Origin: an uncultured Phycisphaerae bacterium
GTDB lineage: Bacteria; Planctomycetota; Phycisphaerae; Sedimentisphaerales; Anaerohalosphaeraceae
Length of the DNA: 38,869 nt
Reading direction: 5' to 3'
Assembly: GCA_937949545.1 (NCBI GenBank)
Contig: CALEDR010000031.1
Coordinates: forward strand, 1 to 38,869
Below the pieces are notes generated by a model. It did not search any database. It was not told the DNA's origin and saw nothing but the letters and a program-made list of their open reading frames with translations. Position numbers and translations under genes: made by a program. Of this stretch, positions 1-38,869 are shown piece after piece. Positions within the stretch are counted from its first letter, which is position 1; every line of letters starts with the position of its first letter.

Positions 1-117
1 CCGGTGGTGCTCAACGGGATGGGCATCTCCATCTTGTCTACAAGTCGTGGAGTGGTAAGTGATCGAGTCTGCCGTCGGGACCATATCGGCGGCGAATTAC
101 TGTGCACGGTGAGTTAA
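1..117 (+). CDS. rpsH: 30S ribosomal protein S8, C-terminal end (partial)
   Basis: The first 117 bases are an open frame of 38 codons ending in TAA. It carries the S8 C-terminal signature: a GxxILSTSRG stretch followed by an 'IGGELLCTV' ending. S8 binds the central domain of 16S rRNA and, in the E. coli spc operon, is the translational repressor. The 5' part lies outside the window. The stop codon directly abuts the ATG of rplF with no intervening base, as expected for translationally coupled genes of this operon. Confidence 0.93.
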
Positions 118-690
118 ATGAGTCGAATCGGAAAAAAGGCAATTCAGATTCCCAGCGGCGTAAAGGTCGAACAGTCCGGTCTGCTGATTAAAATCAGCGG
201 ACCGAAGGGAACCCTGCAGCTGCAGGGTCGGCCTGAAATTCAGGTTCGGGTGGCGGACGGCAGGATTGAAGTGAGCAATCCGGACCCGCAGGACCGACAG
301 AAACGGGCATTTCACGGGACGATGCGGGCCCTGCTGAACAACATGGTCAAGGGCGTCAGCGAGGGCTTCCAAAAGGAAATGCTGATTTACGGCACGGGCT
401 ACAGCGTCAAAGAACAGGGCGGCAGGCTGATTTTGTCGGTTGGGTATGCCAAGCCGGCGGAACTGCCGATTCCTAAGGAAGTCAAGGTGGAAATCAAGAC
501 GCCCGCCACGAAGGGCAATGAAACCCCGGCGGTGTTTGTACTGTCGAGTGCCAACAAGCAGGTGCTCGGTCAGTTTGCCGCAGAGATTCGGAAGGTCCGT
601 CCGCCGGAGCCTTATCAGGGCAAGGGAATCCGGTATGCGGATGAACACGTGATTCGCAAGGAAGGCAAGGCCTTTGCCTCCGGCGGGTAA
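118..690 (+). CDS. rplF: 50S ribosomal protein L6
   Basis: The 190-residue product opens with MSRIGKKAI and has the two-lobe L6 fold, including the repeated 'GPKGTL' turn near residues 29-34. The characteristic C-terminal motif '[16 protein letters not shown]' lies around residues 161-176 and contacts 23S rRNA near the sarcin-ricin loop and factor-binding site. It is slightly longer than the roughly 177-residue E. coli protein because of a short basic tail. The ATG directly follows the rpsH stop, and a GGTGAG lying inside the rpsH end can serve as ribosome-binding site. Position and product match the standard spc order. Confidence 0.97.
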
Positions 691-713
691 TTGAACAGGT
701 CAGGAGTTGTTGG

Positions 714-1079
714 ATGCAGAGAGAACGGATACAACGAACGCGTCTGCGGCGAAATTTCTGCTCGCGGAGAAAGATTTTCGGGACGCCGGATCGTCCTCGT
801 CTGGTGGTGTTTCGCTCCAGCCGGCATATTTACGCTCAGATTATTGATGATATTGCGGGGGTGACGCTGGCCTCCTCCAGCACGATGAGCCGGGCTCTTC
901 GGGGACAGCTTAAGCGCGGAGGCAATCGGGAGGCGGCCAAAGTTGTTGGAACCGCGCTGGCCAAGCAGGCGCTGGATATGGGCATTCGGGCGGTCTGTTT
1001 TGACCGAAACGGATACAAATTTCACGGGCGAGTCAAGGCTCTGGCGGATGCAGCCCGCGAGACGGGCTTGAAGTTTTAA
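714..1079 (+). CDS. rplR: 50S ribosomal protein L18
   Basis: The 121-residue basic protein has the L18 pattern '[20 protein letters not shown]' near residues 27-46 and the C-terminal '[20 protein letters not shown]'. It binds 5S rRNA together with L5 in the central protuberance. Its length is normal for bacterial L18. An AGGAG lies about 8-10 bases upstream of the ATG. The gene sits 23 bases after rplF and 42 bases before rpsE, in conserved order. Confidence 0.96.
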
Positions 1080-1121
1080 GGAATACGGGAATCAAGAAAC
1101 CTGCAGAAACGGAGAACAGAG

Positions 1122-1637
1122 TTGGCTGAAGAAACCAGACTAACAATGCCGGGCGAACAGCCGCTGGAAGATACGGTGGTGAAGGTGTTTCGAAACGCCA
1201 AGGTGGTCAAAGGCGGCCGCCGGTTCAGTTTTTCGGCCCTGGTGGTGGTGGGCGACCGAAACGGAACGGTGGGCATCGGATACGGCAAGGCCAATGAGGT
1301 TCCGCCGGCGGTGGAAAAGGCCGTCAAGGACGCCAAGAAAAATCTGAAACGCATTCCGGTCGTCGGCGGGACGATTCCGCACGAGGTGATCGGCAAGAGC
1401 CGTGCGACGCAGATTACGATGATTCCGGCCAGTCCGGGTACGGGCGTGATTGCGGGTTCCAGTGCCCGGGCGGTTCTGGAATATGCCGGAATCCGAAATG
1501 TGCTGACGAAAATCAACGGCAGCCGCTCGGCCAAAAATGTAGTCAAGGCCGTGATGAACGGATTGCTGCAGTTGCGGGATAAGGAAACCATCGAATCGAT
1601 CCGCGGGGTCGCGGTGGAAGCAGTCAAAAGGTGGTGA
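1122..1637 (+). CDS. rpsE: 30S ribosomal protein S5
   Basis: The 171-residue product has the S5 double-stranded-RNA-binding domain ('VVKVFRNAKVVKGGRRFSFS', then 'GDRNGTVGIGYGKANEVPPA') and the C-terminal S5D2 fold with 'SPGTGVIAGSSARAVLE'. S5 lies at the back of the 30S body and affects decoding fidelity. The favoured start is TTG at 1122, because a GGAG ends 7 bases before it. An in-frame ATG at 1146 would remove eight residues and has no clear ribosome-binding site. rpmD (L30), which commonly follows rpsE, is not present. Confidence 0.96.
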   Translation: MAEETRLTMPGEQPLEDTVVKVFRNAKVVKGGRRFSFSALVVVGDRNGTVGIGYGKANEVPPAVEKAVKDAKKNLKRIPVVGGTIPHEVIGKSRATQITMIPASPGTGVIAGSSARAVLEYAGIRNVLTKINGSRSAKNVVKAVMNGLLQLRDKETIESIRGVAVEAVKRW

Positions 1638-1644
1638 GTCAACC

Positions 1645-2094
1645 ATGCGAAGTGATGAAATTACAGCGTTGGTCGGGGCAAATAAAAAGCGGAAACGAGT
1701 AGGCCGAGGTCCCGGCAGCGGGCACGGCAAAACGGCCGGCCGCGGCCACAAAGGCGACCGGAGCCGTTCCGGGTTCTCGCTGCATCCGGCGTTTGAAGGC
1801 GGTCAGATGCCGCTGTTCCGCCGGCTGGCCAAGCGGGGCTTCAGCAATGCTCCGTTTTCCGAGCGATACGAGATCGTCAATGTTTCCCAGCTGGAACGGT
1901 ATTTCCGCGACGGGGATACGGTCGGGGTCAAAGAGCTGGCCTGCGCCGGGCTTGTCCGGAGCGTGCAAAGCCGGGTGAAAATTCTGGGGGATGGCGAACT
2001 GACCAAAAAACTGGCGGTCTCGGCCCATAAGTTCAGCAAAACTGCAGAACAGAAGATATCCGGCTGCGGCGGGACGGTAAAAGTGGTGGCCTGA
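1645..2094 (+). CDS. rplO: 50S ribosomal protein L15
   Basis: The 149-residue protein begins with the basic, glycine-rich tail that penetrates 23S rRNA, with 'KRVGRGPGSGHGKTAGRGHK' around residues 17-36. It continues with 'FEGGQMPLFRRLAKRGFSN' and ends in the globular domain 'KLAVSAHKFSKTAEQKI'. It starts 7 bases after the rpsE stop, so its ribosome-binding site (GGTGG) lies within the end of rpsE. This spacing leaves no room for rpmD. secY follows after 26 bases. Confidence 0.96.
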   Translation: MRSDEITALVGANKKRKRVGRGPGSGHGKTAGRGHKGDRSRSGFSLHPAFEGGQMPLFRRLAKRGFSNAPFSERYEIVNVSQLERYFRDGDTVGVKELACAGLVRSVQSRVKILGDGELTKKLAVSAHKFSKTAEQKISGCGGTVKVVA

Positions 2095-2120
2095 GGTCGA
2101 GACACGGAAGGACCAACGAC

Positions 2121-3485
2121 ATGCTGACGACATTTGTCAACATCTTCAAGATTCCGGACCTGCGAAACAAGATTCTGTTTACGCTGGCCCTTCTGGTGAT
2201 TTACCGGATCGGCTATCATATTCCGGTTCCCGGTTTCGACCAGGAGCAGATCACCAAGCAGGCGGCCACTCGCGATAAGGAAACGCCGTTCGGGCGTGCT
2301 GCCGAGGTGCTTCAGATGTTTACCGGAGGCACGCTGGAGCACAGCAGTCTGTTCGGGCTGGGAATTATGCCGTATATTTCGGCCTCGATTATCCTGATGC
2401 TGCTGGGAGAAATCTATCCGCCGCTTCGGAAGCTCCGCCAGGAGGGGGCCACCGGCTACAAAAAGATTCAGGAATACACGCGCTATCTGACGGTGCCGCT
2501 GTGCATCATTCAGGCGCTGATGTTTATGCGGATGGCGGCGATGGACGGATACACGTATCCGGGCATGCACGGCCGGGCGATTATGATGGGGGTGGTGGGG
2601 ATGACGGCCGGCACCATCTTTCTGATGTGGCTGGGCGAGCAGATTGATGAATACGGAATCGGAAACGGAATCAGTCTGATTATTATGGCCGGGATTCTGG
2701 CCCGGATGCCTGCAGCAGTGCTCGGCGTGATTGAAAAGACGGACCTTCGGGTCAGTCCGGAGCCCGGCACCTACGGAATTCTGACGATTGTTTTTCTGAT
2801 TCTGGCGTTTGTGTTTGTCGTGGCCGGAACGATTCTGATTACGCAGGGCCAGCGGCGGATTCCGATTCAGCAGGCCAAGCAGATGCGGGGGCACCGGATG
2901 TACGGCGGGGCCAAGCATTATCTGCCGCTTCGGGTCAATCACGGCGGCGTGATGCCGATTATTTTTGCCTCGTCGCTGATGATGTTTCCGCCGATTATTC
3001 TTCAGCAGCTGGCGACACATATCTCGGTTTTGGGGGCATCGCCGATTATGCGGATGCTGATTGAAGCATTCCGCCCGCAGGCGTACACGTATAACCTGCT
3101 TTATATTCTTCTGATTTTTGTGTTTGCTTATTTCTGGACGACGGTCCAGTTTCAGCCGAAAGATATGGCCAAAAATCTTCGGGACCGCGGCAGTTTCATT
3201 CCGGGTCTGCGCCCCGGCCATCGGACGGCGGAATATCTGGAAACTGTGATGATTCGGATTACCTTCTTCGGGGCGGCCTTTCTGGCAATTATTGCGGTGG
3301 TGCCCAGTCTGGTGACGCAGATGTTCGGCGTGGACTATACGGCCGCTTCCTTCCTCGGAGGAACAGGGCTTTTGATTGTGGTGAGTGTCTCGCTGGACCT
3401 GGTGCAGCGGATTGAAGCGAACCTGCTGATGCGAAACTATGAAGGGTTTTCGTCGGCCGGACGGATTCGGGGAGCTCGCGTATGA
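2121..3485 (+). CDS. secY: Protein translocase subunit SecY
   Basis: The 454-residue integral membrane protein is the channel subunit of SecYEG, which moves unfolded proteins across or into the inner membrane. It opens with the typical 'IFKIPDLRNKILFTLALLVI'. It has about ten hydrophobic helices, the 'GIMPYISASIILMLL' segment of TM2, and the 'QGQRRIPIQQAKQMRG' cytoplasmic loop used for SecA and ribosome contact. The loop 'DMAKNLRDRGSFIPGLRPG' and the C-terminal 'RNYEGF' are also present. The insert with 'GGAKHYLPLRVNHGGVMPIIFA' is standard. The TGA stop overlaps the adk ATG (ATGA), which implies translational coupling. Confidence 0.97.
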   Translation: MLTTFVNIFKIPDLRNKILFTLALLVIYRIGYHIPVPGFDQEQITKQAATRDKETPFGRAAEVLQMFTGGTLEHSSLFGLGIMPYISASIILMLLGEIYPPLRKLRQEGATGYKKIQEYTRYLTVPLCIIQALMFMRMAAMDGYTYPGMHGRAIMMGVVGMTAGTIFLMWLGEQIDEYGIGNGISLIIMAGILARMPAAVLGVIEKTDLRVSPEPGTYGILTIVFLILAFVFVVAGTILITQGQRRIPIQQAKQMRGHRMYGGAKHYLPLRVNHGGVMPIIFASSLMMFPPIILQQLATHISVLGASPIMRMLIEAFRPQAYTYNLLYILLIFVFAYFWTTVQFQPKDMAKNLRDRGSFIPGLRPGHRTAEYLETVMIRITFFGAAFLAIIAVVPSLVTQMFGVDYTAASFLGGTGLLIVVSVSLDLVQRIEANLLMRNYEGFSSAGRIRGARV

Positions 3486-4135
3486 AGCTGATACTTTTGG
3501 GACCGCCCGGTGCCGGCAAAGGCACACAGTGCAAGCGAATCGCAGAAAAATACGGCCTGGCCCATTTGTCCAGCGGAGATATTCTCCGGGCCGAGCGGGC
3601 GGCCGGGACGGAATTAGGACGCAAGGCCCAGTCCTATATGGATTCCGGCGGTCTGGTTCCGGATGATTTGATTATTGATATGATGATTGGGGCGATTAAG
3701 AAAACCGGCTCCAAAGGGTATGTTCTGGACGGTTTTCCCCGTACGGTCGTGCAGGCGGAAGGGCTGGATGCCGCCCTGAAAAAGGCCGGAGAGACCATCG
3801 ATGCGATCGTTTCGCTGGAAGTTCCGGATGAGGCGATTCTGGACCGGATGACCGGCCGGCGGAGCTGTCCGAAATGCGGGGCCGTTTATCATATTGTCAA
3901 TCTAAAGCCGAAAGCGGACGGACAGTGTGATAAAGGGTGCGGCCCGCTCGTGCAGCGCAAGGATGACAGTCCCGAGGTGGTTTCGAATCGACTGAAAACG
4001 TACCATGAGCAGACGGCGGCGGTTCTGGGGTATTATCGCCGTACGCAAAGCCGGATCATTGCGATTGATGCGGACCAGCCGATTGACAAAGTGAGTGAGG
4101 CCGTTTTTGCAGCACTTGGGCGGCTGGACCGTTAA
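3482..4135 (+). CDS. adk: Adenylate kinase
   Basis: The 217-residue enzyme catalyses ATP + AMP = 2 ADP in the cytoplasm. The P-loop 'GPPGAGKGTQ' starts near residue 7. The AMP-binding 'LSSGDILRAE' and 'GYVLDGFPRTVVQAE' follow. A long-form LID begins at about residue 125 and contains C129, C132, C149 and C153, which suggests a structural zinc site. The last cysteine is shifted by one residue from the usual CxxC spacing, while the overall loop length is kept. After the LID come 'QRKDDSPEVVSNRL' and 'IDADQPIDKVSE'. The start codon overlaps the secY stop. Secretion, adenylate kinase and methionine aminopeptidase genes in this order are typical of the spc operon outside the gamma-proteobacteria. 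Confidence 0.96.
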   Translation: MKLILLGPPGAGKGTQCKRIAEKYGLAHLSSGDILRAERAAGTELGRKAQSYMDSGGLVPDDLIIDMMIGAIKKTGSKGYVLDGFPRTVVQAEGLDAALKKAGETIDAIVSLEVPDEAILDRMTGRRSCPKCGAVYHIVNLKPKADGQCDKGCGPLVQRKDDSPEVVSNRLKTYHEQTAAVLGYYRRTQSRIIAIDADQPIDKVSEAVFAALGRLDR

Positions 4136-4146
4136 GTTGAGCCGTT

Positions 4147-4938
4147 ATGGCGATTAAGCTGAGAAGCCGCCGGGAAATCGAGAAAATCCGCCGGGCCGGA
4201 CAGGTTGTGGCGAAGGTTCTTTCAAAACTCAAAGAGGAAGCCGGACCAGGCGTCAGCACGGCGTATTTGGATGCCGTGGCCCGCCGAATGACCCGAGAGG
4301 CCGGAGCGATTGCCCTGTTCGAAGGGGTTCCGAGTCCCTCCGGAGGCAGGCCGTTTCCGGGGGCCGTTTGTACCTCTGTCAATGAGCAGCTGGTGCACGG
4401 GATTCCTTCGCCGGATGTGGTGCTGCGGCCGGGGGATATTCTGAGCGTCGATTTCGGGGTGAAGCTGGACGGATATTGCGGCGATGCGGCGTTGACCATC
4501 GGAATCGGCTCCATTGCTCCGACGCATCGGCGGTTGCTGGAGGTGGCAGAGCGGATGCTGCAGATTGCGATTGAGCGGATGGCGCCGGGGGTGCGGTGGA
4601 GTACGATAGCGGCCCAGATGGAGGCCTGTGCGAAAGAAGCCGGTTTTTCCGTGGTGAAGGATTACGTCGGACACGGCATTGGGACGGAAATGCACGAAGA
4701 CCCTAAAGTGCCGAATTTTGTCAGTCCGGAGCTGCTCCGAGAAGATATTGTGCTTCAGGAAGGAATGGTCTTGGCGGTAGAACCGATGGTCAATATAGGC
4801 AAGCCGGCCGTTCGGACGCTGAAAGACGGATGGACCGTAGTGACAAAGGACCGGCAGTATTCCGCCCATTTTGAACATACAATAGCAGTGGTGAAAGGCG
4901 GCTGTGAAGTTTTAACGCTCGAGGAGAAGGCCGGGTAG
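4147..4938 (+). CDS. map: Type I methionine aminopeptidase
   Basis: The 263-residue cytosolic metalloprotease removes the initiator methionine from nascent proteins. It has the pita-bread fold signature and all five expected metal ligands: D102 in 'VDFGVKLDG', D113 in 'GDAALT', H176 in '[10 protein letters not shown]', E212 in 'AVEPMV' and E243 in 'HFEHTI'. The length fits the compact bacterial type I class without an N-terminal extension. It begins 11 bases after adk with only a weak ribosome-binding site, which suggests coupling to adk translation. Confidence 0.96.
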
Positions 4939-4969
4939 TCAGCCGTCGGGAGAAAACAAAACAGAGGTT

Positions 4970-5185
4970 ATGGCGAAAAAAGATGCCATCAGACTGGAAG
5001 CGACGGTTGTAGAAGCTCTTCCGAATGCAATGTTTCGGGTGGAGCTGCAGAACGGCCATCGCATCCTGGCCCATGTGTCCGGAAAGATGCGGATGCATTT
5101 TATCCGGATCCTGCCGGGAGATAAGGTGCTGGTGGAGATGAGTCCTTATGATTTAACGCGAGGACGGATTATTACGAGAAGTTAA
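4970..5185 (+). CDS. infA: Translation initiation factor IF-1
   Basis: The 71-residue S1/OB-fold protein occupies the ribosomal A site during initiation. The sequence shows '[20 protein letters not shown]', '[24 protein letters not shown]' and 'YDLTRGRII', which match the IF-1 family across the whole length. It lies 31 bases after map. The purine-rich GAGG is only two bases from the ATG; a GGGAG further upstream is about 17 bases away, so the ribosome-binding site is unclear. infA followed directly by rpmJ is the classical arrangement. Confidence 0.97.
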
Positions 5186-5210
5186 CACCCGGTTTGACAG
5201 GGAAACAGGT

Positions 5211-5324
5211 ATGAAAGTACGAAGTTCCGTAAGACGAATTTGTGAAAACTGCAAGTTGGTCCGACGCAAAGGGGTTTTGAGAGTGATTTGTTCGAACCCG
5301 CGCCATAAGCAGCGTCAGGGCTGA
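5211..5324 (+). CDS. rpmJ: 50S ribosomal protein L36
   Basis: This 37-residue gene is a complete match to the zinc-binding form of L36. C11, C14, C27 and H32 form the zinc ribbon, with the conserved '[10 protein letters not shown]' core and a 'HKQRQG' ending. L36 helps pack 23S rRNA near the L7/L12 base. It lies 25 bases after infA and 31 bases before rpsM, the standard position at the junction of the spc and alpha operons. Retention of all four zinc ligands marks it as the C+ type. Confidence 0.96.
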
Positions 5325-5355
5325 TAACGAGTCTTTCTAAGCGACAGGAGTTGAT

Positions 5356-5739
5356 ATGCCCCGTATCATAGGTGTAGATGTACCGAACAACAAGCCGGCG
5401 TGGATTGCCTTAAGCTACATCCACGGCATCGGACGCTATCTGGCCTGCAAGATTCTGGAGGAAGCCAAGATCAATCCGCAGGTGCGGGCCGGTCAATTGA
5501 CGGAAGATGAAGTGAGCCGAATCACCCAGATTATCGACCGGGACTACCTGGTGGAAGGGCAGCTGCGGAGAAAGGTTTCGCAGGATATCGCCCGTCTGAA
5601 GGAAATCGGCTGCTATCGGGGCATTCGTCACCGCCGCGGTCTTCCGGTTCGCGGTCAGCAGACGCAAAGCAACGCCCGTACGCGGAAAGGCAAACGGAAA
5701 ACCGTGGCCGGCAAGAAGAGCGTCAAAGAAATGCGGTAA
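5356..5739 (+). CDS. rpsM: 30S ribosomal protein S13
   Basis: The 127-residue protein starts '[20 protein letters not shown]' and contains the helix-two-turn-helix '[17 protein letters not shown]'. It also has '[20 protein letters not shown]' and a basic tail '[16 protein letters not shown]'. S13 sits in the head of the 30S subunit and contacts the P-site tRNA and the 50S bridges. A clear AGGAG lies before the ATG. It is the first gene of the alpha-operon block. Confidence 0.97.
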
Positions 5740-5790
5740 CCGCTAAGACCAGCCGTCGCAGCGGAGACGGAATAGAGGAGTTGATTGGTT

Positions 5791-6171
5791 ATGGCCAAAA
5801 GCGTAAAACGAAAAGTTCGGAAAAATGTGGTTCGCGGAATTGTTCATATCACGGCGACGTTCAACAATACCCTGATTACGGTCACGGATATGGACGGCGA
5901 TACGATTTGCCAGGATTCCGGCGGCAGCGTGGGCTTTAAGGGCTCGCGAAAGAGTACGCCGTTTGCGGCCCAGCGGGCGGCGGAAAAGGCGGCCCGTACG
6001 GCGATGCGAAGCGGTCTTCGCGAGGTGGAAATCCGCGTGAAAGGGCCGGGGGCCGGCCGGGAATCGGCGATTGCCGCGATTCAGCAGGCGGGCCTTCGGA
6101 TTGCCTCCATTGAGGATGTGACCCCGGTTCCGCACAACGGATGCCGTCCCCGCAAGCGTCGGCGTGTATAA
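5791..6171 (+). CDS. rpsK: 30S ribosomal protein S11
   Basis: The 126-residue protein has the S11 signature '[20 protein letters not shown]', then '[16 protein letters not shown]' and '[16 protein letters not shown]' at the C-terminus. S11 lines the platform of the 30S subunit next to the mRNA exit region. I choose the ATG at 5791 rather than the in-frame TTG at 5785, because the AGAGGAG ending at 5780 lies 10 bases from the ATG but only 4 bases from the TTG, which is too close. Confidence 0.97.
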
Positions 6172-6219
6172 TCCGGACAACAGAACAATTGAACCTTACA
6201 AAGAGGAAGCTGACAGAAT

Positions 6220-6852
6220 ATGGCACGTTATCTTGAACCTACATGTCGGTTATGCCGGCGAGAAGGAATGAAGCTGATGCTCAAGGGCACACGGTGCGAG
6301 ACCTCCAAGTGTGCGATTGAGCGACGGGAAAAGAGCATGGCTCCCGGGATGCACGGCTGGCGCAGAGGGCGCTACAGCGATTACGGGGTTCGGCTTCGCG
6401 AAAAGCAGAAGGTCAAGCGGTATTACGGGCTGATGGAAAAGCAGTTTATGAGCATTTTCCGCGAAGCCGCCCGCCGGAAGGGCAATACGGGCCGCACACT
6501 GCTGGAACTTCTCGAGCGGCGTCTGGATAATGTGGTGTTTAAGCTGAACTTTGCCTCCTCCCGAAAGGCGGCCCGGCAGCTGATTGCACATGGGCATATT
6601 TATCTGAACGGCCGGCGCGTGGATATTCCGGACCGGTTGGTCAATATCGGCGACAAGATTACCCTGAAGAACTCGGATCGGACCCGCAAACTGGTGAAGG
6701 CCCAGCTGGAGGCCAATCCGAATTTTCAGGTGCAGGGCTGGCTTCAGCTGGATGCCTCCAAGCCGGCAGCCACCGTGGCGGCTCTGCCCTCCCGCGAGGA
6801 TGTTCAGCTGGCGATTGAAGAACACTTGGTTGTGGAGTTCTGTTCGAAATAA
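6220..6852 (+). CDS. rpsD: 30S ribosomal protein S4 (zinc-binding form)
   Basis: The 210-residue protein nucleates assembly of the 16S 5' domain and lies at the mRNA entry tunnel. The N-terminus holds C9, C12, C26 and C31, the spacing of the zinc-binding C+ form of S4. It is followed by 'PGMHGWRRGRYSDYGVRLRE'. The S4 RNA-binding domain 'RRLDNVVFKLNFASSRKAAR' and 'QLIAHGHIYLNGRRVDIPD' begins near residue 95. In several bacteria S4 represses the alpha operon through an mRNA leader. Here a folded intergenic segment separates this gene from rpoA. Confidence 0.97.
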   Translation: MARYLEPTCRLCRREGMKLMLKGTRCETSKCAIERREKSMAPGMHGWRRGRYSDYGVRLREKQKVKRYYGLMEKQFMSIFREAARRKGNTGRTLLELLERRLDNVVFKLNFASSRKAARQLIAHGHIYLNGRRVDIPDRLVNIGDKITLKNSDRTRKLVKAQLEANPNFQVQGWLQLDASKPAATVAALPSREDVQLAIEEHLVVEFCSK

Positions 6853-6868
6853 CGAATTATTGGAAAAC

Positions 6869-6937
6869 CGGGCGAATCCCAGAGAGTGGTTTTCTTCTCC
6901 TTTCGGCCCGAAGAAAATCACTGAGAACATTCGCCCG
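6869..6937 (+). promoter_or_regulatory. Two-tier hairpin in the rpsD-rpoA leader
   Basis: The gap between rpsD and rpoA can form an outer perfect 9-bp stem (6869-6877 with 6929-6937, CGGGCGAAT/ATTCGCCCG). Inside it is a 12-bp stem with one G-U pair (6886-6897 with 6910-6921), closed by a 12-base loop. A purine-rich internal loop (AGAGA facing TGAGAA) separates the two. There is no U-tract after it, so it is not a simple terminator. It ends 5 bases before the GGAGG of rpoA. A role in controlling rpoA or processing the message is inferred; the pairing itself is visible. Confidence 0.65.
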
Positions 6938-6954
6938 CTGCTGGAGGCCTGTGT

Positions 6955-7953
6955 ATGAGAATTACCTGGAGAGGTTTGGAACTGCCGACGCGTGTGCAGA
7001 AGGACTCGGACGTGTCCACCGACCGATACGGCCGGTTTATTATCGAGCCGTTTGAGCGGGGATTCGGCACGACGATTGGAAACAGTCTTCGGCGGATTCT
7101 GCTTTCTTCGCTGGAAGGCAGCGCCGTTGAGTCCATTAAGATTCAGAATGTCACGCATGAATTTACGTCCATCCCGGGTGTGATGGAAGACGTGACGGAT
7201 ATTGTTTTGAACGTCAAGCGTCTGGTGGTTCGGATGCAGGGCGACCAGCGCCGCACAGTGAAAGTGCGTGCGAATCAGGCCGGCCCTGTGACGGCGGGCA
7301 TGATTGAGTGCGACCCGGCGATTGAAATTATCAACAAAGATCTGGTGCTGGCGACGCTGACGGAAAATGTGAACTTTGAGATGGAAATGGTTGTGGGCAA
7401 CGGCCGCGGCTATTCGCCGGCTTCCGAGCGGATTGCAGCCTCCGACCGAGCGGAGCAGGAAATCGGCCGGATTGAGGTGGATGCAATTTATTCGCCGGTT
7501 CTGCGGGTGCGTTATAAGACGGAGGATACACGAGTCGGCCAGCGGACCAACTATGACAAGCTGATTCTGGAAATCTGGACGGACGGGACCGTCACACCGG
7601 AGATGGCTCTGGTGGAAGCGGGCAAGATTCTTCGCAAGTACATCAACCCGATTGTTCAGTATGACCAGCTGGGCAAAGAGACGGTGGAAGAAGCCGTCCA
7701 GGCCGAGCCGCAGCCGTCCAAGGCGGTCAATGAGGAACTGGCGGCCAAACTGGCGATGCCGATCGAGCAGCTGGAGCTGACGGTCCGATCGAGCAACTGC
7801 CTGGAATCGAACAATATTCAGACTGTCGGCCAGCTGGTGAAGATGACCGAGGCGGACCTGCTGAAGATTCGCAGTTTCGGGAAAACGAGTCTCCGGGAGG
7901 TCAAGCGGAAACTGGCGGAACTCGGATTGTCCTTGGGGATGACCGGCGTCTAA
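6955..7953 (+). CDS. rpoA: DNA-directed RNA polymerase alpha subunit
   Basis: The 332-residue subunit dimerises to start RNA polymerase assembly. Its C-terminal domain binds promoter UP elements and activators. The N-terminal domain shows 'GRFIIEPFERGFGTTIGNSL' and 'RRILLSSLEGSAVESIKI'. The C-terminal domain, about residues 255-332, has 'LELTVRSSNCLESNNIQTVG' and 'IRSFGKTSLREVKRKLAELG'. The length is normal. A strong GGAGG sits 7 bases before the ATG, right after a stable mRNA hairpin. It lies between rpsD and rplQ, as in most bacteria. Confidence 0.98.
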   Translation: MRITWRGLELPTRVQKDSDVSTDRYGRFIIEPFERGFGTTIGNSLRRILLSSLEGSAVESIKIQNVTHEFTSIPGVMEDVTDIVLNVKRLVVRMQGDQRRTVKVRANQAGPVTAGMIECDPAIEIINKDLVLATLTENVNFEMEMVVGNGRGYSPASERIAASDRAEQEIGRIEVDAIYSPVLRVRYKTEDTRVGQRTNYDKLILEIWTDGTVTPEMALVEAGKILRKYINPIVQYDQLGKETVEEAVQAEPQPSKAVNEELAAKLAMPIEQLELTVRSSNCLESNNIQTVGQLVKMTEADLLKIRSFGKTSLREVKRKLAELGLSLGMTGV

Positions 7954-7994
7954 AACAGAGCGGGAAAAAGAAGACAGAATTGAGGTGATAGAAT

Positions 7995-8435
7995 ATGCGT
8001 CATCGGATAGCGGGAAGACAATTGGGGCGAACCAGCGAACATCGACTGGCCCTGCGTCGGAATCTGGCGGCTTCGCTGTTTGAACACGAAACGATTTCGA
8101 CGACGCTGGAGAAGGCCAAAGAGGTCCGCGGATTTGCCGAGAAACTGATTACACTGGCCAAGAAGGGCAATCTCCACGCCCGTCGGCAGGCCCTTCGTCT
8201 GCTGAACGACCGGGCGATTTACAAAGAAGAGGACGGCCGAATGGTCAAGGTCGGCACCGTCATCGGCAAGCTTTTCAGCGACATCGGCCCCCGTTTTCTG
8301 GATCGGCCGGGCGGCTATACGCGAATCATTCGCCTGCCCAAGCACCGCCTTGGCGACAACGGGCGTCTGGTGCTGCTTCAATTGGTTGAGCAGGGCAGCA
8401 AATCGGAACCGGAAAAGACCTCCAAGAAGTCCTAA
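7995..8435 (+). CDS. rplQ: 50S ribosomal protein L17
   Basis: The 146-residue protein opens 'MRHRIAGRQLGRTSEHRLAL' and contains 'RRNLAASLFEHETISTTLEK' and 'LFSDIGPRFLDRPGGYTRI', all diagnostic for L17. L17 lies beside the polypeptide exit tunnel. A GAGGTG precedes the ATG at a suitable distance. It is the last gene of the ribosomal-protein block and is followed 12 bases later by a strong intrinsic terminator. Confidence 0.97.
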   Translation: MRHRIAGRQLGRTSEHRLALRRNLAASLFEHETISTTLEKAKEVRGFAEKLITLAKKGNLHARRQALRLLNDRAIYKEEDGRMVKVGTVIGKLFSDIGPRFLDRPGGYTRIIRLPKHRLGDNGRLVLLQLVEQGSKSEPEKTSKKS

Positions 8436-8447
8436 GCGGAGTTTCCG

Positions 8448-8479
8448 AAGCGGACGGCGGTACTGCGTCCGCTTTTTTT
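8448..8479 (+). terminator. Intrinsic terminator of the ribosomal-protein operon
   Basis: A perfect 9-bp stem (8448-8456 with 8466-8474, AAGCGGACG/CGTCCGCTT) encloses a 9-base loop and runs into a tract of seven T from 8473. It directly follows rplQ, so it should end the long operon transcript before the HIT gene. Confidence 0.9.
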
Positions 8480-8503
8480 GTCGATTCAGGCGGGAGGATT
8501 CAG

Positions 8504-8920
8504 ATGGATGAATGTGTGTTTTGCCGAATAGCTGCAGGGCAGATTCCCTCCGCGAAGGTTTTCGAAAACGAGGACGTTTTGGCTTTTCTGGACATTGGTC
8601 CGGTATCGGATGGGCATACGCTGGTAATCCCCAAGCGGCATTACAGCCGACTGGATGAATGTCCTGCCTCGACGCTTTTGAGTCTGGCGGCCGCTTTGTC
8701 TCGCACGGCCGGCGCCGTCCAAAAGGCGATGAACGCGGATGGATACAATGTCCTTTGCAACAACGGCCGGGCGGCCGGACAGATTGTCGAGCATCTGCAT
8801 TTTCACATTATCCCCAGAAAGACAGGGGATGGGCTGTTCCGGAACTGGCCTTCGTATTCCTATCCGGAAGGAAAGGCCGCCCAGATAGCCGAACAAGTTC
8901 GCCGAATGCTCGAAAAATAA
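8504..8920 (+). CDS. HIT family (histidine triad) nucleotide hydrolase
   Basis: The 138-residue cytosolic protein belongs to the HIT superfamily, which hydrolyses or transfers nucleotidyl groups such as AMP-lysine, Ap4A or adenylated intermediates. The triad motif is H97-L-H99-F-H101 in 'EHLHFHIIPRK'; H99 is the expected nucleophile. The N-terminal 'CVFCRIAAGQIP' has a CxxC pair seen in zinc-binding HIT proteins, and 'DGHTLVIPKRH' is also typical. A GGGAGG lies 7-8 bases upstream of the ATG. The exact substrate cannot be read from sequence. It follows the ribosomal operon terminator. Confidence 0.92.
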   Translation: MDECVFCRIAAGQIPSAKVFENEDVLAFLDIGPVSDGHTLVIPKRHYSRLDECPASTLLSLAAALSRTAGAVQKAMNADGYNVLCNNGRAAGQIVEHLHFHIIPRKTGDGLFRNWPSYSYPEGKAAQIAEQVRRMLEK

Positions 8921-8932
8921 TTGAATGGGCGG

Positions 8933-8961
8933 TTGCACAGGGCCGCAAACTGTGGTATATC
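8933..8961 (+). promoter_or_regulatory. Promoter of the initiator tRNA gene
   Basis: TTGCAC (8933-8938) and TATATC (8956-8961) are separated by exactly 17 bases. This places a start site about 7 bases before the tRNA. The match is visible; activity is inferred. Confidence 0.6.
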
Positions 8962-8975
8962 AGACAAAACCTGAT

Positions 8976-9049
<74 letters not shown>

Positions 9050-9059
9050 AATGATTATC

Positions 9060-9097
9060 AAAAAAGGACTTGCAGAAAAATCGGCAAGTCCTTTTTT
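9060..9097 (+). terminator. Intrinsic terminator after tRNA-fMet
   Basis: A 14-bp stem (9060-9073 with 9084-9097), with GGACTTGC/GCAAGTCC at its core and A/T tracts at its base, closes a 10-base loop. The T6 run works for the + strand and the A6 run would serve the - strand, so it may be bidirectional. Confidence 0.88.
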
Positions 9098-9387
9098 GTT
9101 GAAAAAGGGCTGAATGCACCTTGTTTTGTCCTCTGCCAAAAGGGTTTTCTGAAGGAGGATGCTCCCCCAAAGCCCGGTTTTAAAAGTGTTCTATGAATTC
9201 GGCCCAGCTGGCAGATAATAACAATAGTCTCCCCATCTGTTCGAAAACCCCCTGTACCTGATTGTCAGGCCGTCTTTTTAAGGGAACGAACAGGTCCGAT
9301 AACTTTTTCTGCCTCTGGGGCAGGACAAAATCTCTCTTTCAGCGAAGGTTTTTTACTTTTTTGTTCCAGAATATTCAGATATTGGTG
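9098..9387. other. Non-coding spacer without recognised feature
   Basis: This stretch between the tRNA terminator and the next promoter has no credible reading frame, RNA gene or repeat that I can see. It is more A/T-rich and homopolymer-rich than the flanking genes. Confidence 0.5.
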
Positions 9388-9417
9388 TTGACTTTTTTCT
9401 TGTTTTTCCGTTATAAT
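9388..9417 (+). promoter_or_regulatory. Sigma-70-type promoter of the VTC/DUF4956/CotH operon
   Basis: TTGACT (9388-9393) and a perfect TATAAT (9412-9417) are separated by 18 bases in A/T-rich DNA. Transcription would start near 9424, giving a leader of about 136 bases before the first gene. The leader contains a small CTTCT/AGAAG hairpin near 9528-9541, but I recognise no known riboswitch in it. Confidence 0.72.
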
Positions 9418-9559
9418 TCGATTAGAAATGGATTAAAATAAACTCAAGAGGGGCGGCTTTTCTTGCATACAAAAGAGTGTGGGGTTTGTCAGGGTGTGGA
9501 AAAAGATAAATTTTGTCCAAATAGAACTTCTTTTTAGAAGATTTTGCTGATTCACACAA

Positions 9560-10474
9560 ATGTTCCGAAGTTTTCTGACAGGGAGAAAAGAAAAGAAGGA
9601 GATAGAGCCGGTCAAGAGGTCGCCGGGAAAAGATGCCGTTCCCCTCGAACCCGCTGAGCTTTCCGGGCCCTCACAAATTCAGTTGGAACTCACAAGCCCA
9701 TCCAGGGAGGAACTCGCTCTGGTCTGCTCTCAGGGCCGGAAAGATTTAACCTGCTGCCGATATGAATTGAAGTACCGGATTACGGAGGGGAAAGCTCAGG
9801 CCATCCGAGATTTTGTTCAGTATTATTTGTTGGTGGATAAGTATGCATTGATGTATCCGGACCGGCAGTACCCCATTTCCAGTCTCTATTGGGACTCACC
9901 GGACCTTCGGCTGTGCCGGGAAACCCTTTCCGGCAAATTGAATCGGTTCAAACTTCGAATTCGCACGTATAGTGATTTGCCGCAGACCCCGCTGTTTTTA
10001 GAAGTAAAGCGGCGAGTGAATAAAGTGATTGTCAAAAGCCGGGCTCGAATCGAACGGTCGGAACTGCAGGCGGCCCTGGAGGGTACGCTGGACCTTCACG
10101 GCCGCTCCGAGAAAGACCGCCAGGCGCTCCAGCAGTTTTTGTTTTATAAGCAGACCCTTCAGGCCGAGCCGGTCGTTCTGGTTCGGTATATGCGGGAGGC
10201 CTATGAGGGAGAGGGCGGCAATCGGGTGCGGGTTACCTTTGATCGGCAGCTTCATTTCCGAAAACCGTACGGAATGGAGGTGATGCTGAACGGACAGGGC
10301 TGGCAGTCGGTTCCGGTTCCGTTTGTCGTTTTGGAAATCAAGTTTACGGATCATTATCCGGCCTGGCTGGAGAAGATGATTCGCTTGTTTGAACTGAATC
10401 TGTCGTCGATGTCCAAATATGTCTCCTCCGTTTCCTGTTTTTCGGAAGGGGCCCTGTTCAGATATCTGGAATGA
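9560..10474 (+). CDS. VTC-domain (CYTH superfamily) polyphosphate-polymerase-like protein
   Basis: The 304-residue protein matches the VTC domain, the catalytic tunnel fold of yeast Vtc4 that builds polyphosphate from ATP. A non-conserved, charged N-terminus of about 70 residues precedes it. The core carries paired basic and acidic residues typical of the tunnel: 'ELKYRI', 'NRFKLRIRTY', 'FLEVKRRVNKVIVKSRARIE', 'VLVRYMREAY', 'RVRVTFDR', 'VVLEIKFTDHYP' and the final 'MSKYVSSV'. All the expected charged positions appear to be present, so activity is plausible. No membrane segment is seen. The start is uncertain because no good ribosome-binding site precedes ATG 9560. It overlaps the DUF4956 gene by ATGA, and VTC/DUF4956/CotH neighbourhoods are known in other bacteria. 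Confidence 0.85.
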   Translation: MFRSFLTGRKEKKEIEPVKRSPGKDAVPLEPAELSGPSQIQLELTSPSREELALVCSQGRKDLTCCRYELKYRITEGKAQAIRDFVQYYLLVDKYALMYPDRQYPISSLYWDSPDLRLCRETLSGKLNRFKLRIRTYSDLPQTPLFLEVKRRVNKVIVKSRARIERSELQAALEGTLDLHGRSEKDRQALQQFLFYKQTLQAEPVVLVRYMREAYEGEGGNRVRVTFDRQLHFRKPYGMEVMLNGQGWQSVPVPFVVLEIKFTDHYPAWLEKMIRLFELNLSSMSKYVSSVSCFSEGALFRYLE

Positions 10475-11169
10475 TGGACGCTTTACAGCATCTATTTGAT
10501 GAACTTTCCTCGCAGACGGGAGCGGATGCTCTGACAGTGATTCTGTCGCTGCTGCTGGCGTTTGTGCTCGGACAGGTGCTGGCGTGGATTTATTTCTTTA
10601 CGCATCACGGGCTGTCGTATTCCAAATCCTTTGTGCAGTCGCTGATTGTGATTACGATGGTGGTGGCCCTTGTGATGACGACGATTGCCGGCAGCTTTGT
10701 GGTGGCGGTCGGTCTGATGGGGGCACTGTCGATTATCCGGTTTCGGAATATGATTAAGGACACGCGGGACATTGCTTTTTTGTTCTGCGCTCTGGTGATC
10801 GGTATGGCCTGCGGGTCCGGACGATATGCGATTGCCGTCATCGGCACGGCGGCCCTCGGACTGGTGCTGCTGTATCTGTACTGGGCGGATTTCGGAGCGT
10901 TTCATTCGAGCAATGCGCTGCTTCGGTTTACTTTTCACGGCGAACTGAACCCGGATCATCCGCTTTTTAAGGTGCTCCGGCGGTTTTGCCGGACGATTGT
11001 CCTGACCTCTTCGCAAAGCCGCGGGCCGGACCGTTCCCGGATGGATTACGCGTATCAGATTACCCTGCGGAAGGCCTCTCTGAATCAGCAGATGCTTTCC
11101 GAACTGCGGAAGATCGAAGGAATTGAGAATCTGAGTCTGGCGATTCAGGAGCAAATCCTTGAACTCTGA
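10471..11169 (+). CDS. DUF4956 family membrane protein
   Basis: The 232-residue protein has several hydrophobic segments (about residues 22-45, 55-90 and 100-140) and a soluble C-terminal half. The conserved 'GLMGALSIIRFRNMIKDTRD' followed by 'IAFLFCALVIGMACG' is the hallmark of DUF4956. The function of the family is not established. Its genes commonly sit next to VTC-domain and CotH genes, as here. The ATG overlaps the stop of the VTC gene, and the gene end overlaps the next gene by 11 bases, so the three products are probably made together. The C-terminal soluble domain could contact the VTC enzyme or the fusion protein; that is inference. Confidence 0.85.
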   Translation: MMDALQHLFDELSSQTGADALTVILSLLLAFVLGQVLAWIYFFTHHGLSYSKSFVQSLIVITMVVALVMTTIAGSFVVAVGLMGALSIIRFRNMIKDTRDIAFLFCALVIGMACGSGRYAIAVIGTAALGLVLLYLYWADFGAFHSSNALLRFTFHGELNPDHPLFKVLRRFCRTIVLTSSQSRGPDRSRMDYAYQITLRKASLNQQMLSELRKIEGIENLSLAIQEQILEL

Positions 11170-12325
11170 CCGGAAAAACATTTCAAAGAGACGGGGGCAT
11201 ATTCTGGCGGGTCTGCTGCCGGTGTTGGTGTGGCTGGCGGCGCTGGCGGCGGTTTGTTATCTTTTTGTTGCCCGTCACGGGCGGTTTTCGATGGTGGGAA
11301 TCGCCGGTTCGCAGACCTGTGTTTTTACCGCTCCTGATTCCGGATGGGTTGTCTCGGTCCCGGTTCATCTGTATCAGACGGTCCGCCGGGGCCAGCCCCT
11401 GGCGGTGCTGCGGATGATGCCGCCGGCGGAAGTCGAGCGGTCTCGTGTCCAGCTGGAAGCGGAGAAAGCGGCGGCCCTGACGGAGCTGGAATATCGGAAA
11501 CTTCAGGCCGAACAGATGATTCGGCAGCTGGCCGCCGGACAGTCTCGAGAGCGCCTGGAACAGCTGTATCGCGAGCATCAGATGGCCTTGGATGCGGAAC
11601 GGACTCGGCTGCTGATTCTGGAGATTCAGACGCGTCTTGAACCGGCTCGCATTCAGCTCAAAGACCTCGAAAATGAACAGCGAGTCCTCGAAGATCTGCT
11701 GGCCAAGAAGGCGATAGAACCGTACGAACTCCAGAAAGTCCGCGTTCAGGCGGAGGCCCTGGCGGTTCAGATTGCTCAGGACCAGCAGCGGCTGGAGCAG
11801 GCCCGACAGGATTATCAGATGCTTCAGGAGCGCCTGGAGGCCTTCCGGGCTTCGGCTGGTTCGGTTTCTCCGGAGCCGATGCTGTCTCTGGAGCCGCTTC
11901 GGCGGGCCATTGTCCAGCAGGAAAAGCGGCTGGAGGATCTTTCGGCCCTCCATTTTGATGTGGTTCTGGAAGCGCCTTTTGACGGGATTGTTGCAGCCGT
12001 CGGCTGTACGGCCGGCCAGACCGTCAGCCGGGATATGCCGATTCTGACGCTGGTGGCGCCGTCTGTGGATTTTGTGACGGCCTGGATTCCGCAGGAGCAA
12101 AGCGGCTCGCTGGCACTGCATCAGCCGGTCGAACTCATCAAGACGTCCTCTCCCCGAAAGGTCCTCCGTTCTGAAGTCGCTGAAATCGGGCCGATGGTGG
12201 AACTGATGCCGGAACGGCTCTGGAAAAATCCGTCGGTTCCGGAGTGGGGCCGACCCGTTCGGATTCCGGTGCATCCGGATATGCAGCTGCTTCCGAATGA
12301 ACTGGTTGGAATTCGCGGCATTTAG
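11159..12325 (+). CDS. HlyD-type membrane-fusion (periplasmic adaptor) protein
   Basis: The 388-residue protein has one N-terminal membrane helix (about residues 15-37). A split lipoyl/barrel-sandwich domain follows, with first half 'FTAPDSGWVVSVPVHLYQTV' and second half 'VLEAPFDGIVAAVGCTAGQT'. Between the halves lies a long Gln/Glu/Leu-rich coiled coil of roughly 160 residues. A beta-barrel segment comes after ('VDFVTAWIPQEQSG'). This is the layout of adaptors that bridge an inner-membrane component to a TolC-like channel. The TTG at 11159 is chosen because AGGAG lies 7 bases upstream; it overlaps the DUF4956 gene by 11 bases. No ABC, RND or MFS transporter is encoded nearby, so its inner-membrane partner may be the DUF4956 protein. 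Confidence 0.85.
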   Translation: MNSDRKNISKRRGHILAGLLPVLVWLAALAAVCYLFVARHGRFSMVGIAGSQTCVFTAPDSGWVVSVPVHLYQTVRRGQPLAVLRMMPPAEVERSRVQLEAEKAAALTELEYRKLQAEQMIRQLAAGQSRERLEQLYREHQMALDAERTRLLILEIQTRLEPARIQLKDLENEQRVLEDLLAKKAIEPYELQKVRVQAEALAVQIAQDQQRLEQARQDYQMLQERLEAFRASAGSVSPEPMLSLEPLRRAIVQQEKRLEDLSALHFDVVLEAPFDGIVAAVGCTAGQTVSRDMPILTLVAPSVDFVTAWIPQEQSGSLALHQPVELIKTSSPRKVLRSEVAEIGPMVELMPERLWKNPSVPEWGRPVRIPVHPDMQLLPNELVGIRGI

Positions 12326-12360
12326 CCGACGGTTTTTATGAACAGGAACCTCCGAAACCT

Positions 12361-14022
12361 ATGAAAAACACGGTTCACACTGCCGGGGAGTTCTGTTTTC
12401 TGCTTTTTCTGGCCGGGTGGTTGGCCGGGTGTTCGCTGGACCCTGAACGGGTGAGCCGTCAGACGGATGAGAAAGTGTATTCTCTTCTGGAAGACCGCTG
12501 GGATAAGTCTTTCGGATCCGCAGAGGATTATCGAATTGAGCCCTTTTCGCCTCAGATGCGTCAGGAGCATCTGAAAGACTTGGGAAACAATTCTGTTCTT
12601 ACTCTGGCCAAGGCGGCGGAACTTGCAGTGACCAATACCCACGAGTATCAGCAGGCCAAGGAACAGCTTTATCTGACGGCTCTGGATTTACGGGATGTGC
12701 AGCATCTGTACGAGTGGACACCATTTGCACGGGCCGTCGGTGGGTATGCCAAAGAAGGCGACCAGGGTGGCGAGGGCGGACGGGAGGCGCTGGGTGGTTC
12801 CGGAGAAGGAGGCATCCGCAGGCTGCTGGCAAGCGGCACGGTTCTGACAAGCGGTTTGTCGGTCGGGTATATGGATGTTTTATCAGGGGATTTCCGGAGC
12901 GGTCTGCAGACAATCTTTCAGGCGGCGGTGACCCAGCCGCTTCTTCGCGGGGCGGACCGAAAGGTTGTTTTGGAGGCACTGACGCAGGCCGAACAGGATA
13001 TACTGTATGCTGTTCGGGACTTCAACCGTTTTCGACAAACTTTTCTGGTTTCCATTGTAACCGAGTATTACCGGCTGCTTTTTTATCAGATGCAGATGAA
13101 ATACAGCCGGGAACACTACCTGCAGATGCTTTCAATCTATGACAAGATGGCACCGCTGGTTCAGGCCGGCCGTCTGGCGGCGTTTGAACTGGAGCAGGCC
13201 CATCAGGATAAAATCCGCGCCTGGGACAGCTATCTTCAGACGCGGCAGCAGTATGAAACCCAGAAAGATGTGCTCAAACGGATGCTGAATATCCCGCAGG
13301 AGGCATCTGTAGAACCGGATGAAAATGAATGGGCGGCTCTGGAGAAAGGGCTGAAGGAGCCGCCTTTGACAGAGGAACAGGCGGTCGAGGCAGCGCTGAA
13401 TCAGCGTCTGGATTTGGCAAATGCCTTTGACCGCACCCTTGATGCGCAGCGCCATGCGGAAATAGCGGCGGATGCCCTGAAGGCGGATTTGACCTTCGTG
13501 GGCTTGTACAGTCCCGCCAATGACGGCGCCCGCCGGTATGCGTTCGGGGCCGACCCGGGGGATCTGCAGCGGGTTCGCGACCGCTATGAAGCCACCCTCC
13601 GGCTGGACCTGCCGCTGGACCGGGAAAGGGAGAAAAATAACTACAAACGGGCCCTGATTGCGCTCGCTCAGCAGCAGCGGATTCATCAGCAGCTGACTGA
13701 GCAGGTTGTGCTGGAGGTGCGGAAGGCCTATCGGGACTGTCGGGAAGCCCGGCAGCGCTATCAGGTTCAAAAGGAGGCCTGCCGGCTGGCGCAGGAGCGA
13801 CTGGAAAAGACCCTCGAGCTGATGCAGGTTGCCCGGGCCAAAAGCCGCGATGTGCTCGATGCCCAGAAGGATTCTTATCAGGCCCATCGGGCCTTTACGG
13901 AAGCCGTTTTTTCGTATTCGACGGCCCTTTTGCAGTTTTATCGGGATACCGGAATGCTGTGGGTGAAATCCGGCGGAGGATGGAAGGTGCGGACGGCGTC
14001 ATCGGCCGGTGTTCAGCCGTAA
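12361..14022 (+). CDS. TolC-type outer membrane efflux lipoprotein
   Basis: The 553-residue protein starts with a lipoprotein signal ending in the lipobox LAGC (cysteine at residue 24), so it is probably acylated and placed in the outer membrane. The mature part has two similar helical halves with 'VLTLAKAAELAVTNTHEYQQ' near residue 78 and 'EEQAVEAALNQRLDLANAFD' near residue 340. These are the repeated outer-membrane-factor motif that forms the trimeric alpha-barrel channel. It is longer than average TolC by an N-terminal segment and a Gly-rich loop near residues 135-150. It follows the fusion-protein gene by 35 bases and precedes the CotH protein by 27 bases, so all are likely co-transcribed. 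Confidence 0.85.
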   Translation: MKNTVHTAGEFCFLLFLAGWLAGCSLDPERVSRQTDEKVYSLLEDRWDKSFGSAEDYRIEPFSPQMRQEHLKDLGNNSVLTLAKAAELAVTNTHEYQQAKEQLYLTALDLRDVQHLYEWTPFARAVGGYAKEGDQGGEGGREALGGSGEGGIRRLLASGTVLTSGLSVGYMDVLSGDFRSGLQTIFQAAVTQPLLRGADRKVVLEALTQAEQDILYAVRDFNRFRQTFLVSIVTEYYRLLFYQMQMKYSREHYLQMLSIYDKMAPLVQAGRLAAFELEQAHQDKIRAWDSYLQTRQQYETQKDVLKRMLNIPQEASVEPDENEWAALEKGLKEPPLTEEQAVEAALNQRLDLANAFDRTLDAQRHAEIAADALKADLTFVGLYSPANDGARRYAFGADPGDLQRVRDRYEATLRLDLPLDREREKNNYKRALIALAQQQRIHQQLTEQVVLEVRKAYRDCREARQRYQVQKEACRLAQERLEKTLELMQVARAKSRDVLDAQKDSYQAHRAFTEAVFSYSTALLQFYRDTGMLWVKSGGGWKVRTASSAGVQP

Positions 14023-14049
14023 AACAGAAGGAGAGAAAGGCGGGAAATC

Positions 14050-17000
14050 ATGAGACGATTTCTGCTGTGGGCGGCGGTCTCTTTGTCGGCGGCCGCAGGG
14101 GGCTCTTATCCGGTCGGCGATTTGAATCAGGATTGGCGGGTGGACCTGGCCGACCTTGCGATTCTTGGGGAACAGTGGCTGAGCAACGTGTCCTGTGCCG
14201 GTCTTTTTTGTGCCGATTTGGACAGCCTTTCCGGCGTAACCCTGTCGGATTTCCAGCAGTTTGCGATGAGCTGGCTGACGGATTGGTCCCATCCGCCGCT
14301 GCTGATTAATGAATTTATGGCTTCCAACAACAGCGCCAGCGGCATCAGCGACCCGCAGGGGCACTTTGATGACTGGATTGAAATTTACAATGCCGGCGAA
14401 GTGCCGATTGATTTGGCCGGGATGTATCTGACCGACAATCTGAACAATCCCACCGCCTGGCGGTTTCCCTACGGTCGGCCGTCGGAAACGACGATTGCTC
14501 CCAAGGGGTTTTTGGTGGTCTGGGCGGACGGACACATTCAGGACAGTCCCGGACTGCATGCCTCGTTCAGTCTGAGTGCCGCAAGCGAGCAGATCGGATT
14601 GTTTAATACCGACGGGGTCAAACCGATTGATACCGTTGTTTTCGGCAGCCAGACAACCAATATTTCCTACGGACGCTGGCCGGATGGAGGTCCCGAACAG
14701 CGGTTTTTTGCCGTACCTACCCCCGGGGCGGCCAACAGCAGCGCTTATGCCGGTCTGACAGCCGAAGTGCAGTTCAGCCATCAGCGGGGGTTTTATGATG
14801 CGCCGTTCAGCCTGATTTTAAGCTCCGAGACCCCTGGGGCGACGATTTATTATACAGCCAACGGCAGCGCTCCGATTGAAAATGAGGCCCCGACGGCGGC
14901 GGCTGTGCGGTACACGGGGCCGATTTTGGTTTCTTCTACGCGCTGCATTCGTGCAGCGGCGGTCAAAACCGGCTGGAAGCCGAGCCCTGTCGGCACACAC
15001 ACGTACCTTTTCGGCGCTTCTGCGGCTGTGCGGTCGATGCCGGTTATCTTCCTTGTCGGAGACCCGCAGAAATCTCTGTACGAGCCGGACGGCGTGATGG
15101 CGATTGTCGGCGGCACGTACAACAACGGCGTCTGGCAGTCCAGCGGCCCGGGCAGCTATAACAATCCGCTTCAGCGGGGACGAAGCTATGAGCGGCCTGT
15201 GTCGTTTGAATATCTGAATCGGAATACGGGGGCGGCCTTTCAGCAGGATTGCGGAATTCGGGTCCACGGCAGTGATTATACGCGGCCCCGCTATACACGC
15301 GGGGAAGACTGGATCACCTGCTGGGTGAACTGGTGGCCGGGCTGGAACACCAACAAGTTCAGTTTCAATCTTTGGTTTCGCAATATGTACGGAGCCGGGC
15401 GGCTGGAGTATCCGCTGTTTCCGTTTTTGGGTGTGGATTCGTTTGAGAGCATTGTTCTGCGGGCCGGGCATAACGACGCCTGCACGCCCTTTGTCAAGGA
15501 TGAATGGGCCCGTCGGCTGTTTCGGGACATGGGGCATGCGCAGGTGACCGGACTTTTTGCCAACCTGTACATCAACGGTGTTTATCGCGGCTATTACAAT
15601 CCGACCGCCCGCGGTGATAAGGAGTTTTATCAGGAATGGTACAAAACCCAAGACGATTTTGACGTCATTACGCAGTCCGGCGTGCGGGACGGGGACAATG
15701 CAGCCTGGAGCAGTCTGCTTTGGTACGCCAACAACCGCAGTCTGAGCAATATGGCTGAGTATGAGTATGTGGCAAGCCGGCTGGACCTTCCGTCTTTTAT
15801 CGATATGCTGATTCTTCAGAATTACATCGGCAATTTTGACTGGCCCGGCAACAACTGGGATGTGCATCGGCAGAGAACTCCGGACGGGAAATTTACATTC
15901 AGCATCTGGGATGCGGAAGGGCTGGCGGAAACGTGGGTCTTCGGAAACAATGGGGAGAATCTGCAGAAAAATTCTTTTGAAGATTTTCCGAGCTGGACAT
16001 CTCCGACCGGTCTGAACAATCTGTCCTGGTGTCCGATTTCCCAGCTGTATCGAGCCCTGCGGAACAATCCGGAGTTTCGGCAGATGTTTGCCGACCGGGT
16101 GCACCGGCATTTCCGAAATGGAGGGGTTCTGACTCAGGCGAATCTCCTGGCGAAATGGTGGGAGGTGTTTAACGAAGTGTCCGCGGTGCTGCCGGAAACG
16201 TCGGCGTTTCCGGTCCGCTATGTGCCGGATGTGTTTATCCCGCGGCGGGAGCCCTATGTGCTGGCGGCCTTTGCCAACAATAATTTGTTCAGCACATCAT
16301 TCGGCTATCCGATTTTTCATATCAACGGGGCGTACCAGCACGGCGGATATGTCAGCTCCGGTTCGATTCTGACAATGACTCAATCCGCCCCTTCGGGGAC
16401 ACTCTACTATACGCTGGACGGAACGGACCCGCGCCTGCCTTCATCTACCCAGTTGGTCGCGCAGGGATTGGTCGTGCCCGACGGCGCCCCCAAGAAAGTG
16501 CTGGTTCCCGCAGGGGATATCGGAACAGCCTGGCGGGGCGGCAGCGAACCTTTCAACGATGCCGGCTGGACCGGAGGCACAGGCGGGGTGGGATACGAAC
16601 GGCAGACCGGCTATGAGAGCATGATTGGGATTGATGTCGGAGCGGCGATGTATAACAAGAATGCAACCTGTTATGTCCGGATTCCGTTCACTGTGGACGG
16701 TGTTGCTCTGCCGCATTATACCACGCTGACGCTGCGGGTCCGCTATGACGACGGGTTTGTCGCCTTTTTGAACGGAACAGAGGTCAAGCGGGTGAATGCC
16801 CCTGCTTCCCTGAGCTGGAACTCGGCGGCCACCGCCAGTCGAGAGGCCTCCGCTGCGTGGGATTCCTTTGACATTTCCGCGTATAAAAGCGCACTGCGGG
16901 CCGGAACGAACATTCTGGCGATTCACGGCCTGAATGCAAATCCCACCAGTTCCGATTTTCTGATTTCAGCGGAATTGGAAGCACCTTCCATTTATACGAC

Positions 17001-18630
17001 CATTCCGGCGGGCATTTCTCCGACAGCGTCGGCCTATACCGGCCCAATTCCGCTGACGGCCAGCGTCCCCGTCAAGGCGAGGATTCGAAGCAGCACCGGC
17101 CAGTGGAGTGTGCTCAATGAGGCGGTTTACGCGGTCGGGCCCGTGCGGCAGCGTTTGAGGGTTTCGGAACTGATGTACAATCCGCCGGATCCGAATCACG
17201 AATTCATCGAACTGGTTAATATCGGTCCGGAGACCATCAATCTGAATCTGGTTCGATGTACCAAGGGGATTGATTTTGTCTTTGGGCCCCAGACTCTGGC
17301 TCCCGGTGAGCGGATTGTGGCAGTGGCCAATCAGGCAGTTTTTCTCCAGAGGTATCCTTCCTTCAGCGGCCGGATTGCCGGCGAATATGCGGGCCGACTG
17401 GACAATGCCGGAGAGACGATTCGTCTGGAAGATGCCTTGGGGGCGGTGATTCAGGAGTTCACCTACAAGGACGGCTGGTATCCGATTACGGACGGACAGG
17501 GATTTTCTTTGACGGTCCGCAATCCCGCCGAGCCCGATTTGGGGGCGTGGAGCCGAAAGGACGGGTGGCGGGCCAGCGCGCTTGCCGGCGGCTCGCCGGG
17601 TACGGACGATTCAGGGTTGGTGCCGGATCCGGGTGCGATTGTAATCAATGAACTGCTGGCCCATTCTCACGGCGGACAGCCGGACTGGATTGAATTGTAC
17701 AATACAACGTCTCAGCCGATTGCCATCGGCGGCTGGTTCCTCAGCGACAGCACGGGGGACGAAAGCCGCATCAAAAAATATGAGATTCCTGCCGGGACAA
17801 CGGTGCCAGCCGGCGGCTGTCTGGTGTTCTATGAGGATCTGCATTTTGGGAATCCGTCCGCTCCGGGTGTGCATCAGCCGTTTGCCCTCAGCAAAGGCGG
17901 AGAAACCGTCTATTTGCGAAGCGGTCTGAACGGGGAAATCGGGGGCTATGAGGCGGCGCAGAGTTTCGGGGCTTCTGCCACGGGAGTTTCTTTCGGATGC
18001 TATCAGAAAAGTGCCCTGGACGGAGGGACTGCTTTTACCGCAATGAGCCGTCCCACTCCCGGAGCGGCCAATGCGTATCCGCTGGTGGGGCCTGTTGTGA
18101 TTACAGAGATTCAGTACCATCCGTCCGCCGTCAATACGGGCGGCGAGTATCTGGAGCTTCGCAACATTCGTTCGGAACCGATTGTACTGCAGGACGAGGT
18201 TTCGACGGAAACGGCCCCCGGTGTTTTCATTCGGGAGACAGTTTCGTGGCGGTTTGATAAAGGAATTGATTTTGTATTTCCGGCGGGCACAACGATTCCC
18301 GCCGGCGGGATCCTGATTGTAGCGGAAAATCCGACGGCTTTTACGGCGTATTACGGTACGATGCCTTCGGGTGTGCAGGTTTTAGGGCCGTTTGCAGGCG
18401 GAACCAAATTGGATAACGGCGGAGAGACGATTCGGCTGGTTCGGCCGGGGGACCGGGAATACGGCAAAGAACGATTCTGGATCGGCGCGGAACAGATTTC
18501 CTATGATGATGCCTCGCCGTGGCCGACCAGTGCGGACGGCGGCGGCCATTCCCTGCACCGGATTTATCCAGCCCAATATGGGGATGACGTTATCAACTGG
18601 CAGGCCGGTTTGCCCGCTCCCGGCAATTAA
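14050..18630 (+). CDS. Secreted CotH/lamin-tail-domain protein with dockerin-like module
   Basis: This 1526-residue modular protein has a signal peptide (residues 1-18), then a dockerin-like module ('DLNQDWRVDLADLAILGEQW' and a degenerate second half) at about 22-78. A lamin-tail domain begins near 84 ('LLINEFMASNN'). A chitobiase-type C-terminal-like beta domain lies at about 240-325, and a CotH-kinase-like region at about 328-720 with 'GVYRGYYNPTARGDKEFY' and 'NWDVHRQRTPDGKFTFSIWD'. A second chitobiase-like module is near 757 and a jelly-roll-like region at about 800-960. Three more lamin-tail domains start near 1034, 1196 and 1349. CotH proteins in spores are atypical protein kinases; activity here is unproven. 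AAGGAG precedes the ATG. It is the last gene of the operon, which implies that it is exported by or displayed with the upstream envelope proteins. Confidence 0.85.
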   Translation: MRRFLLWAAVSLSAAAGGSYPVGDLNQDWRVDLADLAILGEQWLSNVSCAGLFCADLDSLSGVTLSDFQQFAMSWLTDWSHPPLLINEFMASNNSASGISDPQGHFDDWIEIYNAGEVPIDLAGMYLTDNLNNPTAWRFPYGRPSETTIAPKGFLVVWADGHIQDSPGLHASFSLSAASEQIGLFNTDGVKPIDTVVFGSQTTNISYGRWPDGGPEQRFFAVPTPGAANSSAYAGLTAEVQFSHQRGFYDAPFSLILSSETPGATIYYTANGSAPIENEAPTAAAVRYTGPILVSSTRCIRAAAVKTGWKPSPVGTHTYLFGASAAVRSMPVIFLVGDPQKSLYEPDGVMAIVGGTYNNGVWQSSGPGSYNNPLQRGRSYERPVSFEYLNRNTGAAFQQDCGIRVHGSDYTRPRYTRGEDWITCWVNWWPGWNTNKFSFNLWFRNMYGAGRLEYPLFPFLGVDSFESIVLRAGHNDACTPFVKDEWARRLFRDMGHAQVTGLFANLYINGVYRGYYNPTARGDKEFYQEWYKTQDDFDVITQSGVRDGDNAAWSSLLWYANNRSLSNMAEYEYVASRLDLPSFIDMLILQNYIGNFDWPGNNWDVHRQRTPDGKFTFSIWDAEGLAETWVFGNNGENLQKNSFEDFPSWTSPTGLNNLSWCPISQLYRALRNNPEFRQMFADRVHRHFRNGGVLTQANLLAKWWEVFNEVSAVLPETSAFPVRYVPDVFIPRREPYVLAAFANNNLFSTSFGYPIFHINGAYQHGGYVSSGSILTMTQSAPSGTLYYTLDGTDPRLPSSTQLVAQGLVVPDGAPKKVLVPAGDIGTAWRGGSEPFNDAGWTGGTGGVGYERQTGYESMIGIDVGAAMYNKNATCYVRIPFTVDGVALPHYTTLTLRVRYDDGFVAFLNGTEVKRVNAPASLSWNSAATASREASAAWDSFDISAYKSALRAGTNILAIHGLNANPTSSDFLISAELEAPSIYTTIPAGISPTASAYTGPIPLTASVPVKARIRSSTGQWSVLNEAVYAVGPVRQRLRVSELMYNPPDPNHEFIELVNIGPETINLNLVRCTKGIDFVFGPQTLAPGERIVAVANQAVFLQRYPSFSGRIAGEYAGRLDNAGETIRLEDALGAVIQEFTYKDGWYPITDGQGFSLTVRNPAEPDLGAWSRKDGWRASALAGGSPGTDDSGLVPDPGAIVINELLAHSHGGQPDWIELYNTTSQPIAIGGWFLSDSTGDESRIKKYEIPAGTTVPAGGCLVFYEDLHFGNPSAPGVHQPFALSKGGETVYLRSGLNGEIGGYEAAQSFGASATGVSFGCYQKSALDGGTAFTAMSRPTPGAANAYPLVGPVVITEIQYHPSAVNTGGEYLELRNIRSEPIVLQDEVSTETAPGVFIRETVSWRFDKGIDFVFPAGTTIPAGGILIVAENPTAFTAYYGTMPSGVQVLGPFAGGTKLDNGGETIRLVRPGDREYGKERFWIGAEQISYDDASPWPTSADGGGHSLHRIYPAQYGDDVINWQAGLPAPGN

Positions 18631-18636
18631 GCTGCT

Positions 18637-21600
18637 TCAGAAGCCGGGAGTCGGAGCGGCAGCTGTCCAGTTTGTCGGGTCATCTCCGGAGCGGGCCGGA
18701 TTAAACGGATAGAGCCGAGTCAGCGACGCACCCTGACCGTCCGCGGCAGCCGGCCACGGATGGTAATCGTTGTAGTACACCTGATCGATGACAATCCAGG
18801 AAATCGCCGACGGGTCACCCGGAATATCGGATGCCTGCGGTTTTTCGAGGGCCAGGCGTTCGCCTCCGTTGGACAGATTGCCGGTCCATGGGCCGAAGAC
18901 ATTGATGCCGGCTGTCAGCGAAGATCCGTAATAGGCATTGAAGGCATCCAGGCGGCCGGGTTCGAAGAGCGGGTCAAAGGGGACAATGACGATTCTGGCT
19001 CCGGGTGCCATGGACAGACCGGACGGGAATGCAAACGACACGGCATTGTCCAGCCGCCAATTGCCGGAGCCGTCGGTACTGGTCAGAGCGATCGTGCGGC
19101 TGGTTGGGTTAAACAGTTCGATGTATTCTTCGGCGCCGATGGTATTCGGCGGATTGTACATCAGCTCCGAAATGACAATGTCCGCCGGGGGATAGGCATT
19201 CGGGAGCCCCCGTGTGCCGGTCATTCGGAACCAGTAGGCGGCGCCGTCCGGATACCGTCCCATCGAGATGCCGTTTTCCTGCCCTCTGAAACGGATGCAG
19301 TCCACGACCCGGTCAACTCCGGGAATGCCGGGCAGATAGGACAGGAAGATTCGTTCACCGGCTTTGTCCAGGCCGAAGCCGCTGGTGAGCGGATTGTGGA
19401 AGCCGGAGATTTCATCAAAACTGACAAAGCCGGATGCCGGCACGGTCAGAGACGGAATTGTCCATTTTTTCAGGTTGGTGATGTCGTCGCTCAGGTACCA
19501 GTTTCCGTCCAGTACAATGGGAGATGCGGTGGGATTGTACAATTCAATCCAGTCGTTGCTGTCATAGCCCGGATACAGCGGGTCGCTGAAATCGGTATGG
19601 GCCATAAACTCGTTGATGAGCAGCGAGGAAGACGGAGTCGGGTCTGCTGCGCCGGGCGAGCCGCCGATGTAAGTGCTCTGACGCCAGCTGGTGCCGTAGT
19701 TGAGGATTCCGGCCTGCTGGTCTTCCATGGTCCACCAGCCGACCGGCACAAGGGAATGACCGCCGCCGTCTGCGGCCTGGGGCCAGCCGAATCCGTCATT
19801 GTAGGTGAAGGAAACAATCGTCCCATTCCAGGTATCGGAGATGTCGATGGTTTCGCCGTCATTATTCAGTTTTCCGGAATATTGTCCGGCTATTTTTGAA
19901 GACAGACCGGGGTACCGCAGGCTGAAGGCCGTCTGGTTGCGGACAATCAGAACGAAGTCGCCGGGGGCCAGGGTGGTGACGGAAGAGCCGGCAAAGGAGA
20001 AGGTGATTCCATTGCTGATGGAAACGGTGCTTAAATCCAGTGTTTTTCCGGTGCTGGTGTTGGTCAGTTCGATAAATTCAAACTCTTCTTTGTCGTAGCG
20101 GCCGAGGGGGTCCGGAGCGGGGTGGTACATCAGTTCGCTGACTCGAAGATAATTCAGCAAATCGGCTCCGATGGGTTCTCCGGCTGTAAATTCAATCGGC
20201 TCGGACCAGTGGCTCCAGCGTCCTGTATTGTCTTTCATCCGGCAGCGGACTCGGTAGGTGCGGCCTGTCCGCACAACCGAACCCGGGATTTGAATAGTTC
20301 GATTGGCCGGGTCGGTGATTTCATCACTCATCCAGGTCGGCTGGATTTCGTATTTATTCGACTCGGAAGCCAGACCGGTTTTAACCGGTTCTGTGGTTTG
20401 GGCGATGAGGGCGACATCGACGGAGAAATCACTGCTGGTGGTGGACACCTGCAGGCCGTGGACGGCGATTACATTTTCGCCGGTGAGCAGATACGGATAC
20501 GGCCCGGTCAATACAACTTCTTCATAGGCAGTCGCATCATCCGCTTCGTGATTGGAGCTGCCGGTCAGACTGTTGTAGTACTTGTCGCCGGCAGTGCAGT
20601 ACAGGCGGGCGACTTCGACGCCGTTAATCCAGATGATGCACCCGTCGTCAATCCGGACGCGAAGCTTGAGCGACTGGATTAAGTTTTTGTTGGGCACTTC
20701 AAATTTCTTGCGCAGATAGACCGTGTAGTAGTTGCGGTTCATATCGGTCAGGGTGGTATTGAGATCGCGGTCTCCGTAACCGATGGCCGTCTGCCCGGTG
20801 AGCCACTCTTCATCGTTGAATGACAGCTGTCTCCATTCGCCGAATACGCTGGAAGGTTCCCGTGTGCCTTTGAAATAGCGCCACTGGCTTTCCTGGGGAA
20901 CGAGTGTCAGTTCCGTGGCGGCGGCGGGAACCGTGAAATTGAGTTGATGTTCCGCAATCCGCCACTGGATGGCTCCAAAGGTATTGCTGCCCTGCGGGTC
21001 ATTGAAAGGACTGGTCTGGAACCGCAGGTCGTTGAGCGGATAGCCGGCGGTCCCGATGTAGGAGATAGTCGGGGTATAGGGAATCGATGTGGAATCGCCT
21101 TCGGCTCCGGCCAGAGCCTCCAGATTGGCCGCTGTTCCCGGCCACGGCGGGTCTCCGAACCAGGGGTCGCCAGTCCAGCTGCCGCCTTGCCAGGCAAATT
21201 TTTTCAAATCAGTCACGATATTGCTTAGGGGGCCGTCGTCCCGGGCACCTTCCGGAAGAGGATTGAGCCGCCACCGGTCGCGGTCTGCCGGAACCAGCTG
21301 GGAGATATGATAGGCCAGTTCGTCAATCATTCCGTTGATGATTTCCGGCTTCCAGTGCAAATCAAGAAACTCGCGGATGTAGTTGCGGTAGGCCTGCCGG
21401 AGCGGGGCTTTTCCGGGCTGAATCGTCCGCTGAACGGGCTGACCTTCCGTAACGTAGTATTGGTCGAACACGGCGGCTTTGCCGTGGTCAACGCCCTGAT
21501 TGAAGAACGGACCCCAGGTGTCATCGACATCATAGGGCAGAATCCACAGACGGCCCCAGTACTGATTTTCCGGTTTGTAGTCCGGATAGAAATACCAGGC

Positions 21601-24600
21601 GGCGTTCTTCAGACAGTGGAAACAGTTGGGGCCGGAGAAGATGTCATAATGCCGAACGGCCTCCACAACGGTATGATAGCGAATCCACATATCCACATCC
21701 AGCCAGGCCTGAACTTGCTGGGCGGTGGCCTCGGCGTTCAGGTTCCAGCGGATGTTTTCATAATCGGAAGCGTCATCAACGGCATCGGGGCCCTGGTACC
21801 GCTGTTGCCGCCAGCCTTCATAGATTTTGTCCGAGAGTTTGTAAAGGTTTCCTTTGGGCATGCCGTGATTTTTGAGGAAGGCGTTGTCGTAATCCTCCCA
21901 GGCCAGATAGAGGCCCCAGAAATCGCCTTCGTATTGCCCGTTGAGTGTGTTGGGGGTTTCGTCTGGTCCGTCAATCACGCGGAAGTGGAACCACCAGCCC
22001 ATCGGGGCGGGCACGCCGATCTGATTCCAGAGCATCATGTCGAGCATTTCATTGATGGCGTAGCGGCCCTGGAGGCGGTTGCCGAACATCTTGGCGGTGA
22101 CCAGATGCTGCCAGCGGTTGGGGAATTTGTTGCCGTACAGGTCGCGGGCCTGGAAGTAGTTGCCGCGGTTGAACCGGAACTTCATCGAACGTTTGCCGCC
22201 TTGTCCATAGTTGTAGCGTCCGTTTCCGCCCCGCAGCCGATAGCCGATGTTGTCATAGACCTCGCCGTCATACACGAAAGTGCCGGCCCAGTTATAGACC
22301 TTGCCGGCTTCCTGATTGTTGTAGTTGGTGGTGCCCTGATCGATTCGGTCGGCGCTGTTGTAGCCGTGGCTCTGGAAGAAGTCCTCCGCCCGGGTGATCA
22401 GATGATACACCGGAACAGAGGTGAGAATTTCAGAGCTGTACACATAGCCAGGTCCGGAGGGCTGTACGGTATCTTTGCTGGCTGCGTAGGGCGGCACGCC
22501 GTTGTACACAAAACAGGCAAAGTTCAGCGAGCCGTCATCGGCGTAGGGGACTCGTACCGAGCGGCCGGTGTTGTCAGCGGCCTCGATGCGGTAGCGCACG
22601 AGGGTTCTGTTGATTTGGGCCGGCAGGACGGCCGTATAGATGGAATCTCCCGCGACGGCGTCTCCGCCGGTTCCGTCGTCCCGCATCGGATAGCTCTGCC
22701 AGTTGGCCGGGCTTTCAAACGCCGGATTTTGGGGCTGAATCTGATGCGGATTGGCCAGCAGCGAGGCGATGGGAATCGGCAGATAGGCGGGGATGTACTG
22801 TCCCGGCAGGACGATTTGGACTTTCAGATTGACGGAAGCCACACCCTCTGGATCGGTGATTTTGGCTGTAATGACAATCGGTTCCGTCGATTTGGGCTGC
22901 TTGGGGGTGTGCCGAATCTGACGGATTTGCGGCGGAGCGTTGTTGGTCAGGACACTGTTGATGCGGCCCGGTGTCGGCGGACCGAAGGCCAGTTCCGGGC
23001 GTGACGCATTCGGCTGATAGCCGGAGCTGCGCCAGCTGCCTCCTAAATCGTTGTCCAGATAGGGATTCAGAAGCTCCATCGAGGCCCCTTCGCCGCAGGC
23101 GGCGATCGGCCAGGGAAAGCCGCTGCCGTAGGTGACTTCATCGATTTTCTGCCCCAGGGCGTTTCGCAGGACGATTCGCTCGCCTTCGTTGCTGAGTTTG
23201 CCCTGCCAGGGACCGAGAGCGGAGACCCCGAACTTCTGAAAAACGGCGGCCGGATTGCCGGCAACCACCGCAAAGGAGCCCGGTGCCAGCACGAAGGGCT
23301 CTGTGAAACGGTATTCGACAGCATCTTCAAAATGCCAACCGTTTAAATCGACCGGCTGGGCACCGGCATTGTACAGCTCGATAAATTCGACCGGTTCTTT
23401 GTTGGAATCCGGATGGAAATGGATCTCGTTGATGACAATCAGGGGGTTGCCGCTGTTTTGCCAGCCGGCGGCGAGGGCGGAGAAGTCCTGCAAATCGACC
23501 CGATGACTGTTGTCAAAGTCGGCACAGTCATAGCCGCGGCAGTCGGTTGTCTGGAGCCATTGCTGAGCAAAGAGGAACAGGTCGTTTAAATTGACCACAC
23601 AGTTTCCGTCCAGGTCTCCCGGCAGACAGGCAGGAATGACATCACTGGTGGAGAACATCCAGAGCTCTCCCGTAACGGGCGGTCCGGAGGCGGCGAGTTC
23701 ATCGACCCGCCAGAAATAATCGATTCCCGCCGTCAGCGGGCCCACCCAGTACGTGGTTTGCGGGTAATTGTCCATAAGCATCTGAAGGTTGGATGGGGAA
23801 GTACCCAGCCAAATCCGATGTCCGACGGCCTCATAGCCGGCCTGCCATTGCAGCATCACACCGGCTGGGGAGACGCCGATGGCACCGGACGAAGGACTGG
23901 GATTATTGGCCTTGGGATTGACGGCGCGGAAACGCCAGACCGGGCCGCTGAAGATGTATCCGGAGGAGGTGACTTCTTCAATACGCCAGTAATAGATCTG
24001 GTCCCGTTCGAGCGGAGCGGTGGGGGTGAATGTCCTGTCTGAAGAGGGCTTTGTAGTCTGATAGACCCCGGTGGTAGTCGTTGTGGCTGTTAAAACGGTT
24101 CGGTAGTCTGTTCCCAGATAGACCCGGTGATACAGAATGGCCGGGTTGGGGTCAGCGTTCCATGTCAGCGTCGGCAGGATACCGGCGTTTTGACCGTCGG
24201 CCGGACTCGGATTGGATGGAACGGCGTAGGTGCTGATGGGGGAGTTCGGACCCGCCTGATAACTGGCCAGGGCCATCGAGGCATCAAAGGGGATATTGTA
24301 GATGCGGAATTCATCGACGGACCCGTTCAAAAGGGGGTCCCACGTGTAGCAGGATTTCCCAATAAAGGCAAAGGCCGTCCGCACATCGGTCAGTAAATGC
24401 GTGATATTGCTTGCTGTAGCGGCCAGATAGCCGTTTCGGTAAATACGCATCTGACGATTGATTCCGTCATACACGCAGGCGATGTGGGTTTTTACACCGG
24501 AGGAGACAATCGAGGCGTTTACAGATTCCTCCCCCGTCTGATAGCCGGGAAAACCGGTTGTAGAAATGCAGAATCGGGAGCCCCCTCCGCCGGCCGAGGG

Positions 24601-24936
24601 GCTGTAAAAAAGATAATAACCGCCCTGATCGGCGTATGTGTCTCCAAAGTCGAAAAGCCGATTCCAGCCCGAAGAGACATTCAGGGTAAACCAGGCCTCG
24701 ATGGTAATGCTGTGGTACTTATTGATGCCGATGGCGGCGGGGGGGAGCTCGAGCCATGCATTAGAGCCGTCCAGGACAAGCTCACCGCCGGATATGGCAG
24801 CCGTTCCTTTCCGTATGCCGTGAGCAGAGCCGACCAAATCATCGGCATGGTTGTTGAAGGAGTAGCGGTGAACCATCTCAGCGGCGGCGCAGATGGAAAT
24901 CGACAATACCAGAAAGACAAGAAAAAATCGTTTCAC
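18637..24936 (-). CDS. Giant secreted LamG/CotH/lamin-tail protein with dockerin-like module
   Basis: The 2099-residue protein has a signal peptide (residues 1-19). A LamG/concanavalin-like domain follows (about 20-225), then two fibronectin-like modules (about 235-430). A dockerin-like pair with 'DLDGNCVVNLNDLFLFAQQW' and 'DFDNSHRVDLQDFSALAAGW' lies at about 436-495. A lamin-tail domain starts near 499, a CotH-like region covers about 837-1170 ('LWILPYDVDDTWGPFF'), and a beta-rich region leads to three more lamin-tail domains starting near 1597, 1772 and 1919. The start is GTG at 24936, with GGAGG four bases upstream. It shares its module set with the convergent CotH gene, whose stop lies 6 bases away, but has gained LamG and fibronectin-like parts. 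Substrate and partners are unknown. Confidence 0.85.
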   Translation of the reverse strand: MKRFFLVFLVLSISICAAAEMVHRYSFNNHADDLVGSAHGIRKGTAAISGGELVLDGSNAWLELPPAAIGINKYHSITIEAWFTLNVSSGWNRLFDFGDTYADQGGYYLFYSPSAGGGGSRFCISTTGFPGYQTGEESVNASIVSSGVKTHIACVYDGINRQMRIYRNGYLAATASNITHLLTDVRTAFAFIGKSCYTWDPLLNGSVDEFRIYNIPFDASMALASYQAGPNSPISTYAVPSNPSPADGQNAGILPTLTWNADPNPAILYHRVYLGTDYRTVLTATTTTTGVYQTTKPSSDRTFTPTAPLERDQIYYWRIEEVTSSGYIFSGPVWRFRAVNPKANNPSPSSGAIGVSPAGVMLQWQAGYEAVGHRIWLGTSPSNLQMLMDNYPQTTYWVGPLTAGIDYFWRVDELAASGPPVTGELWMFSTSDVIPACLPGDLDGNCVVNLNDLFLFAQQWLQTTDCRGYDCADFDNSHRVDLQDFSALAAGWQNSGNPLIVINEIHFHPDSNKEPVEFIELYNAGAQPVDLNGWHFEDAVEYRFTEPFVLAPGSFAVVAGNPAAVFQKFGVSALGPWQGKLSNEGERIVLRNALGQKIDEVTYGSGFPWPIAACGEGASMELLNPYLDNDLGGSWRSSGYQPNASRPELAFGPPTPGRINSVLTNNAPPQIRQIRHTPKQPKSTEPIVITAKITDPEGVASVNLKVQIVLPGQYIPAYLPIPIASLLANPHQIQPQNPAFESPANWQSYPMRDDGTGGDAVAGDSIYTAVLPAQINRTLVRYRIEAADNTGRSVRVPYADDGSLNFACFVYNGVPPYAASKDTVQPSGPGYVYSSEILTSVPVYHLITRAEDFFQSHGYNSADRIDQGTTNYNNQEAGKVYNWAGTFVYDGEVYDNIGYRLRGGNGRYNYGQGGKRSMKFRFNRGNYFQARDLYGNKFPNRWQHLVTAKMFGNRLQGRYAINEMLDMMLWNQIGVPAPMGWWFHFRVIDGPDETPNTLNGQYEGDFWGLYLAWEDYDNAFLKNHGMPKGNLYKLSDKIYEGWRQQRYQGPDAVDDASDYENIRWNLNAEATAQQVQAWLDVDMWIRYHTVVEAVRHYDIFSGPNCFHCLKNAAWYFYPDYKPENQYWGRLWILPYDVDDTWGPFFNQGVDHGKAAVFDQYYVTEGQPVQRTIQPGKAPLRQAYRNYIREFLDLHWKPEIINGMIDELAYHISQLVPADRDRWRLNPLPEGARDDGPLSNIVTDLKKFAWQGGSWTGDPWFGDPPWPGTAANLEALAGAEGDSTSIPYTPTISYIGTAGYPLNDLRFQTSPFNDPQGSNTFGAIQWRIAEHQLNFTVPAAATELTLVPQESQWRYFKGTREPSSVFGEWRQLSFNDEEWLTGQTAIGYGDRDLNTTLTDMNRNYYTVYLRKKFEVPNKNLIQSLKLRVRIDDGCIIWINGVEVARLYCTAGDKYYNSLTGSSNHEADDATAYEEVVLTGPYPYLLTGENVIAVHGLQVSTTSSDFSVDVALIAQTTEPVKTGLASESNKYEIQPTWMSDEITDPANRTIQIPGSVVRTGRTYRVRCRMKDNTGRWSHWSEPIEFTAGEPIGADLLNYLRVSELMYHPAPDPLGRYDKEEFEFIELTNTSTGKTLDLSTVSISNGITFSFAGSSVTTLAPGDFVLIVRNQTAFSLRYPGLSSKIAGQYSGKLNNDGETIDISDTWNGTIVSFTYNDGFGWPQAADGGGHSLVPVGWWTMEDQQAGILNYGTSWRQSTYIGGSPGAADPTPSSSLLINEFMAHTDFSDPLYPGYDSNDWIELYNPTASPIVLDGNWYLSDDITNLKKWTIPSLTVPASGFVSFDEISGFHNPLTSGFGLDKAGERIFLSYLPGIPGVDRVVDCIRFRGQENGISMGRYPDGAAYWFRMTGTRGLPNAYPPADIVISELMYNPPNTIGAEEYIELFNPTSRTIALTSTDGSGNWRLDNAVSFAFPSGLSMAPGARIVIVPFDPLFEPGRLDAFNAYYGSSLTAGINVFGPWTGNLSNGGERLALEKPQASDIPGDPSAISWIVIDQVYYNDYHPWPAAADGQGASLTRLYPFNPARSGDDPTNWTAAAPTPGF

Positions 24937-25209
24937 AAGACCTCCGGTTTTAAAATATTCCCTTTCGGTTCCTATGCAAGATGTTCATCGGAAGAACAGC
25001 AATCCAAGTTTACGACAATACGAATCCCCATTAGCGATTGGTTAACTCTTGTGTAGGTCCTATAAATTATATCTTTTTTTGACGGGCAGAAAAAGAAAAA
25101 ATTGTTTTTTGTCTTTTTAATTGTTTTCTGTCTAAAACTGGCTTTTCAGAACCCTTTGATTACAATGAGGGCATTCTGAATTGGCTGCGGGGTTTCGGGA
25201 AAGGAAAGG
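24937..25209. promoter_or_regulatory. Divergent intergenic region with candidate promoters
   Basis: This A/T-rich gap separates divergently transcribed genes. On the - strand, TATAAT (complement of 25066-25071) could be the -10 of the 2099-residue protein gene, with no convincing -35. On the + strand, TACAAT (25161-25166) with a poor CTGGCT 17 bases upstream could serve the GH2 gene. Both are weak assignments. Confidence 0.35.
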
Positions 25210-28200
25210 ATGTCCATGAAACGGAAGCAAAGACAAATCGGGATGTACTCTATTCTTTTTGTATGGATTGCATCGGCTTTTACTCAGGCGGCTCCAGTAT
25301 CTCTGGATCTGTCCGGAAAATGGCGTTTTGCTCTGGACCCGCAGGATGCCGGTTTGCGGGAGGAGTGGTATCGAAAAGACCTTTCGGATGAAATTCAGCT
25401 GCCCGGGATTCTCCAGGCCCAGGGATACGGCAACCTTATCAGCAAAGATACGCCCTGGGTGTTGTCATTGTATGATAAGTTTTGGTATTTAAGGAAGGAA
25501 TATGAACAATATGCGGAAGGGGATGTGAAGGTTCCGTTTCTTTCCCAGCCGCCTCGGCATTATCTGGGGCCCGCCTGGTACCAGCGGGAGATTGAGATTC
25601 CAAAAAACTGGAAGGGCCGACGCGTTGTTCTGTTTTTGGAGAGGACACGGTGGCTTTCGACGGTTTGGCTGAATGAGCGGCAGATCGGTTCGGACAATTC
25701 GCTGGTTGCGCCTCACGTGTTTGATTTGGGGATGTTGGAGCCCGGCCGGTATCGGCTGACGATTCGGCTGGACAATCGAATGCTGATGGATTATCGGCCG
25801 GATGCCCACAGTGTTTCAGATTCGCTGGGCAGCACCTGGAACGGGATTGTCGGACGGATCGAATTGATGTCCACGTCGCCGGTCTGGCTGGAGGATGTGC
25901 AGGTTTATCCGAATATTCAGGACAAGACTGTGCGGATTCAGGTGCAAATCGGGAACAGCACGGGACAGCCGGGAAAAGGAACCCTGAAAGCCGGACAGGT
26001 TCGTGTGCCGGTTTCCTGGACGGCGGAAGGGGGGGAGGCCGAGCTGATAGTGTCGTTGGGAAAGAATGCCCGGCTTTGGGATGAGTTCGAGCCGGTGCTG
26101 CATCGGCTGACGGTGGAATTAAAGGGCAGAGGGGCGGAGGATCGAAGGGAAATTCGCTTTGGACTGCGGCAAATCCGTACGGACGGCACTCATCTGCTGG
26201 TCAACGGGCGAAGGAGTCATTTTCGGGGGACGCATTCGGGCGGGGATTTTCCGCTGACGGGATATCCGGCGACGGATTTGGCGTATTGGCGGAATCTGTT
26301 TCAGACCTGCCGGGAGTGGGGCTTAAATCATATGCGGTTCCATTCATTCTGCCCTCCTGAAGCGGCGTTTGAAGCGGCGGATGAGCTGGGCTTTTATCTG
26401 CAGCCGGAGGCGGGGATGTGGAATGCCATCAGCCCGGGCACGGCAATGGAGGCACGGATGTATGAGGAAACAGAGCGGATGATTCGGGCGTATGGAAATC
26501 ATCCGTCGTTTGTGCTGTGTTCGCCGAGCAATGAACCGGCCGGACGCTGGAAAGAGTCCCTGCCGAAGTGGGTCGAGTATTATCGCCAAAAAGACCCGCG
26601 CCGGCTTTACACGACGGGCACGGGCTGGCCGCTGATTGATGACCCGGGGCCTGTCAAGGGGGCGGATTTTCTGGCGGTGCATCGGGTCGGTTTGCGGCCG
26701 GTGCGGGGCAATCGGGCTTGGTTCGGCGGGGATTATCTGTCCTCAATTGAGGGGGTGGATGTTCCGATTATCGTTCACGAACTGGGGCAGTGGTGCGCGT
26801 ACCCGGATTTTGACATTATCCGGAAGTTTACCGGCTATCTGCGGCCGGGCAATTATGAGATTTTCCGGGAGTCTGCGGCGGCGGCTGGACTGCTGGCCAA
26901 AAATAAGCAATTTGCCCTGGCCAGCGGGATGTTTCAGACAGCCTGTTATAAGGAGGAAATCGAGGCCAACCTGCGAACGCCAGGTCTGGCGGGCTTTCAG
27001 CTGCTGGATTTGCATGACTACCTCGGGCAGGGCACGGCCCTGGTGGGCCTGCTGGATGCCTTCTGGGAGGAGAAAGGCTATGTTTCGGCGCCGCAGTGGC
27101 GGCGGTTCTGTACGATGACAGTGCCGCTGGCGGTGCTGAAGAAGCGCACTTTTACACAGGATGAGCTGTTTGAGCCGGAGGTTCGAATTGCTCATTATGG
27201 AGCAAAACCGATGGGCAAGACGGAGGTTTATTGGCGGATTGCAGATAAGAACGGGCACATCGTTCGGCAGGGCGGCTGGAGGGTTGATGCCATCGAGCTG
27301 GGCAGTGCCCTGCTGCTCGGGCGGGTCCGGACGGATTTGGCTGATTTGCCCGCACCGGCGATGTATCGGCTGATTGTCGGGCTGGCGGGGACGCCGTTTG
27401 AGAATGACTGGAATTTCTGGGTTTATCCGAAGGTTTTGCCGGAGCCGAGCGGAGCGGATATTTTGATAACCCGTTCGGAAGAGGAGGTCTTGGAACGGCT
27501 TCAGGCGGGCGGCAGGGTGCTTTGGATGCCGCATTATAACCGGCTTCGGTGGGACTGCCCGCCGATCGGCCGGCTGCCGATATTCTGGAATCGGCTGATG
27601 GGGCCGAATTGGGAGCGGTTTCTGGGGATTGTCTGTGAGCCGAGCCATCCGGCTCTGTCGGCCTTTGCGACGGAGTTCTATTATGACTGGCAGTGGGAGC
27701 AGGTTTTTCAGCCCGCCTGCCGGGTGCTGAATCTGGCGGATATGCCGGCGGAACTGGAGCCGATTGTTCAGGTGATTGATGACTGGCATCGGAATTATAA
27801 ACTGGCGGCGATTTTTGAGTGCCGGGTCGGTGAAGGGAAACTTTTGGTGTGTGCGGCGGATTTGGAGACCAACCTTTCGGAACGTCCGGCGGCCCGGCAG
27901 CTGCGGACCAGCCTGCTGAACTATATGAATAGCGAACGCTTTGCTCCGAAGACCGCTGTAAGTGTCCAGCAGCTGCGCAAACTGGTTTTTGACAATCAGA
28001 TTATGAAAAAATTGGGTGCAACGGTTCAGACCCAATGGGAGGATGGACGCAATGCGGCGGCCAATGCGATAGACGGAAATCCCAATACATATTGGTTTAC
28101 GGGACGGGTGAGTCGGGAAAGACGCCATCCGTTTGAGCTAACGATTCAGTTGGAGCAGCCGGTCCAAATGAAGGGACTGATTTGGATGAATCGGCAGGAC

Positions 28201-28512
28201 CATCGCGGGCATGAAGGGGATGTTCGGGATTATGAAATCTGCTTCAGTGTGGACGGGCAGGAATGGTCGGAGCCGCTGAAAGGTCGCCTGGAATCCACAT
28301 TTCATCCGCAGGAGATTGACTTCGGCAAAGAGGTATCCGCCCAATGCGTCAAAATCAGGGCCTTGTCGGGCTTCGGGGATGACCTGACGGCTTCGGTTGC
28401 GGAAATTGCCGTGATCGCCGATGAAACGCCGCAGTCCGGTCAGCCCTCTCAGACGGGTGCCTATCAAAGGGTTCGAACGGCGACGGAAGAAATATTTGAG
28501 GGGGTTGATTAA
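25210..28512 (+). CDS. Secreted glycoside hydrolase family 2 protein with F5/8-type C domain
   Basis: The 1100-residue protein has a signal peptide (about residues 1-27) and a GH2 sugar-binding jelly roll ('GPAWYQREIEIPKNWKGRRV'). Ig-like and TIM-barrel domains follow, with 'WGLNHMRFHSFCPPEAAFEA'. The likely acid/base is E442 in 'SPSNEPAG' and the likely nucleophile E524 in 'IVHELGQW'. Residues about 740-900 resemble the GATase-like domain found in some beta-galactosidases. The C-terminus (about 930-1075, 'NAIDGNPNTYWFTGR') is an F5/8-type C (CBM32-like) carbohydrate-binding domain. The enzyme probably removes a terminal beta-linked sugar or uronic acid from a polysaccharide; the exact substrate cannot be read. 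GGAAAGG precedes the ATG. A GH97 gene lies just downstream. Confidence 0.88.
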   Translation: MSMKRKQRQIGMYSILFVWIASAFTQAAPVSLDLSGKWRFALDPQDAGLREEWYRKDLSDEIQLPGILQAQGYGNLISKDTPWVLSLYDKFWYLRKEYEQYAEGDVKVPFLSQPPRHYLGPAWYQREIEIPKNWKGRRVVLFLERTRWLSTVWLNERQIGSDNSLVAPHVFDLGMLEPGRYRLTIRLDNRMLMDYRPDAHSVSDSLGSTWNGIVGRIELMSTSPVWLEDVQVYPNIQDKTVRIQVQIGNSTGQPGKGTLKAGQVRVPVSWTAEGGEAELIVSLGKNARLWDEFEPVLHRLTVELKGRGAEDRREIRFGLRQIRTDGTHLLVNGRRSHFRGTHSGGDFPLTGYPATDLAYWRNLFQTCREWGLNHMRFHSFCPPEAAFEAADELGFYLQPEAGMWNAISPGTAMEARMYEETERMIRAYGNHPSFVLCSPSNEPAGRWKESLPKWVEYYRQKDPRRLYTTGTGWPLIDDPGPVKGADFLAVHRVGLRPVRGNRAWFGGDYLSSIEGVDVPIIVHELGQWCAYPDFDIIRKFTGYLRPGNYEIFRESAAAAGLLAKNKQFALASGMFQTACYKEEIEANLRTPGLAGFQLLDLHDYLGQGTALVGLLDAFWEEKGYVSAPQWRRFCTMTVPLAVLKKRTFTQDELFEPEVRIAHYGAKPMGKTEVYWRIADKNGHIVRQGGWRVDAIELGSALLLGRVRTDLADLPAPAMYRLIVGLAGTPFENDWNFWVYPKVLPEPSGADILITRSEEEVLERLQAGGRVLWMPHYNRLRWDCPPIGRLPIFWNRLMGPNWERFLGIVCEPSHPALSAFATEFYYDWQWEQVFQPACRVLNLADMPAELEPIVQVIDDWHRNYKLAAIFECRVGEGKLLVCAADLETNLSERPAARQLRTSLLNYMNSERFAPKTAVSVQQLRKLVFDNQIMKKLGATVQTQWEDGRNAAANAIDGNPNTYWFTGRVSRERRHPFELTIQLEQPVQMKGLIWMNRQDHRGHEGDVRDYEICFSVDGQEWSEPLKGRLESTFHPQEIDFGKEVSAQCVKIRALSGFGDDLTASVAEIAVIADETPQSGQPSQTGAYQRVRTATEEIFEGVD

Positions 28513-28630
28513 GGGGTGTTCTGATGAAACTCTATCAAATGGTTGAATTCCTGCCTTCCTGCTTCGCTGAAGCTTCGGGGGACAGGCGGAGGGAAAGAAA
28601 TAAGTTAAGCATTGCGAGAAAGGAGTCTTT

Positions 28631-30589
28631 ATGAAAAAGTGGTTGGCTGTGTGTTTGTTTTATGGGGCTGCTTTGTTTCAGACGGGGTGTGCTATGGACC
28701 GAAGCCATACGGTTACGAGTCCGGACGGGCGCGTTCAGGTAGATTTTCTGCTGGAAGAGGGCAGGCCGTTTTATTCCATTCGGCTGGGGGAGGAGGTTCT
28801 TCTGGAGAAATCGCCGCTGGGAATCAAGCGGAGCGACGCGGATTTTACCGGGCAGCTGACACTGCAACGTTTTTCCGAAGCGGAAAAGGTTTCGGATGAA
28901 TATACAATGCCGCACGGCAAACAGAGCCGGATTGTCTATCGGGCCAACCGGCGGACTGCAACCCTGGCCAATCCGCAGGGACAGCTCATTCAGATTGTCT
29001 TTCAGGTGTCCAATGACGGGCTGGCGTTCCGCTATTCTTTTCCTGAGCCGAGCGGACTGAAAGTTTCGGTGGAGGCCGAACAGACCGGCTTTGCCTTTCC
29101 GGCGGGGACGGTCAGCTGGCTGCATCCGATGCATGATTCCAAGAGCGGGTGGGAAAAAACCAATCCTTCTTATGAGGCCCACTATGAGATTGAAAAGCCG
29201 GTCGGACAACCTTCGCCTTTTGCTGCCGGCTGGGCGTTTCCGGCACTGTTTCGGGTGGGGCAGTCCGGCTGGGTTTTATTGAGTGAGACGGCGGTGGATG
29301 AGAATTACTGCGGCTGCCGGCTGGCACAGCATTCGGACGGGGGCGTCTATCGGATCGCCTTTCCGCAGGTCAATGAGCACCGCGGGCCGCAGGACCCGGT
29401 TGCTCCTTCAGCCGTCATCCCGTTTTCCACTCCATGGCGGCTGGTTATCGCAGGGCGGGATTTAGGCGCCATTGTGCAGTCCACACTGGCGACGGATGCG
29501 GCGGAGCCCTCGAAAGTGAAGGATGTTTCTTTTGTCAAGCCGGGCCGGGCGGCCTGGAGCTGGCTGCGGTACGATTCGGAAGGGACGAAACTGCCGCATC
29601 TGCAGGAGTATCTGGAGATGGCCGGCAAATTCGGCTGGGAATATATGCTGGTGGATGCCGACTGGGATCGGCTGGTCGGCTATGAGAAGATTGCCGAGCT
29701 GTCGCAGCAGGCCCGTCAAAAAGGCGTAGAATTGATTTTATGGTACAATTCCAACGGCGAGTGGAATACGGCGCCGATGACGCCGAAAAACCGGATGCAT
29801 CTGCCCCAGGTGCGGCGGGAGGAGTTCGAGCGGCTCCGCCAAATGGGCATCCGGGGGATTAAGGTGGACTTTTTCGGCGGGGATAAGCAGGCAACGATGC
29901 AGCTGTATCAGGATATTCTGCGGGATGCGGCGGCGTATCAGCTGCTGGCCAATTTCCACGGGGCGACACTGCCGCGCGGCTGGCACCGCACGTGGCCCAA
30001 TCTGGTGACGACGGAAGCGGTGATGGGGATGGAATACTGCACGTTTGACCAGCGGAATACAGACCAGCAGGCCCAGCACTGCTGCATTCTGCCGTTTACG
30101 CGAAATGTCGTCGCTCCGATGGATTTTACACCGGTGGTGATGAGCCGCCGGATTCGCGGCGTGCAGCGTGTAACGACACCGGCTTTTGAAATGGCCCTGC
30201 CGGTGATTTTTGAATCGGGGATTCAGCATTTCGGCCTGGCGCCGTTTGAGGCGGATGCCCTGCCGGCGTTTGCGGCGGATTATTTTAAGGCGGTGCCCAC
30301 CAGCTGGGATGAAACGCGTTTTGTATCCGGCTATCCGGCTAAGGAGGTTGTGCTGGCAAGGCGGAAAGGAAGTCAATGGTTTGCGGCGGGCATCAACGGA
30401 GAAAAGACCGCCAAAACGCTTACGCTGGACCTGTCCTTCCTGCCGGAGGATTTTCAGGGAGTTTTGATTACAGACGGCGCCCAGCCGGACCAATTGGAGG
30501 CCAGAACCGTTTCGGCGTCGGATGTACGAAAGATGATCGTTTCGATGCCGCCGCAGGGAGGATTTGTGCTGTATTCAAAGTCCCGATAG
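28631..30589 (+). CDS. Glycoside hydrolase family 97 lipoprotein (alpha-glycosidase)
   Basis: The 652-residue protein has a lipoprotein signal with the lipobox QTGC (cysteine at residue 20). An N-terminal beta-supersandwich follows ('SPDGRVQVDFLLEEGRPFYS'), then a TIM barrel ('AAWSWLRYDSEGTKLPHLQE', 'EYMLVDADWD', 'ILWYNSNGEWN') and a C-terminal beta domain. 'GIKVDFFGGD' places an aspartate (D413) where the retaining GH97 enzyme BtGal97a has its nucleophile. This suggests a retaining alpha-galactosidase-like activity rather than an inverting SusB-like glucosidase; that is inference. Ca-binding glutamates are expected in the family. AGGAG lies 6 bases before the ATG. It follows the GH2 gene by 118 bases and is probably co-transcribed with it. 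Confidence 0.9.
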   Translation: MKKWLAVCLFYGAALFQTGCAMDRSHTVTSPDGRVQVDFLLEEGRPFYSIRLGEEVLLEKSPLGIKRSDADFTGQLTLQRFSEAEKVSDEYTMPHGKQSRIVYRANRRTATLANPQGQLIQIVFQVSNDGLAFRYSFPEPSGLKVSVEAEQTGFAFPAGTVSWLHPMHDSKSGWEKTNPSYEAHYEIEKPVGQPSPFAAGWAFPALFRVGQSGWVLLSETAVDENYCGCRLAQHSDGGVYRIAFPQVNEHRGPQDPVAPSAVIPFSTPWRLVIAGRDLGAIVQSTLATDAAEPSKVKDVSFVKPGRAAWSWLRYDSEGTKLPHLQEYLEMAGKFGWEYMLVDADWDRLVGYEKIAELSQQARQKGVELILWYNSNGEWNTAPMTPKNRMHLPQVRREEFERLRQMGIRGIKVDFFGGDKQATMQLYQDILRDAAAYQLLANFHGATLPRGWHRTWPNLVTTEAVMGMEYCTFDQRNTDQQAQHCCILPFTRNVVAPMDFTPVVMSRRIRGVQRVTTPAFEMALPVIFESGIQHFGLAPFEADALPAFAADYFKAVPTSWDETRFVSGYPAKEVVLARRKGSQWFAAGINGEKTAKTLTLDLSFLPEDFQGVLITDGAQPDQLEARTVSASDVRKMIVSMPPQGGFVLYSKSR

Positions 30590-30614
30590 GTCCTTTGCAA
30601 TCTGCTTAGAAAAG

Positions 30615-30652
30615 AAAAGGGGAATCCGCCGTTGGACGGATTCCCCTTTTTT
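30615..30652. terminator. Bidirectional intrinsic terminator
   Basis: A 14-bp perfect stem (30615-30628 with 30637-30650, GGGGAATCCG/CGGATTCCCC core) with an 8-base loop is flanked by A4 and T6. It sits between the convergent GH97 gene and the PEP-CTERM gene, 16 bases from the latter's stop, so it can end transcripts from both sides. Confidence 0.9.
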
Positions 30653-30667
30653 CTACGCGCGGGTGGG

Positions 30668-31417
30668 TTATCCGCGCCGCCGAAGTGAAATCAAACCGCC
30701 CAGACCTACCAATGCCAGTGTCATCGGTTCCGGTACAAGAACCAGTGCCGGTGCTGTGAAGGTCGCATGTTCTTTGGAAGCGAAGCGGTCTTCACAGTTG
30801 ATCGAAGAGGTGCCGGTTGAGTTGATAATCACCAATGTAACCAGTTTGTTGGTATCTGCTGCCAGAAAATCGCTGAATGCAGTTCCCAGATCCGTTGTGT
30901 TCGATGTGAAGGTTATTGGATATGTCGGGGTTTGTCCGCCAGTTCCCGGTGTGTTGAAAAATCCCAGCCATTGCAATTTGGTCTCATCCAGCAGATAATA
31001 GCCGGTGTTCCAGCCCTGTGACGGTTGAAGCATCCCGGGGGCATTCTGATAGCAGAGAGTTGATTCGGTCCAGTTGTCCAGCGACTCATCGATCAGACCG
31101 TAAACATCCAGCCGCCGTCCCGTTGAACTTTTGATGTATGTGAATTCCAGCTGCAGCAGAGCACCCACAAATGTTTCATTGGTCATTTCACTCAGATCAA
31201 ACCGAAGATAGGTGCATTGGAATCGAGAGCCGCCGCCGTTGTAGCGGGAGCGAAGCTCTGTGGCGGCTGTTCCGGCTGTAGAAGTGGAACTGACTTGGCT
31301 GTCATTGCCGATATAGGCATCGGCTCCATTGCCGTATTCTGTGGTAATGACCAAGGCCCAGGACAATGGGGCAAAGAGGGTTAACATGGCCAACAGATAA
31401 AAGACCTTTCTTTCCAT
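30668..31417 (-). CDS. PEP-CTERM-sorted DNRLRE (CBM96-like) domain protein
   Basis: The 249-residue protein has a signal peptide ('MERKVFYLLAMLTLFAPLSW'). One DNRLRE-type beta domain spans about residues 22-195 ('TTEYGNGADAYIGNDSQ', 'CTYLRFDLSEM', 'LDVYGLIDESLDNWTESTLC'). The C-terminus 'VPEPMTLALVGLGGLISLRR' is a PEP-CTERM signal: a PEP motif, a membrane helix and a basic end. Such signals direct proteins to exosortase for surface processing; no exosortase gene is in this window. I use ATG 31417 rather than the frame opening at 31483, because GGAGG lies 6 bases before it and a signal peptide starts there. It is the smallest of three DNRLRE proteins here. Confidence 0.85.
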   Translation of the reverse strand: MERKVFYLLAMLTLFAPLSWALVITTEYGNGADAYIGNDSQVSSTSTAGTAATELRSRYNGGGSRFQCTYLRFDLSEMTNETFVGALLQLEFTYIKSSTGRRLDVYGLIDESLDNWTESTLCYQNAPGMLQPSQGWNTGYYLLDETKLQWLGFFNTPGTGGQTPTYPITFTSNTTDLGTAFSDFLAADTNKLVTLVIINSTGTSSINCEDRFASKEHATFTAPALVLVPEPMTLALVGLGGLISLRRRG

Positions 31418-31491
31418 AACCAACCTCCAAAAAAAGTTTATGTTTTTGTTATTACGAACGGTTTTTCCTTTCACACACTCCACACACCAAA

Positions 31492-31528
31492 CTTCTCAGA
31501 GCAGGCCGGAAAGACCTGCCCTGAGAAG
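31492..31528 (-). other. Hairpin after the 661-residue DNRLRE gene
   Basis: CTTCTCAG and GCAGG (31492-31499, 31501-31505) pair with CCTGC and CTGAGAAG (31515-31519, 31521-31528) around one A-C mismatch and a 9-base loop. It starts 13 bases past the stop. No U-tract follows on the - strand. It may be a weak terminator or an mRNA 3' stabiliser. Confidence 0.6.
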
Positions 31529-31540
31529 ATATAGATACTT

Positions 31541-33526
31541 TTACTGACAGTCTGGGTGAATTCCGCACTCCAGCCAGCTCTGAGCGAAAACAGCCAAATC
31601 GGCCAGGTCTACGATGCAGTTTCCGCTGTAGTCCAATGCTGGACGGAACCGGCAGAAACTCCCTGCACCGGCGGCATACATATCGGCGACCTGGTCAGCG
31701 GTCAGTGGATAGTTCCAAATCTGAATATCATCCATTAGTCCGCTGTAGAAGGCGTCATCTGCCCAGTTGCTTTCGCCGATGTAGTTATTGTTCCGGATCA
31801 GGATATTCGGCATTTGAGCAATGGTGCCTGTTTGAACCGGCAGACCGTTCCGGTAGAGAGTGACATTGCCGGCATTGTTCATGACGGCCACATACATCTG
31901 CCATTCGTTCAGATTCAGGGCACCGGTTGCTGTTACGGCTCCGGCGCTGGTATTTCCGCGATAGTGGCTGTACGTCAGGTTGGTGGTTGTGCCGTTTCGG
32001 CTCAGATAGACATTGTCGCTGTTGGGGCCATTGCCGAAATCAACAAAGCGTGCCCAGGTGGTGGCGGCAGCCGGCTTGGCCCAGACGGAAATGGTAATGC
32101 CCGGCGAGAAATCATCAAAGCCGGCGGGCAGCTGGACATAATCATCGATACCGTCAAACACCAGGGCCTGTCCAAAAATGCCGGCCTCAAAAGACGGCTC
32201 GCCCATAAGGGTTCCATGCAGGTTGTTGCCGGAGGAATCATCCGCATTTCCGTCAATGGTGTAATGGGCGATCTGCTGCTTGATGGAAATTCGGACTGTG
32301 CTGCTGGCCATCTGACCGCCTGCACTGGCGGCTACGCAGTAGTACCAGCCGGCATCCGTTTTGGCCAATGTGTTTATAGACAGTGTATTGGAATTTGTAC
32401 CGACCACCACATCATCCGATGGGGTATTATTGGCATTGTCCTGACTCTTATACCACGTGTAATTCATCGGGCTGCTGCTCGAAAAGACTGCGGTAATCGC
32501 ATCGGCTGTTTCTCCGACAAATTTGGCCTGATAAGCCGGAGAAATGCTCTCAAAGATAGGAGCAGATGTGGCTGTGAACTTCCAGAACGGACCGGCGAAA
32601 AGATTTGGATCCGGGTCTGTGTCATAGCAATCAACCCGCCAGTAATAGGTTCCATCGGCCAAAGGCGTAGAGAAGCTGGCAAAGTCATCAATATTCACAG
32701 ACTCCACAGCGGGCGTGAAGGTGAGAACATCCATCAGAACAATATTCGGTTCTGTTCCGAAATAGACATCACATTTGCCGACACCTGGGAGAAGCTGCCA
32801 CTGCAGTTGGGTGAGCAGATTGCGGTTGACATAGGAATCATTTGCCGGAGTGGGATTGATGGCCTTGCCCAGAGAAGCATTCGGCATATTCAGTGAGGGG
32901 GGCGGTGTTCCATCCGTGCGTTCTTTGGTAGCAATTTCATCTTCATCATCACTGCCGATAAAGAAAAAGGTGACCAGGCCGTTGGTATCTGCCGCCAGGA
33001 AGGAGGCCAAATTCAGCGTTGCGGGGTTTGTTGTAACAGAAAACGGCAGGGTTTGGACGCCTGGACTGATGAAGGTGCCCAGCTGAACGGCTTTCGCTGT
33101 GTCAATTAAATAGTTTCCGAGTGTAGTGGGGAGAACACCCGCGGCTGTATTGTAAGTAATACCGCCGGTTCCGCTTTCGATCCAGAAATCATCCGGTCCG
33201 TCGATCACACCGTAAACGGTTACTGTGCTTTGCCCGCCTTTCATGTACGTATAGTGCAGGGTCAGGGTTGCATTGCTGAAATCGCCGGCAACTCCCTCAA
33301 TGTCAAATCGGATATATCCGATTTTGCAGCGAGTATTCGCCAGCTGCCGCCAGGCTCTCATTCGAATTTCTGTGCCCGTATTGGTATTCGGGCCCTGCTG
33401 GCTGTCATTGGTTAAATAAGTGTCTGCCCCGCGGCCGAAAGCGGTTGTGCGAATGACTTCTGCCCGTGCTGCTAATCCCAGAATGCACAATAAAATGGTT
33501 CCCAATCCTATGTGAGATGCTTTCAT
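31541..33526 (-). CDS. Secreted DNRLRE/Ig/LamG protein with C-terminal dockerin-like module
   Basis: The 661-residue protein starts with a signal peptide ('MKASHIGLGTILLCILGLAA'). A DNRLRE (CBM96-like) domain lies at about 23-200 ('GRGADTYLTNDSQQGPNTNT', 'KIGYIRFDIEGV'), a fibronectin-like module at about 215-320, and an Ig-like domain at about 330-415 ('AGWYYCVAASAGG'). A LamG domain follows at about 420-615 ('AHYTIDGNADDSSGNNLHGT'), and a single dockerin-like half closes the chain ('DYSGNCIVDLADLAVFAQSW'). AGGAGG precedes the ATG. The N-terminal 80 residues are clearly paralogous to the next gene upstream. Carbohydrate binding at or outside the cell surface is the likely role; no catalytic domain is seen. 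Confidence 0.82.
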   Translation of the reverse strand: MKASHIGLGTILLCILGLAARAEVIRTTAFGRGADTYLTNDSQQGPNTNTGTEIRMRAWRQLANTRCKIGYIRFDIEGVAGDFSNATLTLHYTYMKGGQSTVTVYGVIDGPDDFWIESGTGGITYNTAAGVLPTTLGNYLIDTAKAVQLGTFISPGVQTLPFSVTTNPATLNLASFLAADTNGLVTFFFIGSDDEDEIATKERTDGTPPPSLNMPNASLGKAINPTPANDSYVNRNLLTQLQWQLLPGVGKCDVYFGTEPNIVLMDVLTFTPAVESVNIDDFASFSTPLADGTYYWRVDCYDTDPDPNLFAGPFWKFTATSAPIFESISPAYQAKFVGETADAITAVFSSSSPMNYTWYKSQDNANNTPSDDVVVGTNSNTLSINTLAKTDAGWYYCVAASAGGQMASSTVRISIKQQIAHYTIDGNADDSSGNNLHGTLMGEPSFEAGIFGQALVFDGIDDYVQLPAGFDDFSPGITISVWAKPAAATTWARFVDFGNGPNSDNVYLSRNGTTTNLTYSHYRGNTSAGAVTATGALNLNEWQMYVAVMNNAGNVTLYRNGLPVQTGTIAQMPNILIRNNNYIGESNWADDAFYSGLMDDIQIWNYPLTADQVADMYAAGAGSFCRFRPALDYSGNCIVDLADLAVFAQSWLECGIHPDCQ

Positions 33527-33556
33527 AAAAAACCTCCTGTATAATTAGTGTTTCTC

Positions 33557-33594
33557 ATTAGGGGGCAGGCCAAACAAAAGGCCTGCCCCTAATT
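33557..33594 (-). other. Hairpin after the 687-residue DNRLRE gene
   Basis: ATTAGGGGGCAGGCC (33557-33571) pairs with GGCCTGCCCCTAAT (33581-33594) except for one bulged G. It lies 17 bases past the stop of the upstream gene. Its GCAGG/CCTGC core recurs in the hairpin at 31492-31528. There is no U-tract. Confidence 0.65.
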
Positions 33595-33611
33595 GAATAC
33601 ATTACTCAATG

Positions 33612-35675
33612 TTAGGGACAATCCAGACTCGTGCAGTCGAGCCATTGAGAAGCCAGAATCGCCACATCTTTGAGGTTCACGAAGCAGTCGTCGTTCAAAT
33701 CAGACATCAGCCGAGTATAGCCCGGAACCTGGTGAGCCGCATCACAAGGATTGATGCCGACATAGACCCGAACGTTATCTGTGCTGCTTAGCTCTCCGTC
33801 ACTGGCTTCCAGCTGGAATTCATACCAGCCGGCATTGGCCAATGTGACGGTGGTTTCCAACTGGTCATCGGGATCCATGACAACCGGCTCTGACCCTTCG
33901 GGACCGCTCACCTGCGTCCACTGGACCGTAATCTGTCCGCTGGGAAGCCCGTCATCCGTCACGGTTCCGACCAGAGTCACCACGGCATCCCCGCTTCCGG
34001 TTGCCCCTTCGAGCAGATAAGTCAGCTGCAGACGCGGACGGTAGTCCGGATTCTGATTTTCTTTGGTGCCCAGTCCGTAGCCGCGGTCGTTTCCGTCATC
34101 ATTGGTGATGATGAAGGTCACAAGACCGTTATCTTCCAGACGGCTCTGCAGGAAGGCCTCGAGAGTAGCGCCGGAGATAGCGATCTTGGTTCCCGGATTA
34201 GCGGCGTTGCCTCCGGCGGGTGTAATCACTTCACGGATGCCTGCTACGTTGTCATCCAGGTCGGTCACACGCCCTGATGCAATAGCGTTGGTCAGGGGCG
34301 CTGCCCCGTCCCACTCGGCGCCGGGAATCACTTCACCGGTTTTGGTGAGTACAGCCTCGCTCCAGTTTTGCGGCGTGTTGCCGGCCACATTGTTCAGTCC
34401 ATGCAGCGCAAAGCGGGCATTGGTGACAGCGTCATTTCGAGAGGCTCCGCCGGAAACAGTCAAAGTCAGGGTTGCGTTTGTGATAGTGCCGGGGCCTAAG
34501 GCCTTCAGTTCCGACAGATTGAACCGCAGATACCCGACGAAATCGGAGGACCCGCCGCGAATATCCATAAATTCATAAGAACCGCGTACCACATTGTCCC
34601 GAATGTACGTGTCCGCTTCGCTGGTGGTATCTATGATGGTCCGGGTCAGCCAGACAAACTGGTCCGCACCGGCATTGACGACCGGGGCGCTGTTATTGGT
34701 GTTGAAGGTCCAGACCTTGCCCTGAACGTATTCAGGAGTGCGGCTGGTGTCATAGGTGTCCACAACCCAGTAGTAGGTTTTGTAAGGGGCCAAAGCGGGC
34801 ATGGCAACCGAGTTGCCGCTGACACCGGAGGCCAACAGAGATAAGCCGTAATGAGGCAGCAGAACATTCGGCTCGGTATCGCCGAAATACACATCACAGG
34901 TAATGACACCATCCGGCAGATTCGGTTCCGGATTGGTCCAGCTGAGGGTTTCGTATTGTCCAATCATAACTTTGATAGTATTGGCTGGAACAGGGCTCGA
35001 CGCTCGTCTGACGGGGTAGCAGTTCGGCAGAGTCAAGGTCGGCGGATTAAACGTGGCGTGTTCCTTAGAGGCCACTTCGACTTCATTATCCCCACCAATG
35101 AAAATCAGTGTGACCAGGCCGTTGGTATCTTTGGTAAGGAAATCCTTCAAAGGCAGGGCTGTTGGATTCGAGGAGAAGGTGACCGGATATGTCACCGGAT
35201 CTGGAAGAGCCGGTGTGGTTAACGTGCCCAGTTGAACAACGGTTCCTTCGACAAACTGGTAATTTCCGAGTGTAGTCGGCGGATTGGGCACCATGCAGGG
35301 AGCGGTATTGTAGTTGATGGTGCTTTCAGTCCAGAAATCTCCTGCACCATCTACTAAACCATAAACGGTGACCGATTTCTCGCCGCCCTTTAAATAGGTG
35401 GCATCGAAGGTAATCACAGCGTCATTGGGTTCGCCGTCGATGCCGCTTAAATCAAAACGAATGAACCCGGTTTTGGAACGGGTATTGGCCAGCTGACGGA
35501 AGGCCCGAATTCGTTCTTCGCCGGCTGTATTCACCGTGGGGCCCTGCTGGGCGTCATTGGTCAAGTAGGTATCTGCTCCCTGACCGTACTCGGTAGTGAT
35601 GGCCACCTCGGCTTGGGCTGCAAGCCCCCATAAACACAGCAAAATGATTCCAAGCCATACCTGTCTCGCTTTCAT
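33612..35675 (-). CDS. Secreted double-DNRLRE/PKD-like protein with C-terminal dockerin-like module
   Basis: The 687-residue protein has a signal peptide ('MKARQVWLGIILLCLWGLAA') and a first DNRLRE domain (about 20-200, 'GQGADTYLTNDAQQGPTVNT'). A fibronectin-like module follows (about 225-325). A second, divergent DNRLRE domain (about 345-550, 'SEADTYIRDNVVRGSYEFMD') appears inserted into a PKD/Ig-like domain: the first strand 'APVVNAGADQFVWLT' comes before it and the rest ('GTVTDDGLPSGQITVQWTQV') after it. The end is dockerin-like ('DLNDDCFVNLKDVAILASQW'). The ATG at 35675 is chosen over the GTG at 35690, because that GTG lies in the GGAGG ribosome-binding site. It likely arose by duplication with the following gene. 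Confidence 0.82.
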   Translation of the reverse strand: MKARQVWLGIILLCLWGLAAQAEVAITTEYGQGADTYLTNDAQQGPTVNTAGEERIRAFRQLANTRSKTGFIRFDLSGIDGEPNDAVITFDATYLKGGEKSVTVYGLVDGAGDFWTESTINYNTAPCMVPNPPTTLGNYQFVEGTVVQLGTLTTPALPDPVTYPVTFSSNPTALPLKDFLTKDTNGLVTLIFIGGDNEVEVASKEHATFNPPTLTLPNCYPVRRASSPVPANTIKVMIGQYETLSWTNPEPNLPDGVITCDVYFGDTEPNVLLPHYGLSLLASGVSGNSVAMPALAPYKTYYWVVDTYDTSRTPEYVQGKVWTFNTNNSAPVVNAGADQFVWLTRTIIDTTSEADTYIRDNVVRGSYEFMDIRGGSSDFVGYLRFNLSELKALGPGTITNATLTLTVSGGASRNDAVTNARFALHGLNNVAGNTPQNWSEAVLTKTGEVIPGAEWDGAAPLTNAIASGRVTDLDDNVAGIREVITPAGGNAANPGTKIAISGATLEAFLQSRLEDNGLVTFIITNDDGNDRGYGLGTKENQNPDYRPRLQLTYLLEGATGSGDAVVTLVGTVTDDGLPSGQITVQWTQVSGPEGSEPVVMDPDDQLETTVTLANAGWYEFQLEASDGELSSTDNVRVYVGINPCDAAHQVPGYTRLMSDLNDDCFVNLKDVAILASQWLDCTSLDCP

Positions 35676-35754
35676 AACCAAATCCTCCACAAGAAAAGTT
35701 TATAAAATGAAATTACCCATCCGTATTTTGTTTCTGCGCCACGCGCACCGTTAT

Positions 35755-36510
35755 TCAAGTCCTTGGACAATGGTTCTCCACAATTCCGGCTCCTGCATCG
35801 GGTCGGAGCCGTACACCTGCCTGTCCAGCACCTCGGGATTCTGACGAAATTTTACACTGGGCGTCTGAATAAAGCAGATTGGCACCGGCATATCCCCCGC
35901 GCCGATGAGACATTCGCTCACGGGCCTGAAGTACATCCAGGCAGATGGAGCGGCTGGGGTGTGTCTCGGACAGTTTCTTGGCGACGGCGGGAAATTGTTT
36001 GGTGCCGACAGTCATTTTTCGTTGAGAAGACTGGGGCAGATACGAAAAGCTGATTCGGACCGAGTTGGGATTGCTTGGATTGGCATATGCCGGGTCCACG
36101 GAAGGCCAGTCCTGTGGTCCCAGATAGGCCTCATAGCTGAAAGCGGTCCGTTTGTTGCTCGGGCAGTAGAAAACGGCTCCATCATCGATATACCCGCGGG
36201 TCCACAGCGGAGCCAGGTTGAAGGTACCGGTGATGCGGGTCTGCGGCGGTTTGGTCGGGTCCACGTTGAAAATGAAATAGGTTGCCGCACCGCCTGTTCG
36301 CGTTTCCGTGTAGTAGGCCTCCGGCAGGAAGTCGGTGTTGGCCTGCGCATAGAGATGAAGGACCTGACCGATGATTTTCAGATGGTCGGCACAAGCCAGC
36401 CGTCCGGCGTGCTCTTTGGCCATTTTCAAAGATGGCATGACAATGCTCAGCAGCAAAGCAATGATAGCAATCACAACCAGCAGTTCGATGAGTGTAAAGG
36501 CCTTTTTCAT
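35755..36510 (-). CDS. Prepilin-like (type II secretion pseudopilin-type) protein, apparently frameshifted
   Basis: The 251-residue product opens with a class III prepilin signal, 'MKKAFTLIELLVVIAIIALL', with F5 after the expected cleavage site and E at mature position 5. The rest resembles the large prepilin-like proteins abundant in Planctomycetota and Lentisphaerae. Near the end the frame reads 'LLYSDAQCKISSESRGAGQA', which does not look native. Dropping the single base at 35856 gives 'SDAQ' followed by 'VKFRQNPEVLDRQVYGSDPM' and an ending 'ELWRTIVQGLE' with stop at 35751, a much more natural C-terminus. Either a real frameshift or a sequencing error is present. The gene follows the FecR gene by 16 bases. 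Confidence 0.85.
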   Translation of the reverse strand: MKKAFTLIELLVVIAIIALLLSIVMPSLKMAKEHAGRLACADHLKIIGQVLHLYAQANTDFLPEAYYTETRTGGAATYFIFNVDPTKPPQTRITGTFNLAPLWTRGYIDDGAVFYCPSNKRTAFSYEAYLGPQDWPSVDPAYANPSNPNSVRISFSYLPQSSQRKMTVGTKQFPAVAKKLSETHPSRSICLDVLQARERMSHRRGGYAGANLLYSDAQCKISSESRGAGQAGVRLRPDAGAGIVENHCPRT

Positions 36511-36526
36511 AAAGTTTTCCGTTCTG

Positions 36527-38242
36527 TTATTCCAAAATCAGTTTGGGTTGTCCGAAGATGCACCAGTCGTACCCAATGGCATTGCGGTCCATCTGGAGGT
36601 CGCGGCTTCCGCCGTCTGTGGCAATCAGGGTCAAAAAGCGATCGGTGTCTGACAGTTCGATTTCCACATCTTCTGACTGTCCGGCATCCAAAACTGTGTG
36701 GAAGCGGGCTTGCCCATCCACCAGAATCCAGCATTCTGCATAGCCGGCTTTCAGATGTGCCGGAACAAAGTCCAGCAGGCCTGCCTGGGCTGTAAAACGG
36801 CGAATGGGTGTCTGCAGACGGCTTCGAAGGACATCCAAATCAAAGGTAATACCACTGTTGGCATGCAAACATAGGAATGTTGTCTCGGGGTCGCTGTAAT
36901 CGACCGTGCCGAGCTGCAGGGATACGGTCTTGACGCTGTTGTTCTTCTTCAGTTGAGCGGCTGGTGAATGGAGAATATCCGCAAAGAAGTAGCCGCTGGT
37001 AAGAGGGCATTCTCTGAACAGATGGCCGGCGGAACTGACGATCTGCGGGCTGACTCCATTGGGCACGAACACACCGTCGATGTAGGGATTGGAGGGAACT
37101 TTATTATAGGCATTGCTGCTGCGGCGGTCCCGCATTTCGCCAGGGCTGTCAGCAGGGCGATTGGATGGATTAAGGCCGGCTCCTTTTTGGCCGCTGCCCA
37201 ATCCGTTGCCGCCGCCTACAATATCCGCCAGATCGATTTGTTTTTCCTTCCGCCAGACAAGGTTGTTCTGAGATTGAATATCCCTAGCGAAAAACTGCTC
37301 GCTGAGCCGGATGGATTGAACTTCGGTACCGGATTCTCCAAAACGTTTGGCCTGGCCGGCGACCACATCCAGGACTTGTTTGGTTTTGTTGCTCAAGCCG
37401 GCAATCAGAACAGTTTTGCCTTCAAAGACGTGCAGCTCAACATCTCCCCGCATATCGGTATAGACCCCGAATTGGGTGCCCATATCGATAATTTTGGATT
37501 TTTGGGTCTGCACGGAAAACCCGTTGGGGGCCTGTCGAATATTGACAAAAACCCGTCCGTAGGTCATCGAGAGCTCGTCGGAGTTAACGAAGCGGAATTC
37601 CGCAGGAGCTTCAATGACCAGATGAACGCCGTTATCGGTATGAATCTTGACCAATCCCTTGATCAGTTGTACTGGATCGGCTCCAGCTGCCAGACGTGTG
37701 CCTTTTTCCAAAGGTTCGCGGGAGGACCAGGCCGCTCCAAGAGTATCGCTGATAGATGCAACGCCGGACAGCGGGGGGGGAAATACCAGCGGATAAAGCA
37801 GAATCATTAAAAGGGCTGCCAGCGACGTAAGCAGGGCAAACAGGGATAACTTGGATACCTGAGGTTTGTTTTTGACAGCCCCAGCCGGACGAGGACTCTG
37901 CAGAACCGGCAGCTCGACTGGAGGAACTTCCACGGCCTCTGCATTTTTCTCATAATCGCCAAGAACCTGAAGGAATTCGAGGGTCAGGGGGGCTCCCGAA
38001 TCCTCCGGCCCTTGAGTGCCGCAGGACAGCGGCGAAGCCAGGGCGGGGGTATGACGAATGGCGGCCTGCAGGTTGCACAAATCGGTGCACAAATAGACAT
38101 AATCGATGTAGAACTCCCTTGCCTGCGGATAATCTTTCAAAAGATTATGGAACTCGTCAAACTCTTCCGGCGTGATGACTTCGTCCCGCAAGGCCCCCAG
38201 CAGGGTCAAAAGGCGATTTATCTGGATATTGGAAAGATTCAT
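36527..38242 (-). CDS. FecR-domain membrane protein (putative anti-sigma/signalling partner)
   Basis: The 571-residue protein has a cytoplasmic N-terminal segment (about 1-95, 'LGALRDEVITPEEFDEFHNL') like those seen in sigma-linked FecR proteins. One membrane helix lies near 133-155 ('ALLTSLAALLMILLYPLVF'), followed by a FecR domain at about 185-290 ('GLVKIHTDNGVHLVIEAPAE', 'KIIDMGTQFGVYTD', 'GDVELHVFEGKTVLI'). A C-terminal extracytoplasmic region (about 370-571) may be a carbohydrate-binding-like beta domain. It lies 3 bases after the sigma gene and in the same reading frame, separated by TAA and one ATT codon. The best GGAGG is 14 bases from the ATG, which favours coupling. The likely role is transmitting an envelope signal to the sigma factor. 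Confidence 0.82.
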   Translation of the reverse strand: MNLSNIQINRLLTLLGALRDEVITPEEFDEFHNLLKDYPQAREFYIDYVYLCTDLCNLQAAIRHTPALASPLSCGTQGPEDSGAPLTLEFLQVLGDYEKNAEAVEVPPVELPVLQSPRPAGAVKNKPQVSKLSLFALLTSLAALLMILLYPLVFPPPLSGVASISDTLGAAWSSREPLEKGTRLAAGADPVQLIKGLVKIHTDNGVHLVIEAPAEFRFVNSDELSMTYGRVFVNIRQAPNGFSVQTQKSKIIDMGTQFGVYTDMRGDVELHVFEGKTVLIAGLSNKTKQVLDVVAGQAKRFGESGTEVQSIRLSEQFFARDIQSQNNLVWRKEKQIDLADIVGGGNGLGSGQKGAGLNPSNRPADSPGEMRDRRSSNAYNKVPSNPYIDGVFVPNGVSPQIVSSAGHLFRECPLTSGYFFADILHSPAAQLKKNNSVKTVSLQLGTVDYSDPETTFLCLHANSGITFDLDVLRSRLQTPIRRFTAQAGLLDFVPAHLKAGYAECWILVDGQARFHTVLDAGQSEDVEIELSDTDRFLTLIATDGGSRDLQMDRNAIGYDWCIFGQPKLILE

Positions 38243-38245
38243 AAT

Positions 38246-38785
38246 TTATGAATACACCTCCTTCAAATGTTGGCGAATGCACAGCAAGAGTTTTGCGTGG
38301 ATTTTGTTGAGCATTCGGTAGAGCACGTGGAGTTGCTTGCCAGTTTGCTCTGCAACCCGGCGTGTCGAACTGCCCGGCTCGTACCGCATCTGAATCAAAG
38401 ACAGTTCGTAGGCCTTCAATTGCTGAAGGCATTTTTTCAGAAGCGGAAGCCGTTCATCGGAATTGGGGTATTCGAGGGTTTTTTCAGCCAAAAGATTGAT
38501 CATCTCTTCACTGAAGTAGAGTTTGTCTTTTTTCTGGTTTTTGTAGTAATTTAGGATCTGGAAATGAGCGATTTTTAAGGCCCAGGCGGAGAAATTTGTA
38601 GATTTGTCGAATTGGTCAAATTTCGACCATAAAACGGCTGCCGTTTCCTGAATGACATCATCGACATCCGACCAATTCGGAATCAATGCCCGCACGAACC
38701 CATAAAGCCGGCGTTCATTGGCTAAATAGAGCTTAATAAAAAGACGATAGTCTTCTGATGTCAGATTTTTTCTTTCTTCCGGCAT
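38246..38785 (-). CDS. ECF-type RNA polymerase sigma factor
   Basis: The 179-residue protein has a sigma region 2 ('RLYGFVRALIPNWSDVDDVI', 'QETAAVLWSKFDQFD', 'NFSAWALKIAHFQILNYYKN') and a region 4 helix-turn-helix ('YELSLIQMRYEPGSSTRRVA', then 'LHVLYRMLNKIHAKL'), with no region 3. This is the layout of the ECF sigma group common in Planctomycetota and Verrucomicrobiota. It directs polymerase to a dedicated set of promoters, plausibly including the surface-protein genes downstream. The gene starts 84 bases from the window edge. Its ribosome-binding site (AAAGGG, 6 bases from the ATG) can pair with CCCTTT just upstream. Confidence 0.88.
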   Translation of the reverse strand: MPEERKNLTSEDYRLFIKLYLANERRLYGFVRALIPNWSDVDDVIQETAAVLWSKFDQFDKSTNFSAWALKIAHFQILNYYKNQKKDKLYFSEEMINLLAEKTLEYPNSDERLPLLKKCLQQLKAYELSLIQMRYEPGSSTRRVAEQTGKQLHVLYRMLNKIHAKLLLCIRQHLKEVYS

Positions 38786-38791
38786 ATTACA

Positions 38792-38806
38792 CCCTTTACA
38801 AAAGGG
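38792..38806 (-). promoter_or_regulatory. Hairpin covering the sigma-factor ribosome-binding site
   Basis: On the transcript, CCCTTT-TGT-AAAGGG forms a 6-bp hairpin with a 3-base loop, and AAAGGG is the only plausible ribosome-binding site of the sigma gene. The pairing is visible; a role in lowering translation is inferred. Confidence 0.45.
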
Positions 38807-38869
38807 GATTCTCTGTTCTTGGATATAGAACTTTTCTGAAAAAATTAGAGGTTTTTTAAAAAAATTACC

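Follow-up and report, generated by a model that had tools for sequence, protein, structure and literature searches.

The window, by which we mean the whole stretch of 38,869 nucleotides that was analysed, carries a ribosomal protein operon with the gene order ...rpsM-rpsK-rpsD-rpoA-rplQ. The gaps between genes from rpsM to rplQ measure 41-48 nt, except for the 102 nt that separate rpsD from rpoA, and it is in this gap, at positions 6869-6937, that a two-tier RNA structure is found. The features of the locus are as follows.

6220..6852, plus strand: rpsD, ribosomal protein S4 (Pfam Ribosomal_S4); upstream neighbour in the window, missing from the operon of other element-bearing genomes.
6869..6877, plus strand: 5' strand of the outer stem, CGGGCGAAT (sequence and fold; among 34 sequences, each of the 9 outer pairs shows two-sided changes at some point).
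6878..6884, plus strand: 5' side of the internal loop, CCCAGAG (alignments; the CAGA core is also present in other types).
6885..6897, plus strand: 5' strand of the inner stem (fold; in the 34 order sequences, two-sided changes are seen at 8 of 10 inner pairs).
6898..6909, plus strand: apical loop, TCCTTTCGGCCC, with GGCC at 6905-6908 as the proposed pseudoknot strand.
6910..6922, plus strand: 3' strand of the inner stem (fold and covariation).
6923..6928, plus strand: 3' side of the internal loop, GAGAAC, near-invariant in 34 aligned members that were picked partly by that motif.
6929..6937, plus strand: 3' strand of the outer stem, ATTCGCCCG (sequence, fold and covariation).
6943..6947, plus strand: Shine-Dalgarno (SD) sequence of rpoA, GGAGG (sequence; conserved in the order alignment).
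6946..6949, plus strand: GGCC, which overlaps the SD and is the putative strand that pairs with the apical loop in the pseudoknot (the types of loop and SD vary in concert).
6955..7953, plus strand: rpoA, RNA polymerase alpha subunit (Pfam RNA_pol_A_bac, RNA_pol_L, RNA_pol_A_CTD); the element travels with this gene.
7995..8435, plus strand: rplQ, ribosomal protein bL17 (Pfam Ribosomal_L17); next gene 3' and candidate effector gene.

A preliminary description of the window had placed a two-tier structure in what it called the only long gap in the 3' half of the operon, with a perfect 9-bp outer stem, a purine-rich internal loop and five bases between the structure and the ribosome-binding site, and all of this was confirmed. 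The strands CGGGCGAAT and ATTCGCCCG form 9 pairs, the internal loop reads CCCAGAG / GAGAAC, and positions 6938-6942 lie between the outer stem and GGAGG. The inner stem is also present, but it comprises 13 pairs including one G-U (6885-6897/6910-6922) and not the 12 described. On its 3' side the element is followed by GGAGGCC and then by the rpoA ATG at 6955. The window element has a minimum free energy of -33.5 kcal/mol (z -1.95), with 8 of 200 shuffles equally good, and the folding energy of this single sequence is only suggestive of a structure. Among relatives, a folding z below -2 was obtained for 25 of 34 members from the window's order and for 14 of 16 sequences of a second type described below. 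The two-tier hairpin is real and conserved, a conclusion based on the low folding z of the relatives and their strong covariation and not on the window energy alone. Farther along, after the operon, positions 9560-12325 of the window hold a VTC-domain gene and a DUF4956 gene (both by Pfam) and, by eye, a gene resembling HlyD-type membrane-fusion proteins; a plasmid DNA search gave no match.

The rpoA-upstream loci inspected were 50 from 59 relatives and 80 named loci, some contigs being shared. Families are labelled with f numbers, f1 being the window's own. The window's source is a planctomycete of the class Phycisphaerae, probably of the order Sedimentisphaerales, which taxonomy assigns to that class, since several f1 members share identical spacers with records named as Phycisphaerae or Sedimentisphaerales bacteria. 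The order alignment (A1) comprises 34 distinct elements with the internal-loop pattern, taken from rpoA loci with rpsD upstream and with identical ones entered once. Compensatory changes in the relatives' spacers upstream of rpoA, which had been put forward as a check in the preliminary description, were found here: both sides vary at 17 of the 19 pairs, pairing holds in 83.4% of cells (71.8% when shuffled), and the covariation score is 0.447, against 0.253 for shuffled alignments and at most 0.189 for slid partners, relatedness being uncorrected. The second type (16 sequences) shows such changes at 12 of 13 pairs, with a covariation score of 0.846 (0.213 shuffled, at most 0.230 slid), and a third variant in f13 (10 sequences) at 13 of 17, with a score of 0.580 (0.247 shuffled). 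None of 500 shuffles reached the score of the order, second-type or f13 alignment. Sequence comparison establishes the structure and its covariation, and a covarying structure 5' of an operon gene is what generally marks the leader RNAs of ribosomal protein operons.

A covariance model built from the 34-sequence order alignment (R1) gave matches in 51 of 161 genomes of the order at E<=1 and in 45 at E<=1e-6. All 45 strong matches lie directly 5' of rpoA, as seen by reading 30 of the loci and by comparing rpoA positions for the other 15. The element is present in 31 of the 39 genomes of f1 (weakly in G010, E 0.016), and the 8 genomes without it are the same 8 that have no full-length rpoA match. 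Of 397 genomes of the class, 37 had an R1 match at E<=0.05, and all of these belong to the same order. Family f7, which belongs to this order, had no R1 match at E<=1e-6; five of its genomes have weak matches, which sit at loci without any of the 12 operon genes searched for, rpoA included. A pattern search of the window's own genome found the element once. Weak second R1 matches in G000 and G003 (E 0.35 and 0.55) lie inside open reading frames and were rejected as further copies.

Two side observations concern rpoA itself. G023 carries two rpoA copies (L021 and L038), 75% and 70% identical to the rpoA of the window. The element precedes one of them, and the other follows a 69-nt spacer that lacks it; contamination may be involved. 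In G000:C45, the minus strand of L336:1266-2570 encodes a 434-aa TPR protein with tandem copies of the RpoA C-terminal domain at its C-terminus (Pfam RNA_pol_A_CTD, two stretches, E 2.6e-42), and similar alpha-CTD matches, often paired and in open frames of ~430-470 aa, occur in nearly all relatives searched.

The second type was found in other families of the class by folding the rpoA-upstream stretch of genomes with rpsK directly before rpoA. It has the same architecture, with CAGAAG / CCGAGAG or GCGTGAA as the internal loop. Sixteen of 22 candidates, selected partly by the internal loop, entered its alignment (A5); L086, L092, L210, L236 and L239 were left out and L244 was dropped for misalignment. 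The sharing of the CAGA core is to be read with the fact that the aligned members of the first two types were chosen partly by their internal-loop motif. At E<=0.1, the covariance model of the second type (R2) matched 21 out of 100 regions lying upstream of rpoA, including 7 training members. These comprise all 10 regions of f22, one of them matched in part only, together with 10 of the 14 in f10 and 1 of the 2 in f20. The 74 regions from the remaining families and from other classes gave no match; f25 is among them, although in two of its regions a loop match is visible by eye. Over 258 genomes of the class, R2 gave 16 matches, 14 before rpoA and 2 elsewhere, under strict filters that miss known members. 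The third variant is found in all 10 regions of f13, which share a stem with a CAGATG / GGGAAC-like internal loop. In these regions (L192-L201), highly conserved CGAGG / CAAT strands were also seen to form an extra outer tier, and no partner was found for the loop.

R1 matched none of 100 rpoA-upstream regions of other families and classes, R2 gave only chance-level matches, away from the element, on 13 sources from the order including the window, and neither model matched 20 regions from other classes. Since R1 and R2 do not find each other's members, common descent of the types would rest on position, the two-tier architecture, the CAGA-type loop and the downstream pairing discussed below. 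Conservation of the internal loop is strong within each type, and the sequences of the inner stem and the loop vary freely with pairing maintained. No recognisable element was found in f7 of the order or in f14, f16, f17, f18, f19, f23, f26 and f11 of the class, and the element is therefore dispensable in these families. By eye, several f16 genomes (L177-L189) in which rpsD adjoins rpoA show, in place of the element, a small GTCC...GGAC hairpin that directly abuts the rpoA SD.

We propose, as a new feature of this analysis, base pairing between the apical loop and the rpoA initiation region, which would make the element a pseudoknot, an arrangement predicted from matched sequence variation. 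In the window's order, loop GGCC stands opposite GGAGGCC, and in 38 of 40 hand-chosen members the loop and the SD region can form 4 or more Watson-Crick pairs. In the two exceptions (L018 and L030) pairing is possible by eye with one G-U. Three f5 members were left out of the count; by eye, GGCCTC faces GAGGCC in L047 and L049, and L050 is ambiguous. The match is usually only 4-5 pairs long. A swap test between loops and SD regions (4.35 vs 4.25 pairs, 4809 of 20,000 permutations as good) is uninformative in this order because nearly all members share GGCC, and it was replaced by the association of loop type with SD type. Of 31 members with GGCC at the SD, 30 also have it in the loop, compared with 1 of 9 members with another SD (Fisher p 1e-6, relatedness uncorrected). 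By eye, the types change in about four lineages, and the matched variants pair GCCT with AGGC (L005, L019, L020 and L022), AGACC with GGTCT (L035), and TTGCC with GGCAA (L045 and L046).

In the second type, 29 sequences could be compared, namely the 16 aligned ones and 13 of the 14 R2 matches outside the training set (L235, partial, was left out). The longest loop match averaged 6.38 pairs (range 4-9), compared with 4.24 for swapped loops, and none of 50,000 permutations did as well. At least 6 pairs between loop and partner were present in 23 of the 29, and in 17% of swapped pairs. The 3' end of the partner strand lies 11-29 nt before the ATG, i.e. near or just upstream of the SD. CAGCAG-like loops recur, other loops share few letters with these, and sequence turnover is considerable. 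A motif-free version of the test also gave an excess in f10 (7.93 vs 5.88, 0 of 20,000 permutations), in f22 (7.00 vs 5.66, 91), in 16 named-record loci (7.06 vs 5.85, 5) and in the whole order (6.47 vs 5.54, 0), where the test window can include the outer stem; f7 was borderline (5.73 vs 5.10, 338). The control groups showed no significant excess, with 5.50 vs 5.12 in f16 (1576 of 20,000), 5.00 vs 4.83 in f17 (9991), 5.00 vs 5.45 in f19 (19011) and 5.50 vs 5.16 in other classes (1960). Family f13 gave no significant excess either (5.50 vs 5.19, 3688 of 20,000), and its downstream contact, if any, would thus differ. The matched loop-SD complementarity of the two other types is well established from these comparisons, and pairing with the SD or the stretch before it would carry the structure to the ribosome binding site, as in ribosomal-protein leaders; no such contact was found in f13.

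The most probable reading, in which we have good though not full confidence, is an rpoA-specific, cis-acting translational control element within a polycistronic ribosomal-protein mRNA. The hairpin, made up of the outer stem, the conserved CAGA-type internal loop and the variable inner stem, would present the apical loop, which would pair with the rpoA initiation region to give the pseudoknot. Pairing would cover part of the SD in the window's order and fall near or just upstream of it in the second type, and in either position it could hinder 30S loading. The paired form may be stabilised or locked by an effector, most likely a protein that recognises both the internal loop and the pseudoknot, and initiation at rpoA, and perhaps at rplQ, would then be lowered separately from the upstream genes. 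We infer that the element represses and that an effector exists. An uncharacterised alpha control element had been among the suggestions of the preliminary description, and that suggestion has gained ground with an element that is conserved, covarying, tied to rpoA and equipped with a loop complementary to the rpoA SD region.

A structure acting without any ligand could set a fixed low initiation rate or insulate rpoA from translation of the gene upstream, and the turnover of inner stem and loop sequences with pairing preserved would suit such a role. So would the long spacers that hold the element (in f10, for example, 123-277 nt, and in f22 128-204 nt), compared with 24-60 nt in the element-less families f14, f17, f18 and f23. 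Long spacers without the element exist, however, in three f19 regions (327-341 nt), and the internal loop is conserved within each type beyond the needs of a passive clamp. We consider a ligand-free role unlikely, while keeping it ahead of the other alternatives.

The S4 protein was considered as a regulator, the preliminary description having also raised the possibility of an S4 element. Under this reading, free S4 would bind the pseudoknot and repress rpoA-rplQ as it does at the E. coli alpha operon. The S4 gene lies directly upstream in the window, in whose family rpsD and the element stand together, and the E. coli S4 operator is likewise an SD-embracing pseudoknot (PMC10931766). The distribution of the element across the class points the other way. 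G050 and G054 have the operon rpsM-rpsK-element-rpoA-rplQ, without rpsD, and rpsK is directly 5' of rpoA in all 28 regions of f10, f13, f20 and f25 and in 9 of 10 in f22; the element has been retained after rpsD left the operon. Around 16 rpsD genes located elsewhere, neither R1 nor R2 gave a significant match (best E 0.39), and families with rpsD adjacent to rpoA (f14, f16, f17, f18, f23, f26 and part of f19) had none. The element thus follows rpoA and not rpsD. Adjacency of rpsK alone does not predict it, as one f11 region (43-nt gap) and 3 of 7 f19 regions (327-341 nt) have rpsK before rpoA and no element. As a separate observation, f4, f10 and f22, whose operon is without rpsD, carry a diverged S4 gene elsewhere (L305-L320), 38-46% identical to the S4 of the window.

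Resemblance to the S4 binding site on rRNA was also considered. By eye, CAGAAG, the CCAGCAG loop and GCGTGAA look like helix h18 of 16S rRNA, but local alignment against three 16S sequences did not bear out such mimicry. The second type shows a weak excess of best 16S matches at h18 (4, 4 and 2 of 16, ~1.2 expected), due in part to CCAGCAG, whereas the order members are at chance (4, 2 and 3 of 34, ~2.6 expected). An internal-loop pattern scan of the 16S and 23S rRNA of 5 genomes found no strand pair common between genomes and none that clearly exceeded shuffles; its best scores of 7-12 compare with random maxima of up to 14 (16S) and 11 (23S). This test is weak, since just 8 of the 14 known elements used as a positive control were picked up. 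No known Rfam S4 leader family was found at the element, and positions 6869-6957 of the window are without GTAA, GUAA being a motif of the S4 leaders of Firmicutes and Fusobacteria (PMC7247131). An S4 operator at rpsM in the class was considered separately: the E. coli alpha operon family RF00140 gave sub-threshold matches in 17 of 148 genomes, none above the cut-off, and the 10 of the 17 that were inspected all overlap the rpsM start (L321-L330). These were dropped as evidence because much of the match falls on rpsM codons inside the model. With the element kept in rpsM-rpsK-rpoA-rplQ operons without rpsD and not found near the 16 relocated rpsD genes, the S4 suggestion finds little support, and we regard an S4 operator as distinctly improbable.

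Stable hairpins that separate the cistrons of long operons can serve as cleavage sites or block decay, and the preliminary description had also suggested an RNase processing site. However, a processing or stability site for RNase III or RNase E between the ribosomal-protein and rpoA cistrons predicts neither compensated loop-SD pairing nor a conserved internal loop, and we think it very unlikely. A riboswitch, with a small molecule bound by the internal loop, is hardly credible, since the compact conserved internal loop beside a pseudoknot reaching the SD would fit but the pattern occurs once in the own genome, strong R1 matches lie only before rpoA, and no riboswitch family appeared in 20 loci scanned with Rfam.

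For the favoured rpoA-specific control element, the preferred candidate effectors among the operon proteins are bL17, uS11 and uS13. They rank ahead of S4 because rplQ, rpsK and rpsM are retained in operons from which rpsD has gone, as judged in element loci with flanks long enough to read. A more far-reaching and tentative possibility is that the element serves across the class as an RNA switch for alpha, which would read an operon product other than S4 (bL17, uS11, uS13 or alpha itself) and uncouple alpha synthesis from that of the ribosomal proteins. According to a review, S4 repression at the E. coli alpha operon acts on the ribosomal genes and spares the rpoA cistron, which is said to be regulated independently (PMC10931766), and a class-wide switch, if true, would provide such regulation with a mechanism. 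The question becomes directly testable with a proposed pseudoknot that is conserved, covaries and accompanies rpoA in many families of a single class: the RNA is defined, candidate effectors are few, and compensatory variants occur naturally in large number.

Searches against known RNA families returned nothing at the element. No Rfam 15 family reached its gathering score there, and at E<=10 the stretch 6830-6980 gave two minus-strand matches, L31-Firmicutes (E 0.84) and sR28 (E 1.9), which fall far short of their cut-offs and which we attribute to chance. Rfam at E<=0.5 gave no match at the element in 20 related loci, and at E<=5 none around rpsM of the window. Alpha_RBS (RF00140, gathering score 38 bits) did not match at the window element or at that of the 20 related loci; four sub-threshold matches (L040, L100, L107 and L108) all lie elsewhere in the operon. 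No L17 family was among the Rfam matches at the element, although Rfam may not include the L17 leader. In the portions of the open-access literature that were searched, we found no report of an RNA leader dedicated to rpoA: the main text of a survey of 20 leaders does not include planctomycetes (PMC7247131), and that of a survey of 104 motifs does not mention rpoA (PMC2864571).

Several published systems share features with the element. The S4 leaders of Bacteroidia, Clostridia, Flavobacteria and Fusobacteriales covary and are associated with gene sets that include rpsD, rpoA and rplQ, but their gene lists in Table 1 of the survey start with rpsD or rpsM (PMC7247131). The L17 leader of Actino- and Proteobacteria and the L17 downstream element of Firmicutes are likewise RNAs tied to the rplQ end of the operon; the former belongs to rplQ alone and the latter follows L17 genes, whereas the present element precedes rpoA (PMC7247131). 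The alpha operon RBS (RF00140), the S4 operator of E. coli, is similar in operon type and in being a pseudoknot that includes the ribosome binding site, but it is located at the rpsM start and not before rpoA. The S15 operators on rpsO control another gene and have no family match with the present element. They are nevertheless pseudoknots that, like the two arrangements proposed here, either embrace the SD, as in E. coli, where the S4 and S15 pseudoknots both include the initiation region, or lie upstream of the initiation site, as in mycobacteria (PMC10931766).
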